DNA of 64,000 nt from Phycisphaerales bacterium (GCA_020852515.1 JADZAS010000002.1:1-64000), one strand, 5' to 3'. Shown: positions 1 through 64,000, numbered from the stretch's first letter. Notes: generated by a model from the sequence alone, not told the origin. Numbers and translations are program-made.

Positions 1-144
1 GGCTTTTGGGCGATTTTCGTCGATTTTCATTTTTCTGGAGGGGGTGCAGGCGAGTTTTAATCCGTTTATTTGCGTTTCTGAGAAGTCAGCGCACAAGTCG
101 CGCCTGACCCGGTGCGCTGGCGCGCGGGGCGGCGAATTCTCTCA

Positions 145-345
145 CCACAAAGGGCACGAAGAGCACGAAGGGGCACGAAGAGTGAGGGGGTGAAGGGGTG
201 AAGGGGTGACGGGGTGAAGGGGTGACGGGGTGAAGGGGTGAGGGGGAAAGGCACCGAGGCGACGAGCAGCGAAGAGAGGCAGCAGGCACTTGGGAAAGAG
301 AGGCACCGGGCACTTGGGGAAGAGAGGCGCCGGGCACTTGGCATC
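145..345. repeat. Cluster of intergenic simple repeats
   Basis: This stretch holds three low-complexity blocks. At 145-178 are degenerate GGCACGAAG units. At about 183-247 an octamer GGGGTGAA (sometimes GGGGTGAC) repeats in tandem about eight times. At about 286-345 a 24-25 bp unit built on GGCACTTGGGGAAGAGAGGC repeats about 2.5 times. Positions 361-440 continue as purine-rich GCAGAG/GCGGAG text. Nothing in bases 1-460 reads as a convincing gene: open frames here are Ser/Pro or Arg-rich translations of the repeats. Confidence 0.75.
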
Positions 346-460
346 AGGCATCAGGGAACGTCAGTCTCACGCAGAGCCGCGGAGATCGCGGAGGGGAGAG
401 TCGGCCGCGAAGAGGCGCAGAAGGCGCAAGAGGAGAGGCAACCAGGCAGGGAGGGACCGA

Positions 461-634
461 GGCATCGATCGCATGGGCCACCTTCGCCGGTGGTGGCGGC
501 TACCATTTCTCGTTGGTCAAGCGGACGGCGGCGGCGCTGGCTCTTGGAGCACACGTTTCGGCCGCGCGGCCGGCCGCGGAAGGCGGCAGCGGCATGAGCA
601 GACCTGATAAACGTACCTGTCCCGTTTTCTTGCC
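461..634 (+). mobile_element. Right half of a transposase-derived palindromic element (copy 1)
   Basis: From about 461 this sequence matches the 3' half of the fuller copies at 1961-2239 and 3433-3736. It shares the GTTGGTCAAGCGGA segment, the GGCCGGCCGCGGAAGG block and the terminal inverted repeat that includes AAACGTACCTGTCCC (609-623). The left half is missing and is replaced by purine-rich simple sequence. One frame ends in RGRPRKAAAA and a stop, as the C-termini of REP-associated Y1 transposases often do. The call as a decayed, non-autonomous element is an inference. Confidence 0.65.
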
Positions 635-650
635 TAAATGCGGCTTCTTC

Positions 651-1328
651 GTGTCGCGATCTGCGTCCTATCTAGTTTATGGTCTACTCGCGGTCATTAC
701 AGTTGCACTGCTCTGCATTACTATTCACCTCGACCATGATCTTGAACTCTACGATCTGGTGTTCATACGGTCGGATAGTGAAACCAGATGTCTAGAGTGG
801 CGCAGAGGAGTCGGAATGCAGTCGTTATCAACGAACCCATTGTTGAGTGACGGGGGGGGAGGTCTGATCTTGCCCAATGTGCCGCTGACGCTTCCCAGAT
901 GGGCTGGGATAAGACACTTGGAACCAGAGCCGGAGTTTCTCACACTTCGCGAGGTTGCTGTGGGCTGGCCGTTTCCGGCGTTTCGTTCGACGTTCTGGTC
1001 CGAACCCGACGACCGAATCGGCGAGGTCTTTCATCATCGGGGGGGGATCGAACTGCGACTCTTCGCCGGAAAGGTCTGCGTCATAATTCCCTATTATCCA
1101 CTCTGGCGTGGATTGATACTTGATGTTATGGGGTTTGCTGCGTTGCTCTGGATTGGTCGGAGCTTCATCGAAAGTGCGATAATCGCATATCGAACTTGGC
1201 AAGGCCGCTGTCCACACTGTGGGTACTGCATGGCGCTTCTCGATTCATCGCTGTGTCCCGAGTGCGGGGAGCCGCCTCCGCCTCATCGACGAATACAGTT
1301 GAGGCTCGTCCGTAAACAGCGGAAGTAA
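651..1328 (+). CDS. Membrane protein with C-terminal zinc ribbon (paralog 1)
   Basis: No known function. With the GTG start at 651 the product is 225 aa, with a transmembrane segment at about 6-27, an extracytoplasmic domain, a GWP motif at 105-107, a PLWRGL motif entering a second transmembrane segment (about 153-172), then a cytoplasmic-type zinc ribbon with Cys187, Cys190, Cys202 and Cys205 (CPHCGY...CPECG). Paralogs lie at 2318-3151, 3793-4611 and 51837-52508. The frame is open upstream to an ATG at 594, but that start lies inside the repeat element and adds only repeat-encoded residues. The GTG start matches the start of the paralog at 3793 (TGTCGCGAT shared). Codon use is AT-richer than the housekeeping genes nearby, suggesting acquired or rapidly changing DNA. 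Confidence 0.75.
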   Translation: MSRSASYLVYGLLAVITVALLCITIHLDHDLELYDLVFIRSDSETRCLEWRRGVGMQSLSTNPLLSDGGGGLILPNVPLTLPRWAGIRHLEPEPEFLTLREVAVGWPFPAFRSTFWSEPDDRIGEVFHHRGGIELRLFAGKVCVIIPYYPLWRGLILDVMGFAALLWIGRSFIESAIIAYRTWQGRCPHCGYCMALLDSSLCPECGEPPPPHRRIQLRLVRKQRK

Positions 1329-1656
1329 ATGCACATGGCTATCTGCGACAAGACTACACGCGACGGTCAACACCTGCCGGCGCGAAGGGACATGCAAGGG
1401 ATTGGTGATAATTCGGAAAGGACTGAGCCGTCAGTCGGGTGAACACGCGTGGTCGCAGCGTTTCCTCGTGCTATGTGATATATGTCTCCACCCGTGCGGT
1501 TTGCATCGAATAGCATCAGAACGTCGGCTTCCTTAGCGATCCGCTAGAGCGCGTTTGCCCAACGCGTAGCGCGTTCGGCGCATGTTCGGTGGCGCGACGG
1601 GTTGGATGCGGCTACATTCCTCCCGGACCTGCGGAACGGGTCCAGAAGGAGCATGG
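1329..1656. other. Intergenic stretch without recognisable gene
   Basis: About 330 bases between the first zinc-ribbon gene and the IS630 remnant. I see no conserved coding frame, RNA gene or strong hairpin. The sequence just before the remnant (about 1550-1650) may be the flank or end of the former insertion sequence. Confidence 0.5.
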
Positions 1657-1730
1657 ATGGCCGCACCCTATTCACAGGATCTCAGAGATCGCGTGCTCGC
1701 GGCGTACGACCGCGGCATGCGAACGCGGGG
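1657..1730 (+). pseudogene. IS630-family transposase, N-terminal remnant
   Basis: The frame from ATG 1657 begins MAAPYSQDLRDRVLAAYDRG, which closely matches the N-terminus of the helix-turn-helix domain of IS630-type transposases. Homology stops after about 23-25 residues, where GGGAAGAAAACGGGACAGG of the local repeat begins. No catalytic DDE part follows anywhere in the window. The fragment was probably cut by insertion of, or recombination at, the repeat core, and is non-functional. Confidence 0.7.
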
Positions 1731-1755
1731 AAGAAAACGGGACAGGTACGTTTGT
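1729..1755 (+). repeat. Isolated core of the palindromic element
   Basis: Carries GGGACAGGTACGTTT (1739-1753) in the left-end orientation, directly abutting the IS630 remnant. The downstream bases do not follow the internal sequence of the full element, so only the terminal repeat is present. Confidence 0.7.
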
Positions 1756-1960
1756 TTCTGCATCCGAGCGGCCTCGATCGAATACCAGTTGACGAAATCC
1801 GCCCCCATGACTCTCAGAGACCCTTCCGGACGGTCAGCTTTCGCTGCGGCCAAGCCAAATGATGAAGATGGCTGCCGCCTCATTGATCCGCATCGGATTA
1901 ATAACAGCTGTTGCGAAGGAAAATGCGGCGATAAGAAGCCCTGCCGCAAGTATTTTGGGG
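1756..1960. other. Unassigned segment between two repeat cores
   Basis: About 205 bases bounded by two element ends in the same orientation. No gene is recognised. Read on the minus strand, one frame gives a hydrophobic run (ILAAGLLIAAFSFATAVI) resembling a transmembrane helix and stops near 1834. This could be the scrap of a membrane-protein gene trapped between repeats, but it has no start of its own outside the element. Confidence 0.35.
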
Positions 1961-2239
1961 AGGAAAACGGGACAGGTACGTTTATTCTCGCCAGAGCATT
2001 GTTCTTCGCGGGTGGCGCGGCTGGTACTTCTCTTGCCTCGCACGGCTCGACCGACCCCCGGCGGCCCCGCCTGCCACGTGCTCCATCGCGGCGTCGATCG
2101 CATGGGCACCTTCGTCGTTGGTGAGGCGGACGGCGGCGGTGCCGGGTTTGGAACACACGCTTCGGCCGCGCGGCCGGCCGCGGAAGGCGGTAACGGCATG
2201 AGCAGACCTGATAAACGTACCTGTCCCGTTTTCTTGCCC
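1961..2239 (+). mobile_element. Transposase-derived palindromic element, full copy (copy 2)
   Basis: A unit of about 279 bp with terminal inverted repeats. The left end is GGAAAACGGGACAGG running into TACGTTTAT (core 1969-1983); the right end is its reverse complement (core 2213-2227, then GTTTTCTTGCC). The inside aligns with copy 3 at 3433-3736, with a small deletion in the middle and an insertion near 2145-2175. No intact transposase is encoded. A miniature, non-autonomous derivative of a REP-associated Y1 tyrosine transposase unit is the best explanation. Confidence 0.65.
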
Positions 2240-2317
2240 GTACCAGGTGCGCTCCGTCGCTCTGCGAGACCTCCTACGACGACAAACAGTGTCGAAAGAG
2301 CACATTACCGTGCGACG

Positions 2318-3151
2318 ATGATGGCAATCGCAGAGTCATCCCGATCGATCCCGCACGATAGGCGGCGCAACAGGGAATTGTTCGCCAAGGTGAAGTATTG
2401 GGCTGCGCTGCTGTTGTTGGCTTCCCTCGCCAACATCAGCGCCTGTTGGATTGCGGCCGCTGCCACCCAGTATGATTGGCAGAATCCGCCTCCTTACCAC
2501 TATGTCTCGATACCAATATCGAACGGCACGTCTGATATTGATGTCGGATGGGAGGCAACCATAACGCGTGGGATAACGCCGCTAATGGAAGTCGTGCTGG
2601 CGTATCCCTCGGCCGTGCACTCTGGCGTACCGGGAAGTTCTTCGGATGCAATGCCGCATATGGGTGCGCTAGATGCGGTGAATGCGAGTTACATAATGCG
2701 CCGCTTTTCATTGGCGAGCGAGGCGACGTACCCGCTTGTCGCTCCTGACACGCGGAAGGACGTCGTACTTCAAGTGTTTGGCTGGCCAATGCGATCAATG
2801 TGGTTGCGTGCAGAATGGGCCGCGTCGGGCGACGGTGCAGTTACCGGATGGCGATTGAACGGTGTGCAGCTCCGCAATCGCGACTTGGCTATGGTCGGCT
2901 CTGCGGATGCTCTGCGGGCAATTCCAATGGGCATTCTCACTCTTGGCTTTGTAGTTAATGTAACGTGTATAGCCTCCCTGATGGTGTTGCTTGACTGGGC
3001 TCGCGTATATGTCATGCAGGGCGTACGCCGGCGACAGGGCAAGTGTGTTCGTTGCGGGTACTCCTTACGGGGCAATACTTCCGGCACATGTCCGGAATGC
3101 GGCGCTCGGGTGCCGGCGAGCAGTAAGCAAATAGCGCGGGATCGAGGATAA
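2318..3151 (+). CDS. Membrane protein with C-terminal zinc ribbon (paralog 2)
   Basis: 277 aa from ATG 2318 (a second ATG follows at 2321). It has the same plan as the paralog at 651: a basic N-terminus, transmembrane segment at about 27-48, an extracytoplasmic domain of about 150 residues, GWP at 155-157, a second transmembrane segment at about 204-226, and a zinc ribbon with Cys243, Cys246, Cys258 and Cys261. The PLW-G motif of the other members is replaced here by AIPMGILTLG. The gene starts 79 bp after the right end of element copy 2, and copy 3 follows about 280 bp downstream. The frame is open further upstream, but only through the element. Function unknown; the ribbon could bind a protein or nucleic acid partner at the membrane. 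Confidence 0.75.
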   Translation: MMAIAESSRSIPHDRRRNRELFAKVKYWAALLLLASLANISACWIAAAATQYDWQNPPPYHYVSIPISNGTSDIDVGWEATITRGITPLMEVVLAYPSAVHSGVPGSSSDAMPHMGALDAVNASYIMRRFSLASEATYPLVAPDTRKDVVLQVFGWPMRSMWLRAEWAASGDGAVTGWRLNGVQLRNRDLAMVGSADALRAIPMGILTLGFVVNVTCIASLMVLLDWARVYVMQGVRRRQGKCVRCGYSLRGNTSGTCPECGARVPASSKQIARDRG

Positions 3152-3272
3152 AGTAGTAATCAGTGACGCTCTGGGAGCGCATCCAGCCTTGTCGGACATC
3201 TGAACGCGACGGCGCCCACAAGTCCGCGACAATCCTGCGATCTGCATCGGAGACAACATCCACGGCGAGTAG

Positions 3273-3289
3273 GTCAGGTGGAACCTGAC
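3273..3289. repeat. Short palindrome GTCAGGT-GGA-ACCTGAC
   Basis: Perfect 7-bp arms with a 3-nt centre. A second copy with centre GGC lies at 4730-4746. Both lie in intergenic DNA of the repeat-rich island. Protein-binding site or small REP-like repeat; not resolved. Confidence 0.6.
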
Positions 3290-3432
3290 AGTTGGGAGTG
3301 TGTAGGAACGGGATCGGGCGAAGGGACTCGCGGGGCCGCTTGCTATCCGCGAGCGCGGTAGTGTTCGTCAAGTTGCGCACACTTGGAAATGGCTCTCCGT
3401 GGGAAGGTGATGGGTCCCCGGAGTTGAAGCGA

Positions 3433-3736
3433 GGTAAGAAAACGGAACAGGTACGTTTATTTTCGCCAGAGCATTGCGCTTCGCGGGCGGCGCGGCTGGA
3501 ACTTCTCTTGCCTCGCATCGCTGGACCGACCCTTGGCGGCCACGCCTGCCACGTGCTCCATCGCGGCGTCGATCGCATGGGCACCTTCGATGATGACCGC
3601 GGCTACCATTTGTCGTTGGTCAAGCGGATGGTGGCGGCGCTGGGTCTTGGAGCACGCGGCCGGCCGCGGAAGGAGGCAGCGGCATGAGCAGACCTGATAA
3701 ACGTACCTGTCCCGTTTGCTTGCCCGTTTTCTTGCC
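3433..3736 (+). mobile_element. Transposase-derived palindromic element, full copy (copy 3)
   Basis: About 300 bp. The left end carries AACGGAACAGGTACGTTTAT (3441-3460) with one change from the consensus. The right end has AAACGTACCTGTCCC (3699-3713) followed by a doubled GTTT-GCTTGCC / GTTTTCTTGCC tail. One frame is open across the whole element and includes HVLHRGVDRMGTFDDDRGYH, then GARGRPRKEAAA and a stop. These resemble the N-terminal and C-terminal ends of a REP-associated Y1 transposase with the catalytic middle deleted. This copy best supports the origin of the family. Confidence 0.7.
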
Positions 3737-3792
3737 CATCGCGATCGGCATCGCTGAGAGTATTGTATTAGCTTAACATATGGAGGCCGCTT

Positions 3793-4611
3793 TTGTCGCG
3801 ATGGACCACAACTGCCGGCGCCGCAAGACTTGCCCTGGCTACGGGCCTAATGCTGCTTAGCGGGATGTTGATTACCGCAATCGTCGGATGGGGGATCGCG
3901 GCATATCATGGAACGGTGGTCGATACCGGGCGGACTCTCGCTCACGAATCGAATGAAGTCCAAGAGATTATACGGCATGTGTCGCGTCCAGGATTTGCTT
4001 ATGTTGTTCAGATTCCCCTCAGCGAAGGCGTCTCCCGTCGCCTCTATGACACTCTGGCTAGTCAGGGCAATGAGTACCATGGGCGCACTTGGTGGTCGCC
4101 AATATTGTCTCAAGACGAGATCTCATCGGGAAAAATCGCTGTTGGTTGGCCCGCACTAGCAATGGGAGCCACATTGGTGCCCGATCCAAGCGTCGCGGTT
4201 GAGGCCAATTGGAGCATCGCCACGCCAGCGGTGCACGGAGGCTTGCCAAGGGACCGGACGAGTATCCTTGCGCCGAAGCGCTATACCATACCTGAAGTGT
4301 ATCCATACTCGCCACTGTGGCCTGGCTTTCTTCTCAATACATTAATGTACTCCGCCCTGTTGGCATTATGCATATTCGGCCTACCGGCATCTAAAAGGTG
4401 CATACGATACTCGCGAAAGCAGTGCATTCGTTGTGGATATCCGTATGGGAGTTCTAGCGTATGCACGGAATGCGGCAAGCCGGTGCCGCGGCATACCACG
4501 GGGGAAGAAGCCGGGACAGGGAAGAAAGCGGAACAGGTACGTTTATTTTCGCCAGAGCATTGCGCTTCGCGGGCGGCGCGGCGGCGCTTCACCCGTGGCT
4601 ACATTCTCTGA
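3793..4611 (+). CDS. Membrane protein with C-terminal zinc ribbon (paralog 3)
   Basis: 272 aa from a TTG start at 3793, chosen because GGAGG lies 7 bases upstream and because the start matches that of the paralog at 651. Transmembrane segment at about 12-36, GWP at 118-120, PLWPGFLLNT and a second transmembrane segment at about 175-197, then a zinc ribbon with Cys211, Cys214, Cys224 and Cys227. The native protein probably ended soon after the ribbon. The last 25-30 residues (from about 244, KKAEQVRLFSPEHC onward) are translated from the left end of element copy 4, giving a chimeric tail. The gene lies 56 bp after the right end of copy 3. Function unknown. Confidence 0.75.
   Translation: MSRWTTTAGAARLALATGLMLLSGMLITAIVGWGIAAYHGTVVDTGRTLAHESNEVQEIIRHVSRPGFAYVVQIPLSEGVSRRLYDTLASQGNEYHGRTWWSPILSQDEISSGKIAVGWPALAMGATLVPDPSVAVEANWSIATPAVHGGLPRDRTSILAPKRYTIPEVYPYSPLWPGFLLNTLMYSALLALCIFGLPASKRCIRYSRKQCIRCGYPYGSSSVCTECGKPVPRHTTGEEAGTGKKAEQVRLFSPEHCASRAARRRFTRGYIL
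4521..4582 (+). mobile_element. Left end of the palindromic element (copy 4, truncated)
   Basis: GAAAGCGGAACAGGTACGTT and the following 45 bases match the left end of copy 3 up to about 4582, then diverge sharply. The right part is absent. It lies inside the 3' end of the preceding coding frame and supplies its C-terminal codons. Confidence 0.65.
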
Positions 4612-4729
4612 CCCCGCCGGGGTCGGAGGTCCCGGGAGCAACATCGAAGACTCGCTTCACGCCCCGGCTGCTGGCGTTCACGCCTTCGGCGAGGGGCGCG
4701 CCGGTCAGGTGGAACTTCGCAGCCGAGTT

Positions 4730-4746
4730 GTCAGGTGGCACCTGAC
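4730..4746. repeat. Short palindrome GTCAGGT-GGC-ACCTGAC
   Basis: Second copy of the 7+3+7 palindrome seen at 3273-3289. A half-site (GGTCAGGTGGAAC) occurs 27 bp upstream at about 4703. It lies about 100 bp before the MTA phosphorylase gene. Confidence 0.6.
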
Positions 4747-4846
4747 CTGCGGCTCGTCTCGGCCTCGCGGCTTTGTGATGCGTGCGCGGGGTGGGTGATG
4801 CTTTTCGGACCCGGCGGCGGGCGGGGCGGGTCGATATCATGCCGCC

Positions 4847-5734
4847 ATGGGTGAAGTGGTCATCGGGATCATCGGGGGCACCGGGCTGGGCGAGCGGCTG
4901 GCGGATGCGTTCGGGGCGTCGCTGCAGGCGGTGGAGATCGACACGCCCTTGGGCCGGCCCAGCGGCGCCGTGCTGAGCGGCGAACTGCTCGGCACGCGCG
5001 TGGCCATCCTGGGCCGACACGGGGCCGGGCACACGCTTAACCCTTCGGCCGTGCCCTATCGGGCCAACATTTTCGCGCTCAAGACGCTGGGCGTGACGCA
5101 CCTCATTGCCAGCGGGGCCACCGGCTCGCTGCGCGAGAACATCCATCCGGGCGAGATCGTCCTCGTCGATCAGTTCATTGACAAGACCGTCGGCCGCGAG
5201 CGGACGTTTTATGAGCGGGCGGCGGTGCACGTCGAGTTCGCCGAGCCGGTGTGCCCGGTCATGCGGCGGTGGCTGGCGGACGCGGCGGAGCGCGAGGGAC
5301 TGCACTGCCACGACGGCGGGACGTACGTGTGCATGGAGGGCCCGGCGTTTTCGACGCGGGCTGAGAGCGAGATGCACCGCACGTGGGGCGGCGATCTCAT
5401 CGGCATGACGGCGCTGCCCGAGGCGAAACTGGCGCGCGAGGCGGAGATGGCGTACGCGCTCATCGGCCTGCCGACGGATTATGACTGCTGGCGGCCGGCG
5501 CCCGAGGGCGTGGCGCGCGAATCGCTGCTGGGCGAGATCATCGGCAACCTGAGCAAGGCGAGCGAGGCGTCGGTGCGGCTGATTCGCGCGGCGCTGAGCG
5601 ATGTGTCGTCGCTGCGCGCTGCGCCCAGCGCAGCGCACGAGGCGCTGGCGCTGGCGATCTGGTCTGACAAGGCGCGGATCGACGCCGGCGAGGTCAAGCG
5701 GCTGGGGCCGCTGTGGGGCCGGTACTTTGCGTAA
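4847..5734 (+). CDS. mtnP: S-methyl-5'-thioadenosine phosphorylase
   Basis: Cytosolic enzyme that splits methylthioadenosine with phosphate into adenine and methylthioribose-1-phosphate, the first step of methionine salvage and of polyamine by-product removal. The 295-aa product begins MGEVVIGIIGGTGLG and keeps the family motifs: GRHGAGH and the phosphate/ribose region, ASGATGSLRE, the purine-site segment EGPAFSTRAESE, the GMT substrate motif and the DYDCW segment. Length is normal for class II purine nucleoside phosphorylases of the MTAP type. It stands alone, just downstream of the repeat island, with no other mtn gene nearby. A close alternative would be a 6-oxopurine phosphorylase of the same family. 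Confidence 0.9.
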   Translation: MGEVVIGIIGGTGLGERLADAFGASLQAVEIDTPLGRPSGAVLSGELLGTRVAILGRHGAGHTLNPSAVPYRANIFALKTLGVTHLIASGATGSLRENIHPGEIVLVDQFIDKTVGRERTFYERAAVHVEFAEPVCPVMRRWLADAAEREGLHCHDGGTYVCMEGPAFSTRAESEMHRTWGGDLIGMTALPEAKLAREAEMAYALIGLPTDYDCWRPAPEGVARESLLGEIIGNLSKASEASVRLIRAALSDVSSLRAAPSAAHEALALAIWSDKARIDAGEVKRLGPLWGRYFA

Positions 5735-5918
5735 GGCGATCCGGCCTGTGGCGCATTGAAGTCATTGGACAACCGCTTTTGGGCTGCGCTGCCACTCTGC
5801 GCTGCCACTTTGCGATGCGCTGCTGAAGCGGGCGCGTGCGAACGGGGCCAAATCCCCGTAGACGGCGCGAAGGGCACGCCCGATACTTGGTGGAGTTCGA
5901 TGGCGGCGCATCGTGGCG

Positions 5919-6134
5919 ATGCGCCAGGGAACCTCGTTGGATGGAGGCCAGCAATGCGAACTCCCGCTCACGGAGGAGCGACCGCTCAGCGCCGCGCCGC
6001 GCGCCGAGGCGATCTTGATGACCACTCTGCCGATCGTGCCTCATCATCTGAGCCTCGGCGCCGCGGCGGAGGCGCTGGGAGGGATAGTGCTGCGATGCCG
6101 GGCGCCGACGGGGCGCGGGTCACGGAGGAGATGA
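5919..6134 (+). CDS. Doubtful small open frame
   Basis: A 71-codon frame from ATG 5919 with a reasonable amino-acid mix (segments such as LPIVPHHLSLGAAAEALGGI) but no recognised family, and no signal peptide. It overlaps the start of the next small gene by about 40 bases in another frame. The rest of 5735-6094 shows nothing convincing. It may be non-coding. Confidence 0.25.
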   Translation: MRQGTSLDGGQQCELPLTEERPLSAAPRAEAILMTTLPIVPHHLSLGAAAEALGGIVLRCRAPTGRGSRRR

Positions 6135-6244
6135 TCGCGACGCTGGCCCGGCGGCTTTGGGAAGTGCGCGGCGGGAACGCCGTGCTCAACTGGCTTGAGG
6201 CTGAGCGCTCGCTGCAGGATCTGCTGCGTGGCTCGCCCGATTGA
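6095..6244 (+). CDS. Small DUF2934-like protein
   Basis: 49 aa from ATG 6095, with GGAGGG at 6078-6083, an 11-base spacing. The segment MIATLARRLWEVRGG followed by NWLEAERSLQDLL matches the pattern of DUF2934, a short helical domain (A..R.YE.WE.RG...W..AE..L) of unknown function in many soil and aquatic bacteria. The frame is open further upstream, so a longer product is possible. It is followed by the HPF-like gene about 115 bp downstream. Confidence 0.5.
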   Translation: MPGADGARVTEEMIATLARRLWEVRGGNAVLNWLEAERSLQDLLRGSPD

Positions 6245-6359
6245 GCCGATCCGGCGCGACTGGCACCCCGGTCGCTGCTGTGTCCCGCGGCGCCGGCCGG
6301 CGCCGCGGGACCGAATGAGAATTCCTGCCGGGCTGGGGCCGGCGTGAAGGGAGGAATGC

Positions 6360-6809
6360 ATGATGGTGAACGTTCAAATCACCTGCCGCGACGAGGAGAC
6401 CTCCCGCCGCACGCGCCGGCTGGTGAGCGCGCATGCGCCGGCGCTGCAGGAATACAGCGATCTCATCGATCTCTGCCACGTGATCATCCACCACCGCGCG
6501 GCGCCGGCGCACGCGGATCGAGGTTACGCCGTGGCGATCGACCTGATTCTGCACGACGGACGGGCGGTGGAGGCGTGCCTGCGCGACCGGCACATCTACT
6601 TCGAATACCTCGAATCGGCGGTGGACGAGGCGTTTCACGAACTGCGCTGCTGGCTGCGGGAGATGGCGCCGCACTGGCGGCAGACGCCGCCGGACTACGT
6701 CCCGTGCGGGTGCATTCTTTGCGCCTGCCCGATCGACCGGCCGGAGGACTTCGCCCAGCCGTGCATTCTCAACGCCGTGGATTGCGGGACACACCACTTC
6801 GTGGGCTGA
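6360..6809 (+). CDS. HPF/RaiA-like protein with C-terminal cysteine cluster
   Basis: 149 aa. The first about 100 residues resemble the ribosome hibernation factor fold (HPF/RaiA, sigma-54 modulation protein): VNVQITCRDEETS, a helix around LVSAHAPALQEYSDLI, a strand CHVIIHH, then AVAIDLILHDGRAVEA, and a final helix ESAVDEAFHELRCWL. The similarity is weak and made by eye. The last about 35 residues are unusual, with Cys116, Cys118, Cys121, Cys123, Cys135, Cys142 and two His near the end, suggesting metal binding. It could bind ribosomes under stress, but the sequence alone does not prove this. ATG codons at 6360 and 6363 are both possible starts; an AAGGGAGG sequence lies just upstream. Confidence 0.5.
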   Translation: MMVNVQITCRDEETSRRTRRLVSAHAPALQEYSDLIDLCHVIIHHRAAPAHADRGYAVAIDLILHDGRAVEACLRDRHIYFEYLESAVDEAFHELRCWLREMAPHWRQTPPDYVPCGCILCACPIDRPEDFAQPCILNAVDCGTHHFVG

Positions 6810-6912
6810 CTGGCCGAAGAAGGTGCTGTGGTGCTGTTTGGACCATGGTCCGGAATAAAATCGGACTTGCGGCGGTAGGGTCTGCATTGGCCTGCTTCAC
6901 TCGGGGGCGAGC

Positions 6913-8553
6913 ATGAAGAAGTCTGCGTTGTCGTTGTGTTTTTTCTCTGCCGGTTGCACGATCCTGATTGCGGCGCTGCCGGTTGCCGGGCAGATCAGCG
7001 GCGTGCGAACGGAGGAGTTGACGGGCGCGTCGTTTGTGCCGCTGCAGTCTTACATCATGGCCGAAGCCGGCGGCGATCTGCTTTTCTTCGGCGGGCTGAG
7101 CGGGATGGGCTTTCACAGCCGGGCTCGCGACGGCCGCACGACGTTTCCCTCGGAAGACTTCAACCGCGAGGTCTACCTCTATGACCTGGACACGCAGACG
7201 ACGCTGTCGGCTTCGATCAGCACGCTGCCCAGCCCGCTGAGCGAGTTTCTCGTCGCCACCAACGCGCAGGGCGTGCAGTACGGCGAGACGCTCTATCTGT
7301 ATGGCGGGTACGGGCCGGCGCCATCGGCGCAGTCGTGGGCGACATGGGACTCGGTCATCCAGATCGATCTCGCGGCGGTGCGGCAGGCGATCCTCGACGG
7401 GGCGGACCTGCCCGAGAGCGCGTTCACCGTGCGCCACAGCGCCGAGGCGCAGGTCGCGGGCGGCGCGATCATCAAGCTCGGCCCCTACTTCGCCCTGGTG
7501 GGCGGCTCGAACTTCACGGGCAACTACGGCGACGAAGCGACCTTCTCCAACGTCTACTCGAACGAGATTCACCTCTTCGACCCGGCGGCGAGTCTCGTCA
7601 ATCCGATCCGCACGTACACCGACGACCAGTACCACCGGCGCGATGGCAACGTGACGCCGGTGATGCTTGGCGCGGCGGGCAACCAGCGTGCGGGCTTTCT
7701 CGTGCACATCGGCGTGTTCAAGCCCGGCAACGAGATCCTGCCGGAAGTGTGGGAGCATCCGCTCATTTTCGATTCGCAGTCGCGGCAGGTGACGCTGGAT
7801 GTCAATTTCACACAGATGATGAACCAGTACGAAGCGCCGCGCGTGAGCTTCCACTCCGCGGCGAGGGGCGAGAACTACATCATCACGCTTGGCGGATTGA
7901 GCGGCGCCAACTGGGACGGCCAGCAGTTCGTGCGCAACATGACGATTCCGTGGGTCATTGACGTAACGATGCTGAAGATGCGCGACAGCGCCGTGGTGAG
8001 CGAGACGGTGGTGGGCGCGACGCTCAAGCCCGTGACCAACGCCGAACTCGTGCCCAATCCTGATCTGCCCCACAATGCGCTGGGGCAGGTGGACTGGGAT
8101 GCGCTGGTGGCCGGTGAAGTGCTGTTGGGGCATTTCTACGGCGGGATCCAGGCGACGAATCCGGGCAACTCGGCGGTGACGGAGGCCTCGCCGCGCGTGT
8201 ACGCGGTGTACGCGACGATCGACAAGTTTGCGCTCAGCGCCACGGCGCTGCATGCCGGCCAGCCGGCGACGCTGAGCGTGACTCGCGCCGATCCGGGGGC
8301 GCGGGTGTATTTTGCATACAGCATGCGCGGCGGCGGGCCGACGTATGTCCCGTCGATCGGAATGAGCGTGGATCTGAGCCAGCCGATCGTGATCGCCGGG
8401 CAGAAGACGGCCGACGCACAGGGCACCGCGGCCCTGACGGTGACGGTTCCTTCGGGCGCGCCGCCGATCGACGTGTGGCTGCAGGCGATTGAGCGCGGCA
8501 GCGGCAACGTCTACACGAAGTCGAACCAGGTTGCTTCGCACATCGAGCCCTGA
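6913..8553 (+). CDS. Secreted Kelch-like beta-propeller protein
   Basis: 546 aa with a signal peptide (residues 1 to about 27, ending ALPVAG). The mature part has Kelch-type blades with di-glycine strands (LLFFGGLSGMG, LYLYGGYG, YIITLGGLSG) over about residues 50-400, so a galactose-oxidase-like beta-propeller is likely. The last about 110 residues form a separate beta-rich module (from FALSATALHAGQPATLSV to the end) that resembles the C-terminus of the VCBS protein at 31948-34521. No catalytic residues can be assigned. Extracytoplasmic location is inferred from the signal peptide. The beta-helix gene follows 30 bp downstream, so the two may be co-transcribed. Confidence 0.7.
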   Translation: MKKSALSLCFFSAGCTILIAALPVAGQISGVRTEELTGASFVPLQSYIMAEAGGDLLFFGGLSGMGFHSRARDGRTTFPSEDFNREVYLYDLDTQTTLSASISTLPSPLSEFLVATNAQGVQYGETLYLYGGYGPAPSAQSWATWDSVIQIDLAAVRQAILDGADLPESAFTVRHSAEAQVAGGAIIKLGPYFALVGGSNFTGNYGDEATFSNVYSNEIHLFDPAASLVNPIRTYTDDQYHRRDGNVTPVMLGAAGNQRAGFLVHIGVFKPGNEILPEVWEHPLIFDSQSRQVTLDVNFTQMMNQYEAPRVSFHSAARGENYIITLGGLSGANWDGQQFVRNMTIPWVIDVTMLKMRDSAVVSETVVGATLKPVTNAELVPNPDLPHNALGQVDWDALVAGEVLLGHFYGGIQATNPGNSAVTEASPRVYAVYATIDKFALSATALHAGQPATLSVTRADPGARVYFAYSMRGGGPTYVPSIGMSVDLSQPIVIAGQKTADAQGTAALTVTVPSGAPPIDVWLQAIERGSGNVYTKSNQVASHIEP

Positions 8554-8583
8554 TCGCCGAGCGGCCGGGGACTACGATGACGC

Positions 8584-10857
8584 ATGAACGCATCATGCTG
8601 CCGTGGCGGCGCTGCCGCCCTGTTCATGTTCCTCGCGGCCGGCTCGTGCATCGCAGTCGGCCCGCCGACGGTCGTCGTCGATCGCGACAATGTTGAGATC
8701 ACGCAGAATTGCTTCATCCGCATCGGCGCAACGCCGATTCCGGATGCCGACGGCAACGGGGTGATTCACGTCAAGGCGAGCGGCATCACGATTGAGTTCC
8801 TCGGCGACGAGGAGGCGCGCGAGATGATGGGCGCGCCCGACGGCACGCCGTGGGACGCGATCACCGGGATCGGGATCATGATCGACGGGCAGCGCGACGT
8901 GACGATCCGCAACGCGCACTGTCATCGCTACAAGGTCGGCATCTATGCCCGGCATGCCGACGGTCTGACGCTGGAGAACTGCGACGTCGCGGGCGGATTT
9001 GCGACGCGGCTGCGATCGACCCCGGCGGCGGAAGATGGGAGCGACTGGCTCTTCCCGCACCACAACGACAATCACGAGTGGGTGAACAACTTCGGCGCGG
9101 GCATCTGCGTCGAGAACTCCGAGCGCATCACCATCAGCGGCTGCTTTGCGCGCCGCAGGCAGAACGGCATCATCATCGACCGGGTAAACAACTCGCGTCT
9201 CTACGACAATGACTGTTCGTTTCTCTCTGGCTGGGGCCTGGCGATGTGGCGCAGCAGCCGCAACGTCATCACGCGCAACGCGTTTGACTTCTGCGTGCGC
9301 GGCTACAGCCACATGGTCTACAACCGCGGACAGGATTCGGCGGGCATCCTGATGTTCGAGCAGTGCAGCGACAACATCATCGCGGAGACCTCGGCCACTC
9401 ACGGCGGAGACGGCTTTTTTGGTTTTGCCGGCCGCGAGGCGCTGGGCGAGGCGCCGCCGCGCGAAGGCATGAGCCAGGCCGAACTGCAGGAGTTCTGCAA
9501 GGCCCGCGGCAACAACAACAACCTGCTCATCAACAACGACTTCTCCTATGCGCCGGCGCACGGCATCGAGATGACCTTCTCGTTCACCAACCGCTTCATC
9601 GGCAACCGCCTCGTCGAGAACGCCATCTGCGGCATCTGGGGCGGCTACTCGCAGAGCACGCTGATTGCCGACAACACTTTTACCAACAACGGCGAGATGG
9701 CCTACGGACTGGAGCGCGGCGGGGTCAACATCGAGCACGGCTTCGCCAACCAGATCATCTCGAATCGGTTCGAGCGCAACAAGTGTGGCGTGCACCTGTG
9801 GACTGATCCCGACGAGGGGCTGGTCAATTCCGCCTGGGGCAAGGCCAACGACGCCGCAGGCTCGAGCAACAACTCGATCACGAGCAACTCGTTTAACGGC
9901 GACGTTCTGGCTATCCAGTTGCGCGAATGCGAAAACACGCACGCCGCAAGGAACACGTTCACGAACGTGGGTAAGGAGATTGAACTGACGGATTCGAGCG
10001 AGCCCGGCGCGCCGCTGTTCATCTCGAGTTTCGACGGCGGGCCGGATTATCCCGTGTTCGGCAAGACGCGGCCGGTGGGCGCGCGGCCGGAACTTCGCGG
10101 CCGCGCCAACATCATCATGACCGAGTGGGGGCCGTGGGATCACGCCGCACCGATGGTGCGATTGAGGTCATCCGGTTCGAGCGGCGACGTGTATGACGTG
10201 TTCGGGGCCGCCGAACCCATGCGGCTGGGCGCTGCGCCGGCGGGGTTCGACGTGCAGGTCGAGGAGACCGGCGAAGGCCGGTACGCGGTCAGCGTGACGC
10301 CGCGGGAGCCGGGCATCGCCTCGTATTCGATCCCGCTGCGAATCGGCGGCGAGTTCGAGACGACGATCGCCGGCACGATCATCCGCACGTCGTGGGACAT
10401 CACGTTCTTCAAGTGGGAGCGCGACGCGACCGACCCGCGCAACGATCTGGAAGCCTGGCGCCGGCTGGCCGGCGGGCCGACGGCGGTGCACCTGGAGGCC
10501 GACAGCCTGACGCTGCCCTTTGCGATGGGCGGACCCAAGGACGTGCGCGGTCTGGGCAAGAATGAAGCACTCGGTGCGCTAGGCTCCGACCTGTTCGGCA
10601 CGATCGCCAGGGCGCGGGTTCCGCTCTCGGCGGGCACCTGGCGGCTGACGACCCGCAGCGACGACGGGGTACGCATCACCGTCAACGGGCCGGGCGTGAA
10701 GGATCAGCGCGTGATCGACAACTGGACCTGGCACGCCCCCACCGTGGACCAGGGCGAGTTCACGCTGAGCCAGGCCGGCGAGGTGCATCTGCTCGTCGAA
10801 CACTTCGAGATCGACGGCTACGCCGTTCTCGAACTGTCGATCGAGAAGGTGCGCTGA
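8584..10857 (+). CDS. Secreted parallel beta-helix protein with PA14-like C-terminus
   Basis: 757 aa with a short signal peptide ending near residue 25. Residues about 90-460 carry parallel beta-helix repeats rich in Asn turns (GIGIMIDGQRDVTIRNAHC, NGIIIDRVNNSRLYDNDC, NNSITSNSF), like NosD-type and pectate-lyase-type right-handed helices. The last about 140 residues (FFKWERDATDP, then RLTTRSDDGVRITVNG and LVEHFEIDGYAVLELSIE) match the pattern of a PA14 carbohydrate-binding beta-barrel. Likely an extracellular polysaccharide-binding or degrading protein, though no lyase active site is evident. It lies downstream of the Kelch-like gene and convergent with the SBBP gene. Confidence 0.75.
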   Translation: MNASCCRGGAAALFMFLAAGSCIAVGPPTVVVDRDNVEITQNCFIRIGATPIPDADGNGVIHVKASGITIEFLGDEEAREMMGAPDGTPWDAITGIGIMIDGQRDVTIRNAHCHRYKVGIYARHADGLTLENCDVAGGFATRLRSTPAAEDGSDWLFPHHNDNHEWVNNFGAGICVENSERITISGCFARRRQNGIIIDRVNNSRLYDNDCSFLSGWGLAMWRSSRNVITRNAFDFCVRGYSHMVYNRGQDSAGILMFEQCSDNIIAETSATHGGDGFFGFAGREALGEAPPREGMSQAELQEFCKARGNNNNLLINNDFSYAPAHGIEMTFSFTNRFIGNRLVENAICGIWGGYSQSTLIADNTFTNNGEMAYGLERGGVNIEHGFANQIISNRFERNKCGVHLWTDPDEGLVNSAWGKANDAAGSSNNSITSNSFNGDVLAIQLRECENTHAARNTFTNVGKEIELTDSSEPGAPLFISSFDGGPDYPVFGKTRPVGARPELRGRANIIMTEWGPWDHAAPMVRLRSSGSSGDVYDVFGAAEPMRLGAAPAGFDVQVEETGEGRYAVSVTPREPGIASYSIPLRIGGEFETTIAGTIIRTSWDITFFKWERDATDPRNDLEAWRRLAGGPTAVHLEADSLTLPFAMGGPKDVRGLGKNEALGALGSDLFGTIARARVPLSAGTWRLTTRSDDGVRITVNGPGVKDQRVIDNWTWHAPTVDQGEFTLSQAGEVHLLVEHFEIDGYAVLELSIEKVR

Positions 10858-10883
10858 TCGAACGGGGCTGCGGCGGGCGCGGT

Positions 10884-13247
10884 TCATTGTACTGGTGCGA
10901 CACCGCTGATCCGGCATGTCGCCAAGTCCAGCAGCTGCAGATAGCCCCCGCACGCTTCCGGGCCGACCTCGCCGAACAAGGTGCGCGCGCCTGTTGGCCC
11001 GGACGATCCGATGTAGACGACGCGCAACTGCGTTTCCCCGAGTCCAAGCACCGTCCCCGCGCAGGGTCGCCCATTGGGAATGACGAACAAACCGGTGTCG
11101 CGAGCAAAGAGCAGCGCGATACGGCTGTCGGGCGTGGCGCCCGACCATGCAACGCTCGCTGAACCGCCCTTGGGGCAGGTGGCGGAAACGGACAGGCTCA
11201 GCCGGTTGAGGGAAACGCGCAAGACGAAGCCATCGGATAACCCGCCTCGATAGGAGTTGGTCCGCCCGATGAAGTCTCTCGAGTCGGTGTTTCCCGCTAT
11301 CACTGGGTGTCCGTCGAGCCCGGGCGCGATCCCGTTGGCACTTTCGTCTCGGAATCCACCCAGGAAGACCATGGATCGTGACTCGCCGCGCGTATCCAGG
11401 GTGAGCAGAAAGGCGTCTTCAAAGCCGCCGAAAAAGGAGTTCATGCGCCCATCGAAATCTTCCGAATCAGTCTTGCCGGCGACCAGAATGCCATAGGGTG
11501 GATCAAGAGTGATCGCGTGCGCGTAATCAGAGTTCTGCCCTCCCAGGTAGGTCATCCACTCGACGGCGCCGCCGGGCTGCAACTTGAGTACGAAGCCATC
11601 CGGGCCTTGTGAGTACTCGTTGTTCCGTCCTTCAAAGTCGTCCGAGGTGGTATTGCCCGCGACGAAGGTATTTCCCTCGCCGTCGATGACGGTTCGAGAG
11701 CCGCGCTCGGTGCGCGCCCCGCCAAGATATGTCGCCCAGTCGATCGCGCCCTCCCCGTCGAGCATGGCCAGAAACGCATCCTCCGATCCGCCGTGGTAGT
11801 GGTTGATGCGACCTTCGAGATCGGCCGAGTTGGTCCAGCCCGTCACGGCGACCCCTCCGTCGCTGCATGCCCCCAGACCGGCGGCGGTATCTGTGTTCTC
11901 TCCTCCGAGGTAAGTCGCCCACCTGACCGTACCGTCCGGCCTGATGCTGGTGACAAAGCCGTCGTAGCCGCCGTGGCGATCATTGGTTTTCCCCGGAAGA
12001 TCGAGTGAAATGGTCCAGCCGGCCACGAACGCTCCGTCAGCGGTCGCCGCGGTGGCGATCCCCTGCTCGGTGTAAGTACCGCCGACATAGGTCATCCACA
12101 AGAGCTGCCCCTCGGAATTCAGTTTGACGAGGAAAGCATCCGAGTTGCCACTCATCGCGTTGATTCGCCCATCGAAGTCTTCTGAGATCGTGGAGCCACA
12201 GACATGGATGGAACCCAGCCCGTCTGTGGCGATGTCTTCCGCATCATCATCCGCGGTGCCACCCAGGTATGCAGTCCACGCCAGCTCGCCGGACGGCGTC
12301 AGTTTGGAGACGAATGCATCGGTGTACCCGCCAAAGAACGAATTTCTTCGTCCCTCGAAGTCGATGGATTCGGTGACGCCGGCGATGTACGCGTTGCCGA
12401 GGTCATCCGTCACAACGCTCCGGATATAGTCGTAGCCGGCGCCTCCGACATAGACCATCCACTCGAGCGTCGGATCGATGATGAGATCACGCGTTGCATC
12501 GACCGGGCCTTCGAGCATGATCGAGCACGTCCGATCGTCGGCAAGGTGGAATCGAGCGCGGACCTCCACCCGCGATCCATCCACCTGCTGCCAGGCCATG
12601 GGCGCCGTGTCAGCAAGGGAACCGAGAGCGGTCTCTACGACGAGGTTGCCGCCGCCGTCGATGCAGAGCGGTCCCACTCCGTCGTAGGCGATGCGGATCT
12701 GTGACCAGTCGCTTCCGGGCGCGACGTGGAATTCGTACTTGAGAATTCCGGCATGGTCTTCCGTGACGTACAGATCAACTCCGTCGTACAGATTCGGATA
12801 AACGATTCTCGAATAGGAGCGGACATTGCAGGCGCGATTTCGCCCCGCGCCACCGACGAAATAATGCCGCACGGAGTCGAGCGGCTGCTCGCCAACCGGC
12901 TCAACGCGATGCGAACCCGGAAAGGACACCGCGATCACGGTCTGCGCGGATTCGCCAGAGTCCTGCGCCCCATCCGCCTGCGACCCCGCGAGTTCCGCCG
13001 CCGCGCCGCCAGGCGCGTGGGGTGGTCTCATGTGCAAAGTCAGCGAGGATTCGCGCAGCGCAACGTCGAGTCCCCGGGCGCGCAACGCGTAGAGCACCTG
13101 CGCATCCGGCCACTGCCCCTGGTTGGGTGCGAAGCCGGCGGCGGTCACGCCGGCGCGAGCGGGCTCGGCTGGAGTCAGTTCCTGCCCGGTCGCCGCGAGC
13201 GGAAGGCCACACTGGACAACAAGAAGTGCGATGCAGCCGGTGCGCAT
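10884..13247 (-). CDS. Secreted SBBP-repeat protein with DUF7948-like N-terminus
   Basis: 787 aa. Start at 13247 is chosen because AGGAGGGA lies just upstream and a signal peptide (MRTGCIALLVVQCGLPLAAT) begins there; the open frame extends 52 codons further with no signal. Residues about 30-240 match the domain that precedes SBBP repeats (APNQGQWPDAQVLYALRARG...). At least seven SBBP beta-propeller blades follow, each with a W-x-x-Y-L/V-G-G strand (YVGGAGYDY, YLGGTADDDAEDI, YLGGENTDTAAG). The last about 100 residues carry four cysteines (CPKGG, PCAGTVLGLG, EACGGYLQ, TCRISGV) and match the free-standing twin proteins at 41084 and 41699. Likely a cell-surface or secreted protein; ligand unknown. 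Confidence 0.8.
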   Translation of the reverse strand: MRTGCIALLVVQCGLPLAATGQELTPAEPARAGVTAAGFAPNQGQWPDAQVLYALRARGLDVALRESSLTLHMRPPHAPGGAAAELAGSQADGAQDSGESAQTVIAVSFPGSHRVEPVGEQPLDSVRHYFVGGAGRNRACNVRSYSRIVYPNLYDGVDLYVTEDHAGILKYEFHVAPGSDWSQIRIAYDGVGPLCIDGGGNLVVETALGSLADTAPMAWQQVDGSRVEVRARFHLADDRTCSIMLEGPVDATRDLIIDPTLEWMVYVGGAGYDYIRSVVTDDLGNAYIAGVTESIDFEGRRNSFFGGYTDAFVSKLTPSGELAWTAYLGGTADDDAEDIATDGLGSIHVCGSTISEDFDGRINAMSGNSDAFLVKLNSEGQLLWMTYVGGTYTEQGIATAATADGAFVAGWTISLDLPGKTNDRHGGYDGFVTSIRPDGTVRWATYLGGENTDTAAGLGACSDGGVAVTGWTNSADLEGRINHYHGGSEDAFLAMLDGEGAIDWATYLGGARTERGSRTVIDGEGNTFVAGNTTSDDFEGRNNEYSQGPDGFVLKLQPGGAVEWMTYLGGQNSDYAHAITLDPPYGILVAGKTDSEDFDGRMNSFFGGFEDAFLLTLDTRGESRSMVFLGGFRDESANGIAPGLDGHPVIAGNTDSRDFIGRTNSYRGGLSDGFVLRVSLNRLSLSVSATCPKGGSASVAWSGATPDSRIALLFARDTGLFVIPNGRPCAGTVLGLGETQLRVVYIGSSGPTGARTLFGEVGPEACGGYLQLLDLATCRISGVAPVQ

Positions 13248-13536
13248 GCCGGTCCCTCCTGCAAGCCGTAGCAACTTTGAAGGGATTCTAACCGGAATCC
13301 TGGTTGAACCGGCCGGGAATTCGTCCCGAAATCTGAGTTCAAGCGGCAAGGACGCTCCGCCCGGCGCATCTGTATCTCCGAGTCGAGCCGGTCCGGATGG
13401 CAAACTTGCTCGACCGGCGGGCGGGCCTTACGCTTGACGTTGCGGAAACAGCGTTGCCCCTCAGGGCAGCCACGAGCGTTCTTCAGCAGATGAATCGGCC
13501 GACGCGTCGCGCCGGTGGCTCACACGGGAGTTCGAC

Positions 13537-14892
13537 ATGCATCCACATCCGCGCACGCGGCGCAGACCGGTCCTGCGGGCGACGTCCCTGCTCCTCGCGG
13601 CGGCGCTGACGGCCATCGCCGCGCCCGGCGCGATCGCGCAGGTTGAAACGCCCCCGCCCGGCGCCAGGCAGGGCGACCCGCCCGTCGCCGACGAACCGGG
13701 CCAGAGCCTCATCATCATGAACGACGGCCGGCGCTTCCGCGGGCGGATCAAAGATAAGGATCGCTTCGAACTGGTGCTCGAGATCGCCGGGATCGACACG
13801 CGCTTCAAAATCGCCGACATCCTCGACATCGTGCCGCTCAAGACGTTCGACGAGTATTACGACGAACTGAAGAACTCGATCCGGCCTGACGATTACGCCC
13901 AGCGGCTGCGCTTCTGCCAGTGGATCTACAGCCGGCGCCGACTCGAACTGGCCGCGACCGAACTGGAGGAACTGCTCGACGACAACCCGCGCCTGGAAGA
14001 GGCGCGCGAACTGCTGCGGGTCGTCAACGCAGCCATCGAACTCGAAGACAAGCAAGCCGAAGCACAGCGCGAGGCGGAGGCGGGAGGCGCCCAGCCCGAG
14101 CCAGGCGCTCAGCCTGGCGGCCGTCTCTCGCCGACCATGCTGCTCAGCGACGACGATGTGAATCTCATTCGGGTTTACGAGATCGATCTGAATAACCCGC
14201 CGCCGCTGCTCATCCGGCGATCGACGGTCGAGCGGCTGCTGAGCGAGTACGCGACGTCGGACCTCATGCCCACCACGCCCGAGGGCAAGAAGGCCTACTT
14301 CCGCCGCGATCCGGTCGAGATCCTCACCGACATCTTCCGCCTCCAGGCGCGCGACCTCTATGGCGAAGTGCGCGTGCGCGGCGAGCCCGTGTCGCTCAAC
14401 AAGTTCCGCCTCAACGTGCACAACACCTGGCTGATGAACTCGTGCGCGACCAACCAGTGCCACGGGGGGCTCGAGGCCGGGCAGTTCTTCCTGTTCAACA
14501 AGCAGTCGCACACCGCCAATACGGTCTACACCAACCTGCTTATCCTCGAACGCACGAGACTCCACGGCGAGCCGATGATCAACTACGACCGACCCGAGCG
14601 GTCCCCCCTGCTCCAACTCGGCCTGCCGCGCGACCGCTCGATCTACCCGCACCCCGACGTTGACCGCTGGCAGCCGGCGTTTCGCGACCAGGCGGATGTG
14701 AAGTTCACGCGGGCAGTGGACTGGATGCGTTCGATGTACGCCCCCCGGCCGGACTACCCCATCGTGTACGAGCCTCCCATGGTGGTTTTCGATCTGGACC
14801 ACGCCCGGGTGGAACCTCGTGAAATCGAGGGCCAGGACGGCTCGAACCAGCCGCCTCCGGGGCCGGGCGAGACGGACAAACCGTCGCGGTAG
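13537..14892 (+). CDS. Secreted protein with CX4CH heme-like motif
   Basis: 451 aa with a signal peptide (to about residue 35). Residues about 56-100 form a small SH3/Sm-like beta segment (IIMNDGRRFRGRIKDKDRFE...ADILDIVPL). Residues 115-190 are helical and end in an Ala/Glu/Gln-rich linker. The C-terminal half has a conserved-looking domain with CATNQCHGG at 303-311. Cys303, Cys308 and His309 form a CX4CH pattern, which can bind heme c in some cytochromes but differs from standard CXXCH. Similar motifs occur in planctomycete cytochrome-like proteins. Whether heme is attached is unproved. Divergent from the SBBP gene, with a 289-bp intergenic region between them. Confidence 0.6.
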   Translation: MHPHPRTRRRPVLRATSLLLAAALTAIAAPGAIAQVETPPPGARQGDPPVADEPGQSLIIMNDGRRFRGRIKDKDRFELVLEIAGIDTRFKIADILDIVPLKTFDEYYDELKNSIRPDDYAQRLRFCQWIYSRRRLELAATELEELLDDNPRLEEARELLRVVNAAIELEDKQAEAQREAEAGGAQPEPGAQPGGRLSPTMLLSDDDVNLIRVYEIDLNNPPPLLIRRSTVERLLSEYATSDLMPTTPEGKKAYFRRDPVEILTDIFRLQARDLYGEVRVRGEPVSLNKFRLNVHNTWLMNSCATNQCHGGLEAGQFFLFNKQSHTANTVYTNLLILERTRLHGEPMINYDRPERSPLLQLGLPRDRSIYPHPDVDRWQPAFRDQADVKFTRAVDWMRSMYAPRPDYPIVYEPPMVVFDLDHARVEPREIEGQDGSNQPPPGPGETDKPSR

Positions 14893-14893
14893 A

Positions 14894-14913
14894 CCCGCCC
14901 GGGAGGGGGCGGG
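14894..14913 (+). terminator. Possible GC hairpin after the CX4CH gene
   Basis: CCCGCCC (14894-14900) pairs with GGGCGGG (14907-14913) across a 6-nt loop immediately after the stop codon. There is no T-run, so this is weak evidence for termination. Confidence 0.3.
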
Positions 14914-15043
14914 GCGCGATCCCTGCGGCGGGAACCGCGCTACACTAGACTCTTTGTGGGTGGTGCTTCGCGGCGCGATCGGCGCGGCGACGCGCGGAGA
15001 TCGACGACGCACTTGACGGACCATACCGACGAAAGGCCCGCGA

Positions 15044-17176
15044 ATGATGGAACTTACGACTTCGGGTGCCCGCCTGCTCGCCGTGGGCGCGCTGATGGCG
15101 CTGCCTCTGTCCGGCTGCAAGAACGAGTCCGGCGAAGCGCGCAACACGGCGCAGGAGCAGCTCGAAAAGGCGTCCGAGCAGATCCAGACCTACACGCTCA
15201 AGGACGCCTATCCGACGCCGATGACGCCCGAGCAGACCGAGTGGCTCAGAGGCGATGAACAGGCGCAGTCCGTCGGCAACGCCAGCCAATTCAATCCGAT
15301 GGACCAGGCCGCGTCTGGTCTGACTGATATCAAGGACACCCTCAGCGCGGGCAGCGCCGGAGGCGCGCTCACCGAGCAGAAGGCCGCCAGCGCCGCACTG
15401 CGCACCGGCGCGAACCTCGGCCTGGCGCGGCTGCACCTTGAGGAAGCGAGCCGCGCCGACGCGTCAGTGCAGAACGCCATCTCGCTGGCCAACTCGCACA
15501 TCGGCGCCGTACTCGAACTGCAGGCCATCGTCGCCGCCAACGCCGCGTACGACCCTTCGGCGGCGCTGCGGCAGATTGACAGCCAGGCGCAGGACGCCCG
15601 CACCCGCCTTGCGGAGCAGCAGGGCAAGGTATCGAAGTTGAGAGAGCAGATCGATGCGCTGCAGTCGCGCATCGCTGCAGAGACGCGCAAGATTAACGAA
15701 TTCGGCGAGCAGGCGGCGGTGCAGCGCGAAGCGGCGCTGGCGGCGCCGCTGGATCAGCGCATCGCCAAGCTCGAAGCCGCCGCCGCCGTAGCGCGGCAGG
15801 CTGACAGCCACCAGGTCGCCGCCGCCAACCTCGAGGCGCAGGTGGATGTGCTTCAGCCGGAACTCGCCCGAGCCCAGCAGTACGTGCTGCAGGCGGAGGG
15901 AGAACTCAAGGACCTCGACGCGGCCCGGGCCCGCATTAAGGCGCGCCAGCAGGAAGTCGCCGCCGAGGGCGTGCAACTCCAGGCCGATTTGCGCCAGGCC
16001 GTCGAAGAATTCAACGCGGTCTACCAGCCGCTGACGATCCAGTTCGAGACCGGCCTCATGCCGCTGTTCGAATCCGCCCGGCAGGCGGCTGAAGCGGCCC
16101 TGGCTGATTCGCGCCAGGCGGGGCCTGGCGGCGGGCGCACCGCGCAGGCGCAGCAGGCGCTGGGGCAGGTGCTTTGGCGGCAGGCGATAAGCATCGAGTC
16201 GTTCGCGCAACTGGTTCATCGCGTAGCCCAGCACGCCGAGGCCCTCGGGCGCGGCGGCGAGGATGCCGCGATGGCGGCGGCGCTGGATGCGCAGGCCAAG
16301 GAAGCGCGTGACGGCGCCGAGGCGGCCCTGAAAGAGGCGCTCGACGCGATTCCCGAATCCGGCCGCACCGAACAGGAAACCGCCGCGAACCAGAACCTCG
16401 CCGCGATGATTCGCCAGAGCCTGGAATACATCACGGGCGAGGCGGTTGCTGAAGTGCGCGACCTGACGGAACTGGCCGAGACGGTGCCGACGGTCGAAGA
16501 GCCGATCGTGGACACCGGCAGCCCGCTGGGGCTGCTGCAGCGCGCCAAGGCGATCTCGGAGTCGGGACGCTTCGGCGAAGTCCCGTCTCTCGTTTTGGTG
16601 ACGACGCCGCAACAGCAAGCCGCCATCGACGCATTCGAGAAGGTGAGCGGAGCAGCATCCAAGTTGAGTGAGGCAAGTGCCCAGCAATTCGGCGTACCAC
16701 TCAGCGAACTCATGGCGGATCCGCGATTTGAGGATGAGATCCAGCGTCTGGCTGGCTCGAATCCTGCCGCTGGCGCCGTTGGGCTGATGCTTCCGATGAT
16801 GATGCAGTTGCTTTCCGGCGGCTTGCCGGACTTAAGCGATGTCGATTTGGACAGCGTCACCTTCTCGTACGACAACGCTCGCACGACTGCCTGGACGGAC
16901 GACGTTCCCGAACTGGCGGGCCAGAACTTCGTCAGCAAAGACGGCCAATGGTACTTTCAAGCACCAGAAATCCCACAGGAGTCGATGGCGGGCATCAGTG
17001 CAGTGATTGATCCACTCGCATCGGCGATGGAAAGCGTTGCCACCCGCACGACCAACAATGAGTTTGTTGATGAGTGGATAATGGTCAGCGCTCTTTTGGA
17101 GGAATGGGCTCGGGCTCTCCAGGTGCCCGAGGGAATGAATCCCGGCGGCGTGGGGCGCAATCGCGGCGGCGGTTGA
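15044..17176 (+). CDS. Large coiled-coil lipoprotein
   Basis: 710 aa, with a lipoprotein signal ending in the lipobox LSGC (Cys25 from ATG 15044; a second ATG at 15047 is equally possible). Residues about 30-420 are almost entirely Ala/Gln/Glu/Arg-rich and predicted to form long coiled coils (QIDALQSRIAAETRKINEFG, QAEGELKDLDAARARIKARQ). The C-terminal about 250 residues are less repetitive and end in a Gly-rich tail. No enzymatic motif is visible. It probably sits on a membrane facing the periplasm as a structural or scaffolding protein. The orientation is shared with nadB, about 250 bp downstream, but the gap contains a large palindrome. Confidence 0.7.
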   Translation: MMELTTSGARLLAVGALMALPLSGCKNESGEARNTAQEQLEKASEQIQTYTLKDAYPTPMTPEQTEWLRGDEQAQSVGNASQFNPMDQAASGLTDIKDTLSAGSAGGALTEQKAASAALRTGANLGLARLHLEEASRADASVQNAISLANSHIGAVLELQAIVAANAAYDPSAALRQIDSQAQDARTRLAEQQGKVSKLREQIDALQSRIAAETRKINEFGEQAAVQREAALAAPLDQRIAKLEAAAAVARQADSHQVAAANLEAQVDVLQPELARAQQYVLQAEGELKDLDAARARIKARQQEVAAEGVQLQADLRQAVEEFNAVYQPLTIQFETGLMPLFESARQAAEAALADSRQAGPGGGRTAQAQQALGQVLWRQAISIESFAQLVHRVAQHAEALGRGGEDAAMAAALDAQAKEARDGAEAALKEALDAIPESGRTEQETAANQNLAAMIRQSLEYITGEAVAEVRDLTELAETVPTVEEPIVDTGSPLGLLQRAKAISESGRFGEVPSLVLVTTPQQQAAIDAFEKVSGAASKLSEASAQQFGVPLSELMADPRFEDEIQRLAGSNPAAGAVGLMLPMMMQLLSGGLPDLSDVDLDSVTFSYDNARTTAWTDDVPELAGQNFVSKDGQWYFQAPEIPQESMAGISAVIDPLASAMESVATRTTNNEFVDEWIMVSALLEEWARALQVPEGMNPGGVGRNRGGG

Positions 17177-17210
17177 GGCGCGGACTGCCGGAGAGCGCGT
17201 ATGGAATGGA

Positions 17211-17343
17211 GTGCCGGGGTCTGGAGCGAGGCTTTGCGACCGGAAGGCCACGCGGTGACACAGCCGGACGATCACACGGATTCGTACAGCCGCCGCGCGC
17301 CGGCGTGGCCGGCGCTCCCAAAGCGTCGCTTCGACCACGGCAC
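17211..17343. repeat. Long imperfect palindrome, copy A
   Basis: The left arm (17211-17257, with GCGAGGCTTTGCGACCGGAA then GGCCACGC) pairs with the right arm (about 17291-17343, GCGTGGCCGGCGCTCCCAAA then GCGTCGCTTCGACCACGG). A related palindrome lies at 20035-20187. As RNA it would form a hairpin of about 45 bp with interruptions; it might terminate the upstream transcript. Confidence 0.6.
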
Positions 17344-17428
17344 CCCTGCTGTCCTCACCCAGGATCTGATGCGCAGTTCGGTGCGGCTCGTCGCGAGGCG
17401 CCTGAGTTCATCGGCCGGAGCCTGACTC

Positions 17429-19108
17429 ATGCACGCACTGTTTGACGAGCGCCGCTACCTCATCCCCTTCCGCGCCAGCCTGCTGCCGCAGATCTTCTGT
17501 GACACGCTGGTGATCGGCTCGGGCGTCGCGGGTCTGCGCGCCGCCATCGCCGCCGCCGAGCACGGCGAAGTGATCCTGCTGGCCAAAGGCGACATCAGGA
17601 AATCGAGCACCGCGTGGGCCCAGGGCGGCATCGCCGCGGTGCTGGGCGCCTCCGAGCAGGCCGTGCGTATGCACGTCGAAGACACGATCGACACGGGCGG
17701 CGGGCTGTGCGATCCGGCGATTGTTGAGAGCACCATCGCGGGCGCCCGGCCGCGCATCGAGGAACTGCGCCGCTGGGGCATGCGCTTTGACGTCAACGAA
17801 GAGGGTGAAATCTCGCTGGGCCGCGAGGGCGGGCACCGCGAGTCGCGCATCCTCCACTCCGACGGCGACGCCACCGGCCGCGAACTGGTGCGCTGCCTCG
17901 GCCAGCACGTCCAGCACACCGCGCCGATCCGCGTCTTCGAGAACTGCTTTGCGCTCGATCTGTTGACCGTTTCGGACGGCGACAGCAGCCCCGTCGTGGG
18001 GGCGATCACGCACCATCCCAAGTACGGCCTGCAGATGATCTGGGCCTGGGCGACGATCATCGCCACCGGCGGCGCGGGCGGGGTCTACCGCGAGACGACC
18101 AACCCGGCGGGAACCACCGGCGACGGGATCGCCATGGCGTATCGCGCCGGCGCCGCCGCGGCCGACATGGCCTTCATCCAGTTCCACCCGACGACGCTCT
18201 ACGTCGCCGGGGCCGAGCGATCGCTCATCACCGAAGCGGTGCGCGGCGAAGGGGCGCATCTGGTCGATCGGCGCGGCGAGCGGTTCATGCTCGGCGCGCA
18301 TCCGATGGCCGAACTCGCCCCGCGCGACGTGGTGAGCCGGGCGATCATCGATCAACTGGCCGACACGGGCGATTCGCACGTGTTCCTCGATGCGCGCCAC
18401 TTCAAGCCCGGCTTCTTTGCTGAACGGTTTCCGGGCATCGCGGCCCAGCTGGCGCGTTTCGACATCGACCCCGAGCACGATCTCATCCCCGTCCAGCCCA
18501 GCGCGCATTACACCATCGGCGGGATTCACGTGGACGCGGAGGGGCGCACCAACCGCCCGGGGCTGTATGCCTGCGGCGAGGCGGCGTGCTCGCGGCTGCA
18601 CGGCGCTAACCGGCTGGCCAGCAACAGTCTGCTCGAAGGGCTGGTGCGCGGCGAGATCACCGGCCGCACCTGCGTCGAGCAGCGCGAGCCGGGCAACGGG
18701 CCGCGCGCGCCCAAGCGCATCATCAGCGACATTGCCCTCTCAGAACACGGCGGGCTCGACCTGACCGACGTCCGCTCGAGCCTGCGCAGCGTCGTGTGGC
18801 GGCACCTGGGCATCACGCGCAGCGGGCAGACGATGAGCGACGTGCGCGACATGATCGACTTCTGGGGCCGCTACACGCTGGATAAGATTTTCGACGATCC
18901 GATGGGCTGGGAAACGCAGAACATGCTGCTCGTCGCGGCGCTGATCTGCAAGAGCGCCCTGTGGCGCCAGGAGAGTCGGGGCGTGCACAACCGCCGCGAC
19001 TTCCCCGAGTCGCGCGATGCGTTCCGCTGCCACGACGTGTGGCGCAAGGGGCAATCCGAGCCGGCGACCATCGACGTGCCGCCGCTGGCGACGGGAGCCA
19101 CGACGTGA
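17429..19108 (+). CDS. nadB: L-aspartate oxidase
   Basis: FAD enzyme oxidising L-aspartate to iminoaspartate, the first step of de novo NAD synthesis, handing its product to quinolinate synthase. 559 aa, normal for the family. An N-terminal Rossmann motif (VIGSGVAGLRAAIAAAEHG) binds FAD; SSTAWAQGGIAAV, HRESRILHSDGDATGRELV, QFHPTTLY, VRGEGAHLVD and the C-terminal GLYACGEAACSRLHGANRLA are typical of NadB within the fumarate reductase/succinate dehydrogenase flavoprotein superfamily. No nadA or nadC is present nearby. The stop codon overlaps the GTG start of the next gene (GTGA), implying translational coupling to a small lipoprotein. Confidence 0.93.
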   Translation: MHALFDERRYLIPFRASLLPQIFCDTLVIGSGVAGLRAAIAAAEHGEVILLAKGDIRKSSTAWAQGGIAAVLGASEQAVRMHVEDTIDTGGGLCDPAIVESTIAGARPRIEELRRWGMRFDVNEEGEISLGREGGHRESRILHSDGDATGRELVRCLGQHVQHTAPIRVFENCFALDLLTVSDGDSSPVVGAITHHPKYGLQMIWAWATIIATGGAGGVYRETTNPAGTTGDGIAMAYRAGAAAADMAFIQFHPTTLYVAGAERSLITEAVRGEGAHLVDRRGERFMLGAHPMAELAPRDVVSRAIIDQLADTGDSHVFLDARHFKPGFFAERFPGIAAQLARFDIDPEHDLIPVQPSAHYTIGGIHVDAEGRTNRPGLYACGEAACSRLHGANRLASNSLLEGLVRGEITGRTCVEQREPGNGPRAPKRIISDIALSEHGGLDLTDVRSSLRSVVWRHLGITRSGQTMSDVRDMIDFWGRYTLDKIFDDPMGWETQNMLLVAALICKSALWRQESRGVHNRRDFPESRDAFRCHDVWRKGQSEPATIDVPPLATGATT

Positions 19109-19656
19109 TCCGCCAGCGTGCGATTCAGTTCGTGCTCGTTGCCGTCGCCTCCGGCGGGCTGTGGGGCTGCCAGGTGGAACTCTCGCGGCGCGACCACTGG
19201 GCCGACAAGGCGAAGCAGTTCAACGAACTGAGCGAGGGCAAGGCGCGCCCGGCCGATGCGCACGCTCCCGAACTCCGCATCGAACACACGGACGGCACGG
19301 TGACGCTGAACTGCTACCTGCCCGAGCACCTCGTGCTGCACCTGCGCAACTGCCTGGCGATGGCGGAAGTCGATCTCATTTTTGAGCAACTGGTCTCGAA
19401 GGCCGCCAAGCAGGTCTACATCGATGCGCAGCGCGACCCGCACGAGGCGGTCGATTGGCTGATCACGAACCAGCGCGACGTGATCATGATGCTCAACCGC
19501 ATGACCGGCGGCCTGAGCAGCCCCGACGTCACCTGGCACAGCGCCGGCGACACATACCGCATGGAGATCGCCACGCCGGTGCGCTCCACCCTGCGGTTCA
19601 CGAAACTCGATCTCATCCGCGAAGACGGCCAGTTCAAACTGCTGCTCATTTCATGA
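19105..19656 (+). CDS. Small predicted lipoprotein
   Basis: 183 aa from a GTG that overlaps the nadB stop by 4 bases. The N-terminus has a hydrophobic stretch and a lipobox-like LWGC (about residues 19-22), so export and lipidation are likely. The mature part has a beta segment (LRIEHTDGTVTLNCYLPE), a helical centre and a last strand (LDLIREDGQFKLLLIS). No family recognised. Its stop overlaps the next start (ATGA), so nadB, this gene and the next form a tightly coupled set, though a role in NAD synthesis does not follow from that. Confidence 0.65.
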   Translation: MIRQRAIQFVLVAVASGGLWGCQVELSRRDHWADKAKQFNELSEGKARPADAHAPELRIEHTDGTVTLNCYLPEHLVLHLRNCLAMAEVDLIFEQLVSKAAKQVYIDAQRDPHEAVDWLITNQRDVIMMLNRMTGGLSSPDVTWHSAGDTYRMEIATPVRSTLRFTKLDLIREDGQFKLLLIS

Positions 19657-20024
19657 GGATTTTCATGGCCAAGGGCTGGTTCAGAAATGCGTTCGCGGTG
19701 GATCCACCGGGCCCGGCTGAGCCGACGGAGGAGCAGAAGCCGGTCGTCGAATGGGCCTGCAGGGAGATTGCGCGGCGGCGGATGGCCATGCCGGGCGTCG
19801 TGCTGCTGGAGATGACGCGGCCGCTGAACTACGTCGCGGCCAGCACGATGCACGTTTTTCAGCCGGTGTTCTGGTCGATCATGCGGCAGCAGACGTACGA
19901 CAATTACCGCCACTTCTCGACGTTCCTCGAGCAGCGCGGCTCGATGGAGTACATGATCAACCGCATCGAAGAACTCGAAGCCGAAGCCGAGGCGAAGAAG
20001 CGAGAGGCGAAGAAGGCGGAGTGA
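19653..20024 (+). CDS. Small hypothetical protein with charged C-terminus
   Basis: 123 aa from ATG 19653, overlapping the previous stop (ATGA); a second ATG at 19665 is possible. The central part is hydrophobic and aromatic (VLLEMTRPLNYVAASTMHVF, QPVFWSIMRQQTYDNYRHF) and may associate with the membrane. The last 25 residues are Glu/Ala/Lys-rich and helical. No known domain. It closes the nadB gene set and is followed at once by a large palindrome. Confidence 0.6.
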   Translation: MRIFMAKGWFRNAFAVDPPGPAEPTEEQKPVVEWACREIARRRMAMPGVVLLEMTRPLNYVAASTMHVFQPVFWSIMRQQTYDNYRHFSTFLEQRGSMEYMINRIEELEAEAEAKKREAKKAE

Positions 20025-20034
20025 GGAAGCCGCG

Positions 20035-20187
20035 GTGCCGTGGTCAAGCGAGGCTCTGCGAGCGCAGGCCACGCGAGCGCGCGAAGGGCGGGGGAGTCAT
20101 TCTGCAGCCCCCGCGCGCATCGGCGTGGCCCGCCGGTCGCAACCTTCGATCAGACTCAGGCCAGGAAGCCGGCCTCTGGACCACGGC
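20035..20187. repeat. Long imperfect palindrome, copy B
   Basis: Begins GTGCCGTGGTCAAGCGAGGC and ends GGCCTCTGGACCACGGC, with an inner GGCGTGGCC near 20121-20129 pairing with GGCCACGC at 20068-20075. The left arm is clearly related to copy A at 17211. It lies 10 bp after the preceding stop codon and may act as a transcript end. The stretch 20188-20309 that follows contains no gene. Confidence 0.55.
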
Positions 20188-20309
20188 CCCCGCATCACTC
20201 ATTGACCGATTGGGTGACCCGCACAACCTGGCCTCGCGCTCCTACCGGGCGCGGCCTGATCCGGTTTCCGGCCCCGGCGCGGTGAGTTCGCCTGACCTAC
20301 ACTGTGCCG

Positions 20310-22124
20310 ATGAAAAACCTCGATCCTGACAAGATAAAGGTGATCCTGGCGACCGACTGCGGCTCCACGACCACCAAGGCCATCCTCATCCAGAAAGTCG
20401 GCGACAGTTACCGCCAGACCCATCGCGGCGAGGCCCCCACCACCGTCGAAGAGCCCTTTGCCGACGTCACCATGGGCGTGATCAACGCCGTGACCGAAGT
20501 CGGCGAACTGGCCGGGCGGCGGTTCGTCGATGATGACGGCAAGCTCATCCATCCCGCCACCGAGACCGAAGGCTGCGACATCTACATCTCCACCTCTTCG
20601 GCCGGCGGCGGGCTGCAGATGATGGTCGCCGGCGTCATCAAGGAGATGACCGCGGCCAGCGCCAAGCGGGCGGCCCTGGGCGCCGGGGCGATCGTCATGG
20701 ACACGATCGCCAGCAACGACAAGCGCAAGCCCCACGACCAGATCCAGCGCATCCGCGAACTGCGGCCGGACATGATCCTCATCTCGGGCGGAGTGGACGG
20801 GGGCAACACGACGCAGGTGGTGCAGATCGCCGAACTCATCGCTCCGGCCAAGCCGCGACCCCGCTTCGGCGGCAAGTACCGCCTGCCGATCATCTTTGCG
20901 GGCAACAAAGACGCCGCTCCGCTGGTGAAAGAGACCTTCGATGAAGACGTCGAACTGTCCATTGTGGACAACCTGCGGCCGGTGCTCGAATACGAGAATC
21001 TCGGTCCGGCGCGCGACGCGATCCACGACGTGTTCCTCGAGCACGTCATGGCCCACGCGCCCGGGTACGACAAACTGATGACGTGGACCGATGCGCCGAT
21101 CATGCCCACGCCAGGCGCGGTGGGCAACATCCTCCAGACGATCGCCAACACGCAGGGCATCAACGCCGTGGGCGTGGACATCGGCGGCGCGACGACGGAC
21201 GTGTTCAGCGTGTTCGACAAGACGTTCAACCGCACGGTGAGTGCGAACCTGGGGATGAGTTACTCGATCAGCAACGTGTGCGCCGAGGCGACGATGCCCA
21301 AGATCCTCCGCTGGGTGCACTTCGACATGGACGAGCGCGAACTGCGCAACCGGGTGAAGAACAAGATGATCCGCCCGACGACGATCCCGCAGACGCGCGA
21401 GGCGCTGATCTTTGAGCAGGCGGTGGCGCGCGAGGCGCTGCGCCTGGCGTACCAGCAGCACAAGGAATTCGCCACGACGCTCAAGGGTGTGCAGCAGCAG
21501 CGCACTGTCGGCGACACGTTCAGCCAGCAGGTCGGCGGGCAGACGATCGTGGACAACATGAAACTCGACCTGCTCGTGGCGTCCGGCGGCGTGCTCAGCC
21601 ACGCGCCGCGCATGAACCAGACCGCCATGCTGCTCATTGACGCGTTCGAACCTGAAGGGTTCACGACGCTGGCCAAGGATTCGATCTTCATGATGCCGCA
21701 CCTGGGCGTGCTGGCCGAAGTGCACCCGAAGGCGGCAACGGAGGTCTTCGAGAAGGACTGCCTGATCTACCTCGGCACGTGCGTGGCGGCCAAGGGCACG
21801 GGCAAGGAAGGCAGGCCGTGCTTCTCGTACGAGATCAAGGGAAGCAGCCTCAACGAGCGCGGCGAGATGATGTATGGCGATCTGAAGCTCTTCCCGCTCG
21901 GTCAGGGCGAAACGGCGATGGTCGCGATCGATCCGGCCAAGGGATTTGATTTCGGCAACGGGCCCGGGAAGCGCATCGAGCGCCAGGTCAAGGGCGGCAC
22001 GGTCGGGCTCATTCTCGACGCGCGCGGCCGCCCGCTGGCTCTCCCGGAAGATCGCGCCACCGGTCAGGCCACGATGAAACGCTGGGTCGAGGCGATGAAC
22101 ATGTATCCGGGGGAGAAGAAGTAA
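20310..22124 (+). CDS. MutL-family (GlmL-like) ASKHA ATPase
   Basis: 604 aa, related to the MutL/GlmL proteins first linked to glutamate (methylaspartate) mutase, not to the mismatch repair protein of the same name. The ASKHA (actin/Hsp70-type) nucleotide site looks complete: phosphate-1 DCGSTTTK (16-23), phosphate-2 GVDIGGATTD (288-297) and the adenosine segment LLVASGGVLS (421-430). The family signature STSSAGGGLQMMVAG (94-108) with AALGAGA and MILISGGVDGGN is clear. ATG 20310 is preferred to the GTG at 20304. It is the first gene of a likely six-gene operon to 27132. No glutamate mutase subunit or other B12 enzyme is encoded in the window, so the classic role is doubtful here. It may drive conformational change in the membrane proteins that follow. 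Confidence 0.85.
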   Translation: MKNLDPDKIKVILATDCGSTTTKAILIQKVGDSYRQTHRGEAPTTVEEPFADVTMGVINAVTEVGELAGRRFVDDDGKLIHPATETEGCDIYISTSSAGGGLQMMVAGVIKEMTAASAKRAALGAGAIVMDTIASNDKRKPHDQIQRIRELRPDMILISGGVDGGNTTQVVQIAELIAPAKPRPRFGGKYRLPIIFAGNKDAAPLVKETFDEDVELSIVDNLRPVLEYENLGPARDAIHDVFLEHVMAHAPGYDKLMTWTDAPIMPTPGAVGNILQTIANTQGINAVGVDIGGATTDVFSVFDKTFNRTVSANLGMSYSISNVCAEATMPKILRWVHFDMDERELRNRVKNKMIRPTTIPQTREALIFEQAVAREALRLAYQQHKEFATTLKGVQQQRTVGDTFSQQVGGQTIVDNMKLDLLVASGGVLSHAPRMNQTAMLLIDAFEPEGFTTLAKDSIFMMPHLGVLAEVHPKAATEVFEKDCLIYLGTCVAAKGTGKEGRPCFSYEIKGSSLNERGEMMYGDLKLFPLGQGETAMVAIDPAKGFDFGNGPGKRIERQVKGGTVGLILDARGRPLALPEDRATGQATMKRWVEAMNMYPGEKK

Positions 22125-22208
22125 GCACTAGGCACTAGGCACTAGGCACTAGGCACTAGGCACTAGGCACTAGGCACTAGGCACTAGGCACTAGGCACTG
22201 GGCATTAC
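22125..22208. repeat. Heptamer tandem array (GCACTAG)10
   Basis: Ten perfect copies of GCACTAG start one base after the MutL-like stop codon, followed by two degenerate copies (GCACTGG, GCATTAC). The next 80 bases contain degenerate TTTGTGTC/CTTCGTGG units similar to the reverse complement of those at 145-178. The array fills the only sizeable gap in the operon. Confidence 0.9.
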
Positions 22209-22309
22209 GCATGGCGCCAGTCGGCAGGCGAGTGTTCTCTTTGTGTCACTTTGTGCTCCTTTGTGTCCTTCGTGGTGAGTATTCGACGAGTTCGCGCGGA
22301 AAGTAAACG

Positions 22310-23437
22310 ATGGCTAACGCATATACACCTGGACTTAAAGTTACTCCGAAGATGACCTTTCGAACGCGGCGGGTGCTGCCGATTCCGGGCGATGTGCTCG
22401 TGAAGGTCGGCGACAAGGTCAAGGCGCGCGACGTCGTCGCCCAGACCTTCATGCCCGGCGACGTCACGCCCATCAACATGGCCAACCTGCTCTCCATGCC
22501 GCCCGGGGACGTGCCCGGCTGCATGATCGCGAAAGAAGGCCAGACGATCGCCGTGGGCGACGTGCTCGCCCGCTCGCCGGGCATCTTCGGCTTCTTCAAG
22601 AACGAGATCAAATCCAAGGTGGCCGGCACCATCGAGACGATCTCGCCCGTGACCGGCCAGGTCATCGTGCGCGGCGCGCCGATTCCCGTACAGGTGGGCG
22701 CCTACCTGAATGGCGCCGTCGCGGAGGTCATTCCCAACGAAGGCGTGGTGATCGAGGCCGAAGTCGCCTTCATCCAGGGCATTTTCGGCATCGGCGGCGA
22801 GACGTTCGGCCCGATCCGCATGGCCTGCAAGCAGCACGCGCAAGAACTCACCGAAGACCTCATCACCGACGACATGAAAGGCTGCGTGATCGTCGGCGGA
22901 GCACGCATGCACTACACCGCGGTGAAGAAGGCGATCCGCGTGGGCGTGGCGGCGATCGTTTCCGGCGGCATCGACGACGCCGACTTGAAGGAAGTGCTCG
23001 GCTATGACCTGGGGGTGGCCATCACCGGCTCCGAGCAGGCGGGGATCACGCTCATCATCACCGAGGGCTTTGGCGACATCGCCATGGCGGAGCGGACGTT
23101 TGAGCTGCTCGACAGCCACAAGGGCCACGAGACGGCCGTGAACGGCGCTACCCAGATCCGTGCGGGCGTGATGCGGCCGGAGATCGTTGTTCCGCTCTCG
23201 GCCGTGGCGGCGGACAAGGCCGCCGGCGCTCGCAACGTGGCGGGGCTGCTGGAAGTCGGTACGATGGTGCGGATCATTCGCGATCCGTACTTCGGGCTGA
23301 TCGGCGCGGTGAACAACCTGCCGCCCGAGCCGGCGGTGCTCGGCTCAGGTTCCAAGGCCCGGGTACTTGAAGTCCGCTTCGACTCGGGAGAAACTGTTAC
23401 CGTGCCGCGCGCGAACGTTGAACTCATCGAAGGGTAG
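22310..23437 (+). CDS. Predicted barrel-sandwich/KOW-domain protein of the MutL operon
   Basis: 375 aa without signal peptide. Residues about 10-150 contain repeated biotinyl/lipoyl-like beta segments (VLVKVGDKVKARDVVAQ, AVGDVLARSPGIFG, SKVAGTIETISPVTGQVIVR) but no lysine in an MKM-type context, so it is probably a structural barrel rather than a cofactor carrier. The middle (CVIVGGARMHYTAVKKAIRV, GVAAIVSGGIDDADLKEVLG) looks like an alpha/beta domain. The C-terminus from about 315 (MVRIIRDPYFGLIGAVNNLP then VEVRF-like strands) fits a KOW fold. It lies 185 bp after the MutL-like gene across the heptamer array and 7 bp before the next gene. Function unknown; it could link the ATPase to the membrane partners. 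Confidence 0.7.
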   Translation: MANAYTPGLKVTPKMTFRTRRVLPIPGDVLVKVGDKVKARDVVAQTFMPGDVTPINMANLLSMPPGDVPGCMIAKEGQTIAVGDVLARSPGIFGFFKNEIKSKVAGTIETISPVTGQVIVRGAPIPVQVGAYLNGAVAEVIPNEGVVIEAEVAFIQGIFGIGGETFGPIRMACKQHAQELTEDLITDDMKGCVIVGGARMHYTAVKKAIRVGVAAIVSGGIDDADLKEVLGYDLGVAITGSEQAGITLIITEGFGDIAMAERTFELLDSHKGHETAVNGATQIRAGVMRPEIVVPLSAVAADKAAGARNVAGLLEVGTMVRIIRDPYFGLIGAVNNLPPEPAVLGSGSKARVLEVRFDSGETVTVPRANVELIEG

Positions 23438-23444
23438 GTGATGG

Positions 23445-24530
23445 ATGCACAATCCGATCCGGTGGATGGGGCGCTGGTCAGCGGCGTCTGCACTCGTGCT
23501 GCTCGCCGCTTTGGCGCTTGGCGGCCCATGTCAGCCGGCCTGGTCGCAGGATCCTGAGCCGACCGCCGAGCCGACCATTCAGGAGCCGACGGCCGAAGCA
23601 CCGACCGAGGGTGAGCAGGCGCTTGCCCCCGACGAGGCAGCCGCGGCGCCCGTCGAGGCGGGGGCTGAAGCGACGACAGGCGCAACCCCGGCCCGCAGCG
23701 AGTCGATGCAGTGGATCGATGAGCACATCTTCGATCTCGATCGCGGCTGGCTGCTGCTCGTGGTGCTCATCTTCTGCGGCTCGGTGGTGTTCTGGATCGC
23801 GCACGCGAGATCGGGCAGACCGGTCAAGGTGCGCAAGATCGCGGGGCTCGAGGCCGTGGATGAAGCCGTCGGCCGCGCCACCGAGATGGGCCGCAGCGTC
23901 CTGTACATTCCGGGCATCCAGGACATCAACGAAATTCAGACGATCGCGTCGATGACGGTGCTGGCGCGCGTGTCGCGCACGGCCGCGGAGTACGACGCCA
24001 AAGTCGAGGTGCCCACGGCCCGGTCGCTGGTGATGACCACGGCCCGCGAGACGGTGCAGGCGGCGTATCTTTCCGCCGGCCGGCCCGATGCCTACAACCA
24101 GGACCTCATCTACTACGTGACGGACGAGCAGTTCGGCTACGTCGCGTATCTGCAGGGCCTGATGGTGCGCGAGAAGCCGGCGGCGTGCTTCTACATGGGC
24201 GCGTTCTATGCCGAGTCGCTCATTCTCGCCGAAACGGGCAACTCGATCGGCGCCATCCAGGTGGCGGGCACGGCCATGCCCGCACAGTTGCCGTTCTTCG
24301 TCGCCGCGTGCGACTACACGCTCATCGGCGAGGAGTTCTTTGCCGCCTCGGCGTACCTGTCCGGCTCACCTGAAGAACTCGGGAGCCTCAAGGGCCAGGA
24401 CATGGGCAAGATGATCGTCGCGGGCCTGCTCATTCTGGGCGTGATTCTCGCCACACTCGCCTCCATCTTCCCGAAGAGCGACGTGCTGCAGAACATCGTC
24501 AATTACCTCATGCAAAACGTGCTCACCTGA
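23445..24530 (+). CDS. Membrane protein, DUF6754-like
   Basis: 361 aa. Signal-like N-terminus (about 1-34), a Pro/Glu/Thr/Ala-rich low-complexity linker (36-85), a transmembrane segment at about 101-119, a conserved-looking cytoplasmic domain (RKIAGLEAVDEAVGRATEMG, YIPGIQDINEIQTIASM, YVTDEQFGYVAYLQGLM, AETGNSIGAIQVAGTAMPAQ) and a C-terminal transmembrane segment at about 324-342. The central domain resembles DUF6754, a family of unknown function; this name rests on memory of the family pattern. It is followed 13 bp later by a polytopic membrane protein. Probably a core membrane component of whatever the MutL-like ATPase serves. Confidence 0.65.
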   Translation: MHNPIRWMGRWSAASALVLLAALALGGPCQPAWSQDPEPTAEPTIQEPTAEAPTEGEQALAPDEAAAAPVEAGAEATTGATPARSESMQWIDEHIFDLDRGWLLLVVLIFCGSVVFWIAHARSGRPVKVRKIAGLEAVDEAVGRATEMGRSVLYIPGIQDINEIQTIASMTVLARVSRTAAEYDAKVEVPTARSLVMTTARETVQAAYLSAGRPDAYNQDLIYYVTDEQFGYVAYLQGLMVREKPAACFYMGAFYAESLILAETGNSIGAIQVAGTAMPAQLPFFVAACDYTLIGEEFFAASAYLSGSPEELGSLKGQDMGKMIVAGLLILGVILATLASIFPKSDVLQNIVNYLMQNVLT

Positions 24531-24543
24531 GGAACCCCTCCCG

Positions 24544-25278
24544 ATGAAACGAACAGCGCCTCTGCTCATCGCGTCGATCGCCGGGTTCGTCATGATCGTC
24601 GCGTACTTCATCCCCAGGACCCAGACGTGGGGCGAGGACGTCTCGGTCTGGTTCGACATCCTTGCGGCCATCGCGTTCATCCTCGGCGGCGGCAACCTGC
24701 TGCGGGTGCAGCTCAAAAAGATCTCCGACCGCCGGCCGGGCTGGGCGTACGCGGCCATCACGCTGATCGCCTTTGTGGTGATGCTCACGTGCGGGCTGCT
24801 CAAGATCGGCTCGCATCCCAATGAGCAACACCCGGCGTTCGCATGGAGCGGCACGTACAACCAGACGGGCACGCCGTTCTGGTGGATGTACGAGTACCTC
24901 ATCGTGCCGCTGCAATCGACGATCTTTGCGATGCTCGCGTTCTACGTCGCCAGCGCCGCGTTTCGCGCGTTTCGCGCCAAGAACGTCGAGGCGATTCTGC
25001 TGCTGGGAACGGCGTTCGTCATCCTGCTCGGCCGCACGGCCGCGGGAGTCTTCCTCACCGACTTCATCCCTTCGGACGTGCTCATCGAGGATCCGACATT
25101 CATGCAGCATCTGATCTCGACGCTGCGGCTCGAGAACCTCACGGTCTTCCTCATGGACATCTTCAACACCGCCGGCAACCGGGCGATCATGATCGGCATC
25201 GCGCTGGGGACGGCGTCGGTGTCGCTCAAGATCCTGCTCGGCGTCGACCGTTCGTACCTCGGTTCCGGAGAGGATTGA
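24544..25278 (+). CDS. Polytopic membrane protein of the MutL operon
   Basis: 244 aa. About six hydrophobic segments are visible: residues 6-23, 34-52, 64-83, 118-140, 147-163 and 215-236. A short loop after the third carries HPNEQHPAFAWSGTYNQTGT, and a loop before the last contains charged residues. No transporter or enzyme signature is recognised. The spacing to the genes on either side is 13 bp and 4 bp, so it belongs to the operon. Function unknown. Confidence 0.65.
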   Translation: MKRTAPLLIASIAGFVMIVAYFIPRTQTWGEDVSVWFDILAAIAFILGGGNLLRVQLKKISDRRPGWAYAAITLIAFVVMLTCGLLKIGSHPNEQHPAFAWSGTYNQTGTPFWWMYEYLIVPLQSTIFAMLAFYVASAAFRAFRAKNVEAILLLGTAFVILLGRTAAGVFLTDFIPSDVLIEDPTFMQHLISTLRLENLTVFLMDIFNTAGNRAIMIGIALGTASVSLKILLGVDRSYLGSGED

Positions 25279-25282
25279 TCCC

Positions 25283-26158
25283 ATGTTCGAGTTGTTCAGA
25301 AACATCGACCGCCGCTGGATCTTCCTGATGATGTTCCTGTGCGTGGCGGTGCCGATTTTCGTCATCGGCAAGTACAAGACGACCTTCCCCGAGAAGCCGC
25401 TCGTGCTGGCGACGAACGTCTTCAACGAGATTGACAACCTGCCCGACGGCTCAAGGGTGCTGCTCGCCTTCGACTACGACCCAGGCAGCGAGGGCGAACT
25501 GGGCCCGATGGCCACGGCGTTTACGCGGCACTGCATCGAGAAGCATCACAAGATGTACTTCATCGCCCTGTGGCCCCTCGGGCGGCAGATGATCGACAAC
25601 GCCGTAAACCGCATCATCAAGGCGGATTTCCCCGAACTCCGCTACGGCGAGGATTACGTCAACCTCGGGTTCAAGGCGGGCAACGAGGGCGTGATCAAGG
25701 TCATCGTCACCGACCTGCGAAAGCTCTACACGACCGATTCGCGCGGCACGGCGACGGATGAGATCCCCATGATGCAGGGCATCGAGAACATCCAGCAGAT
25801 GGACCTGGTCATCAACGTTTCGGCCGGCTATCCGGGCACCAAGGAATGGGTGCAGTACGCCGTCACCCCCTTCCCCGACCGGATCCGCCTCGTCGCCGGC
25901 TGCACGGGCGTGCAGGCGCCGCTGCTGTATCCGTACATCCCGCAGCAGCTGCCGGGCCTGCTCGCCGCGATCAAGGGCGCTTCGGAGTATGAGTCGCTCG
26001 TGATGGCCAAGTACGGCGGAGAGAACATCAGCGGCAAGTATCTCGAGGCCCAGCGCCGCATGGGGCCGCAGCTCGTCGCCCACCTGCTCATGATCTTCCT
26101 GATCATCGCGGGCAACGTGATCTACTTCGTGGAGCGCAGAAGAGGAGTCCGCCAATGA
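25283..26158 (+). CDS. Bitopic membrane protein of the MutL operon
   Basis: 291 aa, with transmembrane segments near both ends (about 12-29 and 263-282) and a soluble middle domain of about 230 residues. The middle has an alpha/beta character (VLLAFDYDPGSEGELGPMAT, MYFIALWPLGRQMIDNAVNR, NEGVIKVIVTDLRKLYTTDS, MDLVINVSAGYPGTKEWVQY). No known family recognised. The stop codon overlaps the next start (ATGA). The preserved domain between two anchors suggests a periplasmic or cytoplasmic partner domain for the complex. Confidence 0.65.
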   Translation: MFELFRNIDRRWIFLMMFLCVAVPIFVIGKYKTTFPEKPLVLATNVFNEIDNLPDGSRVLLAFDYDPGSEGELGPMATAFTRHCIEKHHKMYFIALWPLGRQMIDNAVNRIIKADFPELRYGEDYVNLGFKAGNEGVIKVIVTDLRKLYTTDSRGTATDEIPMMQGIENIQQMDLVINVSAGYPGTKEWVQYAVTPFPDRIRLVAGCTGVQAPLLYPYIPQQLPGLLAAIKGASEYESLVMAKYGGENISGKYLEAQRRMGPQLVAHLLMIFLIIAGNVIYFVERRRGVRQ

Positions 26159-27132
26159 AGCCGGAGAACAGGTGGTGGGTGATTCTCTTTGCCATTGGAG
26201 CAGTGCTGCTCATCGCCCGCTGGTTCGTGATGCCCGACGGCTTTGGCCGGGCCTATGTCAAGGCCGTCCCCCAGGCCGTGGACGCCGAGAATCCAGACGG
26301 CCGGTGGGTCATCTACGAGCAAGCCCCCATGGCGGACTATCTCGACGCCGAGCGGACCAACGCGGATCAGTCGGTCTACGGACCGAGCGTGTCGCGCACG
26401 CTCGGCACATGGATCGCGGCTTTGCTCACGCTCTTCGTGCTGTCGTTCGTCATCCGCGACAACCCTCTGTACAAGGTTGCTGAGTCGATCTTCATCGGCG
26501 TGAGCGCGGCGTACTGGATGGTGACGGGCTTCTGGGACACCATCGTGCCCAACCTGCTGGGCAAACTCGCGCCGGGCCTGCTTCGGGACTGGGCCGTGCC
26601 CGGCCTGGGCGACGATCAGCATCCCGAACTCGCGTACCTCGTTCCACTCATTCTCGGCATCATGTTGCTGTGGCGGCTCTCGCCTGTGGGCGGGTGGATC
26701 AGTCGCTGGCCGATGGCGTTCATCATCGGCACGTTCTGCGGCCTGCGCCTGATGAGCTTCCTGCACGCGGACTTCCTCACGCAGATCCGCAACACCATTG
26801 TCTCGCTTTACGTCGTGGACAACGGCTCGTTTGACGCCTGGCAGTCGCTCAAGAACCTCATCCTAGTCGTCGGCGTGTTGTGCTGCCTGGTGTACTTCTT
26901 CTTCTCGCTCGAACACAAGGGCCTGGTGGGCAACACGGCGCGGGTGGGCATCTGGTTCCTCATGATCACCTTCGGCGCTGCGTTCGGCTATACGGTCATG
27001 GGCCGCATCGCGCTGCTGGCCATCCGGATCGAGTTCCTCATGGACGACTGGCTCTGGCTCATCGATCCGACGAACAAGCGCCTCCTCGCCGAAGCGGCTG
27101 GCTTCTTCCTGCCTCTGTTTGGCATGGGATAA
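26155..27132 (+). CDS. Polytopic membrane protein, last gene of the MutL operon
   Basis: 325 aa, starting in a 4-base overlap with the preceding gene. About seven hydrophobic segments: residues 7-25, 82-100 and 108-126, then four more between about 160 and 290. A periplasm-facing loop at about 26-80 is rich in charged and aromatic residues (YEQAPMADYLDAERTNADQS). No transporter signature. A strong hairpin terminator follows at 27169-27206, ending the operon. Confidence 0.65.
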   Translation: MKPENRWWVILFAIGAVLLIARWFVMPDGFGRAYVKAVPQAVDAENPDGRWVIYEQAPMADYLDAERTNADQSVYGPSVSRTLGTWIAALLTLFVLSFVIRDNPLYKVAESIFIGVSAAYWMVTGFWDTIVPNLLGKLAPGLLRDWAVPGLGDDQHPELAYLVPLILGIMLLWRLSPVGGWISRWPMAFIIGTFCGLRLMSFLHADFLTQIRNTIVSLYVVDNGSFDAWQSLKNLILVVGVLCCLVYFFFSLEHKGLVGNTARVGIWFLMITFGAAFGYTVMGRIALLAIRIEFLMDDWLWLIDPTNKRLLAEAAGFFLPLFGMG

Positions 27133-27168
27133 CGCAGCGGCGCTCGGGCCGATCAACTGGGAATTCGC

Positions 27169-27206
27169 CGCCGCCGGCTGCCAAAGCAGCCGGCGGCGTT
27201 CGTTGT
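27169..27206 (+). terminator. Rho-independent-type terminator after the MutL operon
   Basis: A perfect 12-bp GC stem (CGCCGCCGGCTG / CAGCCGGCGGCG) with a 6-nt loop CCAAAG, followed by TTCGTTGT. It lies between convergent genes and could serve both, but the T-rich tail is on the plus side. Confidence 0.75.
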
Positions 27207-27253
27207 GACGGATGGCCAAGCGATGAAGGGCGCGAACGCCAAAGGCGGACGTA

Positions 27254-28570
27254 TCACCCGCGCACTTTCATCACCAGCAGCGTCTGGTCGTCGGCGGGTT
27301 CGACGCCGGCTTCGTGTTCGAGCAGGGCCGTCGTCACCGAGTTGACCACGCAGCCCGGCTCGCCTGAGCAGTGATGCAGCGCCTCGTCGAGCCGCGAGAG
27401 GCCGAACATCTCGCGCTTCGGGTTGAACGACTCGATGACGCCGTCGGTGTAGAGCACGAGCGTGTCGCCCACTTCCAGTTCCGTCTCGCTCACGGAAAGG
27501 TGCAGTCGCGGCTCGATGCCCAGCGGCAGGCCGGACTCGACCACCAGCGGCATCACCGGCGAATCGGCGCCGGGCTTCTTGAGGCGCGGCGGGTGGTGAC
27601 CGGCCGAGGCGAGGCGCACGGTGCGGCTGGCCGGGTCGTAGCGCATGCATAGAGCCGTGACAAACGTGCGATCGATCCCCTTGCACAGGATCTGCTCGTT
27701 GAGATGTTCAAGCACGGCGTCGGGATCGGGGCTGGCGCTGGCCGGATAGGCGTGCACGATGGACTGCATCATGGCCATGATGACCGCGGCCCGCGCACCG
27801 TGCCCGGCGACGTCGGCGATGATCGCCCCCCATGGCTTTGTCGCGTTGCCGATCCCGGGCGCATCGAGTTCGGTGAAGTCGTAGTAGTCTCCGCCGGCCT
27901 GCTCACACGGCTGGTAATGCGCGACGATCTCCATCTGCGGAATGTCGGGCAGGCGGCTGGGCAGCAGCGAGCGCTGGAGTTGAGCCACCTCGTGGAGTTG
28001 GGCGGTGATGCGGGCGTTGAGTTCCTCGACCTTGCGAGCCGTGACCATGTTGCGCGTCGCCTGGCCGAGCAGGTTGCTCACGAGCACCATGAGTTCGACT
28101 TCCGAGGCGCTGAAGCCTTCGGGAGAGGTGCGGAAGAGCAGGTTCCAGTTCAGCGGCTCGCCACTGTCAAAAAGCGGCACGGCCAGGCACGAGCCGAACT
28201 GGGCCACGTCGTCTCCCAGCGCCGGATCGCTGCGCAGATAGAGATTCGAAAACACGCGCGGATGCGGCGACTGGATCGCCTCGCCGATCAACCCGCCGGT
28301 GTACGTCTCGAGGCTCGCCCACTCGCGCCAGGGATCGATCGCCTTGCGCATGGGCCGCTCGCCGTACATTCGGCGCGTGACCTTGTAGCGGCCCGGCGGC
28401 AGCGTGCGCACCGAGACGGACACGAGCGCATCGAAGGGCATGAAGTGCCGGATGCCCCGGCCGGCGTGGCGGCCGATCTCGGCGGGATCGTCCGAGCGGT
28501 TGATGGCCCGCAGTGAGCGGATCAGGCCCTCGAGTCGCGCCGAGTCGCTTTCAGATTCGATCATCGCCAT
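27254..28570 (-). CDS. GAF-like plus PP2C/SpoIIE-type serine phosphatase (RsbU-like)
   Basis: 438 aa from ATG 28570 (the frame is open upstream but Arg/Pro-rich and not protein-like). Residues about 10-185 look like a GAF sensor domain (FDALVSVSVRTLPPGRYKVT, SCLAVPLFDSGEPLNWNLLF). A short coiled-coil linker (NARITAQLHEVAQLQRSLLP) leads into a SpoIIE/PP2C domain with the metal-binding acids in GGDYYDF, IADVAGHGARAAV and VLYTDGVIES. The LQRSLLP segment is typical of RsbU-type regulators that dephosphorylate anti-anti-sigma proteins. No partner-switch sigma, RsbV or RsbW gene is near. Likely a cytosolic stress or signalling phosphatase. Confidence 0.85.
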   Translation of the reverse strand: MAMIESESDSARLEGLIRSLRAINRSDDPAEIGRHAGRGIRHFMPFDALVSVSVRTLPPGRYKVTRRMYGERPMRKAIDPWREWASLETYTGGLIGEAIQSPHPRVFSNLYLRSDPALGDDVAQFGSCLAVPLFDSGEPLNWNLLFRTSPEGFSASEVELMVLVSNLLGQATRNMVTARKVEELNARITAQLHEVAQLQRSLLPSRLPDIPQMEIVAHYQPCEQAGGDYYDFTELDAPGIGNATKPWGAIIADVAGHGARAAVIMAMMQSIVHAYPASASPDPDAVLEHLNEQILCKGIDRTFVTALCMRYDPASRTVRLASAGHHPPRLKKPGADSPVMPLVVESGLPLGIEPRLHLSVSETELEVGDTLVLYTDGVIESFNPKREMFGLSRLDEALHHCSGEPGCVVNSVTTALLEHEAGVEPADDQTLLVMKVRG

Positions 28571-28591
28571 GACGCCACGATGGTAGGGCGC

Positions 28592-28625
28592 AGGAAAATC
28601 GCAGCGCCGCTCGGGCGGCGCTGCG
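28592..28625 (-). terminator. Terminator of the rpmI-rplT transcript
   Basis: On the minus strand a perfect 10-bp stem (CGCAGCGCCG / CGGCGCTGCG, arms at 28600-28609 and 28616-28625) with a 6-nt loop is followed by ATTTTCC. It lies 31 bp after the rplT stop codon and before the phosphatase start. Confidence 0.75.
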
Positions 28626-28655
28626 TTTGAAACTCGGGTGGAGGCATGAAGCCGG

Positions 28656-29030
28656 TCAGGCGCTGGCGACCGTCGCCGTCGAAGACGCCTTGGCCATCTC
28701 GCAGATCTGGTCGAAGGCGCCCGGATCCTCGATGGCGATCTGGCTGAGCATCTTGCGATTGAGCAGGATGCCGGAGAGCTGGGCGCCATTGATGAACTGG
28801 CTGTAGCGCAGCCCGCGCATCTTGCACGCCGCGGAGATGCGGGTAATCCACAGGCGGCGGAAGTCGCGCTTGCGGGCCCGGCGGTCGCGGCGGGCGAAAA
28901 CGCCGGCGCGGGTCAGGGCGTTTTTGGCCTGCTGCTTGTGGCGGGACTTGGTTCCGTAGTAACCGCGGGCTTCGCGGAGAATTCGCTTGCGCGCCTTGTT
29001 GCGGGCAGCGCCCTTGCGTGTACGAGGCAT
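28656..29030 (-). CDS. rplT: 50S ribosomal protein L20
   Basis: 124 aa, basic, and matching L20 throughout: MPRTRKGAARNKARKRILRE, GYYGTKSRHKQQAKNALTRA, RDFRRLWITRISAACKMRG, YSQFINGAQLSGILLNRKML. It binds 23S rRNA early in large-subunit assembly and in some bacteria represses its own operon. It is the second gene after rpmI (gap about 120 bp) and is followed by a clear terminator. Confidence 0.97.
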   Translation of the reverse strand: MPRTRKGAARNKARKRILREARGYYGTKSRHKQQAKNALTRAGVFARRDRRARKRDFRRLWITRISAACKMRGLRYSQFINGAQLSGILLNRKMLSQIAIEDPGAFDQICEMAKASSTATVASA

Positions 29031-29151
29031 CGTTCAAACTCCTGGGCAAGTACGGGGGCCCGGCTCGCCGCCTCCTCATGGAGACTGCCGCGAATCGGAC
29101 GCTTGTCATCCCGGCTCGCACCTGTTGTGCTTTCGTCGCTCCCCTGCTGTC

Positions 29152-29403
29152 TCAGGCCTCGGCCTTGATCACGTTGCCCTCGGCATCGCGCACCTTGTCG
29201 GGGCGGATGCGGAAGTTGAGCAGCTTGCGAAGACGCTTGCGCTCGACCTCGGTGGCAACCTTGTGCTGGCGCAACTGGCGGTTCTGGGCGCTGTTGTGCA
29301 GGCTCTTGCGGTGCCGCTGGCCGACCTTGGCGTGCTTCACCTTTCCGTTGCGGGTAACCGTCACTCGCTTTTGAAGCCCTTTATGCGGGCGAAATCCATG
29401 CAT
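29152..29403 (-). CDS. rpmI: 50S ribosomal protein L35
   Basis: 83 aa. VTRNGKVKHAKVGQRHRKSL and the basic C-terminal half are typical of L35; the N-terminus MHGFRPHKGLQKRV and the acidic tail are slightly unusual. Cotranscribed with rplT on the minus strand. infC, which usually precedes rpmI-rplT, is absent: upstream on the other strand lies the Clp N-domain gene instead. Confidence 0.93.
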   Translation of the reverse strand: MHGFRPHKGLQKRVTVTRNGKVKHAKVGQRHRKSLHNSAQNRQLRQHKVATEVERKRLRKLLNFRIRPDKVRDAEGNVIKAEA

Positions 29404-29653
29404 GACCGTGCTCCGAACCGTCTGGTCCTGACCTGTTTCGAGACCCCAAGGCTAGGCCCAAAGCGGGCGGAGTCAATCCCACCGGCCGCCGGCTGAGCCG
29501 CCGTGTTCTGCAGCCGCACGGCGGAAGCCCGCGGTTGCTCGCCGCGCGACGACCCACCCCGGTGCGCAGAGCCTGCCGCTGGCCCGTAAAGTCCACGGGA
29601 GGTCGCCGCGGCGGTACTAGACTGAGACCGACTCCGAGAGAAGGAGACCCGCG

Positions 29654-30283
29654 ATGTTCGAGCGGTTTACCGATCGCTGCCGCAAGGTCATGGTCCTGGC
29701 CAACCAGCAGGCGCATGAGCTGAAGCACGATTACATCGGCACCGAGCACATGCTGCTTGCTCTGATTCGCGAGGGCACCGGCATGGGCTTCCATGCGCTA
29801 AAGAACCTTGGGGTGGACTTTGGTGCTTTGCAAACAGAAATCGGAAGACTGGTCAAAGAAGGATCATGGAACGCGGGCGTCGGAAAACTCCCACAGACTC
29901 CGCGCGGACGAAAAGTGATTGAATACGCTATCGCCGAATCGCGTCGGCTTGGCCAAGACTACGTCGGCACGGAACACATGCTCCTTGGGATGATCGTCGA
30001 AGGCGAGGGTGTCGCGGCGCAGGCTCTCCGGAACCGTGGCGTCGAACTCGACGCTGCTCGCGAGGAAGTCAAGCGGCTGCTTGATGCAGCCAACGCAGCC
30101 GAGGCTGGCCTGCGCCTGTTTCGCATACGGAGCAGCGCCAGGTCGTTCTGGGTTGAGTCGACAGACGCGACGTCCGCCGTCGAGGTCTGGCAGCGCCGGA
30201 TGCGTGAACTGGCTCCCGGCGATGAGGCTGTGAAAACACCGGATGCGATCGACCAGATGTCCGATGGTCCCGTCTGGCGCTAG
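29654..30283 (+). CDS. Stand-alone ClpC-type N-terminal domain protein
   Basis: 209 aa. Residues 1-145 are two Clp_N repeats as at the start of ClpC: MFERFTDRCRKVMVLANQQA, KHDYIGTEHMLLALIREGTG, then VIEYAIAESRRLGQDYVGTE and HMLLGMIVEGEGVAAQALRN. No AAA+ ATPase domain follows; the frame stops after a further about 60 residues of unassigned sequence (SARSFWVESTDATSAVEVWQ). Good Shine-Dalgarno GAGAAGGAG upstream. It may be an adaptor or competitor for ClpC substrates, or a truncated clpC. Absence of downstream ATPase remnants favours a real short gene. Confidence 0.8.
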   Translation: MFERFTDRCRKVMVLANQQAHELKHDYIGTEHMLLALIREGTGMGFHALKNLGVDFGALQTEIGRLVKEGSWNAGVGKLPQTPRGRKVIEYAIAESRRLGQDYVGTEHMLLGMIVEGEGVAAQALRNRGVELDAAREEVKRLLDAANAAEAGLRLFRIRSSARSFWVESTDATSAVEVWQRRMRELAPGDEAVKTPDAIDQMSDGPVWR

Positions 30284-30345
30284 ACGCGAACCGACGACGC
30301 GCGGCACTTCACCGTCGGGTACAATCCCGTCCCTCGAGGAACCCC

Positions 30346-31275
30346 ATGTCCAAAGCCACTTCCGCATATGTCAGTGCCGCGCTTTCGCTTTCCATCGCCT
30401 TCCCCGTGCTCGCGCAGGAAGACGACGCTGAGCCCTCGCCTGAGCAGGTTGAAGAAACCAGCGACGTCACCTTCACCGTTTCGCCGCGTTTCCGCTACCA
30501 GTTCGACACGGGTCTCGACGGCGGCAACGGAGACTTTCGCGTGTTCCGCGGCGGGCTCGGCGCCAAGGCTGAATGGGAAGCGACGGACCGGCTGCGCCTG
30601 GCGCTCGGGCTCGGCTACGAGTACAACCGTTATGATTTCGACCGGCCCAACATCTTCCTGGCCGGCACGAGCGACCCGTTTGCGGATATCCACATTCTCG
30701 ATCTGGGACTCACCGCCTACGTGGCCACGGAAAGCGACTGGTCGTGGTTCGCCGGCGTGCGCGGCCGGGTCGCGGGGGAATCGGGCGTGGATGTGAGCGA
30801 CGCGGGCACCATCGGCGGCATCGGCGGGGTGTCGTGGAGCATGGGCGAAGGGCGATCGATCGGCGTCGGCGTTCTGGTGAGCAGCCAGATCGAAGACGAT
30901 GCCCTCGTGCTGCCGGTCATCAATGTCAACTGGCGCTTCAACGAGCAGTGGCGCTTCGCGTCGAGCGGCTCGATGGGTGAGTTCATCATGGCCCTTGACG
31001 AGCAGAGCGAACTGGGCTTTGGCGCTGCGTGGGAGAATCGCCGTTTCCGGCTCGACGATTCGGCCCCGCAACTGGCGGCGGTGGTTGAAGACACGGCCGT
31101 GCCGGTGTTCGTGCGCTACTCGCGCCGTCCCAGCGAGAGCGTGTCGCTGAACGTCATCGGCGGAGCGATGCTGTTCCAGTCATTTGAAGTGTCGAACCGC
31201 AACGGGGCGGCTTCGCGCGACTACGACGCCGACCCTTCAGTCTTTCTGGGCATGAGCGTGAGCATCGGCTTCTGA
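30346..31275 (+). CDS. Exported beta-rich protein, DUF6268-like
   Basis: 309 aa with a signal peptide (to about residue 23, VLAQEDD). The rest alternates short beta strands with turns (FTVSPRFRYQFDTGLDGG, FRVFRGGLGAKAEWEATDRL, LALGLGYEYNRYDF) and ends in a strand finishing with Phe (FLGMSVSIGF), as outer-membrane beta-barrels do. The pattern matches DUF6268, a family of predicted outer-membrane proteins. Substrate unknown. The stop is 40 bp before the glutaminase gene. Confidence 0.65.
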   Translation: MSKATSAYVSAALSLSIAFPVLAQEDDAEPSPEQVEETSDVTFTVSPRFRYQFDTGLDGGNGDFRVFRGGLGAKAEWEATDRLRLALGLGYEYNRYDFDRPNIFLAGTSDPFADIHILDLGLTAYVATESDWSWFAGVRGRVAGESGVDVSDAGTIGGIGGVSWSMGEGRSIGVGVLVSSQIEDDALVLPVINVNWRFNEQWRFASSGSMGEFIMALDEQSELGFGAAWENRRFRLDDSAPQLAAVVEDTAVPVFVRYSRRPSESVSLNVIGGAMLFQSFEVSNRNGAASRDYDADPSVFLGMSVSIGF

Positions 31276-31315
31276 GGCCGCTGGACGGCGCGGCGGCCAC
31301 CTATCATCTTCGCCG

Positions 31316-31924
31316 ATGATCCTGCTCATCGACAATTACGACAGTTTCACGTTCAATCTCGTGCAGCGCATCGGCGAACTCGATGCGGCCGCGGACCTGC
31401 GCGTCGTGCGCAACGACGAAATCACCATCGACGAGATCGAGCGCCTCGCGCCGCAGCGCATCGTGCTCTCGCCCGGGCCCTGCACGCCGAGCGAAGCGGG
31501 AATCTGCAATGAAGTGGTGACCGCGTTTCGCGGCCGCGTGCCGCTGCTGGGCGTGTGCCTCGGGCACCAGTGCATCGGCGCGGTGCACGGCATGGTGGTC
31601 CGCCGGGCCGAGCGCATCATGCACGGCAAGACATCGCTTGTGCACCACGACGGGCGCGGCATCTTCGAAGGCCTGCCCGAGCCCTTCGTCGCCACGCGCT
31701 ATCACAGCCTCATCGTGCAGCGCGACACGGTCCCGCTCGATCAGTTCGAGATTTCGGCGTGGACCGATGACGGCGTGGTAATGGCCCTGCGCTGGAAGGC
31801 CCCTCCCGGCGCGGCGCCGCTCGACGGCGTGCAGTTTCACCCGGAGAGTTTCCTCACCGTTGATGGCCCCCTGCTGCTGGCGAACTTTCTCGGATTGCCG
31901 CGGCCGGCGAGAACGCCGGTGTGA
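31316..31924 (+). CDS. pabA: Anthranilate/aminodeoxychorismate synthase glutaminase component
   Basis: 202 aa class I glutamine amidotransferase that supplies ammonia to chorismate-using synthases for tryptophan or folate. Motifs: ILLIDNYDSFTFNLVQRIGE, the oxyanion region LSPGPCTPSEAGIC, nucleophile Cys in GVCLGHQCIGAVHG, and the His/Glu pair in VQFHPESFLT. It cannot be assigned to TrpG or PabA from sequence alone, since many bacteria share one subunit; the symbol is therefore tentative. No TrpE or PabB gene is adjacent. Convergent with the VCBS gene. Confidence 0.88.
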   Translation: MILLIDNYDSFTFNLVQRIGELDAAADLRVVRNDEITIDEIERLAPQRIVLSPGPCTPSEAGICNEVVTAFRGRVPLLGVCLGHQCIGAVHGMVVRRAERIMHGKTSLVHHDGRGIFEGLPEPFVATRYHSLIVQRDTVPLDQFEISAWTDDGVVMALRWKAPPGAAPLDGVQFHPESFLTVDGPLLLANFLGLPRPARTPV

Positions 31925-31947
31925 ACATCGTCCCGACCTGGCGCGGC

Positions 31948-34521
31948 CTACTCGATGTCCAGCAGCACCGGATTGGTTTTCGCGGAAGCCCGACCACCGG
32001 CTCCACGGCGCGCCACGGCCTGCAGCCCGACAGTAATGACCGGAGCACCCGGCGGCACGCGCACCTGCAGTGTGGCGTTCCCCAGCGAGTCGGCAATGGC
32101 CGTGTCGATCACGTTCACCGGCGAGCGTAGATCCAGTTGTAGACCGCCGAGCAGCGGAACGCGCTGTCCGAGGCCAAGTCCGCGGGTTCCGAGCAGGAAG
32201 TGGATTCGTTCGCTTCCACGGGCTCCCGAGACGAGTAGTTGCGCCTGACGGCCCCGAACGGCTCTCGAGGTCCGTAGATGCACGCCATCGAGGCTGCCGG
32301 GATCAGAAATGGTGGAATTCGAGAAGACCGTGAGCCGCTTGAGGCTGACCTGCCCCTCCGGCCGTGAGATGGTGGCGACGTCGGTATCCTCATCGCCGTC
32401 AAAGTCGCCGACCGCGATGATCCGCGGACAACTTGCGGCATAGGCGCTGCCGGACTCAGCCAGGGCGCCGGCGCCGTCATTGAGCATGGAGATGACGCGG
32501 CGGTTGAGGACTTCGGCGCCGACGATATCGACGTGCCCATCGTTGTTGAGGTCCGCTGCCTTGATGTCCGTGACCCCAGTTGCGGACGGCGTGGAGTAGA
32601 GGACGGCCTCGCCGAACGTCCCGTCGCCGACTCCATAGAGAACGGAGATATTGTGTTCGATTCCAAAGGCGACGTCCGCATTCTCGTCTCCATCGAAGTC
32701 CCCGACGGCGAGCGATCGCGGCGTGGTGCCGACTTCATAATCAACGCGACGTTCAAGGCCACGCAACCCGGTGTTGAGAAAGACCGCGGCGTCGCGCGCG
32801 CTGTTCACGCCCGCGACCACGTCGAGGAAGTCGTCGCCATTCAGATCGGCGAGCGCGATTCGGGCAAAGTCCCTCTCATCCAACCGATGGTCCACGACTT
32901 CAAACGCTCCGAACTCATCCTGAAAGGCAATGAGGATTCCGCGGCTCCGATCGCCAGCGAGCACGATGTCGGCGCGCGTGTCGTTGTCCATGTCGCCAAT
33001 GGCGACTCCGTTCAACGGGGCGCCGCCGACATCCAGCCGCTGCTGGGGCGCGAATTGCCCGTTTCCGTCGTTATAGAAGATCGACGCATCTCCATCAAAA
33101 TAGTTCGAGACAACAACATCCGGCCGACCATCGCCATTGAGATCACCCACATCGAGATAGAAGGACTGAGCGCCCGCCTCGTAGAGCGCCGGCGGGCCGA
33201 ACCCGCCCTGACCGTTGTTGAGGAAGACGGCGACCTCACCGTGCGTGAACTGTCCGTCGTTGGCGCTGAGCAACCCGATGATGTCAACATCCAGATCGCC
33301 ATCGACGTCAGCCGAGCGCATGCTTTCGCGGCAAACGTGAGTGAGGGTGGTCGTGACCGGATCGATCAGCAGCGGTTCCGGCGTGATGTTGCGCAGCACG
33401 AAAATCGTGTCCGTCGCTGCATCAGCCACGGCAGCATCGGGTCGTTCGTCGCCGTCAAAATCGCCGACCGCGACGCCCCTGGGCAGGTCACAGACCGGCA
33501 CGAGTTGCTGGGCGTCCATCGTCCCGTCGCCGTTGTTGTGGACTACACGATAACCCGGCCCATCGCTGTGATTGACGTGAATGAAGTCCGGGTAGCCATC
33601 GCCATCGAAATCAGCAGCGCGCAGATCCGTCACGAGCGTGAAGCCGCTGAGGGTGTAGAGGTCGGAATCGTCAAAGTTGCCATCGCCCAGACCAAAAGCC
33701 CACCGAAAGTATCCGTTGCCGAAATCGGACGCCCCGACAACATCGACCAAGTCATCACCATTGACATCGAGCGCCAGTTGCTTGCCCTCGCCCATGCGAA
33801 TGCGGCGGGGCGCGGCTGCGAATTCACCAAAGCCGTCGTTGGGAATCCAGTACGCCGTCCGGTCGCTCGACGTGCCCAGAAGCAGGTCGAGATCGCCGGT
33901 GCGATCAAGGTCAGCCAGTTGCAATGACGGGATGTTGGTAATGTTGGTAAAGAAAACCGTGGGGGCTTCGAGGGTACCTGCCCCGTCGTTGTAAAGAATG
34001 GCGCCGGTGTTGCGGCTGAACTCGCTCTCCGGATTGCTCATTCCAGCGGCCAGGTCGATCCAGCCGTCGCCGTCGAGGTCTCCTGCAGCCAGCGCGGTGG
34101 GCAAGAGCGGAAGGTCATAGTAGATCGGCGCGTCGAATTCCGCGCTGCCGGTGTTGTGGAGAACCGCCAACCGGCGTCCGTCGGAGTCGGCAACCGCCAA
34201 GTCCAGCAGAGCGTCCCGATTGAAGTCGGCAACGCACAACGCCGCCGGTACACCGTCTACAGTGATCTGCACCGGCGCCTGAAAAGTACCATCACCACTT
34301 CCGAGCACCAGTGAGAGCGTGCCGTCCCCGCGGTTGGCGGTGACGAGGTCAAGAAACGTGTCGCCGTTCAGGTCCGCCGCCTGAATCGCCCAAGGCGCGA
34401 TGCCAACTTCGACGGTTCCGGTCTGTTCGAAGGCGATCTGTGCGCCGGAGGCGCCGGTGAAAAGCGCGATCAAGGCCACACAGGCGCCGGCACGAGCCCG
34501 AAAAGAATGGACGTGATTCAT
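31948..34521 (-). CDS. Secreted FG-GAP/VCBS beta-propeller protein
   Basis: 857 aa with a signal peptide (ALIALFTGASGAQ, to about residue 27). More than ten VCBS/FG-GAP blades follow, each with a calcium-type loop such as DLNGDTFLDLVTA, DLDGDGWIDLAAG, DFDGDERPDAAVA or DLNGDDFLDVVAG. The last about 115 residues, from LDGVHLRTSRAVRGRQAQLL to the end, form a separate beta module like the C-terminus of the Kelch-like protein at 6913-8553. Likely extracellular or surface-bound, needing calcium; partner unknown. The long open frame on the opposite strand is a shadow of the repeats. Confidence 0.85.
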   Translation of the reverse strand: MNHVHSFRARAGACVALIALFTGASGAQIAFEQTGTVEVGIAPWAIQAADLNGDTFLDLVTANRGDGTLSLVLGSGDGTFQAPVQITVDGVPAALCVADFNRDALLDLAVADSDGRRLAVLHNTGSAEFDAPIYYDLPLLPTALAAGDLDGDGWIDLAAGMSNPESEFSRNTGAILYNDGAGTLEAPTVFFTNITNIPSLQLADLDRTGDLDLLLGTSSDRTAYWIPNDGFGEFAAAPRRIRMGEGKQLALDVNGDDLVDVVGASDFGNGYFRWAFGLGDGNFDDSDLYTLSGFTLVTDLRAADFDGDGYPDFIHVNHSDGPGYRVVHNNGDGTMDAQQLVPVCDLPRGVAVGDFDGDERPDAAVADAATDTIFVLRNITPEPLLIDPVTTTLTHVCRESMRSADVDGDLDVDIIGLLSANDGQFTHGEVAVFLNNGQGGFGPPALYEAGAQSFYLDVGDLNGDGRPDVVVSNYFDGDASIFYNDGNGQFAPQQRLDVGGAPLNGVAIGDMDNDTRADIVLAGDRSRGILIAFQDEFGAFEVVDHRLDERDFARIALADLNGDDFLDVVAGVNSARDAAVFLNTGLRGLERRVDYEVGTTPRSLAVGDFDGDENADVAFGIEHNISVLYGVGDGTFGEAVLYSTPSATGVTDIKAADLNNDGHVDIVGAEVLNRRVISMLNDGAGALAESGSAYAASCPRIIAVGDFDGDEDTDVATISRPEGQVSLKRLTVFSNSTISDPGSLDGVHLRTSRAVRGRQAQLLVSGARGSERIHFLLGTRGLGLGQRVPLLGGLQLDLRSPVNVIDTAIADSLGNATLQVRVPPGAPVITVGLQAVARRGAGGRASAKTNPVLLDIE

Positions 34522-34983
34522 GATCTCGAATCCTTTGGCCCGGCTAATGCAACGTCACAACGCGAATCCCACCCAAGGGGTAGTATACCAGAGGACTCCG
34601 TGATTCCGGGGCTTGGCAAGCCCAGATCGCGGTTTTTTCAAGCACGGCAATCCCCCGTCACAACCAGCGGCTCATGCGGGGACTGGAGGAGCCACGGCTC
34701 GATCCAGCCGGTCACCGTCTCACGGGCGGCGGCGGCCAATTCGGGCAGCACCTCGGCGAATTCTTCTGCAGCGTCCTGCACGGCGCCGGAATGACCCGTC
34801 TCGCCCGAATTCTGCAAAAGCATCAACGTGCCGCTCTCTGCCAATGCTGCATCGCCGCGACTGCGGCGCGTCGAGGGTGCTGGTGGGTCGCAGTTATGGG
34901 TTCCCTGACACCGCCGCCACCTGCCGCGCTCCGTGATGGGCCTTGCCTCGGCCCGCAAACAGGCTCCTAAACTGTCCGCGATC
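34522..34983. other. Gap upstream of mutS, possibly with a small minus-strand gene
   Basis: About 460 bases. The most gene-like stretch is a minus-strand frame at 34638-34823 (61 codons from ATG 34823, beginning MLLQNSGETGHSGAVQDAAE). It has a balanced composition but no known homolog and no clear ribosome-binding site. Otherwise I see nothing except a short run TTTTTT near 34633. Confidence 0.3.
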
Positions 34984-37665
<2,682 letters not shown>

Positions 37666-37914
37666 CCGGCCGGGCACGACCGGCAAGCTCCGGGCTCTTT
37701 GCGTTCCGGCCTTTTCCGGCTTTTTGAGCCTTCTGTGCCCTCTTGGGGCCGATTCACGCCGTTTTTTCGATGGCCGTACGGTTTTTGTTCACTTTTTTGT
37801 TGACTTCCTGTCGATATCCTGCAATCCTATCGGATACCAAACATGAGGGCGCTTCCGATGGTCTCGCCTGACGACTTCACCGTGATCGACGCCGCTGCAG
37901 AGAAGGAGCAAGCC

Positions 37915-39096
37915 ATGGTTATGATTGAAAGCAAAGCCGCCGCCAATGGTCGCACGTCCCGGCCCTCGGCGGGCTCAGGCTCCCTGCCCAGAAAAGGAAC
38001 CCCTTCCGACATGAGCACCGCCGCCCCTGAACGCGATATCGCCGGCCGCACCCAGGCGCTCGAGCGCACCATCACCCAGATCGAACGGGCGTTCGGCAAG
38101 GGCGCGATCATGAAACTCGACGGCCAGAACATCCAGGCCATTGAGGGCATCAGCACCGGCGCGATCAGTCTTGATCTGGCGCTGGGTGGGCGCGGCGTCC
38201 CGCGCGGCCGCGTGGCTGAACTGTTCGGCCCCGAGTCATCCGGCAAGACCACGCTGGCCCTGCACGTGGTCGCCAGCGCGCAGAAGAACGGCGGCGTGGC
38301 GGCGTTCATCGACGCCGAGCACGCGCTCGACCCTTCGTGGGCGCGGCGGCTGGGCGTCAACGTCGATGAACTGCTCGTGAGCCAGCCCGACACCGGCGAG
38401 CAGGCCATGGAAATCTGTGAGCTGCTCGTGCGCTCCAACGCCGTGGATGTCGTCGTGGTGGACTCCGTGGCGGCACTGATCCCGCGGGCGGAAATCGAAG
38501 GCGAGATGGGCGACACGCACGTGGGCCTGCAGGCTCGCCTCATGAGCCAGGCGCTGCGCAAGCTCACCGGCGCCATCTCCAAGAGCAAGACCACCGTCAT
38601 CTTCATCAACCAGATCCGCGAGAAGATCGGCGTGATGTTCGGCTCACCTGAAACCACGCCCGGCGGCCGGGCGCTCAAGTTCTACTCTTCGGTGCGCATC
38701 GACATCCGCCGCATCAGCTCGATCAAGGATGGCGACCAGAACGTGGGCAACCGCGTACGGGCCCGCGTGGTGAAGAACAAGGTCGCGCCGCCGTTCCGCG
38801 ACGCCGAGTTTGACATCATGTTCACCGAGGGCATTTCGGCCGCGGGCGATCTCATCGACCTTGCCGACAAGGAGAGCATTGTTCAGAAGTCCGGCGCGTG
38901 GTATTCGTACGGCGACATCCGCCTCGGCCAGGGCCGCGAGAACTCCAAGCAGTTCCTCAAGGACAATCCCGAACTCTTCGAGGAGATCCGCCGCAAGGTG
39001 CTCGTCAAAGCCGGCGCCATCACCGAGCCGGCCGCTCCGATCGAAACCGCGGCGGAACCCGAAGACGCCAAGCCGTCGGGCAAGTCGAAGAAATAA
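37915..39096 (+). CDS. recA: Recombinase A
   Basis: 393 aa from ATG 37915, which has AGAAGGAG six bases upstream. RecA binds single-stranded DNA, pairs homologous strands and triggers SOS. Walker A is [39 protein letters not shown] and [20 protein letters not shown] are family hallmarks. The core begins around [19 protein letters not shown]. About 50 residues precede it, longer than usual; an alternative ATG at 38011 would remove 32 of them, and the frame is open up to ATG 37843. The C-terminal Glu/Ala/Pro/Lys-rich tail is normal. A TTGACT at 37800-37805 could be a -35 element, but no good -10 follows. Confidence 0.95.
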
Positions 39097-39124
39097 CTCA
39101 TGGCCCGCACGGCCCTCATACCCG

Positions 39125-39151
39125 GCTCCTCTCTCACGGGGAGAGGGGAGC
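39125..39151. terminator. Bidirectional hairpin between recA and the DUF1444 gene
   Basis: GCTCCTCTCTC pairs with GAGAGGGGAGC with one mismatch across a 5-nt loop. It lies 28 bp after the recA stop and touches the end of the convergent minus-strand gene. It lacks a clear T-run. Confidence 0.45.
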
Positions 39152-39942
39152 TACGCGGCGGTGGTGCCGGCGATGCCGTCCATGGTGACGATGAAGAAGC
39201 GGTCGGTGATGGGATACGGCAGGCGCTTGTAGTCGATCTCGACGCGCGAGTGCACTTTCTCGGCGAATTCGGCGGGATCGGCCGTGACCGCCAGAAACGC
39301 ATCGCGCGCCGGGGCGGCGACGAGGAAGTTCGATCCCAGCACCGGCGCGAGCCGCCCGTGCAATGAGCCCAGCAGCAGGCGGCTGGCGTCGTAGCCGTCG
39401 TTCTCCTGGAAGATCGCGGCTTTGCCGCCGCTGCCGGCTTCGATGATGCGCAGTTTCAGTTCATCGGAGTAGGCGCCGAGGTTTCGCCGCGCGGTGCGGT
39501 CGATCTCCTCGAGGTCCACACCCCACTTGAGCATCTGCTCGACGGTGATGCTCACGGTCAGATGCGGCATGTCGATGACGTAGAGCACGACCGTGTCGTT
39601 GACGAACGGCTGGTGGGCGACGAGTTGGGCGTCGAGGTGCTGGAAGATCGACTCGGGCTGGATGCGCGGCATGATGCGCGGCCTGGCGACTTCAAAAGGC
39701 AGCGGCACGCTCGCCGCCTCCTCGCCTTCCAGGAGGTGATCGAGAAACTGCTCGACGATCTCCACGCCTCGATCGGGGTCGTTGAGCACCATGCGGTAGA
39801 GGTTCTCGAGCGCGAGGTGCCGCCCATCGATGAGCACTTCGAATGTGCCCGCGAGTTCGACGTTGCGCTCGGGGCTGAGGCGCGACATGAGAGCCATGAC
39901 GGCTTCGCAGAAGGCTTCGGGTTCGTGGGGCATTCGTGCCAT
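39151..39942 (-). CDS. DUF1444-like (YtpQ-type) protein
   Basis: 263 aa without signal peptide. The segments VVLYVIDMPHLTVSITVEQM and GVDLEEIDRTARRNLGAYSD, with a preceding domain ending in PRIMPRIQP, match DUF1444, the family of Bacillus YtpQ, whose function is unknown. Cytosolic. Convergent with recA and divergent from kdsA. Confidence 0.75.
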   Translation of the reverse strand: MARMPHEPEAFCEAVMALMSRLSPERNVELAGTFEVLIDGRHLALENLYRMVLNDPDRGVEIVEQFLDHLLEGEEAASVPLPFEVARPRIMPRIQPESIFQHLDAQLVAHQPFVNDTVVLYVIDMPHLTVSITVEQMLKWGVDLEEIDRTARRNLGAYSDELKLRIIEAGSGGKAAIFQENDGYDASRLLLGSLHGRLAPVLGSNFLVAAPARDAFLAVTADPAEFAEKVHSRVEIDYKRLPYPITDRFFIVTMDGIAGTTAA

Positions 39943-40147
39943 GGGCCAGTGTTCCTGCGGCGCGTCGACAGTCTCTCCGAGCCACTATCGGCGCGGCCGC
40001 CCGTCTCCTTTGAGCAATGTCCGGTTGCCCGTGCCGGGCGCTCTGGCCTGTACGGCTGGGCAGCATCCACAATACGGCTGCGGCGCGGCCGCGGTTCCGT
40101 TGCGGCTCCGGTGCAGGCCCCTGCGCCGCCGGGCCTATCGTTTGGAC

Positions 40148-40960
40148 ATGCCATCCACCTGCCGCGTCGGCGAACTCGTTATCGGCCCCGACCAGCCGCT
40201 GTGCATCATCGCCGGGCCATGTGTACTTGAGTCCGCCGAACTCGGCCGGCACATCGGCGAAACGCTGAAAGCAGTCTGCGACCGCCTCGGCCTCAGCTAC
40301 ATCTTCAAGGCCAGTTTCGACAAGGCGAATCGCTCAAGCATCACCTCGAAGCGCGGCCCCGGCGTCGCGCAGGGCCTGGCTGATCTGGCGCGCCTGCGCG
40401 ATCGGCTCGGCGTGCCCGTCACGACTGACATCCACGAGCCGGCGCAGGCGGCGCTCGCGGCCGAGTACGTCGATCTGCTGCAGATCCCGGCGTTCCTGTG
40501 CCGTCAGACGGATCTGCTGGCCGCGGCCGGCGCCACGGGCAAAGCCGTGAACGTCAAGAAAGGTCAGTTCCTCTCACCCGCCGAGATGAAGCACGTCGTG
40601 CGCAAACTCGATGAGTCGGGCTGCACGCAGATGATGCTGACCGAGCGCGGCACGTTCTTCGGCTATCACCGGCTCGTGAACGACTTCATCGGCCTGGGCG
40701 ATCTCATGGAGATCGGCCCGCCGGTGTGCTTCGACGCGACGCACTCGACGCAACTGCCCGGCGCGACGGAGACGAGCGGCGGACGGCCCGAGCGAGCGCC
40801 GCTGCTGGCCCGCGCGGCCGTAGCGGCCGGCGTGCCGTGCGTCTTTCTTGAATGTCACCCCGAGCCAAGCCGCGGATTGTCCGACGCATCCAACATGCTG
40901 CGCCTCGACGCGGTCGCGCCGCTGCTGGCTTCGCTCAAGGCGCTGCACGAGGTGCGCTGA
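40148..40960 (+). CDS. kdsA: 3-deoxy-D-manno-octulosonate 8-phosphate synthase
   Basis: 270 aa from ATG 40148 (upstream in-frame sequence is not protein-like). Condenses arabinose-5-phosphate with phosphoenolpyruvate to KDO-8-phosphate for lipopolysaccharide. Motifs: CIIAGPCVLES, YIFKASFDKANRSS, TTDIHEPAQA, LQIPAFLCRQTDLL, KAVNVKKGQFLSP, MMLTERGTFFGYHRLVNDF and FLECHPEPSRGLSDASNM. Presence implies an outer membrane with KDO-containing lipid. A Cys in FLECHP suggests a metal-dependent form. No other kds genes are close. Confidence 0.96.
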   Translation: MPSTCRVGELVIGPDQPLCIIAGPCVLESAELGRHIGETLKAVCDRLGLSYIFKASFDKANRSSITSKRGPGVAQGLADLARLRDRLGVPVTTDIHEPAQAALAAEYVDLLQIPAFLCRQTDLLAAAGATGKAVNVKKGQFLSPAEMKHVVRKLDESGCTQMMLTERGTFFGYHRLVNDFIGLGDLMEIGPPVCFDATHSTQLPGATETSGGRPERAPLLARAAVAAGVPCVFLECHPEPSRGLSDASNMLRLDAVAPLLASLKALHEVR

Positions 40961-41065
40961 GTACATCCGCAAGCCCCTCAAATTGCGCGAAAGGGCCGCC
41001 GATCAGGGCGGTTTCCCCGTGGACGGTATGGAACGTCGGCGGCACTCTTATGGCGTGTACCATCG

Positions 41066-41083
41066 GGTGAAAGCGGTTTCACC
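41066..41083 (+). promoter_or_regulatory. Hairpin covering the translation start region (unit A)
   Basis: GGTGAAA-GCGG-TTTCACC forms a perfect 7-bp hairpin ending one base before the ATG at 41084. The counterpart at 41681-41698 keeps 6-bp arms and has GGGAG in its loop, a better ribosome-binding site. It could control translation start. Confidence 0.5.
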
Positions 41084-41485
41084 ATGTCAAACAGAACGAT
41101 GACCACCGCTCTCGTCGCCGGTTTTGCGGCGCTCCTCGCCTCAGCGCGCCTTGGCCTGGCGCAGCCGGTTCTATCCGTCGAGGGAGACTGTCCGGGATTC
41201 CTCAGAGCAGAAGTTACTGGCGCGCCGCCGAACCACGGCATCTTGCTTCTCTTCGCACCCCATCGGGGCTCGTACAGGTTTCCGCCTGGTCACTGGTGCT
41301 ATGGAGTTACGTTGGGACTGGGGTGGCGCGGACTGCGCATCGCCTCCGCAGCAGGTGCAGACGAGAACGGCTTCGCCTTCTTTGAAGGGAAGGCGGGGGT
41401 GCTCGCGTGCGGCGGGTTTCTCCAAACATTGAACTACCCAAGCGGTGGGTGTGAGATCAGCAACGTCGTTCAGATTCCAAACTGA
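41084..41485 (+). CDS. Small secreted four-cysteine protein (twin 1)
   Basis: 133 aa: signal peptide of about 25 residues (ALLASARLGLAQ), then a compact beta-rich domain with cysteines in GDCPGFLRAEV, HWCYGVTLGLGWRGL, LACGGFLQTLNYP and GGCEISNVVQ. The same cysteine pattern ends the 787-aa SBBP protein at 10884-13247, so this is that C-terminal module as a free protein. Disulfides are likely outside the cell. Twin 2 starts 615 bp downstream. Function unknown. Confidence 0.75.
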   Translation: MSNRTMTTALVAGFAALLASARLGLAQPVLSVEGDCPGFLRAEVTGAPPNHGILLLFAPHRGSYRFPPGHWCYGVTLGLGWRGLRIASAAGADENGFAFFEGKAGVLACGGFLQTLNYPSGGCEISNVVQIPN

Positions 41486-41540
41486 TGGGAGGTGGAGGAT
41501 GTGGGCAGGTCAATTCAGGGGGCGGGAAAACGGGGGCGGG

Positions 41541-41566
41541 AAAACGGGACAGGTACGTTTGATTGC
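41541..41566 (+). repeat. Palindromic-element core at the duplication junction
   Basis: AAAACGGGACAGGTACGTTT (41541-41560) and GATTGCC sit between the end of unit A and the start of unit B. Preceded by a partial extra copy (GGGAAAACGGGGG) at about 41524. It is the same core as in the 0.6-4.6 kb island. Confidence 0.75.
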
Positions 41567-41580
41567 CTGCGCTGAAGACT

Positions 41581-42135
41581 TCCGCGAGCCCCTCCAATTG
41601 CGTGAAACGGCCACCGATCAGGGCGGTGTCCCTGTGGACGGTATGGGACGTCGGCGGCACTCTTATGGCGTGTACCATCAGGTGAAGGGAGTTTCACCAT
41701 GTCAAACAGAATGATGATCGCTGCTCTACTCGCCAGTCTTGCGGCCTTATTGGTCTCGGCGCGCCTCGGCCTGGCGCAGCCGGTTCTCAGTCTTGAAGGT
41801 GGCTGTCCCGGCTTCCTGCGGGCGGAGGTTCGAAACGCGCCACCTGGATCTGGAATCCTCCTGCTGTTTGCACCCCACGAAGGCTCTTTCACGCTTCCTC
41901 GCGGCAATTGGTGCTACGGAGTCACGCTCGGACTCGGCTGGCGGGGGCTTCGACAGGTCGCTGGAGCGGGAGTCGATGAACACGGGTTTGCATTCTTCGA
42001 AGGACAGGCCGGTCAGCAGGCATGTGGCGGATTCCTTCAAACATTGAACTACCCAAGCGGTGGGTGTGAGATCAGCAACGTCGTTCAGATTCCAAACTGA
42101 TGGGAGGTGGAGGATGTCGGCAGGTCAATTCAGGG
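41581..42135 (+). repeat. Tandem duplication, unit B
   Basis: Second copy of the 555-bp unit. Here the third gene continues past the unit end, so B has the original right flank, and unit A was probably joined to it through the repeat core at 41541-41566. Confidence 0.9.
41699..42100 (+). CDS. Small secreted four-cysteine protein (twin 2)
   Basis: 133 aa, same length and design as twin 1 (signal peptide ending LGLAQ, four cysteines, C-terminus PSGGCEISNVVQIPN). The last about 20 residues are identical, the first 110 differ at about 30 positions. Shine-Dalgarno AAGGGAG lies in the hairpin just before the ATG. The next gene starts 13 bases after the stop, with GGAGGTGGAGG between them, so the two are probably co-translated. 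Confidence 0.75.
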   Translation: MSNRMMIAALLASLAALLVSARLGLAQPVLSLEGGCPGFLRAEVRNAPPGSGILLLFAPHEGSFTLPRGNWCYGVTLGLGWRGLRQVAGAGVDEHGFAFFEGQAGQQACGGFLQTLNYPSGGCEISNVVQIPN

Positions 42136-42737
42136 GTATCGTTGCGCGCGCAATGTGTGGTGTTCTGGCTGCCTCGTGTCTCGCCGTCGACTGCCATGCG
42201 CAGATTTGCGGAGAGCCAGTCGACTTCGGCGCGCACGTTGACGCACGAACGGAGTCAGGCGGGGTGGACCCTTCGATCGCCGTCGGGCCGAACAGCATTC
42301 TGTTGACGACGAATACGGGGCTGTGGTTGCTCAACCGCGATGGGACCGAGATCGTTGACCCCGTTACGCTGGTGAACTTCTTCGGCGGATCGGGCGGCGT
42401 TGACACCGTGTCTGTCTACGACCGGCTCTCTGAGCGCCTCTTCGTGCTCACGATCGACGCCGGCGACATCCGGCTCGCGGTCTCGCAAGATGACAATCCC
42501 GATCTCGACCCCGAGAACTGGCACTTCTATGAATGGGACCTCGGCGGGCAGGACGGCGCGGACTACCCTGAACTGAGCGTCGGCGAAGAGCGGAAAAGCG
42601 GGACAGGTACGTTTGATTGCCTCGCCCTCGAATATCGCCTATCCGCCGTCGATCGGGTGAGCGAAGCCAGCGCCTCCGGCGCAGAAATTGCGCAGCCGGA
42701 TATAACTCCAAAGAGTCACTTGACGCGCGGCCGATGA
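42114..42737 (+). pseudogene. Secreted protein gene truncated at a repeat core
   Basis: ATG 42114 has a strong Shine-Dalgarno. The first about 160 residues read as a normal exported protein: signal peptide with VLAASCLAVDCHAQ, then VDPSIAVGPNSILLTTNTGL, WLLNRDGTEIVDPVTLVNFF and DRLSERLFVLTIDAGDIRLA, like secreted beta-propeller proteins that begin with a DPSIAVGP motif. At about 42590 the frame enters the repeat core (ERKSGTGTFDC) and continues about 45 codons through non-homologous sequence to a stop at 42737. The original protein was probably much longer. A partial start of the same gene follows twin 1 at 41499. Confidence 0.65.
42592..42621 (+). repeat. Palindromic-element core inside the truncated gene
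   Basis: GGGACAGGTACGTTT at 42600-42614 followed by GATTGCC, as at 41546-41566. Coding homology of the secreted gene ends here. Confidence 0.75.
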
Positions 42738-42782
42738 ACGGCGATGCTTGCCCTGTACACCGGCAGGCAAGGATGAGGCTGG

Positions 42783-43184
42783 ATGCGAATCGAACCATAC
42801 CAGGGCGGGTATCGAATGGTGCCCTCGACGAGCGCGACCTCGCCGATCCAGCGGGCTCGCGACGCCGCCGCTGACAAAGCCGCCAAGTACGACACCTGCG
42901 ATGCGCCCGTCAATGTGCGCGATGTCGATCGCGTCGAACTCTCGTCGCTTGCATTTCAGGAGGCTCAGAGCCAGACGGCGCCGGCGACCGCACCGATCCC
43001 GTCGGCCGCATCGCAGCAGCGCCTCCGCGAGCGGCTCGTCGCGGGCATCGTGGATGGCCGGATCGATCTCGATGGACCCGGCCGGGGCAATGCGGTCCTC
43101 AACCGCGCGTACTTCCTGAGCGAGCGAGCCGTCGCGGAGTTCAACGCCGCCGCGGTGGGGAACGCGATTGATGTGAGCGGGTGA
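42783..43184 (+). CDS. FlgM-like small protein
   Basis: 133 aa, cytosolic, N-terminal half low-complexity. The segment DVDRVELSSLAFQE, then QQRLRERLVAGIVDGRIDLD, resembles the anti-sigma-28 factor FlgM (DxVELS ... R..L...I..G.Y.ID). A second protein of this kind is at 52655-52972. No flagellar gene is in the window. The similarity is short, so the role as an anti-sigma factor is tentative. Confidence 0.5.
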   Translation: MRIEPYQGGYRMVPSTSATSPIQRARDAAADKAAKYDTCDAPVNVRDVDRVELSSLAFQEAQSQTAPATAPIPSAASQQRLRERLVAGIVDGRIDLDGPGRGNAVLNRAYFLSERAVAEFNAAAVGNAIDVSG

Positions 43185-43243
43185 GCGCTCCGCTGCGCAG
43201 AGCCCTCGCGTCGCGGCTCACTGGGGACGCGGCTTCCAGTTTG

Positions 43244-43287
43244 CTTGATGCCTTGATGCCTCGACACCTGGATGCCTTGATGCCTTT
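43244..43287. repeat. Short repeats of GATGCCTT type
   Basis: Units of CTTGATGC and CTCGACACCTGGATGC recur five times in about 45 bases. Non-coding, of the same intergenic simple-repeat kind as at 145-345 and 22125-22208. Confidence 0.6.
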
Positions 43288-43337
43288 CCCAACCCCTTCC
43301 GCCGCGCCGGAATCTGGCGGCGGCAATATAACTCATC

Positions 43338-44168
43338 ATGACGCAGCGTGAACCAGCACGGCAGGACGGCCCTCCCGCGCCGGAGATGCAGTTCTGCTGG
43401 ATCGATTCGGGCGAGGCGCAACTGGCAACGTCGATCGACCTGCCGCGCAGCGAAGCGCCCTGGCCGGTGGTGGTGCTGGTGCACGGCTTCAGCGGCGACC
43501 GCATCGGCCGCAGTTACCACTTCGTCGAGTTCGGCCGCATGCTCGGCGCGCTGGGCATCGCCTGCGTGCGCTTCGACCACGCCGGCTGCGGCGAATCGAC
43601 CGGCGACCAGCGGCTCTACAGCATGGCCACCGTCGAGCGCGACTGCCTGGCCGTGGCCCGCTGGCTGGCGCGCGATGATCGCTTTGACATGAGCCGCCTC
43701 GGCGTGGTCGGCTCGAGCCTGGGCGCCCTGGGCGGGCTGATGATGGCGGCGGAGTTCGGCGCGCGGGGCCTGCTGCTCTGGGCGCCGGTGTGCGATCTGC
43801 CGGGCATCACGGCTGTGGCGGCCCCGCGCGAGATGGTGCAGCAGTCGCTTGAGTCGATCGGCTTTGCGCCCTTCAAGGGCATCCGCATCGGGCCGAGTTA
43901 CTTCGATCACCTCGATCATCTCGATCCGGCCAGGCACATCCGGTCGCTCAAGGCGCCGGTCTTCATCGCCCACGCGCGCGATGATCAGGCCGTGCCCATC
44001 GAGCACTCGAACCAGTACGTCCACCTGTGCCGATCGGCGGGCGTGGCGTGCGAACTGATGGAGTTTGAGGGCATGACGCACGACTTTCACGAGGAGCCGG
44101 TGCGCTCGCAGCTGCTTCGCGCCTCGGTCGATCGGCTGAGCCGATGGCTGACGCAGCCGGGCGGCTAG
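43338..44168 (+). CDS. Alpha/beta hydrolase
   Basis: 276 aa, no signal peptide. Serine hydrolase fold: oxyanion segment VVVLVHGFSGDRIGRSYH, FDHAGCGESTGD, nucleophile in GVVGSSLGALGG, acid in HARDDQAVPIEHS and His in FEGMTHDFHEEP. Best fit is the group of cinnamoyl-ester hydrolase and dienelactone-like esterases (BAAT/Xaa-Pro-type short members). Substrate not predictable. It stands alone between the repeat patch and hflX. Confidence 0.85.
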   Translation: MTQREPARQDGPPAPEMQFCWIDSGEAQLATSIDLPRSEAPWPVVVLVHGFSGDRIGRSYHFVEFGRMLGALGIACVRFDHAGCGESTGDQRLYSMATVERDCLAVARWLARDDRFDMSRLGVVGSSLGALGGLMMAAEFGARGLLLWAPVCDLPGITAVAAPREMVQQSLESIGFAPFKGIRIGPSYFDHLDHLDPARHIRSLKAPVFIAHARDDQAVPIEHSNQYVHLCRSAGVACELMEFEGMTHDFHEEPVRSQLLRASVDRLSRWLTQPGG

Positions 44169-44376
44169 CCTTTCGGGGCGGCCGGCCGTATCATCGCCGG
44201 TCATGATCTTCTGATCACCGCATTCCGACGCACCCGGCCGCCGCCCTGCCGCGGCGGCAACATGCCCTGGCGCCCGGTCGCCCGTGCGTGAATGCGCCCC
44301 TCCGCTGTTTACAATTCCACGACATCACCCGCCCGGTCGCCCTGCGCCCGGCGCATTTCCGAATGGCTGCACCTGT

Positions 44377-45780
44377 ATGACATCAATATCCCAGGAACAA
44401 CTCCAGGCCCGCTCGCTTGCCGAACGAGCCGTGCTCGTCGCGTGCCACCTGCCCGGCTCGCGCTTTGATGCGCGCGATCCGCTGGGTGAACTGCGCGACC
44501 TGGCCGAGACGGCCGGCGCGACGGTGGTGGGCGAGGCGATCCAGAATCGCCGCACGCCCGACGCGGGGACGTACATCGGCACGGGCAAACTTGAGGAACT
44601 TCGACGCCTCGTCGAAGAGGCCGGCGCGACGCTGGTCGTCTTCGACAACGACCTGAGCCCGTCGCAGATCCGCAACATCGAGAAGATCGTCGGCGTGAAG
44701 ATCATCGATCGCAGCGAACTGATTCTCGACATCTTCGCCGGGCGGGCGACGACGGCGGCAGCGCGCCTGCAGGTCGAGCTGGCGCAGCTCGAATACACCT
44801 ACCCGCGCCTGCGGGCCATGTGGTCGCACCTCGGCCAGATCACGGGTGGCGCGCCGCTGGGCATCGGCACGCGCGGCCCGGGCGAAACGCAGATCGAGAC
44901 CGACCGCCGCCTCGTGCAGCGGCGCAAGAGCGTGCTCAAGGCGCGACTGGCCGAAGTGCTGGCGCGGCGCGTGCGCGAAGTGGCCCACCGGCGAGCCGAG
45001 CACCGCACCGTCTGCCTCGTCGGCTACACGAACGCGGGCAAATCGACGCTCTTCAACGCCTTGACGGGCCCGACGGGCGGCGGCGGGGCGTATGCCGACG
45101 ATCGCCTGTTTGCGACGCTGACGACGCGTACGCGCCGCTGGCCGCTGGGCAGCGGCCAGGAAGCGCTGCTCTCCGACACGGTCGGTTTCGTGCGCGATTT
45201 GCCGCACCATCTCATCGCGTCGTTTCGGGCCACGCTCGAAGAGGCGATCCACGCGGACCTGCTGCTCATCGTCATCGACGTGTCAGACCCGATGGCGCCG
45301 ATGCAGCTTGACATCGTGCGCGAAACGCTGGCGGATCTGCTGCGCGACGACCCCCTGCGGCCGCGCGAGCGGACCATCGCCGATGAGAGCGCGACGTGGG
45401 TTGAGCAGGAGCGCGACGAAGACCCGCCGGCGATCGACCCCGATCTGCCGCGGCACATTCTCGTGCTCAACAAGGTCGATCGGCTCGAGGATGAATCCGA
45501 ACTGGCGCTGTGGCATCAGCGCGATCCTTCCGCGATCGCCATCAGCGCCCGGACCGGTCGCGGGCTCGAGGAGCTGCGCGAGATGGTGCAGGACCGGCTT
45601 GCGGGCGAGATGGTCGAGATCGAGTTCGCCGCGCCCTGGTCGGCGGCCAAGGCGATCGCCTATGCCGAATCGCGCGGCGAAGTGCTCGGGCGCGACTACG
45701 AGACCGGCGGGGTGAGGCTGCGCTTGCGCATCGGCCGCTCGCACCTCGATCGCCTGCGTTCGATGGGGCTCGCGGTGTGA
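44377..45780 (+). CDS. hflX: GTPase HflX
   Basis: 467 aa from ATG 44377, with the HflX N-terminal domain (RTPDAGTYIGTGKLEELRRL, VFDNDLSPSQIRNIEKIVGV, DRSELILDIFAGRATTAAAR, the glycine-rich LGIGTRGPGETQIETDRRL) and the G domain: Walker A GYTNAGKSTLFN, switch II DTVGFVRDLPHHLIASFRAT, and NKVD. HflX splits stalled 70S ribosomes. The G domain carries an insert of about 40 residues (LLRDDPLRPRERTIADESAT to DLPRHI). No hfq precedes it. Upstream in-frame codons are not protein-like. Confidence 0.95.
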   Translation: MTSISQEQLQARSLAERAVLVACHLPGSRFDARDPLGELRDLAETAGATVVGEAIQNRRTPDAGTYIGTGKLEELRRLVEEAGATLVVFDNDLSPSQIRNIEKIVGVKIIDRSELILDIFAGRATTAAARLQVELAQLEYTYPRLRAMWSHLGQITGGAPLGIGTRGPGETQIETDRRLVQRRKSVLKARLAEVLARRVREVAHRRAEHRTVCLVGYTNAGKSTLFNALTGPTGGGGAYADDRLFATLTTRTRRWPLGSGQEALLSDTVGFVRDLPHHLIASFRATLEEAIHADLLLIVIDVSDPMAPMQLDIVRETLADLLRDDPLRPRERTIADESATWVEQERDEDPPAIDPDLPRHILVLNKVDRLEDESELALWHQRDPSAIAISARTGRGLEELREMVQDRLAGEMVEIEFAAPWSAAKAIAYAESRGEVLGRDYETGGVRLRLRIGRSHLDRLRSMGLAV

Positions 45781-45850
45781 GCCGGCCGGTGTTCGACTCG
45801 GCGGCGGCGGTGGCACTACACTGTCGGCCTGACTCCTTCGAGGACCGACC

Positions 45851-48800
45851 ATGTCACGACTTGCGCGACTCGGGAAGCTTTTTTGCACCATTTCCGCCTT
45901 GCTGGCCTTGGCGGCGCCGGCGATGGCCCAGCCGGACGAGCCTTCCAACGGTCCGCCGCCCAACGTGCCGCGGATCCACGCGCTCGTCAACGCCAGGATT
46001 ATCGTCGCGCCGGGAAAGGTGATCGAAAGCGGGACGATCGTCATCCGCGACGGGGTGATCGACTACGTCGGTGCGGGCAGCGACGTGCCGCCCGAAGCGC
46101 GCTTGTGGGACCTGAGCGGCAAGACGGTTCACGCCGGGTTCATCGATCTCTCGGTGCCAGTCAAAGCGCCCGCGGCGCTTCCGGATTCGCCCGGTCTGCA
46201 CTGGAACAGCCACGTGCGCGCCCAGTTCAACGCAACGGACGCGACGCCGCTGGACAAGGGCACGATCGAGGCGCTGCACAAGATCGGCTTCACGGCGGCT
46301 CAGATCGTGCCCGACCGGGGCATCTTCCGCGGCGCCGCGGCGACGATCGCGCTGCGCGAGGCGGGAAGCGATCCGATCGTGCACCAGCCCATCGGGCCGC
46401 AGGTCATCCAGTTCGAAACAGGCGGGTGGAACAGCGATGAGTACCCCGGCTCGCTGATTGGCGCCGTCGCGCTGGTGCGTCAGACGCTCATCGACGCCGA
46501 GTGGTATCGCCACTGCGTCGAGATGTACCGGCTCAATCCCATAAACATCGAGGCGCCCGCCCCGGCCGATGCACTCTACGCGCTGCGGTTCGTCGTGCGC
46601 CAGCGCCAGCAGCCGGTGCTCTTCAACACGGAGAGCGAACTCGACCTCTTCCGCGCTGCGCGCCTCAGCGAAGAGTTTGACCTGAACCTGATGGTGCGCG
46701 GCAGCGGCGCCGAGTACCTGCGCCTGGGCGATGTGCTCGAAACGAACCTGCCCATCATTCTGCCCATCAACTTTCCCAAGGCACCCAAGATCGAAGCGAT
46801 CGAGGATGCTGATTCGATCGACCTGCGCACGATGATGCAGTGGGAGCAGGCGCCGACGAACCCGCGCCGGCTCATCCAGGGCGGGGCGACGGTCGCGCTG
46901 ACCACCGACACGCTCCGCAGCCGCGACAAGTTCCTCGAAAACCTGCGGCAGGCGATCAAGGAGGGCCTGACGGAGGACGAAGCGCTGGCAGCGCTCACGA
47001 CCACTCCGGCGCGGATGCTGCTGCTTGACAAAGTCATGGGCCGTATCCAGCAGGGCGCCATCGCGCATCTGGCCGTCATCGAAGGAACCGGCGAACTCTT
47101 CGGCGAGGATCGCACGGTAACGGAACTGTGGGTGAGCGGCGACCGCATCGAGATGAAGGCCCAGGCGGCCGTCGATCCGCTGGGAACCTGGACGGTTGAC
47201 TTCGGCGGAGAGATCGAGCAGACGATCAATCTGCTCATCACCGGCAAGAAAGAGTCGCCGGAGGTGCAACTGCAGATCGGCGAGAACAAAACCAAGGCCA
47301 AGGCGGTGTCGTGGCGCGTCGAGCGGCTGAGTTTCGTTCTGCCCGGGCACCTGTTCGAGCGCAGCGGCTGGGAGCAGTACTCGGCCATCGTCGAAGGCGG
47401 CTCGATGCGCGGTGTGACGCGCACGGCCTCGGGCGAGGAGACCAACTGGACCGCGACGCGACAGGCGCCCGAAGAAAACGAGCAGGCCGAGCCGGCAGAG
47501 CCTGAGCAGGGCGACGATGAAGACGCGGCCGAGGCGCCGCCGGAGCAGCCGCAAGGCGAAGCGGGAGAAGCCGACGAGCAGGCGGAGAAGGCCAAGCAGG
47601 ACGAGTACGAAAAGGCGCCCGAGGACTATCCAACACCGTTGGGCGCCTTCGGCCTGCTCGAGCCGCAGCCGCGACCGGCCGCCGTACTCGTGCGCCACGC
47701 GACGGTCTGGACGAGCGCCGAAGCGGGCATCCTCGAGAACATGGATGTCCTCGTGCGCGATGGCAGGATCGCACAGATCGGCCGCGACCTCGCCGCGCCT
47801 GCCGACGCGGTCGTCATCGACGCGACGGGCAAGCATCTGACCGCCGGCCTGATCGACTGCCACTCGCACACCGGCATCGATCGCGGCAGCATCAACGAAG
47901 GCACGCAGGCCATCACCGCGGAGGTGCGCATCGAGGATGCGATCAGCCCGGATGACATCGACTGGTACTGGCAACTGGCCGGCGGCCTGACGGTCGTGAA
48001 CCAGTTGCACGGCTCAGCCAATCCGATCGGCGGGCAGAACTCGGTCGTCAAGATCCGCTGGGGCCAGAGAGCTGAGCGCTTCCGCTTCGAGGGCGCCAAG
48101 TCGGGCATCAAGTTTGCGCTGGGCGAAAACGTCAAGCAGGCCAACTGGGGCGACAACTACACATCGCGCTACCCGCAGTCGCGCATGGGAGTCGAATCGC
48201 TCATCCGCAGCGCGTTTCTGGCGGCACGTGATTACATCGACGCGTGGGACCGGTTCAATTCGGGCGCCGCGACCAAGGCGCCCGCCTATCCGCCCCGGCG
48301 CGATCTCGAACTCGAAGCGCTCGCCGAGATTCTCAAGGGCGATCGCCTCGTTCACTGCCACTCGTACCGCCAGGACGAGATCCTCATGCTCATCCGCGTG
48401 GCCGACGAGTTCGGCTTCCGCATCGGCACGTTCCAGCACGTGCTCGAAGGCTACAAGGTCGCGAGCGAGATCGCCGAGCACGGCGCCGGCGCCTCGTGCT
48501 TCAGCGACTGGTGGGCGTACAAGTTTGAGGTGTACGACGCGATCCCGCACGACGGCGCCATCATGCACAACGCCGGCGTCGTGGTGAGTTTCAACTCCGA
48601 TTCCGACGAACTCGCCCGCCGCATGAATACTGAAGCGGCCAAGGCGGTGCGCTACGGCGGCCTGGACCCGGCCGAGGCGCTCAAGTTCGTCACCATCAAC
48701 CCGGCTATCCAGCTCGCCATCGATGATCGCGTCGGCTCGATCGAAGTGGGCAAGGACGCGGACTTTGTCATCTGGTCCGGTCCGCCGCTGGACACCTTTA

Positions 48801-49147
48801 CGCGCTGCGAGCAGACGTGGATCGACGGTCGGCCGATGTTCACGCTCGAATCCGATGCGCAGTTGCGGCAGGTCGCCCAAAGCGAGCGCCAGCGACTGAT
48901 CCAGAAGATCCTCCGCCAGAATCTCAAGGACCCGGAGAAGACGAAAGACAAAGGCGACAAGGACGGCGAGGAAGGTGAGGAGCCGGCGCCGGATCACGCG
49001 GACGACCCAGGCAACGACGGCCCGCCGCGGCGCAGCATTCTCGCTGAGATCATGCGCCAGCGCGAATTGCGCGGCTACGACCCCAACACTTCGCGCCCCG
49101 GCGAATGCGGCTGCGGCTGGCACGCCATCGAAGGAGGTCAGCGATGA
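45851..49147 (+). CDS. Large exported double amidohydrolase
   Basis: 1098 aa with a signal peptide (to about residue 27, APAMAQ). It has two amidohydrolase (imidazolonepropionase-like) domains. The first (about 35-430) lacks the metal-binding HxH: at the expected site it reads [12 protein letters not shown]. The second (about 620-1040) keeps the ligands, with [31 protein letters not shown] and SFNSDSDEL. Between them is an insert with beta segments ([20 protein letters not shown]) and an acidic Glu/Ala/Gln-rich linker at about 530-585. The C-terminus is charged and low-complexity. Possibly a secreted peptidase or hydrolase of cyclic amides. The stop overlaps the next gene start. Confidence 0.8.
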
Positions 49148-50469
49148 ACATTCGAAGCAGGCGACTTGCCCGTGCATTTGCAGCGATTGCCGCCGGCGCC
49201 GCGGCCTCGATGACTGCGGCGCAGTCGATTCAGATTCCCGGCGAGCCGCAGAGCAGGCCGGTGGCGATCATCAACGCGACGATCCACCCCGTCTCCAGCG
49301 CACCCATCGAGAACGGATTTGTCGTCTTTAAGGACGGCGTGATCATCGAGGTCGGCTCAGGCGCTTTCCCCCACTCCGGGCCGGAGCAGGTGGAGATCAT
49401 CGACGCCAAAGGCCGGCACCTCTACCCCGGCCTGATCAGCGCGGACACCACCATCGGCCTGAGCGAGATCGGCGCCGTGCGCGCGACCAACGACATGGGC
49501 GAGACCGGGCAGGTTACACCCGAGGTGCGGGCGGCGGTCGCGGTCAATCCCGACAGCGCTCTCATTCCTGTTGCGCGCGCCAACGGCATCCTCACCGTTC
49601 TGACGGTGCCGCAAAGCGGCGTGGTCTCCGGATACTGCTCGATCATTCGCATGGACGGCTGGACCACGGAGGAACTCACGATCAACGATCGCGCCGGGCT
49701 GGTGATCCGCTGGCCCAACGTGCGGCCTCGCACCGCGTGGTGGATCCAGGAAAGCGAAGAGGAACAACTCAAGCAGGCGCGCGAGCGGCTCGACCAGATC
49801 GAGCATCTCTTCCGCGACGCCGCCGCATACCTGCGGGCGCGAAAAGCGGATGCGCAGCTGCCCATCGATCTTCGTCTCGAGTCCATGGCGCCCGCGATTG
49901 ACGGCTTCGCGCCGGTGTTCATCCACGCCAGTGATTCGGCGGAGATCGAATCCGCCGTGGCGTGGGCGAATCGATGGCGCCTCAAGCCCATCATCGTCGG
50001 CGGCGCGGATCTGGGTCAATGCATCGATCTGCTCAAGGCGCACGAAGTGCCCGTGATCATCGTCGGCACGCATCGCATGCCGTCGCGCCGCGACGCCGCG
50101 TACGACGAACCGTTCACGCTGCCCGAGCGCCTGCGGCAGGCGGGGGTGCGCTTCTGCATCGCCAGCGGCGAAGAACCGGCGCACGAGCGCAACCTCCCCT
50201 ACCACGCGGCGAAAGCCGTCGCCTACGGCCTGCCGGCGGACGAGGGGCTGCGCGCGGTGACGCTCAGCGCCGCCGAAATCCTCGGCGTCGGCGAAACGCT
50301 CGGCTCGATCGAAGCAGGAAAGGTCGCCACGCTGATCCTCACGACCGGCAACCCGCTTGAGATCACATCGGATGTGGTCGCCGCGTGGATCGACGGCAGC
50401 CCCGTCGATCTCGACAACAAGCAGAAGGCGCTCGACCGCAAATACCGGCACCGCTACGGACAGCCATGA
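49144..50469 (+). CDS. Exported amidohydrolase-fold protein, metal site degenerate
   Basis: 441 aa from ATG 49144, overlapping the upstream stop (ATGA). Signal peptide [17 protein letters not shown]. The fold matches the first domain of the upstream protein: [40 protein letters not shown] (no HxH), [20 protein letters not shown] and [20 protein letters not shown]. Metal ligands are missing, so it is probably not catalytic by itself and may form a complex with the upstream enzyme. Its stop overlaps murD. Confidence 0.8.
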
Positions 50470-51812
50470 CCGGATCGCGCGTGACCGTGATGGGCCTTGG
50501 GCACTTCGGCGGCGGCGCCGGCGTGACCCGGTGGCTTGTCGAAACGCGCGGCTGCGACGTGCTGCTCACCGATCTGGCGCCGCCTCATGAACTGGCCGAG
50601 TCGCTCGAATCGATTCGCGATCTGATCGAGGCCGGCCGCGTCGAGTTGCGCCTGGGCGGGCATGACGAGCGGGACTTCACCGAGGCGGATCTGATCGTGG
50701 CCAACCCTGCGGTGCCGCGACCCTGGGAAAATCGGTTTCTCCAGGCGGCGCGGCGTGCGGGCGTGCCGATCACCACGGAGATCGAACTGCTGCTTGGCAC
50801 GCTGCCCAGTCGCGAGCGCATCATTGCCGTGACCGGCACCGCCGGAAAGAGCACGACCACGGCCATGATCCACCACGCCCTCGCCGCGCGATCTTCGCGC
50901 AGCAGCGCTCAGGTCGCCACCTCTAAAGCGCATCTCGGCGGCAACATCGGCGGCTCGCTGCTCGGCGCCGACGTCGGGCCGGAGGACTGGGTCGTTCTTG
51001 AACTCTCCAGCGCCATGCTGCACTGGCTGGGCGAGTCGGCTTCATGTTCGTTCGCTCCCCGAATTGCCGTCGTCACCAATCTGTCGGACAACCACATCGA
51101 CTGGCACGGCTCGCTTGAGCACTATCGCCAGTCCAAGCAGCGCCTGCTCGCCGCACAGCAGCCCGGCGACACGGCGATACTCGGCCCTGGCTTGAAGGAC
51201 TGGCCGACCCGGCCCGGCGTGCGGCGCATCGACGTCGATGGCGAAGATCAGCGGCTTGCGCCCATCAACCTGCTCGTTCCAGGACGGCACAATCGGCTCA
51301 ATGCGCTCGTCGCCGCGGAGGCTTGTGCGGCTGTGGGAATCGCGCTGCCCGACGCTCTGCGCGCGATCGAATCCTTTCCCGGGTTGCCGCACCGGCTGCA
51401 ACTGGTGGCGGCGACGCCCGACGGCCGGCGCTTCTACAACGACTCGAAATGCACGACGCCGGCGGCGGCCGTGCTCGCCGTCGAGTCCTTTGACGACCCT
51501 TCCCGCATTCACCTCATCGTCGGCGGGTACGACAAGAAGGCCGATCTCGCGCCGCTGGCGGCGCTGGGAGAGCGCGTGGCGCGCCTTTATGCCATCGGCG
51601 CCGTCGGGCAGGTTCTCCATGATCTCGCCCCGCCTGGCTCGTGCCTGCACTGCCGAACGCTCGAAGTGGCGGTGAGTAACGCGGCGATGCGCCTGGTGGC
51701 GGGCGACGTGCTGCTGCTCAGCCCCGGCTGCGCCAGTTGGGATCAGTTCACCAACTTCGAGCAGCGCGGCGACCTCTTCACCCGCCTCGTGCGCCAGCGA
51801 CTTGAAACATAA
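50466..51812 (+). CDS. murD: UDP-N-acetylmuramoylalanine-D-glutamate ligase
   Basis: 448 aa from ATG 50466, overlapping the upstream stop. Adds D-glutamate to UDP-MurNAc-L-Ala in peptidoglycan synthesis. N-terminal Rossmann-like start (MGLGHFGGGAGVTRWLV), ATP loop IAVTGTAGKSTTTAMIH, VVLELSSAMLHWLG, VTNLSDNHIDWHGSLEHYRQ, PGRHNRLNALVAAEA, FYNDSKCTTPAAAVLAVESF, and LLSPGCASWDQFTNFEQRGD are MurD hallmarks. Isolated from other mur genes; coupling to two amidohydrolase genes is unusual. Confidence 0.95.
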   Translation: MTGSRVTVMGLGHFGGGAGVTRWLVETRGCDVLLTDLAPPHELAESLESIRDLIEAGRVELRLGGHDERDFTEADLIVANPAVPRPWENRFLQAARRAGVPITTEIELLLGTLPSRERIIAVTGTAGKSTTTAMIHHALAARSSRSSAQVATSKAHLGGNIGGSLLGADVGPEDWVVLELSSAMLHWLGESASCSFAPRIAVVTNLSDNHIDWHGSLEHYRQSKQRLLAAQQPGDTAILGPGLKDWPTRPGVRRIDVDGEDQRLAPINLLVPGRHNRLNALVAAEACAAVGIALPDALRAIESFPGLPHRLQLVAATPDGRRFYNDSKCTTPAAAVLAVESFDDPSRIHLIVGGYDKKADLAPLAALGERVARLYAIGAVGQVLHDLAPPGSCLHCRTLEVAVSNAAMRLVAGDVLLLSPGCASWDQFTNFEQRGDLFTRLVRQRLET

Positions 51813-51836
51813 GGCCGCCGCGTGACTTCGCCTCTA

Positions 51837-52508
51837 CTACGCGCGCTGCTGCGGTCGCGCGATGTTGGCGCCACACTCCGGGCATCGGTGTCCGTTGAGT
51901 CCGACAAGCGAGTAGCCGCAATCGAGGCACTTTCCGCGACGAACAAGCAAGATTCTCCGCGTCGAGACGATCGCCGACAGCACAGCGAACCAGGCCACCG
52001 CGTAAACCAGCGTGTCGCCGAGCAGGCCGCCCCACAGAGGTCGCAGGGGAATCACCGTGCCGGGTGCAGCCGGCGAACTCTGGCCGGAGATCGGGATTCC
52101 CCAACTTGTTCCGGTGCTGACGGCCCCGTTGGAGCCCGCCGTCAGCAGTTGCGTGGCCCGCAAGCACAGCAATGGCCAGCCGCTGGCCTGTGCAATGAAA
52201 CCATCGGGCGGCATGCCCGGTTGGATCAGTTCCAGTTCCTTCGCTACCCACTTCGGCACTGCATCGGTGACGCTCATGTCACCGGCTTCAGGCAAATCGA
52301 CTGAGTGACGAGTTACGATGACACTTGACTTCACCGCCTGCTCGGTACACTCGATTCGCCAGATGGAGTCTCCCCGATGGCGCATCTCGATTGTGTGTGC
52401 GCCTCCCGTGTGTGGATTGACAAAGATCACCGCCACCCACGCGATCACAATCGAACTCAATAGCCCGCCCGCGATTGCAACGGCGATGCGCGCTCTGATC
52501 GATTTCAT
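51837..52508 (-). CDS. Membrane protein with C-terminal zinc ribbon (paralog 4)
   Basis: 223 aa. Transmembrane segment at about 9-30, extracytoplasmic domain, SGWP at 109-112, LRPLWGGLLGDTLVYA with a second transmembrane segment at about 160-182, then a ribbon with Cys194, Cys197, Cys209 and Cys212 (CLDCGYSLVGLNGHRCPECG). Same family as the three genes at 0.65-4.6 kb, but here without flanking repeat elements and on the minus strand, 25 bp from the end of murD (convergent). Function unknown. Confidence 0.75.
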   Translation of the reverse strand: MKSIRARIAVAIAGGLLSSIVIAWVAVIFVNPHTGGAHTIEMRHRGDSIWRIECTEQAVKSSVIVTRHSVDLPEAGDMSVTDAVPKWVAKELELIQPGMPPDGFIAQASGWPLLCLRATQLLTAGSNGAVSTGTSWGIPISGQSSPAAPGTVIPLRPLWGGLLGDTLVYAVAWFAVLSAIVSTRRILLVRRGKCLDCGYSLVGLNGHRCPECGANIARPQQRA

Positions 52509-52593
52509 TGTCAGGTATCCGGTGGGCTTCGCTCGATGCTAGCGCGAGTCGTGCCGCGACTGCACGGACTTTTTCTGCATTGCGCAAACAACA

Positions 52594-52623
52594 GGGCCGC
52601 ACGTCGTGTCCGGCGTGCGGCCC
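52594..52623 (-). terminator. Hairpin terminator after the FlgM-like gene
   Basis: GGGCCGCACG pairs with CGTGCGGCCC (10 bp) across about 10 nt. On the minus strand it lies 32 bp after the FlgM-like stop and is followed by TGTTGTTT. Confidence 0.5.
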
Positions 52624-52654
52624 CAGATGGCTTCAATCCTTCTTGCCCCGAGCA

Positions 52655-52972
52655 CTACGCAGTCGTGTCGTCCGCGAAGTGGTCGTTCCAGATCTCATCG
52701 ACGACGCGGTCGATCTTGCTGTCGAGGTTGTATCGGCCGGACTCGATCTCCTGGCGAACCCGATCGATCAACTCCTGGCGCACCGGCGGGTCGCTCAGCA
52801 GGCGTTCGAGCAGCAGCACGCGCCGGGCCGTGGGAGAAAGTTCGATCGAATCCGCGCCGCGCTCGCTGTGCGAGGTGCGTGCTTCTCCTGAAACGGCCGC
52901 GCCGTTTGATCTATACTGGTATGAGTCGGCCTGGGACAGCGTCCCGGGCCCGAGTGGAGCGATGCCGCTCAT
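52655..52972 (-). CDS. FlgM-like anti-sigma-28 factor
   Basis: 105 aa from ATG 52972, with GAGGAG upstream. The C-terminal half, ADSIELSPTARRVLLLERL, VRQELIDRVRQEIESGRYNL and DSKIDRVVDEIW, follows the FlgM pattern well; the N-terminal half is unstructured, also as in FlgM. FlgM holds sigma-28 until the flagellar hook is finished. No flagellar genes are in this window, so the partner sigma is elsewhere or non-flagellar. Confidence 0.7.
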   Translation of the reverse strand: MSGIAPLGPGTLSQADSYQYRSNGAAVSGEARTSHSERGADSIELSPTARRVLLLERLLSDPPVRQELIDRVRQEIESGRYNLDSKIDRVVDEIWNDHFADDTTA

Positions 52973-53173
52973 GAGCGATGGACTCCTCGAATTCGCGCCG
53001 TCTGCCGGAGGCGAACGACGGGTTCGCCCTGCCTTCAGCCGGCTGGTTCCTCTCCACTCCGCTCAAGGATATCGACGATGCCCGAGAAAAGACTTGAAGC
53101 GGCATCGCGAAGCAAATTGTGATCTAAGCCCTTATACTGCATAGCCTTGCGCCACGATAACCGGAGGTGGGAC

Positions 53174-54172
53174 GTGCAAAACGATCATGACTTTTCTTCT
53201 GCCGCAGTTCCGGCACGCCCCGCGGCCGGTTTTATTGGCACCGCCGGTCGCTCCGTCCTGATTCTGGGCCTCGCGCTCGCCCCGAGCCTGGTTTCCTGCG
53301 ACGAGACCCGGACGACCGATCTGTCGCACCAGTCTCAGTCGACCGGGCAGGTGGAGCCGGTGAACGAGCCGATGGTCGCGCCGACCGAGCCGCGCGAAGT
53401 CCGCTGGACGCCTGACGGCGGAACGGCCGCAGCGCCCGCCCAGCAGGATCCGGCGGCCGTGGCCGACGCTCCGCACCGCGAAGGCTGGGCGGTCGTTCTG
53501 GCCGCATTCACCGACGCCGATCATCGTGAACTCGCCACGGCGTATCTCGCAAAGTTCCAGGAGGTCACGCCGTTCGCCGGCGCGTGGATCGAGACGGATG
53601 AGCGCGGCTCGACGGTGCGCTACGGCTCGTATTCCTCGCTCACCGACAAGCAGGCGCAGGACGATCTGAATGCCATCAAGGACTTCGTGTACAACGGCGG
53701 CCGGCCGTTCTCCCGCGCGTACCTTTCCCGATTCGGATTGCAGGAGACCGAGGGACGCCTGCGCGAATATCACCTGAGCCAGGCGCGCCGGTATCTGCCA
53801 GGCGAGCGAACCGTCTACAGCCTGCAGATCGGGGTGTACGAAGCGGAGAAGGACACGACGACCGGCAAGACGACGAGCGCCGATGAGGCGCGCCGCCTCG
53901 CCGAGCAGGCCGCGGTTCAACTGCGGGCGCAGAGCGAACTCGCGTTCTATTACCACGGGCCGAACCGCAGCATGGTGTGCGTGGGCGTTTTTCCTGAGTC
54001 AGCGGTGGACGTCGCCACGGGCCTCTACAGCCCGGAAGTGATGGCGCTCCAGAGGCGATTTCCACACAATTCGCTCAACGGGCGAACCCTCAAGCAGAAG
54101 ATCGTCTCCGTCGGCGGCAAGGTGCGAGAGGAACTCCAGCCGAGTTTCCTCGTGCTCGTGCCGGAGCAATGA
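53174..54172 (+). CDS. Lipoprotein with SPOR-like repeats
   Basis: 332 aa from GTG 53174, chosen for GGAGGTGG 6 bases upstream; an upstream start at 53147 has no such site. Lipobox SLVSC (Cys42) after a hydrophobic stretch, then a Thr/Pro/Ala-rich linker (43-100). Two related alpha/beta parts follow: GWAVVLAAFTDADHRELATA...YGSYSS, and TVYSLQIGVYEAEK...YYHGPNRSMVCVGVF, resembling SPOR-type peptidoglycan-binding domains. Likely anchored to a membrane with domains reaching the cell wall. Confidence 0.6.
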   Translation: MQNDHDFSSAAVPARPAAGFIGTAGRSVLILGLALAPSLVSCDETRTTDLSHQSQSTGQVEPVNEPMVAPTEPREVRWTPDGGTAAAPAQQDPAAVADAPHREGWAVVLAAFTDADHRELATAYLAKFQEVTPFAGAWIETDERGSTVRYGSYSSLTDKQAQDDLNAIKDFVYNGGRPFSRAYLSRFGLQETEGRLREYHLSQARRYLPGERTVYSLQIGVYEAEKDTTTGKTTSADEARRLAEQAAVQLRAQSELAFYYHGPNRSMVCVGVFPESAVDVATGLYSPEVMALQRRFPHNSLNGRTLKQKIVSVGGKVREELQPSFLVLVPEQ

Positions 54173-54181
54173 GCCGCGAAT

Positions 54182-54781
54182 CTAATCGACTCGTTCGCTC
54201 GCTTCGATCTGCCGGCGCAGAGCGAGCAGGTCGATGGCTTCAATCGGCCGCGCGGTGAAGAGATCGACGCGACTGAGTTCGCGCTGGTGCCAACTGCAGC
54301 GCGTGATCGCCACCGGCAGGCCATTTTCCTCGAACGTGATGCGATCAAATCGGCCGAAGTGCTTCGAATCGACCGTCGAGAAGTGCGGCTCGGCAAATCC
54401 CGCTTCGACGAGCCGATGCGCCAGATCGCCGATGCGCTGACTGGTGAAGACGCGGATGTAGAGCCTCACGCCCGCGTCGATGTGACCGCGCGCAGCGCGC
54501 CCGAGCAGGTGGGGGTCGCAGTCGTCGAGCACGGCCATGATGCGCTCGGCCACCTCCCACACATCGACGACGCGCTTCTGGTATTCGCGGGCGCCGATGG
54601 CCTGCATGGTGAGCCCCTGGACGTGGCGGCGCACCAGGCCGCGGCTGGGGCGGGGCACTTCGATCCAGCCCGTCTCTTCGACGGCGCGGCGGATGGCTTC
54701 ATCCACGCTCTCGACTCGGCCGGCGTGAACGAGACGGGCGGCTTCCTGCGCCAGAAGATCGATCCGTGAATCCGTGGCCAT
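54182..54781 (-). CDS. Conserved-looking hypothetical cytosolic protein
   Basis: 199 aa from ATG 54781 (a TTG two codons upstream is possible). No signal peptide or transmembrane segment. Begins with a helical part (RIDLLAQEAARLVHAGRVES, VDEAIRRAVEETGW) and ends in a mixed domain (GVRLYIRVFTSQRIGDLAHR, FDRITFEENGLPVAITRCSW, FTARPIEAIDLLALRRQIEA). No family recognised; the C-terminal pattern might be nucleotidyltransferase-like, but I cannot support that. Convergent with the lipoprotein gene. Confidence 0.6.
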   Translation of the reverse strand: MATDSRIDLLAQEAARLVHAGRVESVDEAIRRAVEETGWIEVPRPSRGLVRRHVQGLTMQAIGAREYQKRVVDVWEVAERIMAVLDDCDPHLLGRAARGHIDAGVRLYIRVFTSQRIGDLAHRLVEAGFAEPHFSTVDSKHFGRFDRITFEENGLPVAITRCSWHQRELSRVDLFTARPIEAIDLLALRRQIEASERVD

Positions 54782-54889
54782 GGACAATTATGGTCGCCCG
54801 CGCTGCTCGTGTCGCCCCGGAGGCGCATTTCACGCGGGCCGGCTAGGATTGCCCGCTCTCGGGAAATCGACCATCGGCTGAGCCCGCCC

Positions 54890-55663
54890 TTGCCGCAACC
54901 GCTTCGCATCCTGATCACCGGCGCCTCCAGCGGCATCGGGCGCGCGCTCGCGGACCACTACGGATCTGCCGGGCACACCGTCGGCGCCGCGGCGCGGCGG
55001 GGTGAACTGCTTGCCGATCTCGCCCGGCAGCATCCATCCGTCGAGCCGCTGCAGGTGGATGTTTCGGACGCGGCTGGCATGGACCGCACCATCCGCAACT
55101 TTGCCCAGGCGCGTGGCGGGCTCGATCTCGTCTTCGTCAACGCCGGCATCGGCCAGCGCAGCGAGGCCGAAGGCTGGGACCCCGGCCGCACGCGGCAGAT
55201 TATCGACGTCAACATCATCGGCGCGACCAACACCATCGTCCCGGCTGTGGAGGTCATGCTCGCGCACGGCGGCGGGCGGATCGTGGGCATTTCTTCGCTG
55301 GCCGGCCGCACGCCTTTGCCTCACGCGGCGGCCTACGGCGCGAGCAAGGCGTGGCTGGCGTTCTATCTCGATTCGCTCGACATGGACCTCGGGGCGCGCG
55401 GCGTGCACTGCTCGATCGTGATGCCCGGCTACGTCGCCACGCCGATGGTGGACGGCGCCGACGCGGCCCTCGTCTCTCCGGGCGCCCGGCGGGCCGCAGC
55501 GATGATCGCCGAAAGAGTCGCGCGCGGCGACCGGATCATCCGTTTCCCGCGCCGCGTCGCGATGCTTACTTCGCTGGCCATGCTCGCGCCGCGCTCGATG
55601 CGCATCAACTCTCAACTCAAGCGGCTGGCGAAGCGCAAGCACCAGCGGGGCCGGTCGCAATGA
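54890..55663 (+). CDS. Short-chain dehydrogenase/reductase
   Basis: 257 aa from TTG 54890, which places the Rossmann strand at the N-terminus as in the family; the open frame begins at GTG 54809 but the added residues are Arg-rich. Motifs: ITGASSGIGRALADHY (cofactor), VFVNAGIG, the catalytic Ser in VGISSLAGRTPLPHA and YGASKA (Tyr-x-x-x-Lys), VMPGYVATPM. The C-terminal basic tail may bind membrane. Substrate unknown. The stop overlaps the sulfotransferase start (ATGA). Confidence 0.85.
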   Translation: MPQPLRILITGASSGIGRALADHYGSAGHTVGAAARRGELLADLARQHPSVEPLQVDVSDAAGMDRTIRNFAQARGGLDLVFVNAGIGQRSEAEGWDPGRTRQIIDVNIIGATNTIVPAVEVMLAHGGGRIVGISSLAGRTPLPHAAAYGASKAWLAFYLDSLDMDLGARGVHCSIVMPGYVATPMVDGADAALVSPGARRAAAMIAERVARGDRIIRFPRRVAMLTSLAMLAPRSMRINSQLKRLAKRKHQRGRSQ

Positions 55664-56454
55664 TCGAGTGCAAAGCGAAACCGATCGTCGTGTGTTCGTT
55701 TCCGCGATCGGGCACGCATCTCACGATCGACGGCCTTCGGCACTTTTTTGTTGACACCTACCGTCGGCAGGGCTTCGGCCAGGCGGTGCACAGCCTGTAC
55801 ATGAACCTCGACCGACTCGATCCGGCGCACCCGTACCCGCTCACCGAGAGCAAGGCTCGCGCGATTCTCGGCTCGTGTTCCAAGCGCGTCATCATCAAGA
55901 CCCACTGCAGCGTGGAGATCGATCAGGTCGGCGAGGCGATGCGCGAGTTCGCCCGCGAGATCATCGACGCCTCGGATGTGGTGTACGTCGTGCGCGACGT
56001 GCGGCCGGTGATGACGTCGCTCATGGCGTTGCGGCCGCTGAAGTTTCCCGACTCGCCGCACGAAATCAGCGCATTTCTGCGCACCGCCATGGACGGCGGC
56101 GAAGGCCCGGCCGCGAACTGGGCTCGGCACGTAAGCGGCTGGCTCGATCGGCCCGGCGTGCACACGATCAAGTTCGAAGCGATGCGCGAAGACTACGCGA
56201 AAGCCATCAGCGCGCTGGGCGCCGAACTCCACCTGACGAGCAACCGGTACCCGATCCGGATGTTTCCCAAGCCGCGGTCGATGTTCGAGAATCGCGTGCG
56301 CCGCTGGCTGGGCGTGCAGAATTCATCCGCAATCGACAATCTGCGCATGGCCTTTGAAACGCCGGATTGGAAGCAGGTCATGACGGCGGCTGACTTTGAG
56401 TTGATCCGGACACAGGCTGGCGACGCGATGAGGCGGGTCGGGTACCGGATGTAA
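55660..56454 (+). CDS. Sulfotransferase-like protein
   Basis: 264 aa from ATG 55660, overlapping the SDR stop. The 5'-phosphosulfate loop VVCSFPRSGTHLTIDGL and the 3'-phosphate segment VVYVVRDVRPVMTSLMAL indicate a PAPS-dependent sulfotransferase fold; VIIKTHC is the usual central strand. Acceptor unknown (lipid or carbohydrate). Co-transcription with the SDR suggests a shared pathway, unproved. Convergent with mfd. Confidence 0.8.
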   Translation: MIECKAKPIVVCSFPRSGTHLTIDGLRHFFVDTYRRQGFGQAVHSLYMNLDRLDPAHPYPLTESKARAILGSCSKRVIIKTHCSVEIDQVGEAMREFAREIIDASDVVYVVRDVRPVMTSLMALRPLKFPDSPHEISAFLRTAMDGGEGPAANWARHVSGWLDRPGVHTIKFEAMREDYAKAISALGAELHLTSNRYPIRMFPKPRSMFENRVRRWLGVQNSSAIDNLRMAFETPDWKQVMTAADFELIRTQAGDAMRRVGYRM

Positions 56455-56463
56455 AGCGCCCGG

Positions 56464-59400
56464 TCAGACCGCAACGGCCGCCTTCTCTGTGAATACCTGC
56501 AGCCGGCGCTTGAGTACGCTCAGCAGCGTGCCCGGTTCGCTGGCGGCATCGCTCGGGCGGTAGTACACCTCGGCCGGCGCATCGCCGGCGTCAACCAGCC
56601 GCACCGTGCCCGGCACACCCTGCAGCGCTTCGGCCAGACGGCCGGCGCCCGCCGCGCGGAAGATGAGATCGCTCTCGTGGCGCACCAGCGCCGACACGCC
56701 GGCCATTGCGGCGAGAACGCGCACCTCGGTGAGGCGAAAAAGCATGTCCGCCGCAGCCGGCATCGTGCCGTAGGCATCCACGAGATCGCTCTGAACCCTG
56801 GCGAGATCTTCGAGGCTCCGCGCCTGGCTGATGCGGCGGTACGCCTCCATGCGCCGCAGGTCGGCTGGAATGTACGACCTGGGAATCGACGCCTCGATGT
56901 CGAGTTCGATTTCCGTGTCGACCGGCCGCAGATCCGGTTCGCGCTTGAGGTCCTTCACGGCGGTTTCGAGCAGGTGGCAGTACATCTCGTAGCCGACCGC
57001 CGCGATGTGGCCGGACTGCTCGGCCCCGAGCAGATTGCCGGCGCCGCGGATTTCCAGGTCGCGCATGGCGATCTTGAAGCCGGCGCCGAGCATGGAGAAC
57101 TCTTCGATCGCCCGCAGCCGCCGCGCCGCAACTGACGTGACGGCCTTGTCGCGCGGCAGCAGCAGGTAGCAGTATGCCCGGTGTTTGGAGCGCCCGACGC
57201 GGCCTCGCAACTGGTGGAGATCGGCCAGGCCGAAGTTCGTCGCTTCGTTGATGAACATGGTGTTGGCGCTGGCGATGTCAATACCCGACTCGATGATCGT
57301 CGTGCACACGAGAATGTCCGCCTCGTGACGGATGAACTTGATCATGACCTCTTCGAGTTCGCGGTCGGGCATCTGGCCGTGACCGATGAGCACGCGGGCC
57401 CCGGGCGCCATCCGCTGCACCTGGTCGGCGATGCTCTTGATGTTGTGCACGCGGTTGTGCACGAAGAACACCTGCCCCTGCCGCGCCAGTTCGCGGCTGA
57501 TCGCCTGCGCCAGGCGCCGGTCGTTCCAGGGAATCACTTCCGTCACCACCGCGCGGCGGTCGGTCGGCGCCGTGGTAAGCGAAGAGATGTCGCGCAAGCC
57601 GAGCATCGACATGTGCAGCGTGCGCGGAATCGGCGTGGCGCTGAGCGTGAGCACGTCAGCCGTGAGGCGAAACTGCAGCAACCGCTGCTTGTGCTCGACG
57701 CCGAAGCGCTGCTCTTCGTCGATGACCACCAGCCCGAGGTCGGCGAACTTCACATCCTTGCTCAGCAGGCGGTGCGTGCCGATGATGACATCGACCGCGC
57801 CCTCGCGCAGGCCGCGGATGATCTCCTTGGACTGTTTGGCCGTCTGGAAGCGCGAGATGACCTCGACGCGAAAAGGGTAATCGGCGAATCGCTGGCGAAA
57901 GGTCTGATGGTGCTGCTCGGCGAGCACGGTTGTGGGGACGAGGATGGCGACCTGCTTGCCGTACTCTGCGGCCTTGAACGCCGCGCGAATCGCCAGTTCG
58001 GTCTTGCCGAATCCCACGTCGCCGCAGAGCAGCCGATCCATCGGCCGATCGCTGTGCATGTCCTTCTTGATCTCGGCGATGGCGGCGAGCTGGTCGGGCG
58101 TCTCGTCGTAGGGAAACTCGGCTTCGAACTGCTTCTGCCACGCCGTGTCATTGGGATAGCGAATGCCCGGCACGTGCTGGCGCGCCGCCTGGATGCGCAG
58201 CATCTCGGCCGCGAGATCGCGGACCGCTTCGCTGACCTGCTCTTTCTGGCGGGTCCACTTCCTGCCGCCCATGTGCGAGAGCGGCGGCTTGCCGTCGAAC
58301 CCGCCGACGTATTTCTGCACGAGGTCGATGCGCGTCAGCGGCACGTGCAGGCGCGTGCTGCCGGCAAATTCGAGCGTGAGGTACTCGCGTGCCGGCGCGT
58401 TGTCGTTGCGCCGGCCGTCGGTGCGGTTGATGCGCAGTGTCGCGAGTTCGACGAACCTGGCAATGCCGTGGTCCCGGTGCACGACGTAATCGCCGGGTGC
58501 GATTTCGAGGAACGCATCCAACGCGCGCCCGGCGCGCAGCCGCTTTGTGCTCCTGCGAATGTGATAGCGATGCAGGAGTTCGTGGTAAGGCGTCAGCGCC
58601 AGCCGCTGCCCGCCTTCGGACAGCCACACAAACCCACGGTGCAGGTAGGACACGACCGATTCGATCTCGCCCACGCCCTGCGGCGCTGCGTCAGCGACCA
58701 GTTCCCGAAAGCGCTGGCGCTCGCCTTCGCTGTTGCACAGGACGACGACGCGATCGTGCCCCGCCGCCAGCTCGACGAGTTCGCGCACCGCTTCCTTCGC
58801 ATCTTCGGCAAAGGGGGGCAGAGATTCGACGGGCAGATCGATCGTGGCGTCGGGATCGGTCGCGCCGACGGGGTGGGCGTCGATCTGCAGATAGGTGAAG
58901 CGCCGCAGGTCGGCGAGCACCGCCGGCGGGCCAAACACGGCGCCACCCGAGATCGCCCGTTCGTAGTAGCCGCGCCCCTGCTCGGTCACCTCCATAAGTT
59001 CGTGCAGGATGATGATGGCGTCGTCGCGCAGGTGCCTGGTCAGCAGCGTGCCGCCTTCTTCGCTGAGCAGCGCGCTCACGGTCGCGCCGACGATCTGGAC
59101 TTCGTCGATGCGCCGATCGGTGGCGAGCGTGTCGGGATCGACTTCGCTGATGGCTTCGATCTCATCGCCGAAGAAATCGAGGCGCACCGGCGGGGTGTCG
59201 TCGCCGCGGCCGGCGGGGTAGATGTCGATCAGCCCGCCGCGCACGGCGAACTGGCCGGGCCCGTCGAGCGCCGGCACGCGCAGATAACCCGCGGCCTCGA
59301 GCCACGCCAGCAGTTCGCCGGTGGGCTGAGTCTGGCCGACGCGGAGATTCAGGCACAAGCTCCCCAGCCGCCCCGCCTCGGGCACTGCCTGCATGAGCGC

Positions 59401-59865
59401 GTGGATGGGTGCGACGATGACTTCGGGCGTCTCGCCGTCGATGACCAGGCGGACGAGTTCGAGACGCTGGCCGAGCAGTTCGGGGTTGACGCCGGTTTCG
59501 CCGGGCAGGACCTCGAGTGCCGGAAACAGCCGCGCCGCAACGCCCAGGCCGCGCAGCTCATCCACCGCCTCATCCGCATCATCGATGTGGGCAGTGACCA
59601 ACAGGATGGGCCCACTCTTCTCCCTCCCCGGGCTTTGCGGGGGAGGACCGGGGAAGGGGCCGCCTTTTGCCTGCTCGATCGCCTCCATCGGGTGGCATGG
59701 CCTCGCGCCTCGCGTGGCTATGCCCTGCAACGCAGCCGCGACCACCACACTCACCGTTGAAGCATTGCCGCCGGGGATGCGCGCATACGTCTCGCGACCC
59801 TCTGCGAGCCGCTGGGCAAGCACGCGTATCGATTCGTGTGCAGAAATCGGCCCCAGCCAGTCCAC
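56464..59865 (-). CDS. mfd: Transcription-repair coupling factor
   Basis: 1133 aa from GTG 59865. Mfd removes stalled RNA polymerase and recruits the UvrA machinery. N-terminal UvrB-homology part, RNA-polymerase interaction domain (PGDYVVHRDHGIARFVELAT), helicase with Walker A GDVGFGKTELAIRAAFKAAE, motif II VVIDEEQRFGVEHKQRLLQF, LSATPIPRTLHMSMLGLRD, STTIIES-like region CTTIIESGIDIASANTMF and the LRGRVGRSKHRAYCYLL motif. Normal length. The 180-bp gap after its start toward the glutaredoxin-like gene is empty. Confidence 0.97.
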   Translation of the reverse strand: MDWLGPISAHESIRVLAQRLAEGRETYARIPGGNASTVSVVVAAALQGIATRGARPCHPMEAIEQAKGGPFPGPPPQSPGREKSGPILLVTAHIDDADEAVDELRGLGVAARLFPALEVLPGETGVNPELLGQRLELVRLVIDGETPEVIVAPIHALMQAVPEAGRLGSLCLNLRVGQTQPTGELLAWLEAAGYLRVPALDGPGQFAVRGGLIDIYPAGRGDDTPPVRLDFFGDEIEAISEVDPDTLATDRRIDEVQIVGATVSALLSEEGGTLLTRHLRDDAIIILHELMEVTEQGRGYYERAISGGAVFGPPAVLADLRRFTYLQIDAHPVGATDPDATIDLPVESLPPFAEDAKEAVRELVELAAGHDRVVVLCNSEGERQRFRELVADAAPQGVGEIESVVSYLHRGFVWLSEGGQRLALTPYHELLHRYHIRRSTKRLRAGRALDAFLEIAPGDYVVHRDHGIARFVELATLRINRTDGRRNDNAPAREYLTLEFAGSTRLHVPLTRIDLVQKYVGGFDGKPPLSHMGGRKWTRQKEQVSEAVRDLAAEMLRIQAARQHVPGIRYPNDTAWQKQFEAEFPYDETPDQLAAIAEIKKDMHSDRPMDRLLCGDVGFGKTELAIRAAFKAAEYGKQVAILVPTTVLAEQHHQTFRQRFADYPFRVEVISRFQTAKQSKEIIRGLREGAVDVIIGTHRLLSKDVKFADLGLVVIDEEQRFGVEHKQRLLQFRLTADVLTLSATPIPRTLHMSMLGLRDISSLTTAPTDRRAVVTEVIPWNDRRLAQAISRELARQGQVFFVHNRVHNIKSIADQVQRMAPGARVLIGHGQMPDRELEEVMIKFIRHEADILVCTTIIESGIDIASANTMFINEATNFGLADLHQLRGRVGRSKHRAYCYLLLPRDKAVTSVAARRLRAIEEFSMLGAGFKIAMRDLEIRGAGNLLGAEQSGHIAAVGYEMYCHLLETAVKDLKREPDLRPVDTEIELDIEASIPRSYIPADLRRMEAYRRISQARSLEDLARVQSDLVDAYGTMPAAADMLFRLTEVRVLAAMAGVSALVRHESDLIFRAAGAGRLAEALQGVPGTVRLVDAGDAPAEVYYRPSDAASEPGTLLSVLKRRLQVFTEKAAVAV

Positions 59866-60045
59866 CGTGCATCTCCAGCGCGCACGCCCACGCCGCGAAC
59901 TCCGGACCGACCGGGGCCGCTGACGTGCAGTTGTGTTGCCCGGATTCTACTCCACCGGTGGTCCGGGCCGCACCGCAGTGCACTGCGCGAATAGGATTCG
60001 TCCAGAGCCGCGAACTTCCCCCGAATCCAAAGCCCCGGACGACGC

Positions 60046-60297
60046 ATGGCCGATCTTGTTTTCTACACGCGGAGCAACTGCGGACTGTGCGACCGGCTCA
60101 AGGCGATGGTCGAGGCGATCATCGACGGCGACGGCCGGGATGATCTTCGGCTCGTCGAACAGGACATCGACGGCGATCCGGGGCTGATCGAGCAGTTCCG
60201 CTTTCGCGTGCCGGTGGTCATGCATGGAGACGCCGTCATCCTCGAAGGCAAGCCCGACGAGCAGGAAGTGCGGCAGGCGCTGGACGCGATAGATTGA
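60046..60297 (+). CDS. Small glutaredoxin-like protein (DUF836 type)
   Basis: 83 aa, cytosolic. Thioredoxin-fold start LVFYTRSNCGLCDRLKAMVE with redox motif CGLC, then VEQDIDGDPGLIEQFRFRVP and VVMHGDAVILEGKPDEQEVR, typical of the DUF836/glutaredoxin-like group. Probably a thiol-disulfide protein; partner unknown. Between mfd (divergent) and the PBP2 gene. Confidence 0.85.
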   Translation: MADLVFYTRSNCGLCDRLKAMVEAIIDGDGRDDLRLVEQDIDGDPGLIEQFRFRVPVVMHGDAVILEGKPDEQEVRQALDAID

Positions 60298-60432
60298 GGC
60301 CCACGGGCGATGCCCGCGCCGCCTGAAGCCAAATCCCCATCCCGGCGCCCCCGACCCGATCGACCGGATCCGGGGCAAGCAGGCCGGGGGAGGAGGGAGA
60401 CTGGATCCCTGCCTGCGCAGGGATGACAAGGA
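60298..60432 (-). repeat. Widespread intergenic repeat (spurious peptide VIPAQAGIQ)
   Basis: On the minus strand the part near 60392-60432 reads CTTGTCATCCCTGCGCAGGC then GGGATCCAG, the well-known intergenic repeat whose false translation gives VIPAQAGIQ and CHPCAGRDPVS. It contains a palindrome around CCTGCGCAGG. Its last bases supply an ATG (60423) that precedes the true PBP2 start. Confidence 0.7.
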
Positions 60433-60434
60433 CC

Positions 60435-62813
60435 ATGAAACGCGACGCGATCATCCCGAGCATGTTCCACCGCCGGCTGCTGCTGCTGCTGACGATGGTC
60501 GTTCTGGCCATGTTCGTGCTCGTCGGGCAGTTGTACCGGCTCACCGTCGTGCACGGGGCCGAGCACCGCAACGTTGTCGAGTCGGCCCTCGTGGACACCG
60601 AGCTGCTGCCGACCTATCGCGGCCGCATCGTCGATCGCAATGGCGAGGTACTGGCGCTCGACCGCCCCTGCTTTGACGTGCTGGTGGACTACCGGCTCAT
60701 CAGCGGCGAGTGGGCCATCGCCGCGGCCGGCGCCGAGGCCCGGCGCACGCACCGCGAGGAGTGGAACGAACTGAGCCGGGCCCGGCGCGATGAACTCATC
60801 GAAGAGTACAAGCCGCGCTACGACCGGCAGGTCGAGAACGTGTGGCGCGATCTGGCGCGCCTGGGCGAAACGCCGCTTGAAGAGATAGAGCAGCGGCGCG
60901 ACGCTATCTCCGGGCGCGTCGAAGCCATGGCGCAGCATCTCTATGAGAAGTGGGCGGTGGCGTATTACCGCCAGTTTCAGACGAGCGTCACGGTCGAAGA
61001 CGTGGCCAAGCCGATCCTTGAGCAGCGCCAGCCGCACGTCATCCTCACGCGCATTCCATCAGGCCAGGAAGGCGCGTTCAAGGAACTGTCCTTGAGCGGG
61101 CCGCAGATCGCCAAAGATCAGCCCGGCATCACGGTGCGCACGTCCGGCACGCGCGACTACCCCTGGAGCCGCACGCAGGTGACGCTCGATCGCTCGCACC
61201 TGCCCACTCCGCTGCGCAGCGATGAGCCGCAGGTCATTGAGATCGACGGCTCGATGTCGCAGTTGCTCGGCTCGCTTCGCGACGAAGTGAACGCCAGTGA
61301 ACTGGCCGCGTGGCCGCTCTTTGGCGGCGACGGCGAGATCATCGACCTGCAGGGCTACCTCGCCGGAGACGAAGTCGGATCCTCGGGCATGGAGCGGGCG
61401 CTCGAGGCCACGCTGCGCGGCACGCGCGGGCACATCACGCGGCACGTGGATGACAAGCCCGATGAACGCGTCGAGCCCCGGCCCGGCGGGAACGTCCAAC
61501 TCACCATCGATGCGCGGCTGCAGACCCGCGTTCAGGCGCTTCTCGATCCCGGTTTCGGCCTCACGCGCGTGCAGCCGTGGCACGGGCACGAGAACGAACT
61601 GCCGCTCGGCACGCCGCTGGCCGCCGGCGCCGTGGTCATCGACGTGAAGACCAGCGAGGTGCTCGCGCTCGTGTCGTCCCCGACGTCGCGCCCCAGGGCC
61701 ATCGACGAGTACCGCGCGGCTCTCAAGGCTGAAGCAGACATCGAGGACGAGGCCAACAAACACAGAGCCCTTGACAAAAGGACTCATGAAAAGCGCGAGA
61801 CGCTCGAGCAGTTCGACCGTGATTTTCCATCGCCTGAGACCTGGAGCCTGGCGGTCGATTGGCCCTACGCGCCCGGCTCGATTGTCAAGCCGCTGTTTCT
61901 CTCGTGGGCCATGTCGCACGGCGCGTGGAATCTGAATCGCACGGTCGATTGCCAGGGGCACTTCTACCCGGAGAACCGCGAAGCGCTGCGCTGCTGGATC
62001 TACCGCGCGCCTTCGTATGCGGTGCACGGCCCGCTGGGGCCGGTGGAGGCCATCGCGCGAAGCTGCAACATGTACTTCTACACCATCGGGCACACGCTCG
62101 GTCTGGAGCGATGCACGCAGGTCTACGAGGACTGGGGCCTCGGCCGCGACTTCGACATCGGTCTGCCGTTCTACAACCGCCCGGTTGAGTACAGCGCAGC
62201 GCCCGGCCGCAACGAGCCGCTCATGCTCGCCATGGGCCAGGGCAGCGTGGCGTGGACGCCCCTGCACGCCGCGGCGGCTTATGCAGCGCTGGCGCGCGGC
62301 GGGTACTACATCTCGCCGACGCTCATCCGCGATGATCCACGGGGGGTGCGACCGATTCGCGATGATCTCGAACTCGATGATCAAGCGATCTATCTCTCGC
62401 TCAAGGGCCTGCACGAGGTCGTCAACAACCAGCAATACGGCGGCGCGCGGCATATCGAAACCGACCCCGCCAACCATCACTACGAGCCGATCTTCAACGC
62501 TCAGAGCGTCAACGTCTGGGGCAAGACCGGCACGGCCCAGCAGCAGTGGCCCAGCCGGATCATCCAGTATGACTTGGGCGGCCGGCCGCTGGTGGATGCG
62601 GCGGGAAGACTGCAGTTCGTGCAGCGGGCGCCGGCCATCGGATCGCACTCGTGGTTCGTCGGCCTCGTCGGGCCGGGCTCGGGCGACGGGCGCGGTCAGC
62701 CGGAGTACGCCATCGCCGTCATCGTCCAGTGGGGCGGCTCAGGCAGCCGCTGCGCCGGGCCGATCGCCAACCAGATCATCCACGCACTCAAGGCCGAGGG
62801 GTATCTGCCATGA
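60435..62813 (+). CDS. mrdA: Penicillin-binding protein 2 (elongation transpeptidase)
   Basis: 792 aa from ATG 60435; the in-frame ATG at 60423 is part of the repeat. One N-terminal transmembrane segment (LLLLLTMVVLAMFVLVGQLY), PBP dimerisation domain (TYRGRIVDRNGEVLALDRPC), and a transpeptidase domain with SxxK in YAPGSIVKPLF, SxN in RSCNMYFYTIG and KTG in WGKTGTAQQQW. About 170 residues longer than E. coli PBP2, with extra helical segments at about 95-190 and an insert near IDEYRAALKAEADIEDEANK. Overlaps rodA by 4 bases; together they build the side wall. Confidence 0.92.
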   Translation: MKRDAIIPSMFHRRLLLLLTMVVLAMFVLVGQLYRLTVVHGAEHRNVVESALVDTELLPTYRGRIVDRNGEVLALDRPCFDVLVDYRLISGEWAIAAAGAEARRTHREEWNELSRARRDELIEEYKPRYDRQVENVWRDLARLGETPLEEIEQRRDAISGRVEAMAQHLYEKWAVAYYRQFQTSVTVEDVAKPILEQRQPHVILTRIPSGQEGAFKELSLSGPQIAKDQPGITVRTSGTRDYPWSRTQVTLDRSHLPTPLRSDEPQVIEIDGSMSQLLGSLRDEVNASELAAWPLFGGDGEIIDLQGYLAGDEVGSSGMERALEATLRGTRGHITRHVDDKPDERVEPRPGGNVQLTIDARLQTRVQALLDPGFGLTRVQPWHGHENELPLGTPLAAGAVVIDVKTSEVLALVSSPTSRPRAIDEYRAALKAEADIEDEANKHRALDKRTHEKRETLEQFDRDFPSPETWSLAVDWPYAPGSIVKPLFLSWAMSHGAWNLNRTVDCQGHFYPENREALRCWIYRAPSYAVHGPLGPVEAIARSCNMYFYTIGHTLGLERCTQVYEDWGLGRDFDIGLPFYNRPVEYSAAPGRNEPLMLAMGQGSVAWTPLHAAAAYAALARGGYYISPTLIRDDPRGVRPIRDDLELDDQAIYLSLKGLHEVVNNQQYGGARHIETDPANHHYEPIFNAQSVNVWGKTGTAQQQWPSRIIQYDLGGRPLVDAAGRLQFVQRAPAIGSHSWFVGLVGPGSGDGRGQPEYAIAVIVQWGGSGSRCAGPIANQIIHALKAEGYLP

Positions 62814-64000
62814 GCAGCCATCCTTCGACGCGAACAATGCCCGGCGGCTCGACGTGGGCCCAGCAGCACCGCCTCACGCCCAACACGCTCAACCAGGCCG
62901 CGCCGTCGTCGGCGATCCCGGGCGTGCTGTGGTGGAATCCGGCGTGGTTTTCCATCGCCGCGGCGCTGGCGCTCAGCGCCATCGGCATCGCCGCCATTAA
63001 TCTGACCGAGCCTCTCGGCGCCGGCACGATCTGGGTGAAGCAGTTCGTCTTCGTGGGCGTTGGGCTCGTCGCGTGCGCTGCGTGCGCCGCCATTTCGCCG
63101 CGCAGCTGGCGCTACATCGCCTATCCGTCGATGGTCGTGGCGATCCTGCTGCTGGTCTTCGTGCTCGTACCCTTCGTGCCGCACGAGATCGTCCGGCCGC
63201 GCAACGGCGCCCGCCGGTGGATCAACCTGGTCATCACCGATTTTCAGCCCAGCGAGGCGGCCAAGATCGTGCTCGTGCTGGCGCTGGCTCACTACCTGCG
63301 CTATCGCAAGAACTACCGCACGCTCACGGGCCTTCTCGTGCCGTTTCTGATCATGCTCATGCCGATGGGTTTGATCCTCGTCGAGCCGGACCTCGGCACG
63401 GCGCTGCTTTTTGGTCCAGTGCTTTTCGCGATGCTGCTCGCCGCCGGTGCGAAGTTGAAGCATCTGTTCACCATTGCCGGCCTGGGCGTGGCCACCATCG
63501 GCCTCATCGCGGTCATCTCGCTCATGGCGGCGCAGCGCCAGCCGCCCGCTTACCCGCTGCTCGAAAAGCACCAGGTGGAACGCATTCAGGGGCTTATCAA
63601 CCAGATCAAGGGCGACCGGCGCTTCGCCGACTCGATTACGTACCAGGCGGACAAGGCGATGACCGTCATCGGCTCGGGCGGGTTCTTCGGCCTCGGGCCC
63701 GAGCGCAGCCGGCTCATCATCCGCACGCAGCGGCTGCCGGAAGACCACAACGACATGGTCTTCGCCGTGGTTGTCAATCGCTGGGGCTTCGTCGGCGCCG
63801 CGTCGATGATCGGCATCTATCTCGTCTATCTCGCCGGGCTCACGATGACCGCGGCGACGACGATGAACCCGTTCGGCCGGCTCGTGTGCGTCGGGTTCGC
63901 CGCGATCATTGCGTCGCAGATGGTCGTGAACATCGGCATGAACATCGGCCTGCTGCCCATCACGGGCATGACTCTGCCGTTCGTGAGTTACGGCGGCTCG
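62810..64000 (+). CDS. rodA: Rod-shape peptidoglycan polymerase RodA (partial, runs off window)
   Basis: SEDS-family glycosyltransferase; ATG 62810 overlaps the mrdA stop (ATGA). 397 codons are visible, without the C-terminus. A soluble N-terminus of about 45 residues precedes multiple transmembrane helices. Motifs: ARRWINLVITDFQPSEAAKI, LILVEPDLGTALLF, and the final LPITGMTLPFVSYGGS. The large loop with QADKAMTVIGSGGFFGLGPE is typical. Works with PBP2 in wall elongation. Confidence 0.93.
   Translation, partial: MSSHPSTRTMPGGSTWAQQHRLTPNTLNQAAPSSAIPGVLWWNPAWFSIAAALALSAIGIAAINLTEPLGAGTIWVKQFVFVGVGLVACAACAAISPRSWRYIAYPSMVVAILLLVFVLVPFVPHEIVRPRNGARRWINLVITDFQPSEAAKIVLVLALAHYLRYRKNYRTLTGLLVPFLIMLMPMGLILVEPDLGTALLFGPVLFAMLLAAGAKLKHLFTIAGLGVATIGLIAVISLMAAQRQPPAYPLLEKHQVERIQGLINQIKGDRRFADSITYQADKAMTVIGSGGFFGLGPERSRLIIRTQRLPEDHNDMVFAVVVNRWGFVGAASMIGIYLVYLAGLTMTAATTMNPFGRLVCVGFAAIIASQMVVNIGMNIGLLPITGMTLPFVSYGGS

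Follow-up and report, generated by a model that had tools for sequence, protein, structure and literature searches.

A MutL-family ATPase encoded with four membrane proteins in a conserved gene set: a possible ATP-driven inner-membrane machine

Introduction

GlmL, the MutL-family accessory protein of glutamate (methylaspartate) mutase, has been described as a chaperone that reactivates glutamate mutase (PMC4682846). In this study, we analyzed a stretch of 64,000 nt from a Phycisphaerales bacterium (GCA_020852515.1 JADZAS010000002.1:1-64000, referred to as the window), in which the locus at 20310-27132 encodes an ATPase, A, of the same Pfam family (PF13941) with the same ASKHA nucleotide motifs. 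Unlike GlmL, which has approximately 460 aa, A has approximately 600 aa with a C-terminal extension and is not accompanied by GlmS or GlmE; its partners are the soluble protein B, the small protein X, and the four membrane proteins C, D, E, and F, and it belongs to a separate clade. A likely shares the ATP-clamp mechanics of the cobalamin-enzyme reactivases and Hsp70-like ASKHA ATPases, whereas its client is apparently a membrane complex.

The N-terminal part of B has a weak likeness to RnfC/NqrA and biotinyl barrel-sandwich proteins. However, B is below the curated cut-off of RnfC, has in addition a middle domain that is conserved and a KOW-like end, and, unlike those proteins, shows neither an Fe-S nor a biotin site. 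C is a full member of DUF6754 (PF20539), a domain to which Pfam gives no function; the Pfam record does not mention that it regularly occurs together with D, E, F, and MutL, as shown here. No description of the gene set was found in the open-access literature searched, in which neither "DUF6754" nor "methylaspartate mutase accessory protein" appeared in any paper.

Results

Gene organization of the locus

The initial annotation had described an operon of six genes closed by a strong terminator. All six ORFs were confirmed on the + strand at the coordinates listed in Table 1, and the intergenic gaps from A to F were exactly 185, 7, 13, 4, and -4 bp as claimed, whereas a conserved seventh gene, X, had been overlooked. 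When the six genes A to F were compared with those of an independent locus (L053), the codon changes were mostly at position 3 in every gene, indicating that these are real genes under purifying selection; L052, whose A is 99% identical to that of the window, was not counted as an independent locus. The hairpin following F is strong, but its T tail is poor (TTCGTTGTGA), and terminator-like sites in the window were no commoner than in shuffled sequences (5 found against 4.1 expected), so that its role as a terminator is suggestive only.

Table 1 Features of the locus, with positions counted from the first nucleotide of the window.
Feature	Position	Strand	Description	Basis
X	19665..20024	+	small protein, 119 aa, upstream of ATPase A	iterative profile family
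A	20310..22124 (alternative start GTG 20304)	+	ASKHA ATPase, Pfam MutL family, long form, 604 aa, C-terminal extension	
B	22310..23437	+	soluble; barrel-sandwich (RnfC/biotinyl-like) + middle domain + KOW-like C-terminus	
C	23445..24530	+	DUF6754 membrane protein; Rossmann-like domain, predicted to be cytosolic, flanked by two TM helices	
D	24544..25278	+	membrane protein, ~6 TM helices	averaged hydropathy
E	25283..26158	+	two TM helices around Rossmann-like domain, probably extracytoplasmic	AlphaFold2, hydropathy/charge
F	26155..27132	+	polytopic membrane protein, ~6-7 TM helices; final cassette gene	averaged hydropathy
Hairpin	27169..27198	+	13-bp stem 3' of F, possible terminator	scan

Convergent to the operon lies a gene for a SpoIIE-type phosphatase with a GAF domain (27257-28789), and a similar FHA-GAF-SpoIIE protein is encoded near D at the locus L145. 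The window also contains a complete DNA mismatch-repair MutS gene (34933-37662), which is unrelated to the "MutL" ATPase, although the name invites confusion.

Conservation and co-occurrence of the gene set

Among 99 loci, the genes C, D, E, and F were found in this fixed order in 121 intact cassettes on 89 strands, 21 of which carried multiple cassettes. In most loci holding both A and B, these two genes were located upstream in the same direction, and A, B, and C were contiguous in 41 of the 48 AB cases. DUF6754 was detected in 50 of 199 Planctomycetota genomes, and the matches listed in a scan of the open collection came from Planctomycetota, Zixibacteria, Gemmatimonadota, Latescibacterota, Neomarinimicrobiota, Cloacimonadota, Acidobacteria, Coatesbacteria, Stahlbacteria, and others, namely at least 8 phyla according to the record titles, which can be wrong for metagenome bins. 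The gene set was also found in Gimesia and Thalassoglobus genomes, including Thalassoglobus neptunius KOR42. DUF6754 was absent from 14 well-known control genomes. It was also absent from all 8 sampled genomes of the same order and all 4 of the same class, suggesting that the set is dispensable or laterally moved.

MutL accompanied DUF6754 in 45 of the 50 positive Planctomycetota genomes, whereas only 8 of the 149 negative ones had it (Fisher p ~1e-30, uncorrected for kinship). It was present in 21 of 25 DUF6754-positive families of this phylum, and the five positive genomes without MutL were assemblies of 320 to 1140 contigs. The same association was observed in other phyla, where 22 of the 23 genomes carrying the set contained MutL, and in Gemmatimonadota (12 of 12 DUF6754-positive genomes). 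Several Planctomycetaceae genomes retain A, B, C, and E at widely separated sites, and some of the inspected loci of these dispersed genomes also contained D and F. One exception was a genome (G153) in which A, B, and X were present but C and E were not found. With respect to the check proposed in the initial annotation, the set holds together, or is co-retained when dispersed, across many phyla, and GlmE was absent from all 24 genomes examined for it.

ATPase A and the B12 mutase question

A matched the Pfam MutL profile at 2e-128 over 450 of its 450 positions, and the motifs TDCGSTTTK, VDIGGATTD, and SGGxLSHAP were invariant in 17 diverse members, whose mean column identity across phyla was 67%. 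The claim of an intact MutL-family ASKHA ATPase is thus borne out. The scores of A were nevertheless below the cut-offs of the NCBIfam GlmL equivalog (232 vs 475 bits) and of TIGR01319 of the glmL family (178.5 vs 204.05).

Based on the family name, A might be regarded as an ordinary GlmL whose B12 mutase is encoded at another site, with the membrane genes as incidental neighbors, and B12-binding domains are indeed present elsewhere in the genome of the window, as they are in nearly every genome. However, GlmE (PF06368) was found in 0 of 24 genomes with the gene set, namely that of the window and 23 relatives, and no B12-binding domain was matched on the contig of the window, in agreement with the initial annotation, which had seen no mutase or B12 gene here. 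The initial annotation had held that co-occurrence with B12 mutases only would speak against its proposal; in a quick maximum-likelihood tree, a branch with an SH-aLRT of 97 separated the 55 membrane-linked MutLs from the longer related forms and from all mutase-linked forms. The order among the mutase-linked forms is unsure because several of these rows are partial or long-branched. The MutLs from genomes without the C-D-E-F quartet, which include textbook glmS-glmL-glmE loci, adjoin a B12-binding subunit (L134), a methylaspartate ammonia-lyase (L135), or GlmE (L136), and these three lie outside the membrane-linked clade. Together with the score far below the GlmL equivalog cut-off and the linkage and co-retention over many phyla, these findings led us to reject A as a B12-mutase helper; the ordinary-GlmL reading is already largely refuted and retains hardly any probability.

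Other arrangements of MutL genes were also observed. A third type with longer ORFs (up to ~830 aa; L139:6275-8749, L140:7310-9817, and L141:700-2808) occurs in genomes that also carry the membrane set, but at other sites. A paralogous A-B pair without C to F nearby was found at L137:7391-10332 and L138:2001-5017, again in genomes with the full set. At L131:7765-10538, a short MutL follows a gene that we take, by sequence reading, to be PrpF-like, and no mutase was seen alongside.

Membrane proteins C, D, E, and F

All four proteins were supported as membrane proteins, in accordance with the initial annotation, by hydropathy and, for C and E, additionally by predicted structures. C matched PF20539 at 7e-123 (409 bits against a gathering score of 27). 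D, E, and F had no Pfam or NCBIfam family above the cut-off, and D and F had no PDB match; their helices (Table 1) were counted from hydropathy averaged over 123 homologues of D and 118 of F. In the AlphaFold2 models, the domain of C (residues ~130-307) had a pLDDT above 90, with a mean of 84 for the whole protein, and the mean for E was 95.9. The positively charged termini of E suggest an N-in/C-in orientation; from averaged hydropathy and charge, the domain of C is probably cytosolic and that of E extracytoplasmic.

Neither model had a Foldseek match at E<=0.001, the values for C being above 0.01. With VIA-align, the top structures for the C domain were Sir2, CODH epsilon, and transhydrogenase domain III (Z 11.9-9.4; the best over 142 residues with an rmsd of 3.5 and 11% identity), all of them DHS-like NAD/FAD-binding folds in SCOP. 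A nucleotide-binding role of C is only a lead, since Foldseek had no significant match. The E model aligned with MT0777 (Z 9.3) and TrkA (Z 8.7), near the range of common Rossmann arrangements. Homology between the C and E domains was considered and rejected, as the profile comparison gave a probability of 9% over a TM stretch only.

Most relatives of C have an extracytoplasmic Fn3-like domain at the place where C of the window has an Ala/Pro-rich linker; the C profile matched Fn3 of titin at 5.6e-33, and Pfam found no Fn3 in C of the locus L033. Insertions were also seen in the other proteins. At L015:2707-3747, an FHA domain (Pfam FHA, 8e-09) is inserted in D; the loop that holds it is predicted to be extracytoplasmic, a position that fits the predicted topology poorly. 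In the same loop, D of some Planctomycetaceae (L145 and L150) has an insert of ~350 residues matching no known family. E at L043:4075-6009 has HEAT/PBS-lyase repeats inserted in the middle of the extracytoplasmic domain.

Soluble proteins B and X and the neighboring genes

The barrel/KOW description of B stood in part: such matches were found, but all were weak and below threshold. In Pfam these were RnfC_N (19.4 bits against a gathering score of 25.6), Biotin_lipoyl, and KOW, and no Pfam or NCBIfam family was above the cut-off; against PDB profiles, the RNAP beta' barrel-sandwich and the Spt5/NusG KOW were matched, all at E>0.03. The mean column identity of B over 45 members was 57%, the middle domain being conserved, and no cysteine was present among the conserved columns.

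X was found by clustering the flanking ORFs of the 99 loci, and an iterative profile gave a family of 41 ORFs including that of the window. It is usually located 3-270 bp upstream of A (285 bp in the window), and directly upstream of C in a few loci where A is elsewhere. X had no Pfam or PDB match; its motifs 'HAFAVDPPG' and 'P..LE..RPLN..GSQ' are conserved. In 18 loci, though not in the window, a further upstream gene encodes Y, a protein with 2 TM helices and a weak match to bacterial PH, and a lipoprotein-like ORF (19105-19656) was left out because it was found only in the near-identical KLAP200 genome.

Across phyla, none of the neighboring genes, examined as flanking ORFs of the loci, names a substrate. 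Seven Phycisphaerae loci are followed by genes that are presumably plsX-fabH-fabD-like fatty-acid synthesis genes by sequence reading, four loci are preceded by an FtsY-like gene, TatD/ExbBD-like genes occur in a few, and a PPDK-like gene is a neighbor in Zixibacteria. Each of these is lineage-bound, and therefore none was used as a functional clue. An anti-phage defense system was likewise rejected, the single PADLOC match being at chance level (E 0.047).

The weak RnfC_N match of B and the top VIA-align rows of C are consistent with an energy-conserving redox complex, in which B would be an RnfC/NqrA-like barrel, C and E would contribute nucleotide-binding Rossmann domains, and A would be an activase like HgdC. 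However, neither an Fe-S nor a flavin motif was seen in the conserved columns, no redox genes recur beside the set, the domain of E is predicted to be outside the cytosol, and Rossmann arrangements match widely. We consider a redox complex quite improbable.

Copy number of the membrane cassette

Two or three tandem copies of C-D-E-F often adjoined one MutL ATPase gene and one barrel-protein gene, and genomes with two or three cassettes mostly had one A and one B. The copies of C in Zixibacteria (first, middle, and last) clustered according to position and not by genome: the position label changed 11 times, compared with 27 in shuffles, which as a control take no account of kinship. This clustering points to old, specialized paralogues sharing one ATPase.

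The ratio of one A to many C-D-E-F copies would also be expected if A and B were dedicated assembly or repair chaperones of C-D-E-F, Hsp70/reactivase-like, standing outside the working machine and its energy source. Such a role matches that stated for GlmL as a reactivating chaperone (PMC4682846), and the AB and C-D-E-F genes can be unlinked. Against this, AB directly precedes C in most AB cases, as described above, and A is conserved at least as well as the membrane parts, although both observations are still compatible with a chaperone. Overall, we regard the chaperone role as unlikely but as one to be weighed seriously.

Discussion

We favor, with some confidence, one ATP-driven inner-membrane machine in which A and B, possibly with X, are the soluble ATPase part and C-D-E-F the membrane part. 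The evidence counted for it was the gene set and its co-conservation, the intact ATPase motifs, the separation from glutamate mutase, the predicted folds, and the variation of the extracytoplasmic additions (Fn3-like in C, HEAT in E, and FHA in D). The proposal of the initial annotation, that a MutL ATPase serves an undescribed membrane complex, is supported in that the genes are kept together and have no GlmE link. We infer from these computational data the physical complex of C-D-E-F with A-B, its coupling to ATP, and the topology. Because linkage is lost in some cases, a stoichiometric complex does not necessarily follow.

In the favored machine, A would bind and hydrolyze ATP in an Hsp70/actin-like clamp cycle and, through B and perhaps X, would act on C at its cytosolic Rossmann-like domain. 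From there, the change may be relayed via the core of ~12 TM helices formed by D and F to the extracytoplasmic domain of E and, in relatives with the Fn3 domain, also to the extracytoplasmic domain of C. The outcome would be transport or assembly of an envelope component, and one A and one B would serve up to three C-D-E-F paralogues. Envelope transport or biogenesis as the task is speculative and was preferred from the architecture alone.

A gene set held together over many phyla usually does something important. Of the proteins of this set, only A and C match a Pfam family above the cut-off, and for none of them is a function known in such a context. Annotation likely names the ATPase a glutamate-mutase helper, which suggests a B12 pathway that is not there. 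As the set is present in Gimesia and Thalassoglobus genomes, it is testable. An actin/Hsp70-fold ATPase at work in a membrane machine would be unusual, and A would provide such a case if it indeed powers the complex. More tentatively, and with doubt somewhat outweighing confidence, the set may represent a new class of inner-membrane machine, powered by an ASKHA (Hsp70/actin-fold) ATPase and not by an ABC, AAA+, or rotary ATPase, which would be widespread in Planctomycetota and FCB-type phyla and in which duplicated, specialized cassettes would share one ATPase.
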